Positions 1-64,000 of a stretch of 64,000 nt of DNA are shown here, piece after piece; the stretch's first letter is position 1; the number at the start of each line of letters is the position of its first letter. The notes beneath the pieces are model-generated. The model made no database searches. It saw nothing but the letters and a program-made list of their open reading frames with translations, and was not told the origin of the DNA. The stretch comes from Rhizophagus irregularis. Lineage: Eukaryota; Glomeromycota; Glomeromycetes; Glomerales; Glomeraceae. The stretch lies in contig NC_089440.1 of the NCBI RefSeq assembly GCF_026210795.1, forward strand, positions 496,001-560,000, written 5' to 3'. A program made the translations under genes and the position numbers.

Positions 1-439
1 ACTATACAATTATTGCAATATTATGGAAGAAAATTGATATAGTAGCAATCAGAAATAATTTAATGCTTTAATAAATTATTAGGCTTCAAGATCTTATCAA
101 GCAGAAGTTGACCATATAGTAAAGAATCAAACCAAATTAAACTTCAAAATTTAAGCAATAGAAGTCAACTTGAGATATATTAAATATATCAGCACAAAAT
201 ATTATTCAAATACCATCAAATTGATACCATACGTGTTCTATTAGATATATTTGATACTTTTACTTGTAAATTGGATAATTTAATATACCACAAATGTTAT
301 ACATTCTAAAACATTTTGCAAAGTAATTAAAAATCATGATCTTATATTATAAGATGCCTACAAATTTTAGTATAAGAATATTTTTTTTACTATAACTCTT
401 TACAAAATAATTTGCAAAACTTATGTTTAGATAAAGTAA

Positions 440-1125
440 CACAATTCTATACAGGAAGTGTGGCTGTAATAACTAACTTCCCACTGGAATATATTGCTAC
501 TTTCTCTGTAGTCCATCAAGCTATGAAGGACAATCCATGGATTGAACAGGATATTTTAAGAAAATAGTAAATGGCGCCATTTCTTTAGCAAAAAATGAAT
601 ATTCCCAAAGTAGCATTACTCTACATTCACTTCTTCACTATATTTTTTTACTTTCATAACTTTTCAAAAATTCTTATTTTATTATTGTTGCACATCGCTC
701 AGCTATATCCAAAAGAATAACTCAGCTCTATATTCAGTTGATATGGATAACAAAATGAAAATTCAAGTTATTTATAAATGTTTATTACATAAGCAAAGAA
801 TACAATAGTTCAAGAATCAGGCTTATTGCTGGTATTTTTAGAAATAGTTAAAGATTTCAATGATAGTTTATATTATAGCTGTGTTGTAGATTGTTAATCA
901 TTGAATGAAAAGCAGCTGACTATTCTCAAGCGAATAGAGTTCCATTGCAGTACATTATTATCAAATCCCTGAGTTGAACCACTTAGATTTTTCATTAGGG
1001 AAACTGCCAGTACAGGTATTAACATTGAAATGAATGATAAAAAATTGCATACATTGGCTATATAGAAACTACCATTTTTACTATCACACCACTTTATTAA
1101 GCACACTAAACATTAATAATGAAAC
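440..1125 (+). pseudogene. Decayed coding remnant, family not recognised
   Basis: On the plus strand this stretch translates into protein-like pieces in more than one frame, broken by stops, such as TNFPLEYIATFSVVHQAMKD near 475-540 and SLNEKQLTILKRIEFH near 897-945. The composition is more codon-like than the flanking AT-rich DNA, so it may be an old transposon or gene. I cannot name the family. It could also be chance. Confidence 0.2.
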
Positions 1126-4100
1126 ATATATGATTTGTGTGTTACTTATTTATATAAGTAATTAATTGAGTATAATGTAGAAATGGAAGAAAATTTTAGA
1201 ACAATCATAATTGACTACAAAAACATAATATTTATTATAAAAATATTGTCAACAAATTTTTTATTATTCTTGATACAAAAAATTTTATCTTTTGACCATT
1301 GGTCTAATGATACAAAGCAAAATGCATAGTTCACAGCATCATGATCTTTGCATATTTTTGATTTCCACCCCTTATTATATTAGAAATATTTCTTATAAAA
1401 AAAAAAATTTCAGACAATGGTCAATATTTCCTTTGTCTTTAAAATCATCATCATTGATATAAATCATTTCATCTACCTGGATCAAATAATGAACTTGAAA
1501 GAATGAATCTGGCTAGGCAAGAAATATGTTTGCAAATTTTGTTTAGATATGAAGGAAAGTGAAATGGTCCTAGTAGAGATTTCATGACTATTTTCTCAAC
1601 AAGATAAAAAGTCGCAGACTAGAAAAAGTTGATCGATATAATATTGGATTTTTCATCATTAACCTAATAATTAATATTTCATATTACACTCATTTTATTT
1701 ATCTTGACTAGCAAATATGTGGGTTATAATTGTTTTCTTTTGGAAATCACTGTATTAAAGAAGATAAAATTATAGTATAAGATTAATTACTAAATGAAAA
1801 TTAGAAAATACATATCCAATCACATAGAGCTATTGAAAAGAAACATATATCTTTCATCTTGCATATAAAAAAAACCAAAACGAAATAATAAAAAATTTAA
1901 TACCTCAAAGCACACTTCAAAAAAGATGAGGGGGATGTAAAATTAATTACCTGATTTGACTTAACCCACATCCCTTATCCCCTCTTCTTATCCTTTATTT
2001 AAGAATAAATAAAGCAAGAAAAGGGATTTTTTAAAAAGAAAGATATACTTTATTTATATTTTATTTTTAATATATGAATATAAAATCAGGTTATAAAGTC
2101 AATTTAATATAATCTGGCAAAAGTAATTGGAAAAAGAAATGGAAAATAGCCAGGAATATATGGAAACTTATGTTAATTAAATTAAGTAATATACGAATTG
2201 TTCAGAATTAATTGAGCAATTAAAACATTTTTCTTAATACTTATTCTTTTTCAAAGTAAAAGAAAATAATACAAAATTTATTTAATAAGTATAATATAAT
2301 ATCCAACAGTTACCAGCTTGTATATAACAGGGTTAACAACATACAGTATATGAGGAAACTGAATAGAAGACAGGTAGACGAGATGGTGCAAAGTTTACAT
2401 GAATATTTTATGAACTACTCTAACTATATCATTATTATTTATCACTTAAAACAGAGGAATAGTACTATACCAGACTAATCTTGTAATATAGGACAAAAAT
2501 TTCAGCTGCTCAAAACACATGGCCTGAAATAAAATTTATACAAATTGCATAATTGAGCAAAATGATATTAAGTACAAAATTTTCATATATTATGGCATTT
2601 TATTGGAAATTTATAAAACACTTCAAAAAACTCCATTGTATTTAATAGATTTTAGGGATAAATTTATATTAATATTGGTGATTTCTTTTAATTTCTGATG
2701 AGACTTCTTCAGGCACAGCAGACAATTATGCAGTAAAGTTATTTGAGAAAGATAATGATGAATGAAATTCATTAATTTGATTTATTATTATTGAATCATA
2801 TTTGTATTTCTACTTAATAATTCAGTTCATAAATTAATTATTCTAAATAGAGTATGAAATTGAGGTGAAGATATCATTTGAACCTTTTGAACTTCCTTCA
2901 TCTTATCTCCTCCTTTTCTAGGTGCTCCTCTCAAGAAGATAACAATCAATTCAAAAATTTCTAATTTAAGTTCCAATCCATATGACTATCCCAGCTTTAT
3001 AGTAAGATGTTTTAACCAGATGGAACTCAACATATGAAATGATAGAAGTAGAACTTAGATTAAGCAAATTTATGGTTTTATTATAATTTATATTTTTTTA
3101 ATCTCATTAGTATTATTTTGGGTATTTAATAGAATTCAGATCAAAAATCTCAAAACAAAGGTTGATAAACAAGGCAATTCAATGTTTGATGTATTAGTAT
3201 TATATTAAGGTTCAATATAAAAAGCCTAAAATTTTTAAAGTATCTGAAAGATCTAATTTTATTTGACAAATAATTCTTCTAGCAAAACAATATACTTTAA
3301 ATACTGTATGATTGAAAAAGCACCAATCCCATTCTCTAAGGTACCAACAGTTGATGTTTATCCATTAATTCATACTTTAATGATGTTAAGATATGCAGTC
3401 ACAAGTACAATATATAAAATAATGCATTCTCAGAGTTCAGAAGATGAATATAATAGTGGTGGCGATATTTTATCTTTGGATTAGTAATTATAAAAAATGA
3501 AAATCTTAGAATTTATACAAAAATACAAAACATAAGTGAATAATGGAAGCACTTTTGATAATGAGATGAAGCTATGAATAGCTGATACACATCTCATTAA
3601 GAAAAATTTAGAAGGCATTGATTTGGCACTTTATGGCAAAACCCAGAAGCAAATACTGTTTTTAGTGGTTGAATTTCAATCAGTACAAGTTTAAACCTTA
3701 ATATAATAGAATTGATCTGACAAAAAATGTCAAAATTGATAAAGTTGAGGATACAAGTTTATTTCGTCTAACTTTTCAAAGGCAGAAAGTTGTAAACGAA
3801 GAAAGCTATCAGTAGAGTAGTAATTAATTACAATTTAATTTGGGTATTCATTATGAACGAAGAAGATATATTCAAATTTTGTTTTTCATTAATAATTTAA
3901 AAGATATTTAACCACATTATAGTTTGTATGAAAAATTTACTTAATACTCTTATAAGGTGGAGGGTATCAAGAAGATGGAATGACTAAAAATATTCTATGG
4001 AATATTAGTCTTAAAGTATATTACTTTATTAGCATGAATTGAGATGTTTATCCTACTCAAATCCCAAGAAATACATTAATAGCATATCTTACTACACCAT

Positions 4101-4659
4101 AATAATTACAAAGCAGAAGAGTGGACTTTATGGATAACCTTATATTCTCTACCTTTATTAAAAGATCATTTGCAAGTAAAATATCTTAAAAGCTGATCTC
4201 TATTTATTAAGACTGTTAATAGATCACCACTTGACTACACTTTTAGAAATGCTAGAAAAAGCAATAGTAAGAATTCTCAGCAATAAACAATTAATTACCT
4301 TGATGAAATTTTTGTTCAACATAAAGTTCTTAAAAGCCAGCTAGACTCAGAATTCATATCAACCAATATGCATAATTAATGAAATTGTGAAAGATACAAA
4401 AGAAAATACAATGTAAAAAATTGGAGTAGAATAACATATGAAGTGAGAAGTAGTAAAAGTAAAATTCCAAATTGGTTTACACAAACAGAAAATAAGTTGA
4501 TTAAAGACATAGACACGGAAGAGGAAATTACCATCAATTGCGGAAAAATTTGAGAGATGTTTATAGTTGTTATGAGGTATATGAAGGTCATTATATAAAG
4601 AAATGTATTTTTCTTTATTTTTTTTTAAAAAATAATCTTGAGGAATGAGGGAATAGTTA
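1126..4659. other. AT-rich non-genic stretch with degraded repeats
   Basis: No gene that can be supported. An open stretch of 73 codons at 3263-3484 has no recognisable domain. The plus strand from about 3500 onward may be the front part of the decayed LINE whose RNase H remnant lies at 4.7-5.3 kb, but the frames are too broken to follow. Confidence 0.5.
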
Positions 4660-5380
4660 AAAGTTATTTGGAAGATTTAGAAAACATATTTAAAGAAACA
4701 AATTTAGAACATTTATTAGAAATCGATAATAGGTTTGACATAATTAAAAAAGTGTTCATGAAATTTAAAAGATAGTTTAAATTAGAAGAGGACTTTATAA
4801 AAAGTTTAGAATATAGTGAGAATGAAATTTACATATTTACAATAATGCGAGTAAAAAAGATAATAAGTGTAGTATTGAATAGGTTAAGCTTGATGCTATA
4901 GGGAAAGTATTAGATAAGAATTATTTAATAGTAATGAATAATTTTGACATGGTTGAGTTAGAATTAATGGCAATATTACAGCTTTAATAACAGTTAAATT
5001 TAATAATAGAATCGAAATTTATACAGATAATCTGGGAATTAATAATATATGGAACTGAGGAATTAATATGAACAACAAATGTTAATTCAGTTTCATTATG
5101 GAAAATGGTCTATAATTTTGTAAAGAAAAATAATTTAATTGTTCAATAAATAAGGTTAAATCTCATTTAAAAAATTTTGGAAATGATATAGCAGATTGAT
5201 TGTGCAAAGTGGGTTTACTTGAATATAATAATAATCATAAAATATTTATTAATATCAATGATAATGTACCATTATACCATGGAAGTATATGGTATATTGG
5301 AGAGGATTAATGGTTAAAGCAGATATAGATATTGTCACATGATTGATGATCTTGTCAATTTTGTAGAACAATGTAGATCT
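4660..5380 (+). pseudogene. Decayed non-LTR retrotransposon, RNase H remnant
   Basis: Two pieces match the RNase H domain found at the end of many fungal LINE polyproteins. EIYTDNLGI (5013-5039) corresponds to the YTD aspartate motif. VKSHLKNFGNDIAD (from about 5156), followed by an in-frame TGA and then LCKVG, corresponds to the terminal histidine and GN..AD motif. Frames change and several stops are present, so the copy is dead. The intact 2.65-kb retroelement is inserted directly downstream, probably into this relic. The reverse transcriptase part upstream is not recognisable. The family assignment rests on these motifs only. Confidence 0.5.
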
Positions 5381-5394
5381 ATGTCACCAATGTC
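5381..5394 (+). repeat. Left target-site duplication of the 2.65-kb retroelement
   Basis: ATGTCACCAATGTC is repeated exactly at 8047-8060. The two copies bracket the element, and a T just before each copy would allow a 15-bp reading. A direct repeat of this length next to a short-repeat tail is the signature of target-primed insertion. Confidence 0.9.
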
Positions 5395-5543
5395 GGGAAA
5401 AAAAAAAACTCTTTCCCCTTTCCGTTTTTTTTTTGTTAAAATTCCGCAGTAACCTATTTTCTCACGAATAAAAAATTTTTTTCAAGAGGAGAGGACCACG
5501 GGGTGGCCTCCACGGAAAGGCTTCCTCTTATCTCAACCGTCCC

Positions 5544-7619
5544 TTGAAAGAGTCAGAGATGGAATATAACACTATCTCTAAAGAATATATGCCACTAGAG
5601 GCTATTTCTTTCCCTACTTCACAAAATATTTTTCAAAAACCCACTTCTCACATTGAATATAGCTTCCTTATTTCGGTGAAAAAATTTCACGTGAATATTA
5701 ATAATCGTACCGGTTATAACAAGATTTATGAATTTAGACGCTCAAAAAGTTACTTTTTTGAGCTGGCCGATCAATTTTCAGGCACCAATGATATTCACCT
5801 CATCATACATACAAATGATTACATCATGCAGACTAAACCGATTCGGTATACCTCAACGAGTCCATTCCCCAACAACAAATACCAAATTAGTAAAATGCTC
5901 ACGCACTTCTTTTCCTTACAACGAGTCATACCACGACGTATACAACAAAGATATTTTAACCTTATCCGCCGCAAGCTATTGGATCAGTTTAATATTATCC
6001 GATCACGTGCAGGCAGTATTCTCTTACCCGATAATGAAGATCACCCTCACCCTGGAAGTCAACATAACAAATCTTCCAAAACTTTCTTCAATTTCTCGTA
6101 CAAGAGATATCGTTTTCACTTCGGCTGTTATATACCTTGCCAACATTTAATGACTTTGAAAAAGTCCAAAGACCTATCTCTTTGCCATATACCTAGTCCT
6201 TTTGTCATGACTAATAATCGTCATGCTTGTGTCGATCATCAACAAGAGTTCTTCCGAACTCGACTTTTCCATTTTACTAAACACAATAGTCTACAAGATC
6301 AAGTTTTGCTTAATTCCAAAACTTCCCATGCTACACACCTCTACCATAGATGGAATGAAGGCACTGAAAAACAAATTTTTTCTCGACGCCTCGGCATTGA
6401 ATACTCTATGAAATACCTGGCCGCCAGCAATAAAAACATCATACGCTCTCGTCACCGTAACATGTACCTTAAACGGTTATATAATTTCAAATTTATACCC
6501 TCTCCTAACTCAAAGACTAAAAGGAATCAACAGAAGCGTTTCGATAGAATTTGCAACAGAGTTTTTAATACCCGTTATGATTCAGCATGTATTGGTTTCG
6601 AAGTGAAACTTAAAGCTGCTCGAAAAAATCATTTTCTTTTTCACAAAAGTCAAACTATTCACAAAACCCTCTCACATCTTACTTACTCACGGAAATCAGC
6701 AATTCCTGATGCTGATGCTTACCCATTTTACATTCCGTTTTACGAACCGATTGGTGGACCTCCGGCCCCTAAAGAAGACCTCTTATTAGACGAACCCAAG
6801 ATTGCGTTCTCCAGCGTATTCCACGTTGATGTTCCTATAAATGCACCCCAACTTAAATTAAATTCATCAGAAATCTCGATGAATGATTTTAACTTCAACA
6901 ACTCTACAGACAATTTGACGTCAAACGATACTATTACTTTTTCACCACATCCTGCGCACGAGATGATTGCGACAGTGGAAAATTACAACCCGTTTGGAAA
7001 GTCCTTAGGTGATCAATTTACACCTTTCGTCCCTAGATCTCCCATCTACGATGTATACGGACGTTATTTACCACCTGATTCTGATGGATGGTTACGAGTT
7101 GTTAAAGACTCCTACGTATCAAGACAACAACCCGACCATGTGGCCGAGTTACTGGAATTACAGTCTAATAGGCGTACTAAACTCAAGCCTAAAGAATTTC
7201 AACGTCGGCTAACTAAGGCCAAACGTGATGCAACTTTACACCTTTATCACGGCACTAGCACCAAACACCTTCAACGTCGTCTAGACACTACGACCCACCT
7301 TACCAAACTACAAACAGTGCATGACCGGTTCATGAACTATGCAACCGGCAACTGTTCAAACAATCGTTATCAGCGTGAACAAAGACGTTACGTTACTTAT
7401 TTTGACTCCCTCCCAAAAAGATACATGCTCCCACACCTCGAGGACATCGCTTATAATGACACTTCTGACGATACCAAAAGCCTCGAAGTTCGTCCCAAGA
7501 AACGGGACACACTTACTAACATCTACGATCATTATCTTCACAGAGACCAAATTAAACGTCTACGACTGGATATGGGTTACCCTATTGACTCCCCTGTTTC
7601 TAGTTTGAACAAATCTTAG
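5544..7619 (+). CDS. Retroelement ORF, 691 aa, possible ORF1-type protein
   Basis: This intact ORF fills most of the 2.65-kb retroelement. I do not recognise a catalytic domain, and there is no YxDD reverse transcriptase box, no endonuclease signature and no zinc knuckle. The protein is rich in His, Arg, Lys, Tyr and Asn, which fits a nucleic-acid-binding role. A conserved patch at about residues 55-95 (GYNKIYEFRRSKSYFFE) recurs in the degraded copy at 11299-11628 as GYNKIYEFRRSKSFFFE, and FFNFSYKRYRFHFG recurs at about 11060. Conservation of these blocks while the rest decayed suggests they were under selection. A second Met lies 5 codons downstream of the first. By position it could be the RNA-binding ORF1 protein of a LINE, but this is inference. 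Confidence 0.7.
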   Translation: MKESEMEYNTISKEYMPLEAISFPTSQNIFQKPTSHIEYSFLISVKKFHVNINNRTGYNKIYEFRRSKSYFFELADQFSGTNDIHLIIHTNDYIMQTKPIRYTSTSPFPNNKYQISKMLTHFFSLQRVIPRRIQQRYFNLIRRKLLDQFNIIRSRAGSILLPDNEDHPHPGSQHNKSSKTFFNFSYKRYRFHFGCYIPCQHLMTLKKSKDLSLCHIPSPFVMTNNRHACVDHQQEFFRTRLFHFTKHNSLQDQVLLNSKTSHATHLYHRWNEGTEKQIFSRRLGIEYSMKYLAASNKNIIRSRHRNMYLKRLYNFKFIPSPNSKTKRNQQKRFDRICNRVFNTRYDSACIGFEVKLKAARKNHFLFHKSQTIHKTLSHLTYSRKSAIPDADAYPFYIPFYEPIGGPPAPKEDLLLDEPKIAFSSVFHVDVPINAPQLKLNSSEISMNDFNFNNSTDNLTSNDTITFSPHPAHEMIATVENYNPFGKSLGDQFTPFVPRSPIYDVYGRYLPPDSDGWLRVVKDSYVSRQQPDHVAELLELQSNRRTKLKPKEFQRRLTKAKRDATLHLYHGTSTKHLQRRLDTTTHLTKLQTVHDRFMNYATGNCSNNRYQREQRRYVTYFDSLPKRYMLPHLEDIAYNDTSDDTKSLEVRPKKRDTLTNIYDHYLHRDQIKRLRLDMGYPIDSPVSSLNKS

Positions 7620-7997
7620 ATTTTGTTAATTTTAACCTATTTTATGTAAACATTTGTAATGAGTCCAAAACTTTAATAGTCCTTTTTCCTTCATTTTACA
7701 CTAATCAACCTTACCCCTTATTAGCGTAAAAAGAAGTTTAACTAATTTAGAACAATTAAAAATAGTGTGAACCATTCCACCTCTGACAGTATTTACAGGT
7801 GGTCACCCTGGTGGGTGAAAAGAAAAATACGGGCTGTTTCTTTTTTATGTTTCGGTTGTTTTAGACTCCAGGTTATGCTTGATTGTTCTATAGAATAATG
7901 GGCAAGACGACCCCTTCGGGCTTCTCCTGAGAGGTTGGGTAAAACACTAGCTTAGAATTTATTGATCTTTTAGACCATGTTTATTCCTATTTAGCGT

Positions 7998-8046
7998 TCG
8001 ACTCCAGTCGAGTCTATATCTTAAAAATAAAAATAAAAATAAAAAT
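7998..8046 (+). other. Retroelement 3' end: hairpin plus AAAAAT repeat tail
   Basis: A short stem (GACTC, loop CAGTC, GAGTC) is followed within about 10 nt by four copies of AAAAAT and then by the right target duplication. In many LINEs the reverse transcriptase recognises a terminal stem-loop and the tail consists of a short tandem repeat. This pair is the likely recognition end. Confidence 0.55.
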
Positions 8047-8060
8047 ATGTCACCAATGTC
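8047..8060 (+). repeat. Right target-site duplication of the retroelement
   Basis: Exact copy of the 14-bp sequence at 5381-5394. Confidence 0.9.
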
Positions 8061-8379
8061 ACGAATGTTAATGTTTATTTTATTTGTTATGATATTTTTG
8101 TTATATTAAAATATGTAATAGATTTATTATAAATAACGCTCTGCTTCATTGCAGTGTTTGTGAGCATTCATTCTTGGTTTTAATATAAGAAATACTTGGT
8201 TTGTATATAATTCTTTATTCGTGTCTGATTGTACAGTACGCAGAAATAAATCACCGGCCACATGATACTGATCGATTTTAATGCAAAGTTTTAAATTTAA
8301 ATAATGTGATAATTACTGCACCAAGTTTAATAATTTTATTTTTTATTTAAAAGATAAAGGCTACAACTTTTAACTAATA
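8061..8379. other. Short non-genic AT-rich spacer
   Basis: Nothing supportable is seen between the retroelement and the dead mariner-type transposase. Confidence 0.5.
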
Positions 8380-9420
8380 TTTCATTGGATGACTTTAGCT
8401 TTTTATAACAGCAGCAATTTGATGGGCATACTATTAACAAGATTTTGATATTTATCAATATCTATATTTAACCATTCTTCTTGAAGTATTTCCCATAAAT
8501 CTTCCTCATTTTTTAGTAATGGGATGTGTGCCCAAACCCATCTCTCTAGTTCGTCCAATTGTGCTCAGATCTGGACTCTGTATAGGCCAAGGAATACTAT
8601 CAACCTCATTTTCTTCTTTCCAGCTTTTAACTATTCTTGCAGTGTGCATAGGCACATTGTCTTCTTGAAATAAATAGTTTTCCTGGTCATCCAAGTCATC
8701 TAGAAATGGTAAAAAGTAATTTTTCAATATATCTACATACACTGTGACTATTACTTTTCCATCTAATTTTCTGATGGACCAAGGTTATATTTTGTGAAGC
8801 ATCACTCCTTATTGACCTGACTTTACAGTAGGAATTAAACAATTCACATCATACTTTTCATGAGGCTGCCTCCAAACCAATCTTTTGCCATTTCATCTGA
8901 ACAATTTAAACTTGGATTCATCACTTCAGATCACACTTTCCCATTCACCTGTCCATTCTCTTTGATCTCTACCCCAGATAAGCCTTTTTATCCTATTTTC
9001 TCACTTGCAAATGGCTTTTTAACACCAACTCGACTATAGAAACCTTGCTTGTTCATGAAGGTACTTACTTAAAGTTTTTTTACAGACATTTTTTGTAGTT
9101 GAATTAACAAAATCTTCACGTAGTTCTCCAAAGTTTACTTTTCTATCTCTTTTAAGAATGTTTGTTAAATGCTGAATGTCTCTTTCAGTCAAAATTGGTG
9201 GTCTGCTAGGTCTAGGTGGAACTTTATATCCATGCTTTCTGTAACCAGAAATAACATCATGAACAGTAGTTCAGGAATGGTCTAAAGCTTCAGCAATCTT
9301 TCTCTCGCTAAAACTACATTTCCAGGCTCCAACAACTTTCCATGTTCAAAAGTATAAAGTTCTCTTTTTTTAATCAATCGGAAGAGTCTTGGCAATACGT
9401 GGCAAAAACTAGGGGTAAAT
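8380..9420 (-). pseudogene. Dead Tc1/mariner-type transposase
   Basis: Read on the minus strand from about 9350 downward, pieces of a transposase appear in order. First comes a helix-turn-helix region (RKIAEALDHS, then TTVHDVISGYRKHGYK), then RPSRPPILTERDIQHLTNIL, then KKTLSKYLHEQGFYSR. The longest open piece (8506-8742) contains YLFQEDNVPMHTAR, which holds the second catalytic aspartate of the DDE domain, followed by WPIQSPDLS. The region that should carry the last acidic residue is frameshifted: another frame reads RWVWAHI. Several stops interrupt the whole. I did not find clear terminal inverted repeats. The family is the Tc1/mariner superfamily. The element is inactive. Confidence 0.75.
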
Positions 9421-9639
9421 TGATAATAAAATGATTGACTTATTATGTTTTTATTTATTTTATTTCAAAAGAAGGATAATTAACAAATAAAAGTATTTAG
9501 CACCATAGTACAAAAGGAAACAGTCTAAATGTGTAAATCTCTAACTAAAATTATAGCTAAAAAAAGAAACAATTAATCATCTGACATTTGAATTTGAAAA
9601 AAAATGAAAATATTTTTGGGTAAAATATCCCTAATTTAC

Positions 9640-11855
9640 ATTCTCTAAAGTCATAAAAACATAATTTTTTTGTAACATGTGAATAGTCACCATCATTAAA
9701 ATAATGATTAATTTTTGAACGTCTTTTCTTGGACGAAGTTCCAAAGTTTTAGACTTTTAGTATTATTGGAAGTCTCTCCCATATTATTGGGAATAAATTC
9801 TAACTTGCGATTATTCCAAATCAGATGGGTAGATTTCACGGGATGATGTTAGTCCTTGAATTTATCAGGAAAGGTATTTGTGAAAAGATTGAAATCCTCT
9901 ATAAATTCTTCTAGATCCTTATCATAGAAAATACCATTGTCTGTACTAAAGCGGTACCAAAAAAAGTCTTGTGGTAATATTTATTAAAATCCATATAATA
10001 ACGTATCAATTCCTGTCGACGAGAATAATATTGTATTGACGTATTTGTGTCACAAGCCTGACTTATGTAATCATTATAAGTTTCCTGATCGATAATAGCT
10101 AATCGATCATGCTATAAAGTTGAACGTTTATACTTTTTCCCCAAAGTGGTCACCCTTAATTTGGGTGATTCTGATGATAAAGCCTGTTGAATATTCGATT
10201 CATTCGCAAGAGGTGTCATAGATATTGCCATAGGATTATGTACAGTCAACCCTTGTTATAACGAACCCTAAGTTCCAGACCTCAACTTCGCTATAGGGCT
10301 ATAGTGAAGATTTTAAGAGATTTGATTGGTTAATTCGTTATAGCAAGGGGAAATTTATTATAGTTGTCTGAAAAATTCACTATATCAAGGGTTCGTTATA
10401 TCAAGGTTTGACTGTAATTTGCTAATCTGATCATATGGAAAACGGAATAGAGGAACTGTAGGTACAGGTTTGATTAGAGAACTATTAAAACTTAAATGTT
10501 GAATCCTAGAGCGTAAATGCATGTCAATGTAGTAAGAAATCTATATCAAATTGACATGAATCTTCATTGAGGAATGCTTTTGTTTATTATAGATCTGCCA
10601 AGTGGCTCATTGAAATCGAGTCAGTTGTCTTGAAGAGGTTTGAGAATTGAAACTTAGATTCATTGTAAACTCACTATATTTTTTCATATACATATTTCCT
10701 TTAAACTCATTTGGAGTTATGATTGATGAAAGGTCACATGTGATGATGCGTGAATTATAATGAACACTCAATCTATTCAAAAAAATATGTTTTTTTGTCA
10801 TTTTGATGTAAGATTCATGAGTGATATTAGCATGAATGCTTTTGTGAGATGTGACTTGAAGAGGGACACGGTGATGCCGATTGTATTCAGAAGCGGGATC
10901 CAAATTATGGATTATTTGTGAGTGATGTTGTATACAAGTATGTCTATTATAATTTCTGACAAAAAGATAAGAAATAGCACATCTGTGATTCTTCACTTAA
11001 GGAAAGCTGTCCAAGCATGGGTGATTACATGCAACATAGATACCAAAATGAAATCTGTATCTTTTGTAAGAGAAATTAAAAAAAGTCTTTGTTGTGTTGT
11101 TAGAGAAAATGATTTTTTGATCACGTGATGTGATATAATTAATTCTATCCAATAATTTGGTGCGTATTAAATTAAAATATTTATTCTGAATACACCAAGG
11201 AATGACTTTTTGTTTCAAAAAAAAGTGCGTGAGGCATTTCGATATTTGAAATCAATGATTAGGTAATTTGCTTGTTGAATAGTACCAAATCGGAGTAGTT
11301 AACAACTTAACATATAATAATCATTCGTGTAAATCTTGAGATGAATTTCATTGGCGTCTGGAATTTGATTGACAACCTCAAAAAAGAAACTTTTTGAACG
11401 CCTAAATTCATAGATCTTGTTATAACCTGCTTTGGATGCAGCGGTCATGTGAAATTTTTCAAAAAAGACCAAGAAAGAAAATGAAGTTAAAGGTGGAGGT
11501 AGTGGTAAAGGAGTGTTGACTGTAGTAGTCGATAATATATTATCCTGTGGTTGTGTATTTGTATCCAAAACTATATTTTCAGCAAGTCCGTCTTCGCTAG
11601 TATATATGATATCGGATGGAGAGTCCAACTATCTATATGGTTTAAAAGATTCGTATAAAACTGAGAAAAAATCTATTTTGATGTGGTTTGAAGAAGTCAT
11701 ATCCCTAGTGTATGGGTTAGAATAAGAACAAAAACCTAGTATTGTGACTAAGGGCCTCTTCCCCTTTGAAGTTTTCTTAAAAAACTATAAAAAATTACTG
11801 TGTGCTATTTACTGCAGAAAACTAACAAAAATAAAAAAAGGGGAAAGAGTTTCCC
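9640..11855 (-). mobile_element. Degraded antisense copy of the 2.65-kb retroelement
   Basis: The right edge, read on the minus strand, starts GGGAAACTCTTTCCCC, matching the 5' end of the element at 5395. N-terminal (11299-11628), middle (10997-11218 and 10607-10996) and C-terminal (about 9700-9780, matching the region near 7440-7500) pieces of the same protein follow in order but in different frames with stops. A MITE is inserted at 10243-10414. The 3' end is too decayed to place, so the left boundary is approximate. Confidence 0.75.
10243..10414. mobile_element. Pogo/Tigger-like MITE, 172 bp
   Basis: The element has long imperfect terminal inverted repeats: left CAGTCAACCCTTGTTATAAC, right end in reverse complement CAGTCAAACCTTGATATAAC, both continuing into GAACCC. 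It is flanked by TA on both sides. CAGT termini and TA duplication are typical of the pogo branch of Tc1/mariner. It has no coding capacity and interrupts the degraded retroelement copy, so it is younger than that copy. Confidence 0.85.
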
Positions 11856-12048
11856 TAAATATTATGATGTAGTATAAAGTATAATAAATTTAATTAAAGT
11901 ATATCCAACCTGTGAACATGATTACATTATCAGTTATATATATATATATGTCACATGTTATATATCTTTTCTAATAACCTGACTAGCCGACCTGACAATC
12001 CTAACAATAACAATTTTCAAGTGTCCACTATATTTTGTAATAGATGTC

Positions 12049-12325
12049 TTAACCACTTAACCATCTTAACCGGTTAATTAACTGGTTAACCTTAACAGGT
12101 TCCAAACTCCATTTGCCTTCAATAAAGTACTCCTAAATTTAAAATGAACTTTCTAAATTCTGTAATATTTCTGTGTCACTTACAGAAGTTCTATCTTTTC
12201 AAACTGTATCATTCAGATATAAATAAAAATATAAAAATAAAAAGTATAATAATATAAATAAAATACATTTTTAAAATTTCCAAATTTATTATTGTTATCG
12301 ATTCTTAATTAATTAATATAATATA
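12049..12325 (+). promoter_or_regulatory. Kinase-family upstream block, plus-strand copy
   Basis: This is the reverse-orientation counterpart of the blocks upstream of kinases A, B and C. It contains a palindrome cluster AACCGGTTAATTAACTGGTT at about 12068-12088, a stretch matching GAAAGTACTTCT and TTTCTGTATCAC-like sequence of the other copies, and an A/T-rich leader. Conservation around a dead gene shows it was duplicated with the gene. A promoter role is inferred. Confidence 0.5.
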
Positions 12326-13320
12326 ATGGAACTTGTAAATACAAATAATGAAAAATTTTTTGACCTAACACCAATATTAAAATCTAGTCCAATACCAATT
12401 AAGGGACAAATCGCCACTCAACCAGAGAATTTTAATAATGCCGATTTACGCAAATTATCGCTAAAAATGGCTAATACTCCTTTTTTACCGGATTGTCATA
12501 TCATCATGTGATATGATACACAAATTTTAAAGACGGTAATTTATAGTGACAATCCTAGCTAAGCCACTTGCAAAGTTTGAAATCGCTAGAGTTTCACATC
12601 TTTGACTTTTCTATGTAGGAACGCAAGATTCCGACGGTAAATTTCCTATTAACCCAAATATTGGATGAAAAATTTTTGAACATTTTTCACTATAACTAAG
12701 CTATATTTGGTTTTTTATTTAGTTTTTAAATCTTTATTTAGCTTTATTTGAATCTTTTTAATATTCACATTCTTTGTTAAACTTGTACAGTTTCTACTAA
12801 AACTACATATGTATACCTATAGTGCAATATTTTTTTTGGACATGAAAGTTATTGTATACTGTTTTTTTTCACTTATTGGAAAAAATTTATAGTAAAGAAC
12901 AAGAAATTCCAAAAAATTTTTTTTTATTAATTACAAAGCCCATAAAATTAATTATAGAATGTCGATCATTTTCTCCTGTTGAATGACGATCTGTCTCTTA
13001 AATTTATTTCTTTTAATGAATTTGATACAAATTGTATTTATTGTGAAGAAAAATACTTCTTTGTCATAATCAAAAATATTGCAAAAAATGTTTATCATGT
13101 TATATTAATGATATAACTGATAATAATATATATACTTGGACATATATTACACAATAGTTTTTGGATGTAATGAATATGAGATAAGTAATATAAAAGTACC
13201 ACAATGCATTCTATTGAATTTTAAATATTTCGTGTACATTTCTTATGTTTATTCAAATAGAAGGATATTTATATAAATACTCTATTAATAAAATAAGGTG
13301 ATTTAAATCTGAATATAAGT
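12326..13320 (+). pseudogene. Kinase-family relic (fourth copy), split by a transposon
   Basis: The first 26 codons (from MELVNTNNEKFFD through SSPIPIK) match the start of the three minus-strand kinases. The match is broken at 12402 by a 595-bp element and resumes at 13002 with sequence equivalent to FISFN, then DTNCIYCEEKY, that is, the first zinc-knuckle pair. After about 13090 it decays through frameshifts, with a last similarity near 13255-13300 to the segment encoding EGYLYEY in copy B. No kinase domain remains. Copy B is the closest relative by the 13.25-kb segment. Confidence 0.75.
12403..12997. mobile_element. TTAA-flanked element (piggyBac-like MITE), 595 bp
   Basis: TTAA is present on both sides (12399-12402 and 12998-13001). 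The ends are inverted repeats: left GGGACAAATCG, right in reverse complement GAGACAGATCG. The intact kinase copies show one TTAA in CCAATTAAATTTATTTC at the same place, so the empty site is known. TTAA duplication is characteristic of piggyBac. No transposase is encoded. Confidence 0.8.
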
Positions 13321-14390
13321 CACATTCACATGATATTGCAACAATTTAAACCTACAGACATAACTTTTTGAATAATTTAATAAGGTGTATCCTAATAATG
13401 TTTTCATTGATAAGTATGTTTTACCATAACATTTTATGATTAAAATACATATATTGAAAATATTTTAGTTAAGCGTGTTAGAATCGAAGTTCTAAGAGAA
13501 ATTAATCAAAGTAATAAAATATCATATGTTGCATTCTATATAAAAATATAATTTTATTTTTATGCTGATCATTCAATATTACTATTTACTAATAATCAAT
13601 TTAGAAATAAATCTGTATTAACCTTAAATTCCTTAAATTTGATGAGTTTATCAATTTATGCATGATATTAGGCTTAAACAAGATAAAATTTGGTTAGTAA
13701 TTCTTAGAGATTTTGGATTCATTTCATTATGGACTCATTTTATTACACAAATTTACAGAAATAGTAATGACTTATTGTATTTGTAGAGTATGACTCATTA
13801 TTACTAATAGTGATTTATTGATATCTATTGTTTGATCATAATACAAGCATGTAAGAATAGAAATATCAATAACTTCTGATGTAAACCATAATATCCTGTA
13901 ATTAATAATGCTATTATGACTAATAAATATTAGTATTTATTAAATTTTGTATAACAGTTAAAATTATATGCATAAATGATACAATTTTAGCTGGTCTTTA
14001 AAATTTTTATAGATGAGTTTGAACTGGATTCAAGTTGATTTGAAACCTGAACTGAGCCACTTGAGTAATCTTATACAATATTTTAACTTTATGTTCTTTA
14101 TGTTTCTAATACAATTATTCATATTCTTATTAAAATAAATCTGTTAATTTTAATAATAATTAATATTGATACAATATTGCAGTATCTTACACAATTTGCA
14201 TAAAAGTTTGTGTAAGGGAAAATATATAAAAAGTCTGATTAAGGCCCAATTTCCTAATCAATCTACTGATAAAATTTTTAATAAATCATCAGAATCTTTA
14301 CCTTTTTTCCTTTTCTTCATTACTGCCTTTCCTTCATTACTATTTCACATTGCTTGTCTACAAGCAACACAAAATTCAAAATTTGTAATC
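13321..14390. other. Non-genic AT-rich stretch
   Basis: No gene or clear repeat is seen. A frame open from 14166 runs into the gene at 14391 but has no recognisable content before that Met. Confidence 0.5.
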
Positions 14391-15225
14391 ATGGTTGATA
14401 TTTCGCTAAAACAACTTTATGATGAAAAATATATTGAACAAGGGAATATATTGTTATACAATAGAATTTATAAAGATGTAAAGTTTACATATGAGTGCAA
14501 AGTTTGTATTATTTATTTACTGCTATTATTGTAAACCATTATGACAAGCTTTTCTAGAATGCAAAGTTTGTATTATTTATTTACTGCTATTATTGTAAAC
14601 CATTATGACAAGCTTTTCTAGATTTTGCTGAATATAATTTTTTTTTGGGTTAGATTAAAGATATCTACGAAAAGAAGTTTCTTGTTGTTCTCACTTCTGC
14701 TGAAAATATGGAAATGTTATGCAATAGTTTAATTGATCTTGAACTGTATATTCTCCATTCAGATATCCACTTTAAAGATATTTTGCTGTCTACTGAAAAT
14801 CCTTATGATTGGTTTTCTATCAAAGATAAGGATGTAATTAAAGGAAGCATTACTGAGTTAAAAAACCAGTATGTAAAAGACAACACAGGTTAGTATTTTA
14901 AAATATTTGAAATATTAACAAATAAAATTATCTTCATTAACACATTATAATACATATTAAAAACAATGAAGCAAAAGAACTTGGTAGACGCAAATTATAC
15001 CCAATATTAGATCCTTACCGCTCCAAATTTTTTGACAAGGTTAAAAATAATTTTCGGATGCAATTTAAGAAATTTTCTTTTTCATATGTGTGTGAGGCAT
15101 TGGTAGATGATAAAGAAGCTATAATTGTCTTTATGGATCAACTGGAAGAAGCTTCTGTACATTTACCAGCAAAATTTGAAGGCTTTCTTGTATTTATTTC
15201 TTATGAAGTTTTTCAACTACATTAA
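14391..15225 (+). CDS. Unrecognised three-exon gene, 199 aa
   Basis: Three exons join cleanly: 14391-14501, 14654-14888 and 14972-15225 (111, 235 and 254 nt, total 600). Introns run GTTTGT to TTAG and GTTAGT to GAAG. The protein begins MVDISLKQLYDEKYIEQGN and ends HLPAKFEGF, then LVFISYEVFQLH. I know of no catalytic motif in it. The ending resembles small repeated glomeromycete proteins of unknown role (inference from memory, weak). An upstream in-frame Met at 14166 exists, but the 14391 start gives the plausible length. The first intron contains a 64-bp tandem duplication that copies its own 5' splice site, so exon 1 could in principle end at either copy. Confidence 0.55.
14496..14623 (+). 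repeat. Tandem duplication of 64 bp across a 5' splice site
   Basis: Two virtually identical copies begin TGCAAAGTTTGTATTATTTA, the first at 14496 and the second at 14560. The unit includes the exon end and the GTTTGT donor of the gene at 14391. Confidence 0.9.
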
Positions 15226-15523
15226 CTGCTCATTCTATAAAGTACTTTTACCTAATGAATAAATTATTCTTAATTGTATCTAGTGATGTGGGTGAAACCC
15301 TAAATATTTAGTCATTTTATGAAATTGAAACTAATTTAGTCATTCATAATTAAAAGATAAAATGCCAAAACTAATTTTTTATGGATTTTAACTTTAATAT
15401 ATATTATATAATTTGATTATTAATAACAATGAATAATCATTTATAGTAACATATTCTTGAAGTAAACTTGCAGAGCAGGCAAAAATACATCTATTATATT
15501 ATTTTTTAATATTATATATTCAC

Positions 15524-15747
15524 TCCTATGTGACTTATTTATATTCCAATTTGATAATCTCTTAATTCTTTCTATTGGGTTATTTATTATTACAAATTTA
15601 AACTAAAAATATTTTTTAATTATATAATAAATTTCATTTGTATTTCATAATTAAAAAATATTTTATAGTTTAAATTTGTAATAATAAATAACCCAATAGA
15701 AAGAATTAAGAGATTATCAAATTGGAATATAAATAAGTCCCATAGGA
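15524..15747. repeat. Long near-perfect inverted repeat, ~100-bp arms, 23-nt loop
   Basis: The left arm 15524-15623 and right arm 15647-15747 are reverse complements with very few mismatches, starting TCCTATGTGACTTATTT on the left and ending AAATAAGTCCCATAGGA on the right. The loop is 15624-15646. No coding sequence is involved. It could be a foldback MITE or a recent inverted duplication. I saw no convincing target duplication. Confidence 0.85.
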
Positions 15748-18196
15748 CAGCATACTGACAGTACATTTTTCTAATAAGAAAAGCAGGATTATTTTTATAT
15801 ACAAGTTAATTATACTTCATACACTTTCTTGGTTGGCTATTAATAGATCTAATCTGTCTGCATCCATTTTTTTTGATTATGATGTCTACTTTGGGACATA
15901 AATTGAATGTACTCTTGAGTACTTAAACGGGCTAGTTTTATTTACAAAAGAATCTTTTGTCTATCAATACATCTTAAATAATTATAGTTTACATATCAAC
16001 TGATTATAAAACTATAAACATAAATATCTGATGTCATTAAGTCCTAAAATAGGTACAAATTATATAGACATACATTTCTATTTATTCAAAGATAAAAGAA
16101 GTTGTAAATGACTTTTTGGATAGATGTTATTTGAATAAATATTTGGCATTATATTTGTAACATAACTAGACCTCAATAACATGAAATTATTAGTTAAATA
16201 TTATTCAAATTTGATAATATTTACTATTTTACTATAATTTACTTTCATAATTAAATATGAAAAGAAAGAAAAGTAGATAATTTTTATTAAATTTAAAACA
16301 AATTTTTTTAAAAAAAATATTTTATAATAAGATTTATTTTTAATATTTTTGAAAATCTTTATACAAATGTTTAATTAAAAGGTATTGACAAGATATAAAT
16401 GATACTTGCCAACTATAAATGGTTGGATTAGATTTCACATAATTAAATTCATTTGATTTTATAAAATCTTTTAATTATTTTTAAAAATGCCAAATTTTAT
16501 ATAAAAATAAAATTAAAATATCAACAATTTGTAAATGTATAATACTTAATTAAAATACATATCAAATAGTTAGTTATATATTACAGAAAAAAGTATCATG
16601 CTTTATTTATTTTTAAATATTAAACACCCACCTTATCTGAGTATATATCCTATTCCTATTATCATTTTCAAGAATATTTTAGAATTTATTATTAGAAATT
16701 ATTAATAAAGACTACATGCACATTAACATATACTGCAAATGATTTCAAGGCATGTCCAATGAATTTGAGATTGCATATATAGTCTGCATAAAATAATTTA
16801 ATTATAAAAAGAATAGATATATATAATAATAAGATATTCATCATATATTGAAATATAATACATAATTATTAGTATCAACTTATAAGCTTAATAAGCTAAT
16901 TTATAATAATTTATGATATTAGTTATTGTTTTAATTATTTATATTTATGATCTGAGAATTATTATTAATATCAGATTAAAAAATTTTTAATAAATACAAA
17001 TATCAAAAAGAAATGTTGCAATAATTATCTATTCTGATGCAACAAATTTCAATTAGTTAGGTGAGTCAAGTGAGCATTCAGTTTACTTGACAAATACAAG
17101 TATATAGAAGGAGTAACATATTTGAAAGTCAAATTTATGAACTATTAGTATCTTTCGTGAATCATATGACTAAATAATGAAAAGGTACATTATCATAATG
17201 TAAATAATCACTATTTTACAAACCCATACCTGACTTTACATGATGAGAGGTTCCATCAGGAACTCTCAGACGAGTTTTGGCAAACTCATTACAGTTTTAT
17301 TAATAATCAAAACTTTACCAGTAGCCCATATATTAGAGCTAAATTTTAATTATAATGATTGGTTATTAAAATGTTTAGAATTTATGTGTATTCTGAAATA
17401 TTTATAGCCAGAAATTGATGATTAGTGTAACTCAGAAAACGTGATTCAGAGATATAACTAAATGACAAATATTTATTATGCTCACTATAGTCTAAGAAAA
17501 TCATTGATTATGAAAGGAAAATCAGTAATATAGCAGGTAGAAGAGTACAATAGTTCCAAAAACTTGTAATATGGTGATACTAGTATTTTTTTTTGAATGC
17601 AGGCATTTATGATAGCCTAATGAGCCATTTATATTTTATTCTATATTCTTAATTAGCAATATACTAATAATGATATTCAAAAAATTATTTTATGCATCTT
17701 TACAAAATAACTACAATTAACATTATTCAGTTTAATAATAATAAAACTTTAATTATTTATGAAAAAGTACACTAAAATAAGTCATAATAAAATTTATTAT
17801 TTAAACATTATTTAGTAGCAAGATATGTGAAAACAATTCCAGAACCTCAAAAATATTCAACATTCAAGTTGACCATTATTTGTACTGATGATTCTGATGC
17901 ACTTTTACTTTGATTTTAACATTAGTACTGATACTTGCAATTTTTTTGAGTTTATTGAATTGTCATTAAAGTAAATGATGGAAAGTCTTTTAGTCCATTT
18001 GTTATCTATCCAATTAGTGATTCAGCTTTAATAAGCTATTCATAAATATAGAAGAAATAAACTAGCTTCAAACCAAAGGTTTCATTAGTACGTAGTCTCC
18101 AGATTGTCCATATTCACAAGAAAATTGAGTTATGCATAATTGTTTGTATTGATTTTTAAAGACCAATTCCAATGACTTAAAATGATTTTTATTACA

Positions 18197-18377
18197 TATA
18201 TATGTTGTGCGTCAGATGCCAATTTGCATCAGATGACGCTGGCCTACATTATCGGCCCAATATCGTCCAATATTATAATGCCTTAAGTGGGTTGGCCAGC
18301 ATTAATAGGCCAGCCATCACCTGATGTACATCAGCTGTCAGCTGACGCAAATCGGCATCTGATGCACAACATATATA
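18197..18377. mobile_element. Foldback MITE, 181 bp
   Basis: Terminal inverted repeats start TATATATGTTGTGC on both ends and continue as GTCAGATGCC on the left and ATCAGATGCC on the right. The inner part is itself partly palindromic (GGCC-rich). It is much richer in G+C than the surroundings. TA-type flanks are possible but cannot be separated from the TATATA ends. Confidence 0.7.
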
Positions 18378-19478
18378 CAGGTAATATGTTACCAAAATAA
18401 CTTTATTGATTTTGACTTCAAATTTTATAAAATCATACCACCATTACCATCAAGATCACTAATATTTTAAGTAATGTATTAGTATTCAATGGTATGGAAT
18501 GAATTTAAAAATGTAAATGGAGTAATGGTTACCATCACGATTTAATAATGATGTTATTTACCAATGCAATATTAAAAACTTAGAATGAAACTAAACTAAC
18601 AAGTCAAAAAGAAATCAGGAATTTTAAAATAAATAGAATAGGTCTGGCATGAAAAGAAAAATTTAAGAATAAATACATTTATAAACATTATCTTTTCAAA
18701 TAAAAATTTACATACTGTAGATCAATACAGTAATGCATAAACTGTTAAGATTGAGTGTAAAATAAATCAAATGGTCCTTCTATTTATTAAACACTAGGAA
18801 ATGGAATGATCAGGGACATTTTTCCAATCAGAAATGACGCAGCGTAACAAATGAAAAGACTCACATGACTGATCGATTTTTTAACCTAATTCCTAAAGTA
18901 TAATTTCCTACACTTCACTTTGGATAATTAACTATATAATGGAACTTTCATCTCAAATGTTTATTAAATAAATATCAATGTGAGCAAGTGAAGTGGCTTA
19001 CTGTGCACTACTAGCCGTTGTCAGCAATGAATTTTCAAATTATTTTATATAGATTTACCTTGATCGATTTGGTTGCATATCCAAGGAAGCGATCCACACA
19101 GATTTATTTCTGACTGCTAATCTTATTATTGATAAATCTAATAAGTTATGTGCTTGAACCTTGAATCCAGTGATCAATACCTTCGTGAAAAAAATTCCTG
19201 ATCAAGAATGTTAGCAATAAAATAATAAAGAAAAGGCAATAGCAATTCTTTCCCAATGTTTGATACTCATCATGCTAAGATACAATCTCTTTACATTTAT
19301 AAAATTTCCCTACACTTAGTACCTAGCAAGAAAATGTTTTCTTACCCATAATGATTTGTGTCCCATTTATAATACCAAGATCAAACATGTGCTAAGCTTT
19401 CCTTAGAAAATTTCTTTAACTATTTTGGAAAAAAAGAGTGGAAACATAAAAGCTGGCTCTCAAAAATGTGCAAATCTG

Positions 19479-19661
19479 CTGGAGACGTACTCACGGACAG
19501 CTGATCAAATGATCAGTACAAATGACGAATGCTTGCAGTTTGCATAGACACTTAGTCTTGCGTCAATTGACTATAGTGAAAACCAGACAACAGAACACGA
19601 ATGCGCTGGAAACGTACCCACGGACAGCGGATCAAATGATCAATACAAATGACGAACTGCC
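19479..19661 (+). repeat. Two-copy direct repeat, spacing ~126 bp
   Basis: GCTGGAGACGTACTCACGGA at 19479 and GCTGGAAACGTACCCACGGA at about 19605 each continue with GATCAAATGATCA and TACAAATGACGAA. The pair is G+C-richer than its context. Its origin is unknown. Confidence 0.7.
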
Positions 19662-20265
19662 TGCATAGACATGTAGCACGTCGTTCATGTGCGAAAAGGA
19701 AATAAAGTTATCATGAATTTTTTCATTTTAAATCTATATTTGATAACAGTTATATGAGATATAGACTAGGTAACAAAAACTGTTGGAGCTTCTGAAGCGT
19801 TATAAATAACCACATCATTAATGTACAATAAAAAGTATTAACACGCGTGCATGATGTAAACAAAATCACATAATATGATACTTATTGTCACACAATATAT
19901 TGGTATTTAAATGAGTGCGGACAAACAAAAATCCAAAATTGGACATAAGTGTCCTACGCTTACGACTATGATGTCTATCTAAAATATATTATACTTTGTA
20001 TGTATCAAGTGGAAATTACAATATAAGTAATCTTAGTTTAATTTGTTTTAGAATTTGTTTAAAAGTTAGAAATTATAAAAATAATATTGACTAGGAAAAC
20101 GGAAACCGTTATTAAGTCCGAAGTAGTGGTTAAATTACAAAATCTGTTATCTAAGGAACATAGGTTCAGTTTCTGGGATGAGCAGAATAATTGGACATCC
20201 GACATGACGCCATCAAACGTAGAATTCGGAAGAAAATTAATCACGTGCGAATTTCCACATTTTTA

Positions 20266-20297
20266 TCATGTGATTTGTCATTGTAAGAGTATATATA
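20266..20297 (+). promoter_or_regulatory. E-box-like TCATGTGA and TATA box upstream of BTB gene
   Basis: TCATGTGA (20266-20273) and TATATATA (20290-20297) lie 82 and 58 bp before the start codon at 20355. Position and sequence fit a core promoter with an upstream bHLH-type site. No expression evidence is available. Confidence 0.45.
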
Positions 20298-20354
20298 GGT
20301 CGATCAAATTTTGTGAGTACAATTGTTGTAATACAAATTTCTTTTTCTTAAAAA

Positions 20355-21916
20355 ATGGCTTTCGAATATTCTCAAGAAATAGCCAATGAGTTGGAAAAAT
20401 TACTTGAAGCTGAAGAAGAATATAATGTTATTATCTATGCTGGTGAAAATGAAAATATGAAAGAAATTCATGCACATTCAATTTTATTACGTATCAGGTC
20501 TCAATATTTTCGTACGGCATTTTCTAAGGAGTGGTCTGAGAAGAAGGATGGAAAATATGTTTTTAATTTTCCTAATATTTCTCCTCAATTTTTTAAAATT
20601 ATTTTAAGGTAATGGAAAAATAAATATTGAAATACTAGTTATTGGATAGGGATGTTAGAATATCATCCGAACTGCGCATTATAAAATCACTTTCACGATA
20701 ACTTATACTGTTGTATTTTTTTTTTTTTAATATTAGATTTATTTATTGTGGAAAGATCGATTTGGAGAAATTACAGGGGCAAGATATCCTAAAACTTTTG
20801 ATAACGGTGGATGAACTTAAAATCCAATCATTAAATCATTGTATTCAAGAATACTTGGTTAAGCATCAACACGAGTTTTTACAACAAAACCCTTTAGAAA
20901 TTCTTGAAATTGTCTACCAACATGAAAGCTTCTCAAATTTATGGAATTATTATCTTGAAGAAATTTGTGCTAAACCAGATACGTTGTTTAAATCTGACAA
21001 GTTTACTAATTTAAAAGCACCTTTATTAGAATTACTTTTAAAAAGGGATGATTTATCATTGGACGAAATTGATATATGGGATAGCTTGATCAAATGGAGT
21101 TTGGCTCAGCATCCTTCTATTCAGCAAGATATTAAGACATGGAATAAAGATGAAATCACAATTATGGAAAGAACTCTTCATAAATTTATTCCTTTAATTA
21201 GATTTTACTATATAGAATCGGAAGATTTTTTCTTAAAAGTATATCCTTTTAAAATATTAATACCTGAGGATATACTTGATAATATATTTGCATTTTATAT
21301 GGCGCCAAGTAAGAAATCTAGTCTTAATATTCAGCCTCCTAGAAAGTCAAAAAATGTATATGGTTCTGTTATAATTGGAGCTCAACATTTTGCTATTTTT
21401 TCTAGTTGGATTGAAAAAAAAGATGCTTCTTATTATAATGAAAGAAACATTCCTTATAATTTCAATTTACTTTATCGTGCTATTAGAGATGGTAATACAC
21501 CAGCAGACTTTCATGCTAGATGTGATAATAAAGGAGCTACTATTGTTATATTAAAAATTCCAAATTCGGAACAAATTTTGGGAGGTTATAATCCACTTCA
21601 ATGGGATTCAAGTGATACATGGAAGTCTACAGGAGATAGTTTTTTATTTTCATTTACAAATAAAAATGATTTTAACACTGCAAAAGTGGGTTATATTCTA
21701 GAAGGCCGTGATAAAGTTGCTATATATTGTGTTCAAAATTATGGACCAACGTTCGGCAACGGTCATGATTTATTTCGAGATAGTGATGGTAACTGGAAAA
21801 ACTATCCAGGCTTTTATGCTTATTCTAAAGTTGATATACCACAAATTTATAATTCGGGTATTTATAATATTTTTGGCGTAGAGGATTATGAAGTTTTTCA
21901 AGTTATTAAAAAATGA
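20355..21916 (+). CDS. BTB-BACK-TLDc protein, 477 aa
   Basis: There are two exons, 20355-20608 and 20737-21916. The 128-nt intron (GTAATG to ATTAG) splits an Arg codon, and the joined frame reads R-FIYCGKIDLE. Domains: BTB at about residues 20-125 (YNVIIYAG, then IHAHSILL, then YFRTAFS), BACK at about 130-245 (SLDEIDIWDSLIKWSLAQHP) and TLDc at about 300-475 (ADFHARCDNKGATIV, GGYNPLQW, then SFLFSFTN). In other eukaryotes the BTB domain binds cullin-3 and BACK positions the substrate. TLDc domains are linked to oxidative-stress resistance and V-ATPase binding. The family is greatly expanded in glomeromycete fungi. Cytosolic adaptor role inferred. Three relatives in this window share the intron position. 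Confidence 0.9.
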
Positions 21917-23659
21917 ATAATTTGATTATTGAATTTTTGTTCAACCATTTTATAGAGGAATGTTTTTCTTTTGTTTAAATAAATATAAAAAACTATAAAT
22001 TTTATCATGTGAATTGTGTTAACTTGTTAATGATGCAAGTTAAAATCGCAAGTTCTCATTATTACAGTATAATTTTATATTTGAATTTAACTATATATTA
22101 TTATTGTTATTCAGTATCATGATGCCGTGAATGCTAATTTAATTTTTTTTTCTTTTGTTAGAGAACAGACCAGGAGTAATTCAATCACTAATCATTATAA
22201 ATCATACTGCTTACAAAGCATTTTCATTTGAATTCTGTTAAAAAGAATCACATTTTTGATAAAACTATAATAAAATTACTTTATATAACGTAAATTCCTA
22301 CTAAAATAATTTTAAGGCAATGGACTTGAAGAAAATCGAAAAGAAGTATCAAAAGTCTAAATGTAAAAGTCATAATATCTGGCTCGATCGCGTGAACATT
22401 AGAAAAGTTTCTTTGACTATTTATCATCAATGTTATATGATCGTTTAAATTGGTAGGCCGTCACTCGATGGTAAAAATTGAATTTAGCTTTCTTTTTCTT
22501 TAATGAGCGCTTATCCAACTTTTCAAACTTTATTTAAATCTTTTTTCATTGACTTTGTCATTTTCCTTTAATCCTTTATCCTTTTCATTTTGAATATGCA
22601 ATCACTATTTGTTTTTTGTTAACTTTAATGAAAAATTCCATTCTGTATTTAGGGCGCCATCTTAATGTTTAATTTATTTTTATCTTTCTAACAATTAATA
22701 AAATAGACTCCATTATCATTCTACATAGAATTACATTTCATTGTATCTACTCAAATATATCAGATATGTAAAATCATCATATTTGAGCCGTAAAACTACT
22801 TCAACTTTGGGATTAATTTCGCCCTTAAAGTTCGATATTTTATCATAAAATTTATAATTCCGATACGATTTCAATGTTCTTCTGTGTATCATAAAATAAT
22901 GTATCACGTATTTATATGTAACGCTTGTCATTATATTTTTATCATAGTTGTACAGTTGATCTTTATTGAGCAATCGATAATCTCATGTTTTATATTTCTT
23001 TTTCGATATACGTTCCCGTTTTGCAGATCTTTATATAATGATCTACTTCTGACTTTTCTAAATCTTACCGTAAACTTCCTATTTTTGGTTAATCGATTTG
23101 TTCCTTTTGTGTTCACTTCCCTTTTTTCTTAAAATAAATCTACCTCATGTTGTGCTGCGCTAAATGCGCTTGTTGCAACCAATTCTGAAGATCAGAATTT
23201 TTTCTTATAGTTGGAAGGTTTTTCCCGATATAAATCATATGCTATTTCCTCACTAACTTTTAACAATCTGCATTTAATCTGATATTTCGACTTATGTCCT
23301 AAAAAATTCCGGTATTTCTCCGAAAATTCGTCTATTTCTCAATCCTTTTATCTTTAAAAATTTTGGTCAAGTGATCGATTCCTATTTAAACTAAATTTTT
23401 AACTAGTTATGAGAATCATTCTATTTTTACTTTTTTGTTACAAACAAATTACATAAATTCGATGACCTAACCGCTAATGTTTCATCATTTTGCAGATCAT
23501 GCCATGAAAAAAAATTTTTATGTGCGGAATGAAAAAATCCGATAAATGATCATCATTGGCGTTTTCCTAATAGAAATCGTATTACTAAGCAAAATAATAT
23601 TGTTTGACGAAAATATAAAGTATAAATAAAGACAGAATAAAAAATAAAAAAGTTTAAAT
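21917..23659. other. Intergenic, no gene seen
   Basis: About 1.7 kb between the BTB gene and the F-box gene. Open frames at 22731-23132 overlap on both strands, show no family features and were not called. From about 22320 to 23300 the DNA is slightly less AT-rich but without a coding pattern. Confidence 0.5.
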
Positions 23660-24576
23660 ATGTTAACCATAATAAATCTTCCTCCTGAACTTTTTGCAAA
23701 ATTTTGTACTTTTTTATCACCAGCTGATTTACTCTCACTCTCTCAAGTATGTCGTAAATTTCGTGGATATTTATGTGCTCCAAACTCTTCTACTACTCAA
23801 CAAATATGGAAGGAATCTCGTTTACAATTTATATCAAAAGAAGATATGCCTCCCCCGGAAGGAATGAACGAAGAAAAATATGTTTTATTATTAATGACAG
23901 AAAGAGGTTGTCAAATTTGTAAGAAGAATAAAGAATGTAAAATTTATTGGGAATTTGAAGTTAGATGCTGTAAAAGTTGTTTTACAGTAAATACAATTTC
24001 GTAAGTTTTAAAATAATATTTTAATATTCATTATAATTTTATTTATTATATAACTAATAACTTCTATTTTTAATTAGAAAAGATATTATCAAAACTAAAT
24101 ATTCACAAGAATTCCTTGATATTATACCCTACCGCCATCATGTTGGTTTTTTTGATAATGAAATACTTTATTGGGAAAAACAAATTGATCTTATATATTC
24201 AAAATATTGTAATTTACCAAAAGAAAATTTACAATCTTGGTTAAATGATAGAAAACATACATTCAATTCCATAATGGAATATAGTAAACAACGTATTTCA
24301 AAAGATAAAGCGGATACACCATATGTACCATCATTGAATTTTTGGCCACCAATATCAATGCTAGAACCAGTAGAACTACCATCTCTATCATTTATTCCTC
24401 AATTTATTCCCATCCGGCGTAATAATACCAGTATTCAAAGTCCTGATGAGCCAAAAAGAAATCAATTCATTAAATCTGAAAAGAAAAAGAGTACAATAAA
24501 ATTTCATGATAATTATACTTCGTCTCATATGAAAGGAAAAAATTTTAAAAATAAATTCGTTCATAGATATGGTTAA
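23660..24576 (+). CDS. F-box protein with a C-terminal Cys cluster, 279 aa
   Basis: There are two exons, 23660-24000 and 24078-24576. The 77-nt intron (GTAAGT to ATTAG) splits a Ser codon, total 840 nt. Residues 5-50 (INLPPELFAKFCTFLSPADL, then LSLSQVCRKFRGYL) form a canonical F-box that would bind Skp1 in an SCF ubiquitin ligase. Residues about 83-110 hold six cysteines in a CQICKKNKEC, then CCKSC arrangement, which may bind zinc. The C-terminal half is basic and low in complexity, with no LRR, WD40 or Kelch repeats, so the substrate is unknown. F-box genes are a large family in these fungi. Confidence 0.85.
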
Positions 24577-25189
24577 TTAAGTTAATGTAGATCCCATAAT
24601 ATTTTTTTTTGGGAATTTTACAAATTCATTTGTAATTTTTTTTTATTGGTAGACTTTAAATTATGTATTAAATATTGACAATAAATTTATTTTTTGTAAA
24701 CAAAGTAAACATTAAAATGTACTGTAATAAATTTGGCTAAGATTTTAATCCTAAAAATCTAAAAACATTTATTCGTTATTTTTTTTTTTTATTGATCGAG
24801 TTCCACGAGTCTTGCAGTTTTTTATACAAATTTTGAATATAACAATATTTTGCACGATTGAAAAATTTTAATTGATAACATAAAAATCTTTGATTTACAA
24901 ATATAGTTACCTTTAAACCATTTATGGTTAGTAAATAAATTATAAAAAAAAGAAATTATCTTATAACACCACCCTGTGATGTCTAACCGTGATTGCCGTG
25001 TTCATATTTATTTGTCACATCCCGTAAATATCACCTGCATTACATAAACATAAAGATTATTATTTACGGAAAATCTTTTCCAATGTCAGTTAAATTTGTG
25101 TACATCATTACATCATTATAATGCCATTGTCTCAATTTTTCAATTTTTTTTTTTCTTCATTACAATTATTACAATTGTAATTTTAGAAA
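24577..25189. other. Intergenic, promoter region of the BTB-UBA gene
   Basis: AT-rich spacer with homopolymer T and A runs. No gene is seen. The 3' part from about 24960 must contain the promoter of the gene at 25190, but no clear TATA box is evident. Confidence 0.4.
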
Positions 25190-26753
25190 ATGGATTATAT
25201 ATTATTACAAAAATTATCACAAAATTTACTTGAAATTTTGGATGATGACGAATATTACGATATTACTATTGAAGTTGGTAATGATCCTTACGTAAAAATA
25301 TTTCGTTCACATATAGTTATTTTAAATTATCGTTCTTCTTATTTGAGAAGAATTTTGTCAACTAATAAAAAGAAAAATGATGGAACTTTGGTACACATTA
25401 AATTACCAAATATTTCACCAGAAATTTTTCAATTAATTTTATGGTAAGAAAGAATTGAAATTTATTAAATAAATAAATTTTTATTATTTTAATTTTTATC
25501 TTTTTTATTTAGGTATATTTATGGAGGGAAACTATCTTTGATAGATTATGATAATTTGGATATTATTAAAATCCTGGTTGCTGCCAATGAACTAAACCTT
25601 CAAGAATTAATTACCCATATACAATCCTTTTTGATTCAAAATAAAACTAAGTGGATGGAACAAAATTTTAATTTAATATATCAAACAAGTTTTGAAAATA
25701 ATTCTTTTTTGGAACTTCAAAAGTATTGTACTGATTTAATGTCCAAATATCCAGATAAAATACTTAAATCATTAGATTTCTCTTCAGTTCCAGAAAAAAT
25801 TTTGATCTCACTTATTCAAAGCGATAATCTTCAAATGAATGAAATTCAAGTATGGGAGAATGTTCTTAAATGGGGTCTTGCGCAAAATCCCGGTCTCCCT
25901 TCAAATCCATCTAATTATTCAAAAGTTGAATTTAATTCTTTAAAGAATACTTTACAATCATGTATTCCTTTTATTAGATTCTACAATTTAACTTCTCAAG
26001 AATTTTCGGATCATATTCTACCTTATAAGGAAGTTCTACCAGAGGAATTATATATGGATTTATTAAAAACCTTTTTAAGTTTAAATCCTAATAGCACGCC
26101 AGGTCACAAATCAAATCCTCGCATGACTAAAGAAATAACTCCTCCACCTCCTCTTAGAAAAAGAACCGCTCCACCTCCTTCTAGGAAGAAATCTATAAAT
26201 TCGATTGACTCTCTTGAAACAACTTTCAACAATTTGGATATACAATCGCGTAAAGAAATAATTCCTCCACCTCCTCTTAGAAAAAGAACCGCTCCACCTC
26301 CTTCTAGAAAGAAATCTATAAATTCGATTGACTCTCTTGAAACAACTTTCAACAATTTGGATATACAATCGCGTAAAGAAATAATTCCTCCACCTCCTCT
26401 TAGAAAAAGAACCGCTCCACCTCCTTTTAGAAATAAATCTATAAATTCGATTAACTCTCTTGAAACAACTTTCAACAATTTGGATTACAGTGAGGACTAC
26501 CAGGTATCAATAAATTATCTTATGTTAAATTTTGTACATTATTTTTATTTGAAATTTTTATTTTATGAAGGGAATCCAAAATGTTCAAAGATCATTACCT
26601 GCTGAATTAGGTCAAGTAATTTCAGTACAGTATCAAGAAATATTAAGCATTTTTGAAAAAATGGGATTTAATAATAAAGAGGAAAATCTTAAGGCTTTGA
26701 AAGAATTTGATGGAGATATGGAAAAGGTTCTTAGTTTTTTATTAAAAGAGTAA
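25190..26753 (+). CDS. BTB-BACK protein with proline-rich repeats and a UBA domain, 475 aa
   Basis: Three exons: 25190-25443, 25513-26503 and 26571-26753 (total 1428 nt). Introns of 69 nt (GTAAGA to TTTAG) and 67 nt (GTATCA to GAAG) join in frame. The BTB domain (about 17-120; YYDITIEVG, then RSHIVILNYRSSYL) and BACK domain (about 125-245; NEIQVWENVLKWGLAQNP) match its neighbours. In place of TLDc there are three 40-residue repeats, each with PPPPLRKRTAPPPSRKKS, at about 295-415. The last exon encodes a UBA domain at about 428-475 (YQEILSIFEKMGFNNKEE, ending FLLKE). UBA domains bind ubiquitin, and PPPPLR fits a class II SH3 ligand. This suggests a Cul3-type adaptor that reads ubiquitin and recruits SH3 proteins (inference). 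Confidence 0.85.
26131..26486 (+). repeat. Coding minisatellite, three 120-bp units
   Basis: Near-identical 120-bp units start at about 26131, 26251 and 26371 inside exon 2 of the BTB-UBA gene. The period is a multiple of three, so copy-number change would keep the frame. Units 1 and 2 differ at only a few bases. Confidence 0.95.
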
Positions 26754-27203
26754 ACTACGTATTTTATTTATGCCTACTTTACTATCAATGTAGACTTTTT
26801 TGATAACCATATAAAAACCCTATTATAAGTATGTTACAAAATTCATGAGCGTCAACCTGCTATTATAGTGGTAAATATATTAAAACACTATGTCATATAT
26901 GTATTGTGACATAATTTTACAAATATGTTAATATAGTTATTTATATGATTATGACATTGCATTACAATAGATATGTTGTACACAATTGCAATATCAATAT
27001 TTTATACTTATAACATATATACGTATATGTATTATAACATGAATTTTACATATATGTTAATATAGTTTTTTATTTACTTTATTTTACATTACAATAGATA
27101 TATTATAAATAATTATAATATCAATGTTCTATATTAATAACATACATATTATTATTAATATTATAATATATATCATATTAATAAAATAATCTTGCCACAA
27201 TAA
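26754..27203. repeat. AT-rich spacer with a two-copy ~130-bp repeat
   Basis: From about 26894 to 27150 a unit is repeated once. Both copies contain TATGTTAATATAGTT, then CATTACAATAGATAT, then AATATCAAT. It is non-coding. It may belong to an old element. Confidence 0.5.
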
Positions 27204-27262
27204 TTACATAATTAAATAATAAAATTCGTTCAAAATATACTCCATATTAGTTTTATTATGTA

Positions 27263-28580
27263 CAGATGGTGATCAAAAGTATACGGACATTTTAATTTGC
27301 CAAAATTATGCCGATCATCACGTGATGACGTAATATAAACAATACGTCATTTAACGCCTTATATCATAATAAAAACCTCCCCAATGTTTTTTTTTTAGTA
27401 AACATTCACCAAATATGAAGCCACTCACCCCAAAAACCCGATATGCGATTATTTATGGTTATAATTGTGGACAATCGGGCCGTTTAATTGCAGAACACTT
27501 GGGGTGTAGTAAAACTGCTGTTTATGATGTACTTAAACATTTTCGTGAAACTGGCTCTTTCACACCAAAAAAAAATCAGGTCGCCCTCCACTCTTTGACT
27601 CACCAGCACGACAAGAACTCAAAGCTTTTGTTAAAGAAAATGGTGAAAATCGTCGACTTTGTTCAAAAAAGCTTGCAACTGTTTGGACAGCTCGTAAAAA
27701 GCAACCTATTTCTGTGTGTACCATACGCCGAAACCTCAAAAAGGTTGGACTTAGTGCCTGTATTCCCCGTCATAAACCTGCAATGACAGAAGCACATCGT
27801 CAGGCTCGTCTTGAATGGGCTCTTGCACACAGAGATTGGACAACAAGAAAATGGAGAAGAGTGCTTTTTTCAGATGAAAGCACTTTTACACAATTTCAGA
27901 AAGGTCGTCAGGGAAGGGTTTGGCGTGAACCAGGAGAAGAATTGAATCCTGATTGTATTGCAGTTACCGTTAAACACAGTCCTAGCAGAATGTTTTGGGG
28001 TTGTTTCTCCTGGCGTGGGCTTGGACCAATTGTTCCGTTAAAAGGCTCAGTTACAGGTCAAACTCATGCTAAAATTATTCAAAACTATGTTGTACCTACT
28101 TTGGATGAGCATTTTCCACAGGGTAATGGAATTTTTCAAGAAGACAATGCTCCACCACATCGTTCAAAAGTCGCTATGGCCACCCGTGAAGATGCCAAAA
28201 TTGTGGTGCTTCAATGGCCAGCACAAAGCCCCGATTTGAACCCCATAGAGAACATGTGGGCAGAAATGAAAGCAATGGTGCATCGACGTGACCCACCACC
28301 ATCTAATATCAAAGTACTTGAGAAATATGTTAAAGATGCGTGGGATGATATTCCTCCAGAATATTATAAAAAATTAATTGATAGCATGCCACAGAGAATT
28401 GAGGCAGTTATTGCTGCAAATGGATATAGTATTAATTATTAATATATAATTTTTTTTTACATAAAATTAATAAAGGACAATCAGATTAATATATTTACTT
28501 AATAAATTTTATTTTTATTATATTATTTTATATGAAATTTTTATTTTAAAAAATGTCCGCATACTTTTGATCACCATCTG
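27263..28580 (+). mobile_element. Tc1-like DNA transposon, 1318 bp
   Basis: Terminal inverted repeats are CAGATGGTGATCAAAAGTAT at the left and CAGATGGTGATCAAAAGTAT in reverse complement at the right, with TA on both sides (27261-27262 and 28581-28582). The body carries one transposase gene with a single-base frameshift. The near-identical ends and mostly intact frame indicate recent arrival. The target was a TTA codon of the minus-strand gene around it. Confidence 0.95.
27415..28442 (+). pseudogene. Tc1-like transposase with one frameshift (DD34E)
   Basis: The N-terminal part (27415 to about 27565) carries the helix-turn-helix: SGRLIAEHLGCSKTAVYDVL. At about 27567-27575 a run of A residues is one base off, which shifts the frame. 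The downstream frame then reads without stops to 28442, beginning GRPPLFDSP and including WALAHRDWTTRKWRRVLFSD (first catalytic Asp), FQEDNAPPH (second Asp) and PAQSPDLNPIENMWAEMK. Exactly 34 residues separate the second Asp from the Glu of PIEN, the DD34E signature of the Tc1 branch. The total would be about 340 aa, the usual length. The indel is in a homopolymer, so a sequencing error is a real alternative and the element may be active. Confidence 0.85.
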
Positions 28581-29879
28581 TAATCCTTCTGAACAAAGAC
28601 CTGTACATCTGTGTACGAAGTGTACTCTGGGTTGCTGATCAACAATTATTAACGGGTGAAGATGAAACCATAAATTATCATCACTTTCTTGCAAGCAGTA
28701 AATGGGAAGGCCTGTTGCAGGATCAACATTACCATTTTTATAGAACCAATTGACTAGGAGAAAGGGATTAATACGTCCATAATCATCTTTATGAGTTATA
28801 ATTGCTCTGATTAATGCATAAGATCGTTCACCAAGACTATCAATATCTTCTACATCAATTGCTTCACCAACTCGCAATATAATATTAGTATAGCTATCAG
28901 TTTTTGAACGTACAATGAATTGAATAGAATCATAATAGTTAATATGACGCTGAATAATAATACCATTATTATTATATAATTCCTTATAAACTCGTGTGAA
29001 TTCAGTCAATAAATTTTCGGCTGAAAGAGTGGCTGATAAACCTTGATTTTGAATTTTAGATGATTTCCATAATCCACGAACTTGAATATTTTGAAAATTA
29101 GAATGATTAGATGAAATTTCTAAATTATATTAAATATAAGAATTTTTGTAAATTTTTTTGAACTACTGCGATAAGAATTTAATTATAGTATTATTAATAT
29201 TATCAAATACAGAAATATTAATATTTTCTTCCTTGGTATTAACAGAAGTTCCGATATACCAGCCATCAAATAATTTATACAAACTCGTATCATATGCAAT
29301 GTTAGTGAATAAATTATTAACTTCATTGTACCTTGAATCTAAACCACCATCCAATAGATATCTCACAGTTTGAAGAGTATTGTCCCGTCTTGAAAGATCC
29401 ATTGAAATGTCTTTTTTATTAGTATGTAAAATTACTCTCTTATTTGTATTAATTAATGTTCCAAAATTGATCGCAATTTCAGGTAAATGGCGAAGAATAT
29501 GAAGATTTGGTAAGCTCAAAATGTTTCCAAAAACCTAGTGTCAAGTAAAAAACAAATAATATTATAAGTTCAAATAAAATATAAATTCAGTTGGAGTTGT
29601 ATCAATATTTTGTGGAGTTAAATTAATATTTGTAGAATTAATTTGTCTGAATCCTTGATTTAAGAAAAATTTATTTATATTTATATAAGGATTAGAATAA
29701 TTTTTAGCAAGAGGTTGTCTGAGATTGACTTTCTTGCTAATATTTAGACGTGTTGCTTGTCGCAAGGTTGCTCCTTGATTTATTTTACGCGTAACTTTGA
29801 CCATTTTTTTTTTAACAAAAAAATTCTTTTAAAAAGAAAAGTATTATTTCAATAAATTTTTTTTACAAGATACAATAAG

Positions 29880-30230
29880 TTTAATTTTAACAAATTATTT
29901 TTTCGTATAAAAAATTTTTTCATTTGTTTTACAAAATAGGTTATCATATTTTTAACTTCTTTTATATTAATTAGCCTATTTACTATTAGTCTATTTATAA
30001 TTCAGACATATTTTTCGTGTAAAAAAATTTTTTTCGTTTGTTTTACAAAATAAGTATAACTTTTTTTATATTAATTAGCCTATTTACTATTAGCCTATTT
30101 ATAATTCAGACATTTTTTTTTCGTGTAAAAAAGTTTTTTTCATTTGTTTTATAAAATAGGTTATCATATTTTTGACTTCTATCTTTTATATTAATTAGCC
30201 TATTTACTATTAGTCTATTTAATAATACAT
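29880..30230. repeat. Three-copy ~110-bp tandem repeat between divergent genes
   Basis: Units share TTTGTTTTACAAAATA, then TATATTAATTAGCC, then TATTTACTATTAG, then ATAATTCAGACAT, at about 29915, 30030 and 30140. They lie between the minus-strand start at 29804 and the plus-strand gene at 30312, so they occupy a possible shared promoter. Confidence 0.8.
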
Positions 30231-30311
30231 AACTATTCATTGGTCTTGCTATTTATATATAAAGTATTGCTATTATACAAATAATTCTTTTTTTAACTTA
30301 AATTTTATAAG

Positions 30312-31869
30312 ATTCCACCAAGAAAGAAACAAGTATCAACATCTAATAAAGTAACTAATGCAACACCTAGGATTACCCGAAATAAAAGAAAAGCTGCTGG
30401 TGATTTTTTTTTTTTGTATAATTAAAATTTATTAAAAATTACATTTAAAAAAATTAATTTATAAATATCTTAATTATTATAATAAAGCTATAAAATCGGG
30501 TATTATTCAAGATAATAGTAATGAAAAAGAACAAGTTTTAACATCCAAAGAAAATTTCATGAATATTTCTCAGGTCCAAGAGATTTCTGATAATGATGAT
30601 GATAGTATACTTATCAATCATGATAAAGTTCCAGAATCTCAACAACAAAATAATTCGGATGATGATCTTGAATCTGCTCTTATGTCATTACTCTCTAAAA
30701 AGAACAAAAACAATGATTTAAAAAGTGCACTTAAATCATTACTTTCAAAAGAAAAAATTAAAGACCATATACAAAATAATCCAACTGATCAACCCAAGAA
30801 GGACTATTTTCGCTTAGATTTATCATCTATTGAAAAAGAACAACAAGATCCAAATTTTAAATCATCATCTAACAGTACTAAGCAACCTTTCAATGGTTAT
30901 TATGATCCAATTGATTTAACTGTTAATAATCAGGTACATTTAAATAAATCTGAAAATTATCAAGGAATTAAACGTCATTATGATGACAGTCAAAAGGATA
31001 ACATCACTTGGCAGAGAAATAAAGATTATAGATTCTCGCCTAAAATTTCAACAGTAGAACCAATAGCAAGTGAATATTCAGCTAGTAATAAAGAAACTAT
31101 TGAAGTAGGTTATAATATTTGCATATTTATATATGTTTTGTAATTATTAGTTGTATTAATTAAATAATTTTATATAGGTTTCTAGTGAGAATGTTTCTGA
31201 TATGTGTGATGAAATGAAGATAATGTTCCTTAGAAGTCGTAATCCTGGGTCAGCTGCAGTTGCGGCTGTTGCAAAAATTCTACTACCTGAACGAGGAAAA
31301 AACAACCAAAACATAAAATTCTTAAAAGCACGTGGTTTAGAATATATGGCTCAACACCATTCACGTTTTAATAATGATCTTAGTTTCTATGCAGAAGAAT
31401 ATATGAAAATCAAAAAGTAAGTTTGTTTTGGATATTATGTAAATTTACATTATTATTCATATTAAGTTAATTGACCAATTTTTATCTAAATAGCATTTCA
31501 AGCCCTAATGAGATAAATGAAGATGAAATAACTTCATATATTTCTGATGCTTTTTTTAGAGACATTTTTTTTACGCAATTTGCCATTATTAGAGATGATG
31601 AATTATTTGACGATCAAACTATTTTTAACTCTTTAAAGATGTTTTTAAAGGAGGCATTTACATTACACTTGAAACTTGAAATATCACGTTTAAATAATCC
31701 TAAAATTGATAATCACTATACGTTGCAGCAAATAAAAGAATTGGATTATTTAACCAGTAGTTTGATCATTCCGAATTTAACTCAAAAAAATGCTGCGAAT
31801 CAGATTAACTTCATGGAACTATATATCGAAATTTCCAGATGTCCTTTCACAAAATCGTCGTACACGTAG
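30312..31869 (+). CDS. Four-exon basic/acidic protein, unrecognised, ~439 aa
   Basis: Exons at 30312-30399, 30488-31104, 31178-31416 and 31494-31869 join in frame with GT-AG introns of 88, 73 and 77 nt (total 1320 nt). Exon 1 codes for PPRKKQVSTSNKVTNATPR, then ITRNKRKAA, a typical nuclear-type basic N-terminus, but the codon where Met is expected is ATT. Either the start was lost, or a short upstream exon supplies it, since ATAAG before the ATT could be a splice acceptor. Exon 2 contains a short internal repeat (SALMSLLSKK and SALKSLLSKE). Exons 3 and 4 are helical in composition (LRSRNPGSAAVAAVAKILLP). I recognise no family. Nuclear location is inferred. Confidence 0.55.
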
Positions 31870-32472
31870 ATCACGTAGATAAAATGTTACTTATTATAAT
31901 ATGGTTTATTATAATGCTTATATTATGGATGTTTACTAATATTAGTATATTAATATTGACATGAATTTAATATATTTAGTACAATGCTTCTATCATGCAT
32001 TATTTATTTAATTTTATATATTTAATGTAATGCTTATATAATGCATTAAAACATCATTTAGCCTGATATGAATGTTAGTATTTATACCAACATATATAAT
32101 AAAATGATTATTTATTTAATAAAAAAAAAATTGATTGCATAAGGCCTAATAATTATCATTTTGTAAGGATATATAATATTAATATTACAAGTTAGATTTA
32201 TCACAACCCTTTTAATATTTATGTTGGCATCCATGGTAACATGTATAATTATATTAAAACCCTATTAAAATGCATGTTATAAGGGTTGTAAATTACTGAC
32301 ATAAAAATCTATTCTGATAGCAAAGTATTATCTTTTTTTTCTTGTTTAGATTACATATTTCATTTAAAACAAAAATAAATAATGCTTATTATGAATACGT
32401 AAAAAATTAATATAATAACATGCTAAAAAAAAAAAATTAACTTCTGTAGATAATCCTATGCCCATAATTGGT
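31870..32472. other. AT-rich spacer downstream of two convergent genes
   Basis: No gene is seen. A possible small inverted-repeat element lies at about 32204-32291, with ACAACCCTT at the left and AAGGGTTGT at the right. It is short and weakly supported. Confidence 0.4.
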
Positions 32473-35113
32473 TTAACTAATTTTAATACGTTTTCCTACT
32501 TTAAACATTTTAAATTTGATTAAAATAATATTAACATTAATAAAAAAAAAAATAAAAATAATCATCGTCGAGCCAAATAAACACTTACCAATATTTTCTT
32601 GGGTTTCAAGATTTAATTCTTCCTGGTTTCGCTTTTTTAAAGAGGTTGAGGAATTTTGAATTGTTATATTTTGTGATGATAAACTAAATTACAAGTTAAT
32701 ATCAATTAGTACATAATTAGTAATTAATTATTTAAAAATATAATTTTAAATACCCTTTAATATCTATATCAAGCTCTTTTTCTTTCGAAATATAATTGTA
32801 ATTATAATCTAAAGAAAATAATATGTATTGTAAAGATTATTTTATACTATTTTCTAATTACAGTTAACTTTTGTATAGTAATACCTTGTTTCTTACCGAA
32901 TGAAATTGTTGATGATGAATTTGTGGATAAACATTTAGAAATTAAAGCACTTAATGGCCTACTTGTATAAATAGCTTCTGGGTGACATTTTTCAGCAAAT
33001 TCAGGACCAATCTTCTTTGATTCTATCAGTCTTTTTCTTTTTGCTTCAGCTTGTTCAAATTCTGTTTCATTTATACCTTCACGAAACCAAGAATTAAGAG
33101 CTAAATAAATTTCTTTTATTGGTGGTCTTTTTTGGGGATCAGGATCCCAACAACTTTTCATTAAATTAGCATAACATTCTGGTGTATCTTCTGTAATATT
33201 AGGACGTTCTCCATCAAGAATTTTATAAATAAGATGAATATCATGCTTAACATTAGCAAAAGGTTTACAACCTGCTGTAATTTCCCACATGATCATACCC
33301 AAACTATATATATCAGCTTCTTTAGAAAATGCAGACCCTTTAAATATTTCTGGTGCAATATAAGGTATAACTCCATATATTTCATTATTTGATGATTCAC
33401 TATTTTCAGATTGTGATAATCCCAGATCCCCAATTTTCCATTGAAATACATCTAATAATATATTTCCGCTATGGAAATCTCTGCGTATAAATTTATTATC
33501 ATGAATATTATCAAGTCTAAATAAACCAAAAGTTAGTAACTTAATTTAAGAACATAATAATGTATTTAAAATATAAGTACCCTGCTGAAATAAGTCGTAA
33601 AATACGTAATTTATGATTTTTCCATGTAATATTTGTAAAATTATTTTGTAAATACTTATGTAAATCTCCTTTTGACGCATATTCCATAATTAATATATAA
33701 TCTTCTAATTCAGGATCTTTTGTAAAGCCATAAATTTGAATTATATAATTATTAACTTTGTCAATAAGTTGATTTGATTTTAGCTATTAAAATATAAAAT
33801 TTAATTAAGTATTAAAGACTAAATTATTTAGTAAAAACACTTATGAAAATATTTAAAAATATTCACCTCATTCAAGAAATATTTATTATTATTCTTAGAA
33901 TTTTCAAATCTTTTTAAAATGACAGTTTCATTATTAATTAACCAAGTTGCTTTATATATAATACCATATCCTCCTTTTGTCATTTCTTTTACATCTGTAA
34001 ATTGAGAATATGGTATCCACCTAATTGAGTTACTATTTTTTCCCTTAAAAATAGAATATAATAAAGTTGATGGCTTAAAATATTTATCAGTGGTTTTTAC
34101 AATATTTGCAAGCTTATCTAAATTTAATTTTTCATATATAGATGATATAATATAATAATTAAAAGGGAAATCATCAGGATTTCTGTTGTCTATAAGTGAT
34201 ATTCTTTTACATTTTTTACACTGAGATTGACTCGTAAGTCCAAAAATAATGTTTGTTGTTAAACAATAACTGCATCCGGTATAAAATATGAGACAATTTT
34301 TACAATACTTTTGACATTCTGATGTAAATATTAATTTTGACGAACAATTTTTACAATATATACTGTTGTACCACCATGGTAAGTAAAAAATTGGAATTCT
34401 CTTTTTGGCGAAGGTTGATTCTATCCACTCAAATGAAATTAGATAACAATCTGAGCATAGTCTTAATTGCATTATAACAGCAGTACGTTCATCTAGTGAC
34501 TTTCCACATATGATAATTGACAATGTTTTTCATCTTTAATCACCTTATTGTATAATATGTTGGTATAATTGTTATTAGTAGGGTATTTATTAAAAAATCC
34601 TATTATTTGTTTAAAACATAAAATTCTTATACAATTTCTACAGCATTCTTGAATACTTTGTGGTACTTTTCTTATCTCATGTTCATTACATTCCAATTCT
34701 ATTGTGTAATTATTGTATAATATGTTGGTATAATTGTTATTAGTAGGGTATTCATTACTAAAAGATCCTTTTGTATGTTTAAAACATAAAATTCTTATAC
34801 AATTTTTACAGAATTCTTGAATACTTTGTGGTACTTTTGTCTTACTTATCTCATGTTCATTACATTCCAATTCCATTGTGTAATGTATGTCCAAGTATAT
34901 ATTATTATCAGTTATATCATTAATATAACGCGATAAACATTTTTTGCAATATTTTTGGTCATGACAAAGAAGTGTCTCGATATATTTTTCTCCACAATAA
35001 ATACAAATTGTATTAAATCTATTAAAAGAAATAAACTTAATTGGTATAGGGCTAGATTTTAATCTTGGTGTTGGATCAAAAAATTTTTCATCATTTGTAT
35101 TTACAAGTTTCAT
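32473..35113 (-). pseudogene. TKL-like kinase with zinc knuckles, copy A (frameshifted)
   Basis: Exons on the minus strand: 35113-33867, 33783-33581, 33516-32885, 32808-32754, 32683-32589 and 32495-32473, the same six-exon structure as copy B. Exon 1 is five bases too long. Near 34507-34515 the segment that reads CAATTATGTGG in copy B contains an extra 5 nt, which breaks the frame within the zinc-knuckle region. With the 5 nt ignored the exons sum to 2250 nt. The HRD motif of the catalytic loop reads RRD (FIRRDFHSGN), and the DFG motif is DLG as in the sister copies. A 160-bp tandem duplication adds an extra Cys-rich block. It ends GKRIKIS. Frameshift and HRD change together argue for a dead or dying gene. 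An alternative intron around the insertion is possible but not seen. Confidence 0.7.
34545..34884 (-). repeat. Internal tandem duplication in kinase copy A
   Basis: Two copies (about 34545-34709 and 34710-34884) each encode a block with CxxC and ending in NNNYTNILYN. Sister copies B and C have a single block. The unit length difference keeps the frame. Confidence 0.85.
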
Positions 35114-35395
35114 TTTATTATACTAACGACTAAATGTTATAAATGAGTATTGATAACAATAATGAATTTGGAATTTTGAACGTATTTCATTTATATTTCA
35201 ATTATTTATATTTATATTTTTATATTTTTATTTATATCTCAATGATACAGTTGACAAGATAGAACTTTCTGTTAATGATACAGAAAATATTACAGAATTT
35301 AGAAAATTCGTTTTAAAATTTAGAAGTACTTTATCGAAGGGCAAATGGAGTTTGAAACCTGTTAGGATTAACCAGTTAATTAACCGGTTAATTTA
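35114..35395 (-). promoter_or_regulatory. Conserved upstream block of kinase A with AACCGGTT palindrome
   Basis: This stretch is shared with the DNA upstream of copies B and C and the 12.3-kb relic. It contains the sequence around GAACTTTCTGTTAATGATAC and GAAGTACTTTATCGAAGGGC, and ends at 35356-35395 with AACCAGTTAATTAACCGGTT. A further AACCGGTTAA lies at 35645-35670. The region lies directly before the start codon, so a promoter is likely. Specific function of the palindromes is inferred. Confidence 0.5.
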
Positions 35396-36328
35396 CAGTA
35401 TTTGGTTAAAATGCAAATCATGCAGATTATGGCCATTTAACATTAAGGTAAAATTGTTAACAAAAAAAAAGTTATTTATATAATCAACGGTTTACATATT
35501 TTTTACAATAAAATTACACTTCAAAAAGTGCTAAAGAAAATTTATTAACAATAAATTGGAGCTTAATTCTGGCTAGAATTAAGATTTAAAATTTGCGTAA
35601 TGTATTAACTCCGGTCAAATTTTAATGCCGGTCAGAATTAAGTTTTAACCGGCGGTTAATAACCGGTTAAGGTTTTTTCTAACGGGTTTATTATATTACG
35701 AGATGCATGTGATCAACCAGCGGAAGTATCTATTAAGTATTAGCGTAATTATTAAATATTTCTAGAAGATAATGATGGAAACAAAAAAATGGTACACAAA
35801 TTAAGAAAGGAAATGAATGAAAAGCGATTGAGATTGATACGATAATTTGAACAATGATGGATAAAAGAATTTTCTGTTTTATCTAAATATGAAAAATTTT
35901 GTACGACCAATTGGCATTCAAAAAAGCATGTCATAATAAATGATATTATAAATTGAATCAATTAAACACTGTAAAAATTTTGTAAGTTACCAATCATATA
36001 CTATCAGAATTTTTATAATTTTTACTATAGCAACAAATATCATTCAAGGTATTTCCTTCAAATGATCATTTGTACTATCACTAATATAGCTGTAGTCTGT
36101 TGCATTGCAACAGGATTAATGAGTTTAAATCAATATGACGAATTTCCGATATATTCAGGAAAATTAATTATTACATATAAAATAAAAATTGATTTAAAAT
36201 TTTACTATATCTATATCTAGACTAACCTGTATAAATATTTTTGTATTGTGTTATCTGTGTTGCCTGTTGTTATTAATGTGGCATATATATCTACATAGCA
36301 ACGTTGACGGCTTGTTAATGAATAACTA
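35396..36328. repeat. Segmental duplication, counterpart of 49858-50940
   Basis: The sequence upstream of kinase A matches that upstream of copy B after 49858, for example AAATATTTCTAGAAGATAAT, AATTAAGAAAGGAAATGAAT and ACTAACCTGTATAAATATTT. A shorter match occurs upstream of copy C at 54438-54640. The duplicated unit is therefore gene plus at least 1 kb of upstream DNA. This copy lacks the MITE present at 50277-50512, giving an empty site at 35881-35890. Confidence 0.85.
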
Positions 36329-37864
36329 GTGTACTTTTGGATATAGTGAGTGAGTTTTATACTAATACTACTAATAAATTAATAAAAGATTTTTTTATAA
36401 CAATAGATTGTGTTTAGTGAGATTTATAAAAAATTTAATGAGATTTCTTTTTAGTAATAGTTTGGTATAAAAAAATTTTCTGGGATTTTTTTTTAATAAC
36501 AATATGTTGATAGTAGACAATTAACTTGTTAATAATTGTTTTTTAGTAAGATTTTTTTATAGTTCACAGTAACACTAATATTACTAGTAAGTAATATAAA
36601 TGAAAGATTTTTATAACAATAGATTACATTTAATAAGGTTAATAAAAAAATTTTCTGAGATTTATTTTAATAACAATAGGTATGATAAATTTTTGGTGAT
36701 TATTTTTTTTAGTAACAATAGATTGGTAATAGACAATAAAAAATGTTGTGAAAACATTAAAAACTGAACTGATAATGAATTGGTAAATCAGATCAGTTTT
36801 GGTCACAGTAATAATTGTCTATTACCAATCTATTGCTACTAAAAAAAAATCACCAAAAATTTTATCATATCTATTGTTATTTAAATAAATCCCAGAAAAT
36901 TTTATATATTGTACTATACTAATTTGTCATAAAAAAATTCCAGAAACTGATCTATTATATTAATAAAAAATCTAAAAAATTTTTTATATCTCTCCATTAT
37001 AATATAGTACTGATCTGTTGTTATCAAAAAAATTTTTTATATTGATTTATTGACTCTATTGTTAAAAAAAAATTCAGAAAATATTTATATCAATCTATTA
37101 TTAAAAAAAAAGTTAAAATTTTTTTATATCTATTCATTGTACTATACCAATCTATTGTTATTAAAAAAAGTCTCAGTAAATTTTTTGTATTGATCTATTG
37201 TTATTAAAAAAAATCTCCCAAAATTTTTTTTATATGTCATTAAATATAATCTATTTATAAAAAATCTTTTATTAACTCATTAAACTAACTATTAATACCT
37301 ATTAGTAGTAGTATTACTGGAAAAAATCTTACTAAAAAACAATTATTAATTGAACAAATTAATAATCAGTTGTCTATTACCAATCTATTGTTATTAAAAA
37401 AAATCACAAAAAAATTTATTAAATTAGTCCATTGTACTATACCTATCTATTGTTATTAAAATAATCCCATATCTAGTAACTATTGTACTATACCAATCTA
37501 GTATTGTTATTAAAAAAAAATCCTTAAAATTTTTTATTTCTATCCATTATACCATACTGATCTATTGTTATTAAAAAAAATCCAGAAAATTTTATACTGA
37601 TATAATGACTTATTGCTAAAAAAAATCCCAGAAAATATATTCATATCAATCTATTATTAAAAAAAGAATTCAGAAATATTTTTTTATATCTATACATTGT
37701 ATTATACCAATCTGTTATTATTAAAATAGATCCCAGAAAATTTTATTATATCTATCTATTGTACTATACCATTCTATTATATCTCAAAAAATTTTTTTAT
37801 TAACCTTACTAAATGTAATTAAAATCTTTTATTATCATTACTTATTAGTAATATTAGTGTTACT

Positions 37865-38089
37865 ATGTTGAAGATAGGGCCATCTGGCTAAGATAACGCA
37901 TTACAAATGTTGTCTACCTACTGAGTCTAACGATCACTTGACAGTGCACACGTGGGGTACTATACATATGACGAGTGGTTTGTAGTTTAATTATATTAGA
38001 GTAGCTTTTAGAATCATACTATGTATACATATTCTTTTATTTTTCTACTTTAATAAAACTGCAAATGCGCTGCGATTAAAAAAAAAAAA
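37865..38089 (+). mobile_element. SINE-like retroposon, 225 bp, with 18-bp target duplication
   Basis: AGTAATATTAGTGTTACT occurs at 37847-37864 and again at 38090-38107 (the first A of the right copy is shared with the tail). Between them is a non-coding sequence with more G+C that ends in a run of A. The region near its 5' end reads CATCTGGCTAAGATAACGCA, a possible tRNA-like A box. A clear B box was not found. The left arm of the host palindrome shows the site without the insert at about 36568-36585. Confidence 0.8.
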
Positions 38090-38511
38090 AGTAATATTAG
38101 TGTTACTGTGAACTGTAAAAAAATTATTAACTTCCGTTAATAAGTTACCAATCTATTGTAATTAAAAATAAATCACAGAAAATTTTTATTATATCTATCT
38201 ATTGTGCTATACCAATATATTGTTATTAAGGAAGAATTCCAAAAAAAATTTATTATATCATCTATTATATGATACCAATTTACTGCTGTTATTAAAAAAA
38301 AATTCCAAAAAATTTATTACATCTATTTATTGTATAGTTAACCCTATTGTACTATTACTACTATGCTGATATATCGTTATTAAAAAAAAATTCTAGAAAA
38401 TTTTTTATACAAAGCTATTCTTATTAAAAAAATTTCATAAAATTTTTTCATAAATCTCACTAAACACAATCTATTGTTATAAAAAAATCTTTTATTAATT
38501 TATTAGTAGTA

Positions 38512-39033
38512 CAGTCGCCACTGGTTATAACGAACCTGTTTGTACCAAAAACTTGTTTTATTGAACCAAGTTTCACAGAACCGATTTTTTTATAATTAAT
38601 TGCACTGGATATAACGAAATCACATAATAAATTACTATATACCGCATCCGAACTTATTTTAGCCAGCCCAAGTATATCAGTTACATATTTAGTATACCGA
38701 ACTATCACGTGACTTTAATTAGTAATATAAAAGAATGGACTACCGGAAAAATTATTTCTGCTAGTATCAGATAAAATTTTCATTTGAATAGCTGGTAAAT
38801 ACTTAAAAAATTGATGAACACATAAATTTTAAATAAAACATAGTGTTATCTGTTATAGTAAGTCATGTAATCATCCGAACTTTAAATATTACAGTATATG
38901 CTGCTATAATTTAATTGGATAAAATTCATATACCGAACAGTTCGGTATATAATATGAATATCATATATCGAATTCACCATATACCGAACCAAAACGCTTG
39001 GAACGGCAGGTTCGTTATATCCAGTGGCGACTG
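38512..39033. mobile_element. Pogo/Tigger-like MITE, 522 bp
   Basis: Inverted ends are CAGTCGCCACTGGTTATAAC (left) and CAGTCGCCACTGGATATAAC (right, reverse complement), each followed by GAACCTG, with TA on both sides (38510-38511 and 39034-39035). It is related in its ends to the MITE at 10243-10414. It sits in the right arm of the large palindrome; the matching left-arm position (about 36361-36375) is uninterrupted. Confidence 0.9.
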
Positions 39034-39084
39034 TATTAGTATGCTTTTAAAATAAACTCACCCATTATATCCAAAAGTACACTA

Positions 39085-40250
39085 ATATAATTAAAAAAAA
39101 ATCATTTTTTTTTTAATTTTTAATAACAAAAACGTCAAGTCTGACGTTTTTAATTAAAAAAATATTTTTTTTTGATTTTTAATAACAAAAAACGTCAAGT
39201 CTGACGTTTTTAATTAAAAAAATATTTTTTTTTGATTTTTAATAACAAAAAACGTCAAGTCTGACGTTTTCAATTAAAAAAAATATTTTTTTTGATTTTT
39301 AATAACAAAAAACGTCAAGTCTGACGTTTTCAATTAAAAAAAATATTTTTTTTGATTTTTAATAACAAAAAACGTCAAGTCTGACGTTTATAATTAAAAA
39401 AAATATTTTTTTTGATTTTTAGTAACAAAAAACGTCAAGTCTGACGTTTTTAATTAAAAAAATCACTTTTTTTTGATTTTTAGTAACAAAAAACGTCAAG
39501 TCTGACGTTTTTAATTAAAAAAAATCACTTTTTTTTGATTTTTAGTAACAAAAAACGTCAAGTCTGACGTTTTTAATTAAAAAAATCACTTTTTTTTGAT
39601 TTTTAATAACAAAAAACGTCAAGTCTGACGTTTTTAATTAAAAAAATCACTTTTTTTTTGATTTTTAATAACAAAAAACGTCAAGTCTGACGTTTTTAAT
39701 TAAAAAAATCACTTTTTTTTTATTTTTAATAACAAAAAACGTCAAGTCTGACGTTTTTAATTAAAAAAATCACTTTTTTTTTGATTTTTAATAACAAAAA
39801 ACGTCAAGTCTGATGTTTTTAATTAAAAAAAATATTTTTTTTTGATTTTTAATAACAAAAAACGTCAAGTCTGACGTTTTTAATTAAAAAAAATATTTTT
39901 TTTGATTTTTAATAACAAAAAACGTCAAGTCTGACGTTTATAATTAAAAAAAATATTTTTTTTTGATTTTTAATAACAAAAAACGTCAAGTCTGACGTTT
40001 TTAATTAAAAAATATATATATTTTTTTGATTTTTAATAACAAAAAACGTCAAGTCTGACGTTTTTAATTAAAAAAAAATCATTTTTTTTGATTTTAATAA
40101 CAAAAAACGTCAAGTCTGACATTTTTGATTAATAAAATCATTTTTTTTTTGATTTTTAATAACAAAAAATGTCAAGTCTGACTTTTTTAATTAAAAAATT
40201 TAATTTTTTTTTGTTTTTTAATCAAGTTTTTGACATTTTTAATCAAAAAA
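39085..40250. repeat. Minisatellite of 18 hairpin units, ~60-bp period
   Basis: Eighteen units, one per about 60 bp, each carry AAAAACGTCA, loop AGTC, TGACGTTTTT, a perfect 10-bp stem. Between stems lie TTAATTAAAAAAAT-like and TTTTTTTGATTTTTAATAAC-like spacers. The last two units are diverged. Each stem contains TGACGT on one strand, a core bZIP/CRE recognition sequence, so the array offers many such sites. No coding capacity. Confidence 0.95.
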
Positions 40251-40378
40251 AAAAATTCTCACATTTTAATAAAAAATGATCAACATACTATTTCATGATC
40301 TGTCAAGTTAACATTCTTTTTGAGCAGCACAGTTAAACTCAGCGCAAAAAGTTTCCATAGTGAATGTTCACTTTCTCT

Positions 40379-40446
40379 GTACATGTACATGTACATGTTC
40401 ATGTTCTTGCTCTTGTACTTGTACATGTACATGTACAGTACTGTAC
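40379..40446. repeat. GTACAT microsatellite
   Basis: Runs of GTACAT at both ends of a short degenerate centre, ending GTACAGTACTGTAC. The array is self-complementary and could fold. Confidence 0.85.
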
Positions 40447-40447
40447 T

Positions 40448-43400
40448 AATATTTAAGATTAAACCGAGAGTTTTTTACGAAAAAGGCAATTTTTTTTGTA
40501 TCCATGGCAACTATGCATGTGGATGATTTTCAAAAACGGAATAGAAAATTTTGGTGAAAATCTGACCGAAATGAAATGATCAACCAAAATTTTTGCCTTT
40601 TAAAGTAAAAAATCGCCTTAAAATCCTACTTGGGTGTTAAAATAAATTATAATAATTAATAATAAAAAAGAAATATTAAAATAATATTGATAATATTAAA
40701 ACATTATATAGTCTAAAAATTTATTAATTTTTTAAAAATTATTTATCTCGATTTTATCGCAGCACTGACCTGATCCAAACTTAAAAGGTAAAAAAACAAA
40801 AAAGCATTATGAAAAATGAAAATATTAGTAAAAAAAATAACAAAAAAAAAATTGGACGATCCGATCACTGATCTAACCCAAGGTGAAAGAACGAAAAAAA
40901 ACAATTAGGAAAAAAAGTATTACTATATAGATTATAAAGGAAAAAAAATAAATAAACGCAATGTTTTTTAATAAATTTTCAAAAAAAAGAAAGTCAAAAT
41001 ACTGAAAAAAATTTCAGTTTAAAAAAAAAAAATTCAGTTTAAAATTTTTTTTCTGCTGCGGCTGATCGCATCAATGAAAACTTTTTTCAACATAATATAA
41101 TAAAGAATCTGCTAAGAGATTTATGTACCTTAAAAAATGGAATTCTAGAGTATTCTCATAATGTGTTTACCAAATTTTTTTTTTTTTACGAATTAAGGTC
41201 GTTTACTTCAAATAGCTGACTAATGGAGCTTCCAAGAATACTGCGACTGATTTTACAAAATTAACAAATCTGACTAATTGATTTTTTAATAATAAAAAAA
41301 TAATTGGTATTATAAAAGTAATTAAAGTAAAAAATTGTTTTGGCTAACTATTCTTATGTTAGATACTTTGCCATGAATAAATTATTTGACGTAATATCAT
41401 TAGGCGACACAAAGTGGTAAAAATGGTTTTCATAGTCCGGCCGGGTCAGTTTTGTTAAGTCTTAAAAAAAAAATTTTTTTATATAATTACTATGCCGGGT
41501 GAGAATTTTTTAAAAATTGAAAAAAAAATTCGCATATAAAATTTTTGAAAAAAAAATTAAAAGCCGGGTTGCCGGGTTATTGATGAAATTTTTATATTAT
41601 GGAAAACCATAAAATCAAGTTTGTATGGACTTATTGGAACAAAAAAATTTTTCTGTTTTGGGCCAAAATATTTTGACCGAAATTTATTATTTTTTTATTT
41701 CTTAAACAGAAATATTTTTTTCGGTTTAAGAAAAAAAAGAATTTAAGTGTTTTGAACCGAAATATTATTTTTAAAAAAAAATAATTTCCTTTTTGATTTT
41801 TCAAAATTTTTTTTCTTTATATTTATTATTTTTTTTCTCGAAAAAAATTTAGTTTTATTAAAAAGGCTTTAGGTTCAGTCATCCACTGCACCAAGGTAGA
41901 ATTTTTTATTATTTTTTGCTGATAAAATTTTTTTACTAACAAATAGGAATCTGGATGGATACTTAGATATGGATCGGGTACCAAACTGCGCCAATCTGGT
42001 AAATTGACGTAATTTAATATTGTATCATTACTTAATTAATAATTAATTAATCACTAAAATGCTTATTTTTCACTGACTGAATAGGAATTCGGATGGGTAC
42101 TTAGCTTGAAATGGGTGGGTTGAGCGTTGTGATAATTCAGATAGACCAATATCAAATACACTTATTGCTGACTAGTAGCAACTTTTTCGATTATTAATCA
42201 GTTTTCTAGGCTATTTATCAATTTATTTTAAACAAACTTACTTTTTCTGATTTTTAATCAATTTTTAAGTGGATTTTACAGATTTTCTAGGCGATTTTGT
42301 TATTACTCTAAATTAAACTGTGGTGCTTTAATTTACCATATAATTTTATGAATAAATTTAATGGAAACGATAAAGTGATTCAAGTTCTAGGTATTTTTAC
42401 GGGAAACAAATAATGAAAATAATTGAGTCAATATTTTCCTATAAAATAAAAAATGTTCGAAACATGTAAATTTATATGGAGAATATGCAATTTTTTGTAT
42501 TGTCGTACTATATAATTTATTATCTGTTATGGCTAATTGTCCCGCTTATCGACCAAATTAGATTTTGTATTTAGTTTGCGTTTTTCATATATATGTCACG
42601 TGATGTAATAAATTGATTATGCTCCACCTGAACGGTTTGCGTTCCCTAAACAGTTAAAAAACTTTTATTATCTTTTGCATTTGGATATTTATAATACTAT
42701 TTGGAAAACACGCGAAACAATCAAATTCTATTAATCAAAAATCTTTCAAAACTTATCGTCAGAACAACGATACAGCATCCCGTCGAAATTCTCGAACTCA
42801 CCCTCGAAACAATAAAGATAGTTCATGGATTTATTCCAACCCATATAATGATTTCCGGAAACTGCCGGACGACAATAATTTTATAGATCCGCTTTACGTC
42901 TTATAACTTTTTGCATAATGTACCTTGGTACCACAATATCTGATATAGATTTTACTTCTGATTGTAATTTTAATTTTAATGTCTCTGTATTTTATTCTTC
43001 ATTCATTTTTTTTCTAATTCCCCGTCGTGAGTAGCCTTAGCGGCGTAGTTTCATTGACGATAGCTATTCCTCTTTTTTTTTCTTTTCCTTTTTCTCACTA
43101 AGGGTGATTCCTCTATGTGTGGAACGCGTCTGTTAACTTACTTTAGTTAGTTTTTCCTTACTATGTTTTTTTGCTTTTAGTGGTTATTCTACACAAAGTT
43201 AGTCCAGCACTCATCCTTGAAGAATAAAATAATACAAAATTTGCGTTCCCTAGTTTATGCTAAGTTCAGTGTGATAATATAAGTATATCAGTTGTAAAGC
43301 AACTATTATCGCATGGCCCTATAGGATCATGCTGATTTATATTTATCAAATTGATTAAATTATTAGTAATTTCTAAGTTTGTAATATTTGTATAAATAAT

Positions 43401-44519
43401 TCTAAGGATCGTCAAGTATTTCTTTTAAATCATTCGTTCCATACGTTTTTAATACTTCATGAATATTTCTAACCTTCATTAGCTGTAGAAATCCCTTATT
43501 CTTTTTTTGTACTATCAAATATATTAACATCTGATTCTACTAAGCGAAAAATTATATATTTTTTTTTATTAACAAAATGATGATACATAAATACCTCATT
43601 AATACAATGAAAATACTTAATCTCTATAACTTTCAAATTTTAATGAACCTAATCTAATTAGTATTATAAAAACAGATCATTTCATTTCCATGTTACGTAT
43701 CAAATTATTGTACAGAGAGTAATCTAAATATCGTCAAATTTTTTTAATTATATAGATTGTAAATCAATCATAGGTTTACTAAACACATTCTTCTTTGCAG
43801 TCCATTCGGACGTGAGTGTACTTTTAAAGTATTTGAAGTATGAGCACGTAAAATCACCAAATGTGTTTGAAGTTCTATCCAACGTTAATATTAAAGAGAA
43901 TCTTATGAAGACAGAAATGAAATATAAAAGTCATTAGCCGAAAAGAGGATAAAATTTCAATGTAGACCATATCATATAAATGGAAACAATCGTCATCAAG
44001 TGGTTAGTATTCTATCTGTTACGTGTTCATTCTTTCCCATTCTAACTATATATTTGCTCGCTAATTTAACAATGTCAATAATTATGGATGCTGTTTTTAA
44101 GAGCGGAATATATTATATTTCGATATCATTAATTTGAATCCTATAATACTATTTTTCAACAATTACCTGCTTTAAAGTTCAAAAATAATTTACATAGATC
44201 ATATTATCATTAAGATTTATGGCACTCGTTATATTTTTACAAGTTTGATAAGAATTTAATTTTATTGGACTTAAATTTATGAAATGTTTATTTCATTTAA
44301 AGCAAAAATTGTTTTTCTTAAAATAAAAATAAATGATATTTATTATAAACTGAATAAGTAAAAAATCAATGTAATTTTACTATAACGAATATTTAAAAGT
44401 ATAATTTATGATAGTATATATGGAAATGATGTATGGATATTGATAAATTTTAGAAACACGGCATTCAATATACTGTATATCTTGCGTGCGTATTCCAACT
44501 ACTAGATGTCGTTTAATAG
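40448..44519. other. Intergenic repeat debris between kinase copies A and B
   Basis: About 4 kb without a gene. 40640-41090 matches the duplicated segment at 50950-51345. 41436-41580 holds a degenerate relative of the GGCCGGGTCA MITEs. 42500-43245 has a G+C-richer stretch with mixed coding-like fragments (IYNTIWKTRETIKFY) and ends in an AATAAAATAATAC tail; it may be the 3' end of a LINE, weakly supported. CCTATAGGATCATGCTGATT at 43319 recurs at 55202. 44040-44250 matches the segment downstream of copy C at 51345-51550. Confidence 0.45.
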
Positions 44520-46993
44520 CTAACTAGTTTTAATACGTTTTCCTACTTTTAAATATTTTAAATTTGATTAAAATAATATTAAAAGAAAATATAAATAAAT
44601 ATGATTAAAGCAAATGAATATTTACCACCACTATTATCTTGGGTTTCAAGATTTAATTCTTCATTGTTTCGCTTTTTTAATGAGGTTGAAGAATTTTGAA
44701 TTGTTATATTTTGTGATGATAAACTAAATTACAATTAAAATCAATTAATTAGTACACAATATAATACATTCAAAATATAATTGCAAATACCTTTCAACGT
44801 CTATGTCAAGCTCTTTTTCTTTCGAAATATAATTATAATTATAATCTAAGTAAATAATATTCATTTAAAGATTACTGTATATAATAATTTTTAATTGCAA
44901 TTAACTCTTTTTAGTAATACCTTCTTTATCGCCAAATGAAATTGTTGAGGATGAATTAATGGATGAACATTTAGAAATTATATCACTTAATGGTCTACTT
45001 GTATAAATGGCTTCCGGGTGACATTTTTCAGCAAATTCAGGACCAATCATCTTTGATTCTATCAGTCTGTTTCTTTTTACTTCAGCTTGTTCAAATTCTG
45101 CTGCGTATTTATAAGGCCACTTACGTAAATTTGAATAAAATTCTTTTATAGAAGGTCTTTTTTTTGGATCAGGGTCCCAACAACTTTTCATTAAATTGGC
45201 ATAACATTCTGGTGTATCTTCTGTAATTTTGGGTCGTTCTCCATCGAGAATTTTATAAATGAGATTATGGTCATGTTCAACATTAGCAAAAGGTTTACAA
45301 CCTGTTGTAAGTTCCCACATAACCATGCCAAAACTATAAATATCAGTTTCTTTAGAAAATGCAGACCCTTTAAATATTTCTGGTGCAATATAAGGCATAA
45401 CACCATATATTTCATTATTTGAAGATTCGTCATTTATAGATTGTGATAATCCTAGATCCCCAATTTTCCATTGAACTATATCAAGTAATATATTTCCGCT
45501 ATGGAAATCTCGATGTACAAATGTATTTTTGTGAATATATTCAAGTCTAAATAAAAAAGAAGTTAAAACTTAAATTTCAATAATATAAAAATTATATTTA
45601 AATATAATTACCCTTCTGTAATTTGCAATAAAATAATTAGTTTTTGATTATTCCATGTAATATTTGTAAAATTCTTTTGTAAATACTTATGTAAATCTCC
45701 TTCTGACGCATACTTCATAATTAATGTATAATCTTCTAATTCAGGATCTTTTGTAAAGCCATAATTTTTAATTATATAATTATCAAATTTATTAAAACAC
45801 TGTTGATTTGATCTTAACTATAAAATTTTAAGAATTAATAGTCAAAGATTAAAGACTAAATTAATTAATAAAAAATCATTCACAAAAATATTAAAAATAT
45901 TCACCTCATTTAAGAAATATTTATTATTAATTTTAGAATTTTCGAATTTTTTTAAAATGACAGTTTTATTATTACTTAACCAAGTTGCTTTATATATAAT
46001 ACCATATCCCCCTTTTGTCATTTCTTTTACATCTTTAAATTGAGAATATGATATCCGCCTAACTGGGATCATTTTTTTAAAAATAGAAGTTAATAGAATT
46101 GATGGTTCAAAATATTTATCAATGGTTTTTATAATATTTGTAATCTCTAAATTTAAGTTGTCATATGAATTATCATTAAGAAGGAAATCATCAAATACAT
46201 TTCTGTCTATAATAAGTGATATTCTTTTACATTTTTTACATTGGGTTTGATCTGTAAGTCCAAAAATAATGTTTGTTGTTAAACAATATCTGCATCCGGT
46301 ATAAAATATAAGGCAATTTGCACAATACTTTTGACAATCCGTTGTAAATGTTAAATCTGAGTAACATACGTCACAATGAGAATTATCATACCACCATGGT
46401 AAGTAAAGAAGTGAAATTTGCTTTTTAGACAAGGTTGATTCTGTCCATTCAAATGAAATTAGATAACAATTTGAGCATAATATAGGTCGCCATACATTTC
46501 TTTTACATATTATAGTAGGTTGCCATATATGTGTACTTTGAAATAGTGACTTTCCACATAATTGACAATGTTTTTTACTTTTAATCACCTTAGTGTATAT
46601 GTTGGAACTATTGCTATCATGATAATAATATTCATATAAATATCCTTCTATTTGGCTAAAACATAAAATTCTTACACAATTTCTACAACATTTTTGAATA
46701 CATTGTGATACCTTTGTCTTACTTATTTCATGTTCATTACTACATTTCAAGTACATTGTACAATATATGTCCAAGTATATATTATTATCAGTTATATCAT
46801 CAATATAAAGCGATAAACATTTTTTGCAATATTTTTGATTATGACAAAGAAGTGTCTCGATATATTTTTCTCCACAATAAATGCAATTTAAATCAAATCT
46901 ATTAAAAGAAATAAATTTAATTGGTATAGGACTAGATTTTAATCTTGGTGTTGGGTCAAAAAATTTTTCATTATTTTTATTTACAAGCTCCAT
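44520..46993 (-). CDS. TKL-like protein kinase with N-terminal zinc knuckles, copy B, 698 aa
   Basis: Six exons on the minus strand: 46993-45905, 45817-45612, 45546-44921, 44845-44791, 44723-44626 and 44542-44520. They sum to 2097 nt without a stop. Residues 37-300 contain at least five CxxC pairs (C37IYC40, then YCKKC, CCRNC, HCQLC, CANC, CKKC), probably zinc-binding and of no family I can name. The kinase domain starts at about 325: Gly loop KGGYGIIYK, VILK lysine at about 348, FLNE glutamate at 363, VHRDFHSGN at about 442, DLG in place of DFG, APE and the W-GxxPF-type helix (GCKPFANV). The last exons give a Ser-rich tail ending GKRIKTS. All catalytic residues are present, so it is probably active. 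Such kinases are greatly amplified in Rhizophagus. Confidence 0.85.
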
Positions 46994-47310
46994 TATATTA
47001 TATTAAGTATCGATAACAATAATGAATTTGGAAATTTTGAACGTATTTTATTTATATTTATTATACTTTTATTTATTATATCTGAATGAAACAGTTTAAA
47101 AAAGATAGAACTTTCTGTTAGTGATACAGAAAGTATTACGGAATTTAGAAAGTTCGTTTTAAATTTAGAAGTACTTTATCGAAGGGTAAATGGAGTTTGA
47201 AACCGGTTAAGGATAACCAGTTAATTAACCGGTTAAGATGGTCAAGTGGTTAAGGATTTATTAACTGGTTAAAAATGGTTAATTTAACCGGTTAAATTAA
47301 CCGGTTAATT
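46994..47310 (-). promoter_or_regulatory. Conserved upstream block of kinase B with palindrome cluster
   Basis: It shares GAACTTTCTGTTAGTGATAC and GAAGTACTTTATCGAAGGG with the blocks before copies A and C. At 47201-47310 there is a cluster of five or more AACCGGTT and AACTGGTT half-palindromes, including TTAATTAACCGGTTAA and TTAACCGGTTAAATTAACCG. This is the densest version in the window. Regulatory function is inferred from conservation and position. Confidence 0.5.
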
Positions 47311-48109
47311 TTTTTTTTTGATAACACATTATAGTGTTACAAAGAAAACACAAATATAAATTTGGCAATTGATCGGCAAAGATTAGTTTGTCATTATTAG
47401 GACAGGGACAGAACTCTTTAAACCACAATTTTGTGATTTAGAGCTTCCTGTGGTACTTTTATGTTATATTAAGTTTAACCATCAAATCGTAGGTTTTTTG
47501 GTAGAATTTAATTTTGTTGATCATTTACAAAAAAATATTTTTTTTTTCAAACGCATAAACACAAAAAAAAATTTTTTTTTTTTTTCATAAAAAACTTTTT
47601 TAATTTATTAAAGTTTGATTTTTTAAATTCATAAATTTAAATATGAATTTTACAAAATTAATAAAATTTTACCAACTTTAAATTAAATAATGATTTCAAT
47701 AGCATGTTACAAAACTCAAAGCAAATACTATGAATACTCGGTACAAAATTAATAATGAAACAGTAAAATAATGATGTTTATTGAATTTAAATATATATAT
47801 ATTTTTTTATTAAAGTGGTAAAAAAGAAAATTAGCAAATCTGTAGTAGTGCCGCAACATTTTTTGTATAATATTATATTTAAAAAATTCAGTGAAAACGT
47901 TTTTTCATAATAAAATATCAAAAAACTGGTGCGAAACTTTTTTTGATATATTATTATGAAAAAACGTTACTGACCAGGGGTAGGTCATGAATTTGATAAT
48001 CTGACCCGTAAGTTATTAAGAAAATATTTTGATGATATAAAAATGCCGAAACTTTTTATATTCAAATTATTAAGAAAAAAACAAAAAAAAAACGTTTTTT
48101 ATTTTTTTT
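47311..48109. other. Insertion-specific DNA upstream of kinase B
   Basis: Compared with copy A, the region 47311 to about 49857 is extra. This first part is AT-rich, with no gene. It may hold the end of a LINE in minus orientation, since it precedes a reverse transcriptase fragment, but this is not clear. Confidence 0.4.
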
Positions 48110-48465
48110 TAATGAAAAAAAATGTTTATTTTTCCATTTCTTTTAATGAAAAAACGTCCGGTTCGACGTTTTTTAATTAAAAAATGTTTTTTATTTCTTC
48201 TAGTGAAAAAACATTGGGTTCGATAAAAAAAATATTTTTTTTTTATTTCTTTTAATGAAAAAATGTTATGTTCGACGTTTTTTATTTTTTTAAGAATAAA
48301 AAAAGTCAAACCTGACGTTTCTTATTCTTTTTTAATGGAAAAATGTTGAACCAACATTTTTTTTATTAAAAAAACTTTTTTTAGTTTTATTTAATGAAAA
48401 AATGTCAGATTTGACATTTTTTATTTTTTTTTCAATGAAAAAACGTCATATTTGGCATTTTTTAT
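48110..48465. repeat. Second hairpin minisatellite, about 7 diverged units
   Basis: Units of about 45-60 bp each carry a stem flanked by A and T runs. Examples are AAAAATGTTG-AAC-CAACATTTTT, AATGTCA-GATT-TGACATT and ACGTC-CGGTTC-GACGT. Although the stem sequences differ, several remain self-complementary. It resembles the array at 39085-40250. Confidence 0.8.
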
Positions 48466-48782
48466 TTTACACTAACTCAACTCCTCTCTAAACATGCATG
48501 AACTCTTGTTGGTTATATATAACAACATTAAAGTAAATTTTTTTAATTAAATTCTTAATTATTAATAAATAAGCCATATACACTATGCGTTGTGGTCACG
48601 GCTGACTTGTTTCATCAAATGTATAATCTAGTACAAAGATAGATTGTTCCACGTTGCACGATCAATAAACTATTTCTCGAGGAATTCCAGTAGTACCGAA
48701 TGTCGGCAGACTGGAAGGAGATGTCATCATTAATTAAAATAGCTCGAGTGATTGCCCGTAAAGGAAAAATGTCGTTGTATTA

Positions 48783-48877
48783 GGCCAAGCAAAAAAAAAA
48801 TTTAGATTCTCGTGACCCGGCCGGGTCATTTTTAAAATTTTATGTCACGAGAATCTAAAAATTTTTTTTGCCCGGCC
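48783..48877. mobile_element. Harbinger-like foldback MITE, 95 bp
   Basis: Inverted ends GGCCAAGC and GGCCGGGC are followed by A runs and TTTAGATTCTCGTGAC. TTA is duplicated on both sides (48780-48782 and 48878-48880). Three-base TWA duplication is characteristic of PIF/Harbinger. The centre is CCCGGCCGGG. It is a shortened relative of the MITE at 50277-50512. Confidence 0.8.
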
Positions 48878-48961
48878 TTACCGCAAAACAAAAATCATAG
48901 AGAAAAATGCGTGATTGGAATAGTATTAATAATATTAATTCTGTGTAACCGTAATTATTCT

Positions 48962-49231
48962 CTATTCACAGTATACGTAATGATATACATTGTACTTCAG
49001 GCGTTTAGCTATTCGTAAAAGACAGGCCGTGTTGTGTAATTTTAATATTGATTGTCCTAAGAGTCCTGCTTGATTGTTGTGCTGTAAAATGTGGTGTTTG
49101 GATAGAAGATTGTTAAGTCTTTTACTCATAATGGATACCATAATCTTTCTTAGGGTTTCCAGTAGAGTAATAGGGCGTGTATTGTTACAAATTCGATTTT
49201 CTGATTTTATATTATTATTTGAGAATGTCAA
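48962..49231 (-). pseudogene. LINE reverse transcriptase fragment
   Basis: The minus strand encodes RPITLLETLRKIMVSIMSKR, then LSKHHILQHNNQAGLLG, which matches the first reverse transcriptase motifs of non-LTR elements (RPI.LL....K......RL, then Q.GF). The fragment covers only about 80 residues and no YxDD is present. Flanking minisatellite and T-rich DNA are inserted with it relative to copy A. Confidence 0.7.
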
Positions 49232-49339
49232 AAAATCACACCCAACGTTTTTGATTGGTTACGCGTTTACGTCATCATCAATAAATGTTTATTTATTTAT
49301 TATTTCTAGTACTTTTCCAACTTTAAACCCTTCGCTCAG

Positions 49340-49830
49340 CTGGTATGTTTTTCTTTTTTTTCTTTTTTGTTTTTTATATTTTATTTCTTGCTAACTTTAT
49401 TTTATTCTCTTTAAGTTCTTACTCCTTTGCTTTTTGCAATTAAGGAGTGTTCAGTATAACATAGTCACTGTTTTTTGAAGTTTTTATTTTTTTTATTTTG
49501 TCTCATACACTTCGTTTCTTATATTTTGTTCCTTACATTTCCTTCCTAACTTTATTTTATTTTTTTTAGGTCCTTAGTTCTTCTCGGTATGTTCTTTTTT
49601 TTATTTTTTTTTATTTTGTCTATTATATTTCGTTTCTTATTTTATGGTTTTTACTTGGTCGGTTTGTTTCCTTCATTTTTTTATTCCCTACTGTTCTTTT
49701 ATCTCTTGTTTCCATTGTTACTTTCATTTCCTTATTTTATCATTTCTTTTTCACTCCACTTCATTTTTTTCATTACTTTTCACTCATCCTTCATTTCTTT
49801 CACTCCTTTTCACTTCCCGCCCGTGTTTTA
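49340..49830. other. Pyrimidine-rich low-complexity tract
   Basis: About 500 bp of the plus strand is almost purely T and C with few purines, with two loose repeats around CTAACTTTATTTTATT (49392 and 49545). Open frames here are artefacts of composition. The strand asymmetry is unusual, and a triplex or unwinding tendency is possible. Confidence 0.6.
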
Positions 49831-49857
49831 CGATAATTCTTGAAGTCTTGTTATTAA

Positions 49858-51350
49858 ATTAAAATGCAAATTATGGTCATTAACATTAAGGTAAAATTGT
49901 TAACAATAAAAAGTTATTTATATTATTATCGATTTACATATTTTTTACTATAAAATTACACTTCAAAAAATGTTGAAGAAAATTTATTATGCTAGAATTA
50001 AGATTTAAAATTTGAGTAATGTATTAACTCCGGTCAAATTTTAATGCCGGTCAGAATAAGTTTTAACCGGTTAATAACCGGTTAAGGTTTTTTGAAGCTC
50101 TACTGCGGCTTTATTATATTACAGATCAACCAGCGGAAGTACTAATTACTAAATATTTCTAGAAGATAATGATGGAAACAAAAGATGATACACAAATTAA
50201 GAAAGGAAATGAATGAGAAGCGATTGATACGATAATTTGAACAATTATGGATACAAGAATTTTCTATTTTATCTAAGGCCGGGCAAAAAAAATTTTTAGA
50301 TTCTCGTGACATAAAATTTTAAAAATGACCCGGCCGGCCGGCATTTTTTTTTATATTTGTAAAATTTTTTCATATGTAAAATTTTTTTACGCCACATTGT
50401 CCAACTTAAAATCACGTGATAAAAATTTTTTACTATAAAAAAAAAAATTTCCATTTTTCGAAAAACTGACCCGGCCGGGTCACGAGAATCTAAATTTTTT
50501 TTTTGCTTGGCCTAAATATGAAATAAGGTTAAAAAATAATTTTGTACGATTAATTGGCATTCAAAAAGATGATATTATAAATTGAATCAATTAAACACTG
50601 TTAAATTTGTAAGTTATTAATCATATACTATCAGAATTTTAAAAATTTTTCCAAAGCAACAAATATTATTCAATGCATTGCAACAGGATTAATGAGTTTA
50701 ATTTAATATGATGAATTTCTGATATAGAAAATTAATTATTGCATATGAATTATAATGTGAGTGAAAAATAAAAATTGAAAATTTTACTATATCTGTATAT
50801 TATATCTAGACTAACCTGTATAAATATTTTTGTATTGTATTACCCGTGTTACCTGTTACATAGCGCGTTATTAATGTGGCTTAGCTAAGTCCCGCTTTTT
50901 TTACATGTAACGACCGACATTTGAGTTATGTGTATAGGCTAGTTAACGAATAATATAAATTATAATACTTAATAATAAAAAAGAACAATATTAAAATAAG
51001 TATTGATTATACTAATTATTTAAAAAAATTATATAATCTAAAAAATTTTTAATTTTTTTTTTGGCTGCATAGTATTTTCTAAAAAATCATATCTATTCAA
51101 ATCATATAAAATATATTTATTCTAATGAAAACAAAATACTTATTTCGATTTTATCGCAACACTAACCTGATCCAAACTTAAAAGGCTAAAGAACAAAAAA
51201 GCGTTAGGAAAGAAGAAAATATTAGTTAAAAAAAATACCAAGAAAAAGAATTCGGAAAAAATTCAAAAAAAAAATCAAATACTGAAAAAAGTTTCAGTTT
51301 TTTTTTAAAAAAATTCAGTTTAAATTTTTTTTTTTCTGCTTTGCTCGCTA
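49858..51350. repeat. Segmental duplication upstream of kinase B, counterpart of 35396 onward
   Basis: After the insert, similarity to the copy A upstream region resumes at ATGCAAATTATGGTCATTAA. It includes AACCGGTTAATAACCGGTTA at 50065-50084, GGTCAGAATAAGTTTTAACC and AAATATTTCTAGAAGATAAT. At 50940 it passes the place where copy A carries the 2.75-kb palindrome and the minisatellite. It then matches 40640-41060. At about 51345 it joins the downstream flank of copy C. Confidence 0.85.
50277..50512. mobile_element. Harbinger-like MITE, 236 bp
   Basis: Inverted ends are GGCCGGGCAAAAAAAATTTT (left) and GGCCAAGCAAAAAAAAAATT (right, reverse complement), both reaching AGATTCTCGTGAC, with GACCCGGCCGG further in. 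TAA is present on both sides (50274-50276 and 50513-50515). The duplicated copy at 35881 reads ATCTAAATATG with one TAA, the exact empty site. It contains a TCACGTGA palindrome at 50412. Confidence 0.92.
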
Positions 51351-51699
51351 ATTTAACAATGTCAAAGATTATGGATGCTGATTTTAAGAGCAAAAAACAT
51401 TCTACTTTTGTACCATTTATTGAAATCCTATAATATACTATTTTACAACAATTGCATGCTTTAAAATTGAAATTTTTAGAAAATAATAAAAAAAAATGTC
51501 AAAAAAAGTAATTTATATATTAAAGTTTATGGTTCTCGATATATTTTACAAGTTTGATAAGAATTTAATTTTATTGAGATAATTTAGATTATATATTTCA
51601 TTTAAAATACACAAATAGATGATGCTTATTATGAATACGTAAAAAATAAATTTTTAAAAAAAATAACTTCTGCAGATAACCCTAAGTCTATAATTTAGT

Positions 51700-54176
51700 T
51701 TAACTAGTTTTAATACGTTTTCCTACTTCAAATATTTTAAAATTTGAATAATATTAGCATTAATAAAAAATAAAATAAACATCATCAAGCTAAATAAACA
51801 TTTACCACTATCGTCTTGGGGTTCAAGATTTAATTCTTCCTGGTTTCGCTTTATTAAAGAGGTTGAGAATTTTTGAATTGTTATATTTTGTGATGATAAA
51901 CTAAATTTCAAGTTAATATCAATTAGTAGTACATAATTTAGTTATAAAAATATAATTTAAAATACCTTTTAATATCTATATCAAGCTCTTTTTCTTTTGA
52001 AATATAGTTATAAGTATAATCTAAAGAAAATGCATTTTAAAGATTACTATAAATAATAATTTTAATTACAATTAAATTTTTTGTAGTAGTACCTTGGTTA
52101 TTACCAAATGAAATTGTTGATGATGAATTTGTGGATAAACATTTAGAAATTAAAGCACTTAATGGCCTACTTGTATAAATTGCCTCCGGGTGGCAATTTC
52201 CAGCAAATTCAGGACCAATTTTCTTTGATCCTATCAGTTTCTTTCTTATTGCTTCAGCTTGTTCAAATTCTACTTTATTTTCATTTGTAAAATACCAAAT
52301 ATCAATTATGAAAAAAATTTTTCCTATAGAAGGTCTTTTTTTTGGATCAGGATCCCAACAACTTTTCATTAAATCAGCATAACATTTTGGTGTATCCTCT
52401 GTAATATTGGGTCGTTCTCCATCAAGAATTTTATAAATAAGATGAATATCATGTTCAACATTAGCAAAAGGTTTACAACCTGTTGTAAGTTCCCACATAA
52501 TCATACCGAAACTATAGATATCAGCCTCTTTAGAAAACGCAGCCCCTTTAAATATCTCTGGTGCAATGTAAGGTATAACTCCATATATTTCATTGTTTAA
52601 TGATTTACTACTTTCAGACTGCGATAATCCCAGATCCCCAATTTTCCATTGAAATACATCTAATAATATATTTCCGCTATGAAAATCTCGATGTATAAAT
52701 TTATTCTTATGAATATATTCAAGTCTAAATAAAAAAAAGTTAATTACTGAAATTTTAAGAATATAATGAGCACATTTAAAATATAAATACCCCTTTGAAA
52801 TTTCCTGTAAAATATGTAGTTTTTGATTATAACGATTACTCCACGCAATACTTGTAAAATTCTTTTGTAAATATTTATGTAAGTCTCCTTCTGACGCATA
52901 TTCCATAACTAAAATATAATCATCTGATTCAGGTTCTTTTGTGTAACCATAAACTTCAATTATATAATTATGAAGTGGTTTATTTTTACAATGTTGATTT
53001 GATATTAACTATTAAATTTAAAGATTTAATTAAGGCAGGATTAAAGACTAAATTATTTAGTAAAAATCACTTACGAAAATATTTAGAAATACTCACTTCG
53101 TTTAAGAAATATTTAATATTATTTTTAGAACGTTCAAATCTTTTTAAAATGATTTCTCTATCTAAATCATCATGTGCTGGCCAAATTGCTTTATATATAA
53201 TACCATATCCCCCTTTTGTTATTTCTTTTACATTTTTAAATTGAGAATATGGTATCCACTTAACTAATTTTACAATACGTACGTTTTTAAAAATAGAATT
53301 TAATAGAGTTTCTGGTACAAAATATTTATCAATTGAGTTTGCAATATCATGACCAAAATCTAAATTGTAATATATCATATTATTAAGAAAGAAATCAATA
53401 AGATAACAATCTGCATTACTACACAAAGTGAGTGATATTCTTTTGCATCTTCTACATTGAGTTTTGCCTGTAATTCCAAAAATAATGTTTGTTGTTAAAC
53501 AATATCTGCATCCGATATAAAATACAAGACAATTTTTACAATACTTTTGACATTCTGATATAAATATTAATCTTGACGAACAATTTATACAATATAAATT
53601 GTTGTGCCACCATGGTAAGTAAAGAATTGAAACTTGCTTTTTAAACATGGTTGATTCTACACATTCAAAAGAAATTAGATAACAATCTGAGCATAGTCTT
53701 AATTGCTTTACAGTAGTACGTTCATCTAGTGACTTTCCACATAATTTACAATGTTTTTCACTTTCAATCACCTTATTGTATAATATGTTGATAACATTGT
53801 TATTAGTAGGGTATTCATTAAAAGATCCTATTATTTGTTTAAAATATAAAATTCTTATACAATTTCTATAATTTCTACAACATTTTTGTGGTACTTTTGT
53901 CTTACTTATCTCATGATGTACACTATATTCCAAGACCATTGTGTAATATATGTCCAAATATATATTATCATCAGTTATATCATTAATATAACGCGATAAA
54001 CATTTTTTGCAATATTTTTGATCATGACAAAGAAGCGTCTCGATATATTTTTCTCCACAATAAATACAATTTAAATCAAATTTATTAAAAGAAATAAATT
54101 TAATTGGTATAGGACTAGATTTTAATCTTGGTGTTGGGTCAAAAAATTTTTCATTTTTTGTATTTGCAAGTTCCAT
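51700..54176 (-). CDS. TKL-like protein kinase with zinc knuckles, copy C (exon 2 indel)
   Basis: Exons on the minus strand: 54176-53097, 53010-52791, 52724-52093, 52020-51966, 51900-51806 and 51722-51700. The layout equals copy B, but the sum is 2105 nt, so one base is missing or two are extra. The break is in exon 2 near 52976-52990, in an A-rich stretch (AAAAATAAAAACC on the coding strand); upstream and downstream frames are otherwise open. The zinc-knuckle N-terminus (C37IYC40 and others), Gly loop KGGYGIIYK, ILKRF lysine, IHRDFHSGN, DLG, APE and tail GKRIKTS are all present. The intron at 52725-52790 is 66 nt with no in-frame stop, so its retention would not break the frame. The gene is either newly dead or carries a homopolymer error. 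Confidence 0.7.
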
Positions 54177-54375
54177 TTTGTTATATTAATTTAATTAAGT
54201 ATCGATAAAATAATGAATTTGGAAATTTTGAAAATTTTGAACGTATATTTATTTATAATTTCAGCTTGAACTTTCTGTTAGTGATACAGAAAGTATTTCT
54301 AGATTTCTCATGGAATTCTAAATTATTATGGAAAGTTTGTTTTAAATTTGGAAGTACTTTATCGAAGAGCAAATG
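54177..54375 (-). promoter_or_regulatory. Upstream block of kinase C, without palindrome cluster
   Basis: It shares ACTTTCTGTTAGTGATACAG and GAAGTACTTTATCGAAGAGC with copies A and B, then stops before the AACCGGTT cluster, and switches directly to sequence matching the middle of the duplicated segment (AAATATTTCTAGAAGATAAT at about 54448). Confidence 0.5.
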
Positions 54376-55304
54376 CATAATAGTAATACAATTTCTTTAT
54401 TATATTTATTTATTTAGTTAAAAAGTATTTTTAGTGTAATTATTAAATATTTCTAGAAGATAATGATGGAAACAAAAAATGATAAACAAATTAAGGAAAT
54501 GTTTAGAAAATCAATACTTGAACAATGATAATTAAAAAAGAAATTTCTGTTTAAATAAGGTCGAAAAATAATTTTGTACGACCAATTGGGCGTGTATCAC
54601 GTCATAATAAATGATGATAAAATTAAATCAATTTAATACTATAAAATCTTAAAGTAAATCGATCGTATATAAAATCATTATAATATTTGAGCTTTTACGT
54701 GATGTTTCTACTAAAACTAAGAAACAGGAACCGTTATAAAGTTCTTTCTGTCCGTTTACTTAGCTAGAAATGTATCAATAGCGTTAACTTTGTAAAATAT
54801 GTATCGCATATGTCTGCGTGAGTTGATATTTTATTTGATAATGAATAACGTAACTTTTTTAAAAAATTATAAGAAAGCGAATAATATTAATGTTACTTTG
54901 TTTTTATAAAATTAAAACCAATCTATCTAATTTTTTATCGAGGAAAATATTATTGAGTTATAATCAAGAGGGTAACCCTTTTTTTAGATAGGAGAGAATT
55001 GAAGACTATAAAGTATAAACAAATGTTCATGATGTCACGTCTGCGGTCATCCAGTAATCACTCGTGTAAAATGTATGCTCGGTAAATCAAGCTTTTGACG
55101 TTAATCTTATACAGGATATTCAATTGTGAAACATACTGTACGTTTCGCCGTACTTTTCATTTTTCGCTAAAATATTTAGCGTTAGCTATTAATTATCGCA
55201 CCCTATAGGATCATGCTGATTTTATTTGCGTGACGTTAATCATATTTTCCAAAAACTTTATATGCTAATTATGATACATATATAATTTATACAGTACAAG
55301 TATT
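54376..55304. other. Intergenic between kinase C and BTB gene
   Basis: Its start matches the duplicated upstream segment (54438-54640). The rest shows no gene. The short match CCTATAGGATCATGCTGATT at 55202 is shared with 43319. Confidence 0.5.
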
Positions 55305-56893
55305 TTAAAAGATGAGTATTTCCTTATCAAAAGATTTATCCTTATTTGTTTGATCATTTCCTATCCCTTCATTACTTAAATTTAATAAAATATGATTAAA
55401 TTTAGTATTTTTTAAAGTATTCTTCTTTACCTTTTTTATAACTTGAAAAACTTCATAATCAACCACATTAAATTTTGAAGATATACCTATACTAGGATAT
55501 GAATAAGGATTACTCGTCCAAGAATTACTATAATAAGAATAAACTAAATCATTTCCACCACCAAATCTTGGACCATCGAATGGAAAACATCCTATAGAAT
55601 AATCATCTCCATTACTATAACCTATTTTTATACTTTCAAGATCATCATTTTTATCTGTTAATGAAAATATAAAACTATCTTTAGTTGACATCCAAGATTT
55701 ATTTGAATCCCAATAAAGTGGATTATAACCTCCAACTATTTGTTCCGAATCTTTAATTTTTGCTATAATTATAGTAGCACCTTTATTATCACATTTTTCA
55801 TGAAATGCTGTTGCTGTATAACCATCTCTACTAGCTCTATATAAAAGATTAAAATCATAAGGAATAGCTTTAATATACTTTGAATTCTCTTCTTTTTTAT
55901 CAATCCAATTTGTAAGTAAAATGATATGATTTTGATTAATTATAAAAGAGTCAATAACACTTTTTGAATATCTTGGCTTATTATCAAACGTTAATTCAGA
56001 AGTTGTATAAAATTTTAAAATTTTTTCTTGTAATTCTTTTGGTAAAATTTCTTCATAAGGTTTGACTTTGATTAAATAATTATCATGAGAAATCTCATTA
56101 AATCTAACCAATGGTATAAATTTATGAAGAATTCTTTTAAAGACATCAAATTTTTCATGAAAATCTTTTCCAATATTATCATCATTAAGAATTGGATCTT
56201 GAGCTAATCCCCATTTAATAAGATTTTCCCAAATTTCAATTTCATCCAAATTCAAATCATCACGTTTTAGAATAATTTCTAATATAGGAGCAGGTAAATA
56301 AATAAATTTAGAAGAATTAAATAAAATTTCAGGATCATAACAGATCATTTCTAAACAAAATTCTTGCAAATTATTAAATTCTTGACGATAAAAAATGGTT
56401 TGTAAAATTCCAATTGGATCATCTCGTAAGAATTGATGATGATTTTCAATAAGGAAATCTTCGATGGGTTTAATTAATTGATTCAACTTTAAATCATCAG
56501 AGGCGATCATAATATTTAAAATCTCAATTCCGGTTTTTTTTGTAATATCAGCGTGTCCCGTATAAAGATATCTAAAAAAGAAATACGGTTCATATTAAAA
56601 AAAAATATGTATATATTTTTTTAACATTGAAATATTTTTCAAACTTACTTGATAATAACCTCAAAAGTTTGAGGAGTAATATTTGTTTCTTTAATTATAT
56701 ATTTTCCATCTTTTTTATCAATATCATTTGAAGAAAGGATTTTGTTAAAATATTCGGATCTACAACTCAAGATATTGGAGTGAGCACGAAATTCCTTAAA
56801 GTCACCAACGTAAATGATGACATCATAATTGGTTTCTGTTTTGAGTAATCTTTCAAGATTTTTTACAACTTCAGATTCATGGTTACATGACAT
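55305..56893 (-). CDS. BTB-BACK-TLDc protein, 503 aa
   Basis: Two exons on the minus strand, 56893-56649 and 56571-55305. The 77-nt intron (GTAAGT to TTTAG) splits a Lys codon at the same place as in the other three BTB genes, and the joined frame reads K-YLYTGHADI. BTB covers about residues 20-115 (YDVIIYVGDFKEFRAHSNIL), BACK about 120-240 (NLDEIEIWENLIKWGLAQDP) and TLDc about 290-465 (CDNKGATIIIAKI, then GGYNPLYWDS, then DSFIFSLTDKND). A 38-residue tail after the TLDc end (NVVDYEVFQVIKK) is Asn/Lys-rich and absent from the relatives. The likely role is a cullin-3 adaptor or V-ATPase/oxidative-stress protein by domain; the substrate is unknown. Confidence 0.9.
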
Positions 56894-58831
56894 GTTTTAG
56901 AATGTTTTTATTAAATATAATATTTCGAATGATAAGAAAAAAAAATAACAAAATGAGCATAAAAGGAAAAAAAAATGAAAAATGAAAATTACTTACACTA
57001 TGTATTTATTGTTCCGTATATTTCCGCCAAAATAATCATAATGTGGGCTTCTTACAGTAATTTTACTAATTTGGGAAATAATTGATGACTTCAGAGAAAG
57101 ATAGAAAAACTAGTTTCATCACAGGTTATATTAGTTTTTTAAATAACGTCATTTGTTTATAATTATGTGATATTGTCATACAGCACTTGGCTGGATGCAA
57201 ATGTACTACAATAACAAAGATGACCAACAACATAAAATTCATGTGAATTCAGATATTCATTGATAAAGCATATGATTTCATACCAATCATAATCTCTTTA
57301 ACGAGAATAAATAAATTTTATTCGTTAAAAATATACATTATCAAATATTTTAAGTTACTTTGTTTTCAACTCAGAATAAGCAAGTTAATTAATCATTCTT
57401 TTAATTCTTATTATGGTTACCCGATCCTTGTGTCATGAATTTTATTAATTGGTCAAAAAATTGTATGTATTGTATGTACAAAATTTTATATACTTTAAAA
57501 ATTAATTATTAAAACATGATTCCCCTTAAAAAATTATTTATATATAAAATATTTTATCCGACAAACCGACATCATGTTAATTCGGATGATAAAAGTTAAC
57601 GAACTCCGGCTCAACAAATGTTGATTACGTATTAAAATTTTCAATATTGTTATAATAAATGGAGATTCGTTATATTAAATTTTGACCATATTTCATAGTT
57701 GGTCTCATATTATTATTAACTTCATATCTTTAAAAGAAACAAAAAAAAAAATACAAATAAAAAGGGATGATCCTTTTCATTTAATTAATTTATTTGTTTA
57801 CGCTGTTATTTTTTATTTATGTTTTTATTTTATTTTATTTTATTATTTTTTTGAGAAAAAAATTTTTGAAAAAAAATCAAATTTGAATGTTGAAAAGAAA
57901 TAATACTTACATCTTCTTGATTTAATGAAATGTGAATGATGATACTATCATTACGACGTTACGTGCTTAATCAATATGATATTAACGTTCTTACAAATTA
58001 TTTGAAAAGATTATAAAAATATTCTCTTAAATTATATAAACCCTCAGGAAATTTTTCAAATTTTTTTCAATTACCAAAATTTTTTTGATGATTTTTAATC
58101 ATCGAGATCCCAAGGATAAGTGCGTAACGTAAAAATTAGTCACGAAAACGAAAACGTAAAGAATAAAGTTTCATTTATCTTTCCTTATATAGAAATCACA
58201 TGACTTACAGACTATCATTAAAGTTTTTACGCTTAAAAGTATCAATGTTTATCTAGTTGTTTATTATTTATCGCATATCGTCATTCGTCACACGAATTAT
58301 TTCAATTAATATGGGAATTTTATAACAAAATTTGAGTAACGCTTAAAAAAAATAATAAGTAGTTTCATTATTCATAATTTTTTTTTTATTTCTATTTTTA
58401 CTTTAATGATGAAAAATATAAAATACTTTAATATATATAATATATATAATTTTGTTTTAAATTAGAATTTTTTTTTTTAATTTAGAATTTTTCTGTTCTT
58501 ATTTCTTAAAAAAAAACTATCCGCCTATTCTAAAAATAGTGGTGATATACTTACTGCACTTACTGTAAATGAAATGTGATATTTACTATATATAGAATGA
58601 ACTTCCTTTTTCTAAATCAAGTTACCTTACTTATAAATAATGTCACTTGATAAATATAAAAAACTGGTATCCGTACGTACGCCAAAGTTTGTCAAGTTTG
58701 TTCATCCCTTATTCACATGTATTAATTTGGAAGTTCATTCAATTGTTCCAAGTTAATTTAAATAATTTTTAAACCCTTAAAAGATTAAAAATAATAAAAA
58801 TAATTTTTTTTTTCAGCGTTAAAAAAAAAAA
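56894..58831. other. Divergent intergenic region between BTB and alpha-kinase genes
   Basis: About 1.9 kb without a gene. It must contain both divergent promoters. An E-box-like CACATGA occurs at about 58197. A weak relic of the pogo-type MITE end (ATTCGTTATATTAAATTTTG) is at about 57665. A 73-codon open frame at 57682 is A/T-run driven and was not called. Confidence 0.45.
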
Positions 58832-60571
58832 ATGTCCACGTTCAAGAGATTCTCCTCGAAAAGAAATTCGGAAAATGAAAGTTCTAATACATCATCCACC
58901 AATTCTGTTTCTACTTCACTTGCATCTGATTTAAATAATCTAAACCTTACTGAAGAACGTCTGAAACGTTATGCTGATGAGGCAAATACCCTATCTTCTG
59001 ATACAACATGTATTGAAGGTGAAACCAAATTAAGGGCCAGGGCTATATTTTTACGAGAAAAGGCTGTATCTAAAACTCTTAATAACATCAAACTTTCAAT
59101 GAAAGTTGATCTTTGCTTTGTTTTAGACTGTTCTGGATCTATGGCACCTTTTATTGATGCTGCTAAAGATTGTATTTTACAAGTTTCAAATTATGTTAAA
59201 AATACAAATCCAAATATTAAACTTCGAGTTGGATTTTGTGGATATCGTGATTATTATAATAAAGATAAACACCTACAAGTTTTTGATTTTACCGACAATT
59301 ATGAAAATTTTACAAAATATCTACATAATCATGTGTTGGCCATTTCTAATGATGATGATCCAGAGGATGTTCTTGGAGGTCTTAATGCAGCAGTAAATCT
59401 ATTGAATTGGATTAGTACCACTCGAGTTCTTCTTCATATTGGTGATTTTCCACCACATGGTCGTCGTTTCACAAATTTAAGAGATAAATATCCAGATGGT
59501 GATCCAAGTGGTCTAACTCCAGAAACTATATTAAAAGAAATGCAATCAAAAAATATTCTTTACTTCTTTGGAAAAGTTACGGATCATACAGAAAAAATGC
59601 TTCAAGTATTTCGTGGTATAATCGGTGAATTTCCAGTGTTTGATATTGTGGGAGGTGATCCAATTGAATTAATTGAAAAACTTGTTAAGGCTACATCATC
59701 ATCTATTACTCTTGCTGTTTCTTTAACTAGTACAGTTGGAAATGGTTCCAAAGATATATATTCTTTACAACAAAAAAAACTTGACATGAATCCAAATGAA
59801 CCAGATTGGAAAATTCTTTCATTACAAAAAGGAGTTGTAATGTGGTATCAAATTCCTAAATATTTGAATGAAATTAAAGATCAAAAATATTTTAATAAAT
59901 CGGAATTATTTTCTAAAAGTTTCTCATTCAAGATTGCCTCTCAACCATTTTCTGCAGGTATTGAAAAGTGTGCATATTATGCTCTTGATGATCAAAATAA
60001 TCCATTGGTTATAAAGGAATATCATTGCGTTGGAAGAACGAATCCTTTTGAAAAATATCTCGAAGCGATAGAAATATCTACTGTAGCATCTTTTCTTTCT
60101 AGAGAATTTAATTTAATTACAAAAGGAAAAGAGATTCATAAAGTAAACTATCTTGATGTGAGTCTTTTACGTACCGGTACCGTTGATCTTCATACTCGAT
60201 ATTATACTATAGAACCAAGACTTCAAAATTCTGGGTATAAAAGATTTAATGCAAATACTGGTATTATTACAGAACTTCATCATACACTTGAGGCATTTGC
60301 TCATTTTACATATAAGTATACCAATGGTTATTTAGTTGTTTGTGATCTTCAAGGAATTGAACTTGATGGTGAATTCTTGTTAACAGATCCTGCGATACAT
60401 TGTGTTGATACCTTAAGATTTGGAAGAACAAATTTTGGTAAAGAAGGAATTAAACAATGTTTCTTAGCAAATCATAAATGTAATGAAATTTGTGAAAAAT
60501 TGAGATTAAGTTCCAATTCTAAATTTAGATTAAACCTTGAAAAGTTAAACCTTTTTAAGGGATGTTTTTAG
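58832..60571 (+). CDS. VWA-alpha-kinase protein (VwkA-like), 579 aa
   Basis: Single intact exon. Residues 1-40 are Ser/Asn-rich. A von Willebrand A domain begins at about 92 (KVDLCFVLDCSGSM), with a full MIDAS motif DxSGS whose first Asp is at about 99. The alpha-kinase domain is at about 345-570: FKIASQPFSAGIEKCAYYAL, then LVIKEY (ATP-anchoring Lys), then GYLVVCDLQGIELDG, then LTDPAIHC, then FGRTNFGKEGI and HKCNEIC, the last with the His/Cys zinc site of the family. This architecture matches Dictyostelium VwkA, linked there to myosin II and the contractile vacuole. Alpha-kinases are unrelated in sequence to typical kinases. All signature residues are present, so it is probably active. Start chosen at the first Met, after an A-rich leader. 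Confidence 0.93.
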   Translation: MSTFKRFSSKRNSENESSNTSSTNSVSTSLASDLNNLNLTEERLKRYADEANTLSSDTTCIEGETKLRARAIFLREKAVSKTLNNIKLSMKVDLCFVLDCSGSMAPFIDAAKDCILQVSNYVKNTNPNIKLRVGFCGYRDYYNKDKHLQVFDFTDNYENFTKYLHNHVLAISNDDDPEDVLGGLNAAVNLLNWISTTRVLLHIGDFPPHGRRFTNLRDKYPDGDPSGLTPETILKEMQSKNILYFFGKVTDHTEKMLQVFRGIIGEFPVFDIVGGDPIELIEKLVKATSSSITLAVSLTSTVGNGSKDIYSLQQKKLDMNPNEPDWKILSLQKGVVMWYQIPKYLNEIKDQKYFNKSELFSKSFSFKIASQPFSAGIEKCAYYALDDQNNPLVIKEYHCVGRTNPFEKYLEAIEISTVASFLSREFNLITKGKEIHKVNYLDVSLLRTGTVDLHTRYYTIEPRLQNSGYKRFNANTGIITELHHTLEAFAHFTYKYTNGYLVVCDLQGIELDGEFLLTDPAIHCVDTLRFGRTNFGKEGIKQCFLANHKCNEICEKLRLSSNSKFRLNLEKLNLFKGCF

Positions 60572-61836
60572 TTTTGTATATATAAAAGTTATATGTAGTA
60601 AATATTTGATATTTCAGAAATGTATATTCGATAATTCTTGTATAAATTATTTCCCAAATTTTTATTCCCAAATTTTTTATCGAAATAAATAAAAATCGTT
60701 AACGTAAAAATTTAAAAGTATCATGTACACATGCTTGATGTTAATATAGTTAATATAAAAATTTTAAATTATATTTTAACTTGATTTAATTATAATAATT
60801 GTTCACGCTCAATAAAAAATATTTAATATAATATTTAATATAGAAGAATTTGTCTGAGCCTTATTTGACTTTTTTTTAATGATCTAAAATAAGTGTCGTA
60901 TTTATCCAATGAGATCTGCGAAAAAAACATTATTTGGTAAAGCAGTGACGTACATTAGCTAATATTAGTTTCATAAGATCTTTTTTAACCAATAATATTT
61001 AATTGTATATATAATATTAATTTAACCAATAAAAATGTTTAATTTTGTGTCGCTTAAGATTCTCCTAAAATATTGGCTAATTTCTGATATATGTCATGGC
61101 CCTAAATCATCTGCCGGTAAATTAAGCGTACGTGAATTTTGTCGATCTAATTATTTGTAAGAAATAAGAAATGAAATATAAAACAACAAAGCAACTATTT
61201 TCATCTTTTTTGTATTAATTATGTACGAAATTATCTCTGCGTTGAAGTATTAAAATTTTTTATGAACTTTTTTTTTGTTATACTTTTTGTTTGCATATTA
61301 ACGCTAATATTTTTACGATTTATTTTTTTTTTACATTTTATTATATTTTGTTTTTGATGATTAAATTTTCGTAAGATTTTCGTAAAATTTTTGTTTAATT
61401 TTAAAAAGAATTTTAAATTATTCGTTAAGTTATTGAAACATATTAAATGTACATCAGATTTTAATATATCAGACCATCTTATTTTTAATAGAGATAATTT
61501 ATATTTTTTATTGAAAATAAAAAACGCGTAGTTATCACATTGTTTCTCTCAAATTCTATGCTATATTGGAGTTTTGCCGGAGCAATTTTTAAACCTTAAA
61601 CCATATGAATTGAAAAAAAACCCGATTAAAAATTCGTTGAATTGTTATCACGTGATTAGCGTAGCACATAATTAAATGTGCGAGCGCGAACATTTGATAA
61701 AATTTTGCTTAAATTGTTTACTTTATTTCAATTTGCAATTTATACAATATAATAATAATATAATAATAATAAACAGCCTATAATAATAATATAATATAAT
61801 AATATAATATCATAATAATACAAATGAAGCGAAACC
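60572..61836. other. Convergent intergenic region
   Basis: No gene is seen between the 3' ends of the alpha-kinase and BTB genes. TCACGTGA lies at 61648. A run of ATAATA repeats at about 61745-61820 precedes the BTB gene's 3' end. Confidence 0.5.
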
Positions 61837-63330
61837 CTAATATTCTTTAACAACATGAAAAACTTCATAATCTTCTACATTAAAATTTTTTGGTATATTA
61901 ATATCAGGATAAGTATATGAAAGACTCATCCATTTACCATCATTTAAACAAATTAAATCACAACCGCCACCAAATGCTGGACCATAACCTGGTTCACTAT
62001 ATATTGAATGATTTTTAAATTTACTATAACCTACTTTTCCACTTTGAAGATCATTCATATCAGTAAATGAGAATATAAAACTATCTTTTGTTGATTGAAA
62101 TTTTTCACAATTTTCCCAAGAAAGAGGATTATAACCTCCAACTATTTTATTAGAATCTACAAGTTTTGCTACAACAATCATATTACTCTTATTATCACAT
62201 TTTTCATGAAATATTGAGGGAGCATTTCCATATTTACTAGCACGATAAATTAATTCAAATTCATAAGGATTATTGATTGCAGTATAATATGAATCATTTT
62301 TCTTTTCAATCCAATTAGAAAAAATAGAAAAATGTTCATCATTAATAATAGTACTAGTTGTCAATCTTGATGGTAAAAAGAAATCTTCATTTGTTTCTTT
62401 TGATAATAAATAATATTGCATTATTTTATTTTTATAATCATCCGGTAATATATTTTCATAAGGATAGATCTTATCATAAAATTCTTCAGAACCAATATCT
62501 TGAAATCTAATCAATGGTATCAAATCATGTAAAGTATTTTTCATCATCTTAATATCTTGTTGAGTCCATTTACTAAGATCAGAATCAATATTAGGATTTT
62601 GTGCATATGCCCATTTGATTAAATTATTCCAAATTTCAATTTCATCCAATAAAATATTTTTTTGATTTAAAATAATCAAAAGAATTTTTGATGATAATGT
62701 TAAGAAAAATTCTTTTTCAAATAAAAGGTTTGGATTTTTACAAATTATTTTTAAACAAGATTTTTGTAAAATTTCAAATGATTCATCATCATTATTATTA
62801 CAAAGTTCAAATAATTCTATTAAATTATTTTGAACAAATTCTTTTTGATTATTATTTAAATATTCTTGAATATAATCTGATAAAGTTTGTAATTCTAATT
62901 CTTTTACGGATATTAATAATTTTATAATATCGGTTCCATTTTCTGTAGTTAAATCAATTTGTCCACAATATAAAAATCTATATAATTAAATAAAAAAAAT
63001 AATTTATTAATATTTTTATTTTTTTATTATTATTAAAGTCAAATAATTTAATCTTATAATTTACCTGATAATCTTGTTTAAATTTTCTAATGTAACGTTA
63101 GGTATCTTTAAAAAATATTTTTCATTCTCTTTTTTCACCAAATTATTTGAAAAAGCGGTTCGAAAATAATTTGAATGACAACAAAGAATTATAGAATGAA
63201 CGTGTATTTCTTGAATATTTAATTCCTCCCCTGAATAAATTATCATATCATAATTTTCTTTGGATTCTAATAAATTTTCGAGATTTTTCACTCGTTCTGA
63301 TAAAATTTTTTTTTCCATTTTTTCTTCCAT
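61837..63330 (-). CDS. BTB-BACK-TLDc protein, 468 aa
   Basis: Two exons on the minus strand, 63330-63065 and 62977-61837. The 87-nt intron (GTAAAT to ATAG) splits an Arg codon at the family position; the joined frame reads R-FLYCGQIDLT. BTB covers about residues 22-120 (YDMIIYSGEELNIQEIHVHS), BACK about 130-255 (LLDEIEIWNNLIKWAYAQNP) and TLDc about 290-466 (HEKCDNKSNMIVVAKL, then GGYNPLSWEN, then DSFIFSFTDMND). It ends NVEDYEVFHVVKEY. Exon 2 is open from its acceptor, so the protein does not start at the internal Met near 62679. It is the most Asn-rich member here, with runs of Asn/Asp near residue 160. Adaptor function inferred from domains. Confidence 0.9.
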
Positions 63331-64000
63331 TTTTTTTAAAAAAAAATAAAAAATAAAAAATAAAAATAAAAAAATAAAAAAGGATTTAGAGGAAAAAAAA
63401 TTCGAAAATTTATAAGAATTTATAAAATTTATAAATTTTATTTTTATTATTAATCGTTATCGCGTGATCATGTGATCATGTGAATACAATATGACAAATG
63501 ATTAATTACAAATGACTGTAGTACTTGTCAACATTATTGATAATTCTCGTTAATTAATTGGGTAAAAAAAAAAAATCTATATCGGTCATCGTTAAAAGTT
63601 AATTATTTTATTGTTTTTTATTCTTTGATTTTTTACCCAATAAATAATTAATATTCTTTTTAATAAATTTTAAAAATCAACTAAAATTGGTGAAATCTCA
63701 TTGAATTGAATTGCAATGCTCAATTTGTAATACAAACATTTTTTTTTTTGTACAATGCCTGTAAATCTATTTGAAATTTGTGAATCATTCGAAAGTTCCA
63801 ACGTATTTTGGTCATTTGACATAAACAAAACATAATATGTGTAACCGCGGACATAAATATTTGTTACAATAAATAAAACTATATCTGATTTATATATTTT
63901 TACTGCGCAATATATAAAATCAATTCAATAAGGTCGAAGCGAAGGAAATTATATTTTAGAAGTTTGAATGAAAATTTATATCACTTAATGATGATTTTCA
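63331..64000. other. Upstream region of the last BTB gene
   Basis: A-rich leader of about 75 nt before the start codon, then tandem E-box-like sequence GTGATCATGTGATCATGTGA at 63464-63483. A promoter is expected here. No other gene is seen to the window end. Confidence 0.4.

Follow-up and report, generated by a model that had tools for sequence, protein, structure and literature searches.

A putative LINE-dependent satellite retroelement of Rhizophagus irregularis with a protein and a conserved structured RNA of its own

To our knowledge, almost every parasite of LINEs is short and lacks coding capacity, and those few that do code (HeT-A and HAL1) use the gag-like gene of a LINE. HAL1 has one ORF and no reverse transcriptase (RT), is presumably mobilised by a LINE and derives from L1, of which it keeps ORF1. 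In the stringent-type LINE-SINE pairs the ORF2 protein of the LINE recognises the tail of the SINE and copies it. DeuSINEs combine a modular body with a LINE-derived 3' end, and one SINE body can occur with several tails. SIDEs share their ends with the parent LINE. HeT-A, which resides at the telomeres of Drosophila, is described as a non-LTR element with a selected protein and without RT, which relies on the enzyme of a partner; the Gag of a partner, TAHRE, highly resembles the Gag of HeT-A (PMC5537684).

The element described here lies in a 64-kb stretch of R. irregularis DNA (below, the window means this whole stretch). Like HeT-A, it has a selected protein, lacks RT and most probably depends on the enzyme of a partner. 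It differs from HeT-A in that its protein is unrelated to ORF1 of the three partners examined and has no CCHC knuckle, and in that its copies are dispersed, do not form telomeric arrays and exchange their tails among several LINEs. With HAL1 it shares the single ORF and the lack of RT, but a LINE origin was found for its 3' end alone. The modular body with a LINE-derived 3' end in a stringent-type LINE partnership recalls the CORE- and V-SINEs; SINEs, however, are short and non-coding, whereas the satellite is 2.7 kb long and has a selected ORF of 686 aa and a covarying RNA of its own. SIDEs are likewise non-autonomous, being short LINE derivatives; they are internal deletions, whereas the satellite shares neither the 5' end nor the ORF with the LINE that has the same tail (LINE a, see below). 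The present family is diverse and under purifying selection, and it joins a different protein to a conserved RNA structure. No description of such an element was found among the titles and abstract beginnings listed from the open-access literature.

The window holds ATGTCACCAATGTC exactly twice, at 5381–5394 and 8047–8060 (mean in shuffled sequences 0.00, n=100), and the target-site duplication (TSD) becomes 15 bp long once the preceding T is included. The features of the element and of its neighbour are as follows.

5380–5394, plus strand: 5' copy of the TSD, 15 bp, TATGTCACCAATGTC (exact-repeat search)
5395–5450, plus strand: 5' end conserved in the family, an A-tract with CTCTTTCCCCTTT, then CCGCAGT (22 of 27 copies)
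5559–7619, plus strand: ORF of 686 aa with a conserved core at aa ~29–396 and a variable C-terminal half
7748–7838, plus strand: conserved structured RNA of the family, in the 3' UTR (27 of 27 copies; covariation; covariance model)
7777–7782 with 7797–7802, plus strand: helix P1 (compensatory change in 4 of 6 pairs; 100% of cells paired)
7803–7808 with 7813–7818, plus strand: helix P2 (compensatory change in 5 of 5 modelled pairs; 99.2% of cells paired)
7789–7793 (GUAUU) with 7826–7830 (AAUAC), plus strand: candidate pseudoknot
7860–8045, plus strand: LINE 3' end, apparently captured (98.4% identity over 190 bp to LINE L013)
7862–7864, plus strand: TAG in this tail, matching the ORF2 stop codon of the partner LINE
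7998–8011, plus strand: terminal hairpin TCGACT-CC-AGTCGA (read from the sequence)
8023–8046, plus strand: (AAAAAT)4 tail (read from the sequence)
8046–8060, plus strand: 3' copy of the TSD (exact-repeat search)
10427–11852, minus strand: a further, decayed family member from another subfamily, with L036 and L037 as its nearest loci (tblastn and blastn)

The 5' terminus of the window element is also denoted as the CTCTTTCCCC end. The perfect 14-bp duplication, the 3' hairpin and the (AAAAAT)4 tail named in the original prediction are all present, and the TSD together with the A-rich tail supports the LINE-type insertion deduced from them. The second copy nearby, on the minus strand from about 11852 to 10427, is decayed as had been stated, and it belongs to a different subfamily. 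The hairpin is also found in the partner LINE, where it is one pair shorter; alone it is not strong evidence, because the fold of the entire tail barely beats shuffles (z −1.25, 19 of 200 shuffles equally good). The 3' end shared with an RT-encoding LINE, the TSD and the A-rich tail are the general marks of a LINE-dependent element, and the RT that an autonomous LINE encodes is absent. The window copy is probably a recently inserted, intact LINE-dependent satellite retroelement.

The ORF is open, as predicted, and runs uninterrupted from 5559 to 7619. Its product is 686 aa long from the first ATG (715 codons from stop to stop) rather than the 691 aa given before, and it is no more than mildly basic (His 5.1%, Arg 7.7%, Lys 7.3%). 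Pfam gave no family at E ≤ 5 and thus no RT or endonuclease was detected, in line with the absence of such motifs reported from the first reading; across 29 family cores the Pfam matches were scattered and weak (best E 0.012), with none for the window protein. A profile search of the PDB resulted in a single chance match (E 4.2). The first AF2 model had a pLDDT of 56.7, and the model of the core is of moderate confidence (pLDDT 70.9, pTM 0.49). With the predicted models, the best being this moderate-confidence core, Foldseek returned nothing at E ≤ 0.001 from PDB and BFVD, and VIA found no match at Z ≥ 5 among 422 aligned chains; at this model confidence a known fold may have escaped detection. 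The viral contigs and prokaryote genomes searched contain no relatives of the protein; fungal genomes are not part of these collections, which are silent on its spread among fungi. The dN/dS ratio is 0.21–0.48 in the 22 closest pairs (Nei-Gojobori method, reading frames ≥ 600 codons, non-independent pairs), and it is 0.33 between the window copy and the 77%-identical L006 (0.23 in the core and 0.41 in the C-terminal half). This purifying selection suggests that the protein is maintained along the lineages that go on multiplying.

The genome searched comprises 146.7 Mb in 32 contigs. The protein has at least 75 coding matches in it at E ≤ 0.001 (best 65 of 468 candidates scored), several loci yielding more than one match, which makes the copy number rough. 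The 5' DNA of the window element has at least 40 matches (40 of 72 candidates scored). Among the matches listed, one copy is 95% identical to the window protein with one stop and another is 76% identical and stop-free; most are confined to aa ~20–400 at ~45–55% identity, and the conserved core of the family protein amounts to ~360 aa. The first round included 26 loci and the window, 24 of the loci being found by protein, mostly with open frames, and two (L017 and L018) by tail; intactness is unusable as a rate here because the loci were picked mostly for open frames. There are 44 invariant columns in the alignment of 23 proteins and likewise 44 in that of 29 cores. The 5' terminus A(n)CTCTTTCCCCTTT (≤3 edits), with CCGC[A/T]GT 18–22 nt further on, is shared by 22 of the 27 copies, and an exact TSD of 11–20 bp was detected in 19; the script detected none in the other 8, of which 5 lacked a recognised tail. 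The copies are dispersed over many contigs with ordinary TSDs, the window copy being situated at 0.50 Mb of a 5.13-Mb contig.

Longer copies with an RT ORF ahead of the same 3' end, which would have marked the window copy as an internal deletion, were not found in 8 family loci, each inspected over 8 kb: past the protein, up to the tail, no ORF reaches 150 aa. The structured RNA begins 43–643 nt past the stop codon in the 26 copies measured, which leaves no room for an RT. The candidate origin by internal deletion of a longer LINE was rejected on this lack of an ORF ≥ 150 aa up to the tail and on the unrelated ORF1 and 5' end of the LINE. An RT-like [FYA]xDD flag raised in L009 was dismissed as a loose match within the 830-codon family frame of that locus, the core of which contains no Pfam RT.

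The RNA element of ~90 nt lies between the stop codon and the tail in all 27 copies examined. It starts 43–189 nt past the stop in 24 of the 26 copies measured, the outliers being L017 (304 nt) and L007 (643 nt), the reading frame of which ends early. RNAalifold folds it into two adjacent helices of 6 and 5 pairs with compensatory change in 9 of the 11 pairs and a single unpaired cell; P2 has five pairs in the family model, and a sixth is formed in the window copy. The pseudoknot could pair in all 24 distinct sequences, one pair changing from G-C to G-U, but it is unproven because compensatory change in it is zero. For the helices and the candidate pseudoknot together, 99.7% of the cells pair versus 90.8% in shuffled and 33–46% in slid alignments, and there are 44 double-change cells versus 12.7 in shuffles. 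Of five covariation measures, one is unremarkable, namely the number of further pair types (17 versus 15.4 shuffled, 56 of 500 as high). The single-sequence RNA fold of the window copy beats shuffles only moderately (z −1.95; 7 of 200 shuffles equalled it). The structured RNA is conserved and covarying.

A genome search with the RNA pattern (fixed positions, at most one mismatch) gave 207 sites, and its reversed control gave 0. Of 12 RNA sites picked from the first 100 pattern places, 10 have coding similarity to the family upstream; no such similarity was detected upstream of L049 and L056. The covariance model matched 17 of 17 RT-less sources (among them the window, used in building the model, 12 chosen by the pattern, and the independent L041, L044, L057 and L060) versus 0 of 14 sources of the LINE, SINE or solo-tail kind, several being copies of a single LINE. 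A search of Rfam at E ≤ 5 gave nothing for the structured RNA or for the rest of the window element, and the exact RNA pattern is absent from the viral contigs. In a comparison of 24 elements, divergence of the RNA correlates only weakly with that of the protein (Mantel r 0.20; 12 of 2000 permutations reached this value), which may reflect the strong conservation of the RNA.

The window tail (7858–8024) has at least 41 matches in the genome (40 of 53 candidates scored). It had been proposed to look for an RT-encoding LINE with the same 3' end, and L013 (LINE a) is such an element: it encodes endonuclease, RT and RNase H and is 98.4% identical to the window element over the last 190 bp. Its ORF2 is an open frame of 2119 codons with Exo_endo_phos, RVT_1 and RNase_H, and it carries an 18-bp TSD and an ORF1 frame of 787 codons. 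The LINE match begins 4 nt ahead of the ORF2 stop codon in the window copy, and 21 and 35 nt ahead of it in L005 and L006. The tails of 27 of 29 elements match one of five LINE ends at 70–99.6% identity (a in 5 elements, b in 3, c in 8, d in 4 and e in 7), or 23 of 25 without the tail-fetched L017, L018, L041 and L044; for L024 and L034 none of the five ends matches the tail, and the tails of L023, L025 and L036 are only 70–77% identical to the LINEs. Tails b and e are the ends of LINEs L038 and L043, respectively, both with RT and RNase H. Tail c corresponds to LINE L040, which is decayed and recognisable by ORF2 homology only, and tail d to LINE L058/L059, homologous to the RNase H-bearing stretch of ORF2 b and beyond; an intact RT was found for neither tail c nor tail d, LINE d having none in the stretch fetched. 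The ORF2 identities are 46% for b and e, 38% for b and a and 34% for e and a.

The cores of L012 and L041 are 41% identical while their tails are 98.5% identical over 262 bp, and for L009 and L044 the corresponding values are 52% and 97% over 240 bp. Near-identical tails beside 41%-identical cores imply that the tails are exchanged and are younger than the proteins. On the core tree (29 rows) tails a, b and e each form one group, tail c needs 3 changes and tail d needs 2, and in both latter cases 2 changes are forced by supported branches; for this count the weak matches L023 and L025 (c) and L036 (d) were given labels of their own and three rows were unlabelled. The clustering of tail d on this tree is not significant (33 of 500 shuffles as low), and the position of L036 is unsure because of its long branch.

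The original prediction described a non-autonomous LINE that keeps only an ORF1-type protein and compared it with HAL1. The single upstream ORF and the 3' end shared with a LINE would suit a LINE that lost ORF2 and retained a diverged ORF1. However, LINEs a, b and e each possess an ORF1 frame of their own, and these frames are homologous to one another (787, 635 and 781 codons; identity to LINE a 36% for b and 64% for e), each with one CX2CX4HX4C knuckle, and the 686-aa protein is dissimilar to them. It has no CX2CX4HX4C motif, hmmsearch gave no match at E ≤ 10 to ORF1 of LINEs b and e, and profile comparison with partner ORF1 by hhalign gave a probability of 0.2–0.3% (LINE a ORF1 cut at 699 aa); the ORF1 comparison took in LINEs a, b and e. 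At their 5' ends, the window element and LINE a share only short matches of chance level, and different subfamilies bear the tails of different LINEs. Since the three partner LINEs examined have their own unrelated ORF1, the element is not a LINE minus ORF2, and a HAL1-like origin is very improbable. The intact, RT-less, coding and non-autonomous nature of the element stands, while its protein is not of the ORF1 type of the partners and the likeness to HAL1 is lost. Judged by sequence comparison, the window element has a body unrelated to the LINE, joined to a 3' end captured from it. Repeated processed retrocopying of a host gene would also give one uninterrupted ORF, an A-rich tail and TSDs, yet it can hardly explain the identical 5' terminus in 22 of 27 copies, the five kinds of LINE tail and the selection between copies; such an origin is just as hard to credit.

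The family is best read as modular LINE-dependent coding satellites, the protein of which would act preferentially on its own RNA, probably via the structured RNA (we put the probability of this reading at about 0.7). The modular anatomy and the LINE dependence are by themselves very likely. The element would be transcribed from its own 5' end and its protein translated from the transcript. The protein would then bind the transcript that encodes it, in all likelihood at the structured element of the 3' UTR, and form a cis-preferring RNP; purifying selection, and the joint presence of ORF and structured RNA in all copies read, argue for this preference, and the binding step itself is proposed tentatively. 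The ORF2 protein of the matching LINE would recognise the borrowed tail and prime reverse transcription at the nicked target, as suggested by the tails common with LINEs, the TSDs and the A-rich ends. The tails may be renewed through template switching or recombination onto LINE RNA, since they include the last ORF2 codons and postdate the protein lineages. Several observations count against this reading: the weak correlation of RNA and protein divergence, the one unremarkable covariation measure, a core in which no known fold hinting at RNA binding was recognised (with a model of moderate confidence), the tails that match the five LINEs poorly or not at all, the absence of an intact RT for tails c and d, and the two RNA sites with no family coding sequence detected upstream. 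Two SINE-like elements, L039 and L042, bear satellite-type LINE tails and have no protein. The existence of such protein-less elements indicates that copying does not seem to need the satellite protein, so that the protein must give an extra gain to the RNA encoding it. A protein serving all tail-bearing RNAs equally is unlikely to stay selected in each lineage, which argues for action in cis, and the structured RNA present in every copy read may be a natural address label for such a protein.

Part of these observations could be accounted for by other roles of the protein or the RNA. The tails tie the elements to particular LINEs, and a collaboration of this sort is described for HeT-A and TART (PMC5537684), so the protein might aid the LINEs in trans (for example in targeting or RNP assembly), the two being mutualists rather than host and parasite. 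This bipartite system is unlikely, as both ORF1 and ORF2 are long open frames in LINEs a and e and the protein lineages exchange tails. Slightly more probable, though still improbable, is that the protein counters a defence such as RNA silencing and thereby shields its own transcript. Such a role would explain why the protein is selected although copying, given the tail-bearing SINEs, should not need it; however, the protein has no domain or fold match (the fold search being made with a moderate-confidence model), and counter-defence by itself leaves the ORF-linked RNA in 27 of 27 copies unexplained. The most plausible of the alternatives, albeit one we do not favour, concerns the RNA, which might be a self-cleaving ribozyme, a nuclease-resistant block or a translation element instead of a protein-binding site. 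Its compact helices, many invariant unpaired positions, possible pseudoknot and location 43–189 nt past the stop in 24 of 26 copies would all fit, but Rfam gives no match at E ≤ 5.

In its mechanism the element would resemble a SINE or HeT-A, being a non-autonomous user of the enzymes of LINEs. We file it among LINE-dependent elements and leave a separate class as the bolder reading. According to the latter, for which the odds are somewhat below even, the family would be an undescribed class of retroelement, that is, a LINE satellite with an inherited pair of RNP protein and recognition RNA, in which the LINE 3' end is a replaceable docking part taken from at least five LINE lineages and the protein is a cis chaperone or packaging factor unrelated to LINE ORF1. 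With this system one can test what benefit a selfish RNA draws from encoding a protein while borrowing its copying enzyme, how frequently LINE tails change hands, and whether a protein-RNA pair that lies outside a LINE can create cis preference. About two-thirds of the TEs of R. irregularis were reported as unclassified before recent curation (PMC11075540); for a part of the repeats in such a genome an RNA motif and a model are supplied here.

The SINE-like elements L039 and L042 share a 285-bp head, 99.6% identical between them, in which no tRNA gene and no Rfam match were found. It is joined to tail e in one and to tail b in the other, and one head with two tails suggests that the trading of LINE tails extends beyond the satellite family.

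The C-terminal half of the family proteins is variable except for a short conserved motif (TSDDTK.LE.RP.KR in the alignment consensus), which lies at 7461-7505 of the window. The structured RNA that follows the stop codon of the family ORF was located at two loci, L049 and L056, with no family coding sequence detectable in the ~2.4 kb upstream of it:

L049, 2373-2460, structured RNA element
L056, 2423-2513, structured RNA element

It is possible that these loci are RNA-only derivatives or else old copies.

Near the tail ends, two SINE-like loci share a 285-bp head with 99.6% identity between them, to which different LINE tails are joined (tail e in L039 and tail b in L042):

L039, contig C11:4047700-4051850, SINE-like locus
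L042, contig C1:1880940-1884600, SINE-like locus

No tRNA gene was found in this head by ARAGORN, and a search of it against Rfam gave no match.

The window also holds a scrap of a LINE and a 219-aa ORF, as well as several related ORFs on the minus strand at 33-55 kb:

27783-28442, plus strand, 219-aa ORF
49040-49183, minus strand, 48-aa scrap of LINE ORF2 reverse transcriptase, sharing 71% identity with the tail-b LINE
33828-35113, 45842-46993 and 53067-54176, minus strand, related ORFs
44901-45398 and 52037-52906, minus strand, kinase-like pieces

In its sequence the 219-aa ORF appears to resemble a Tc1/mariner-type transposase, specifically the catalytic C-terminal part. We take the ORFs at 33-55 kb to be probably one expanded, partly broken family, in which a cysteine-rich N-terminal region is probably joined to a protein kinase.
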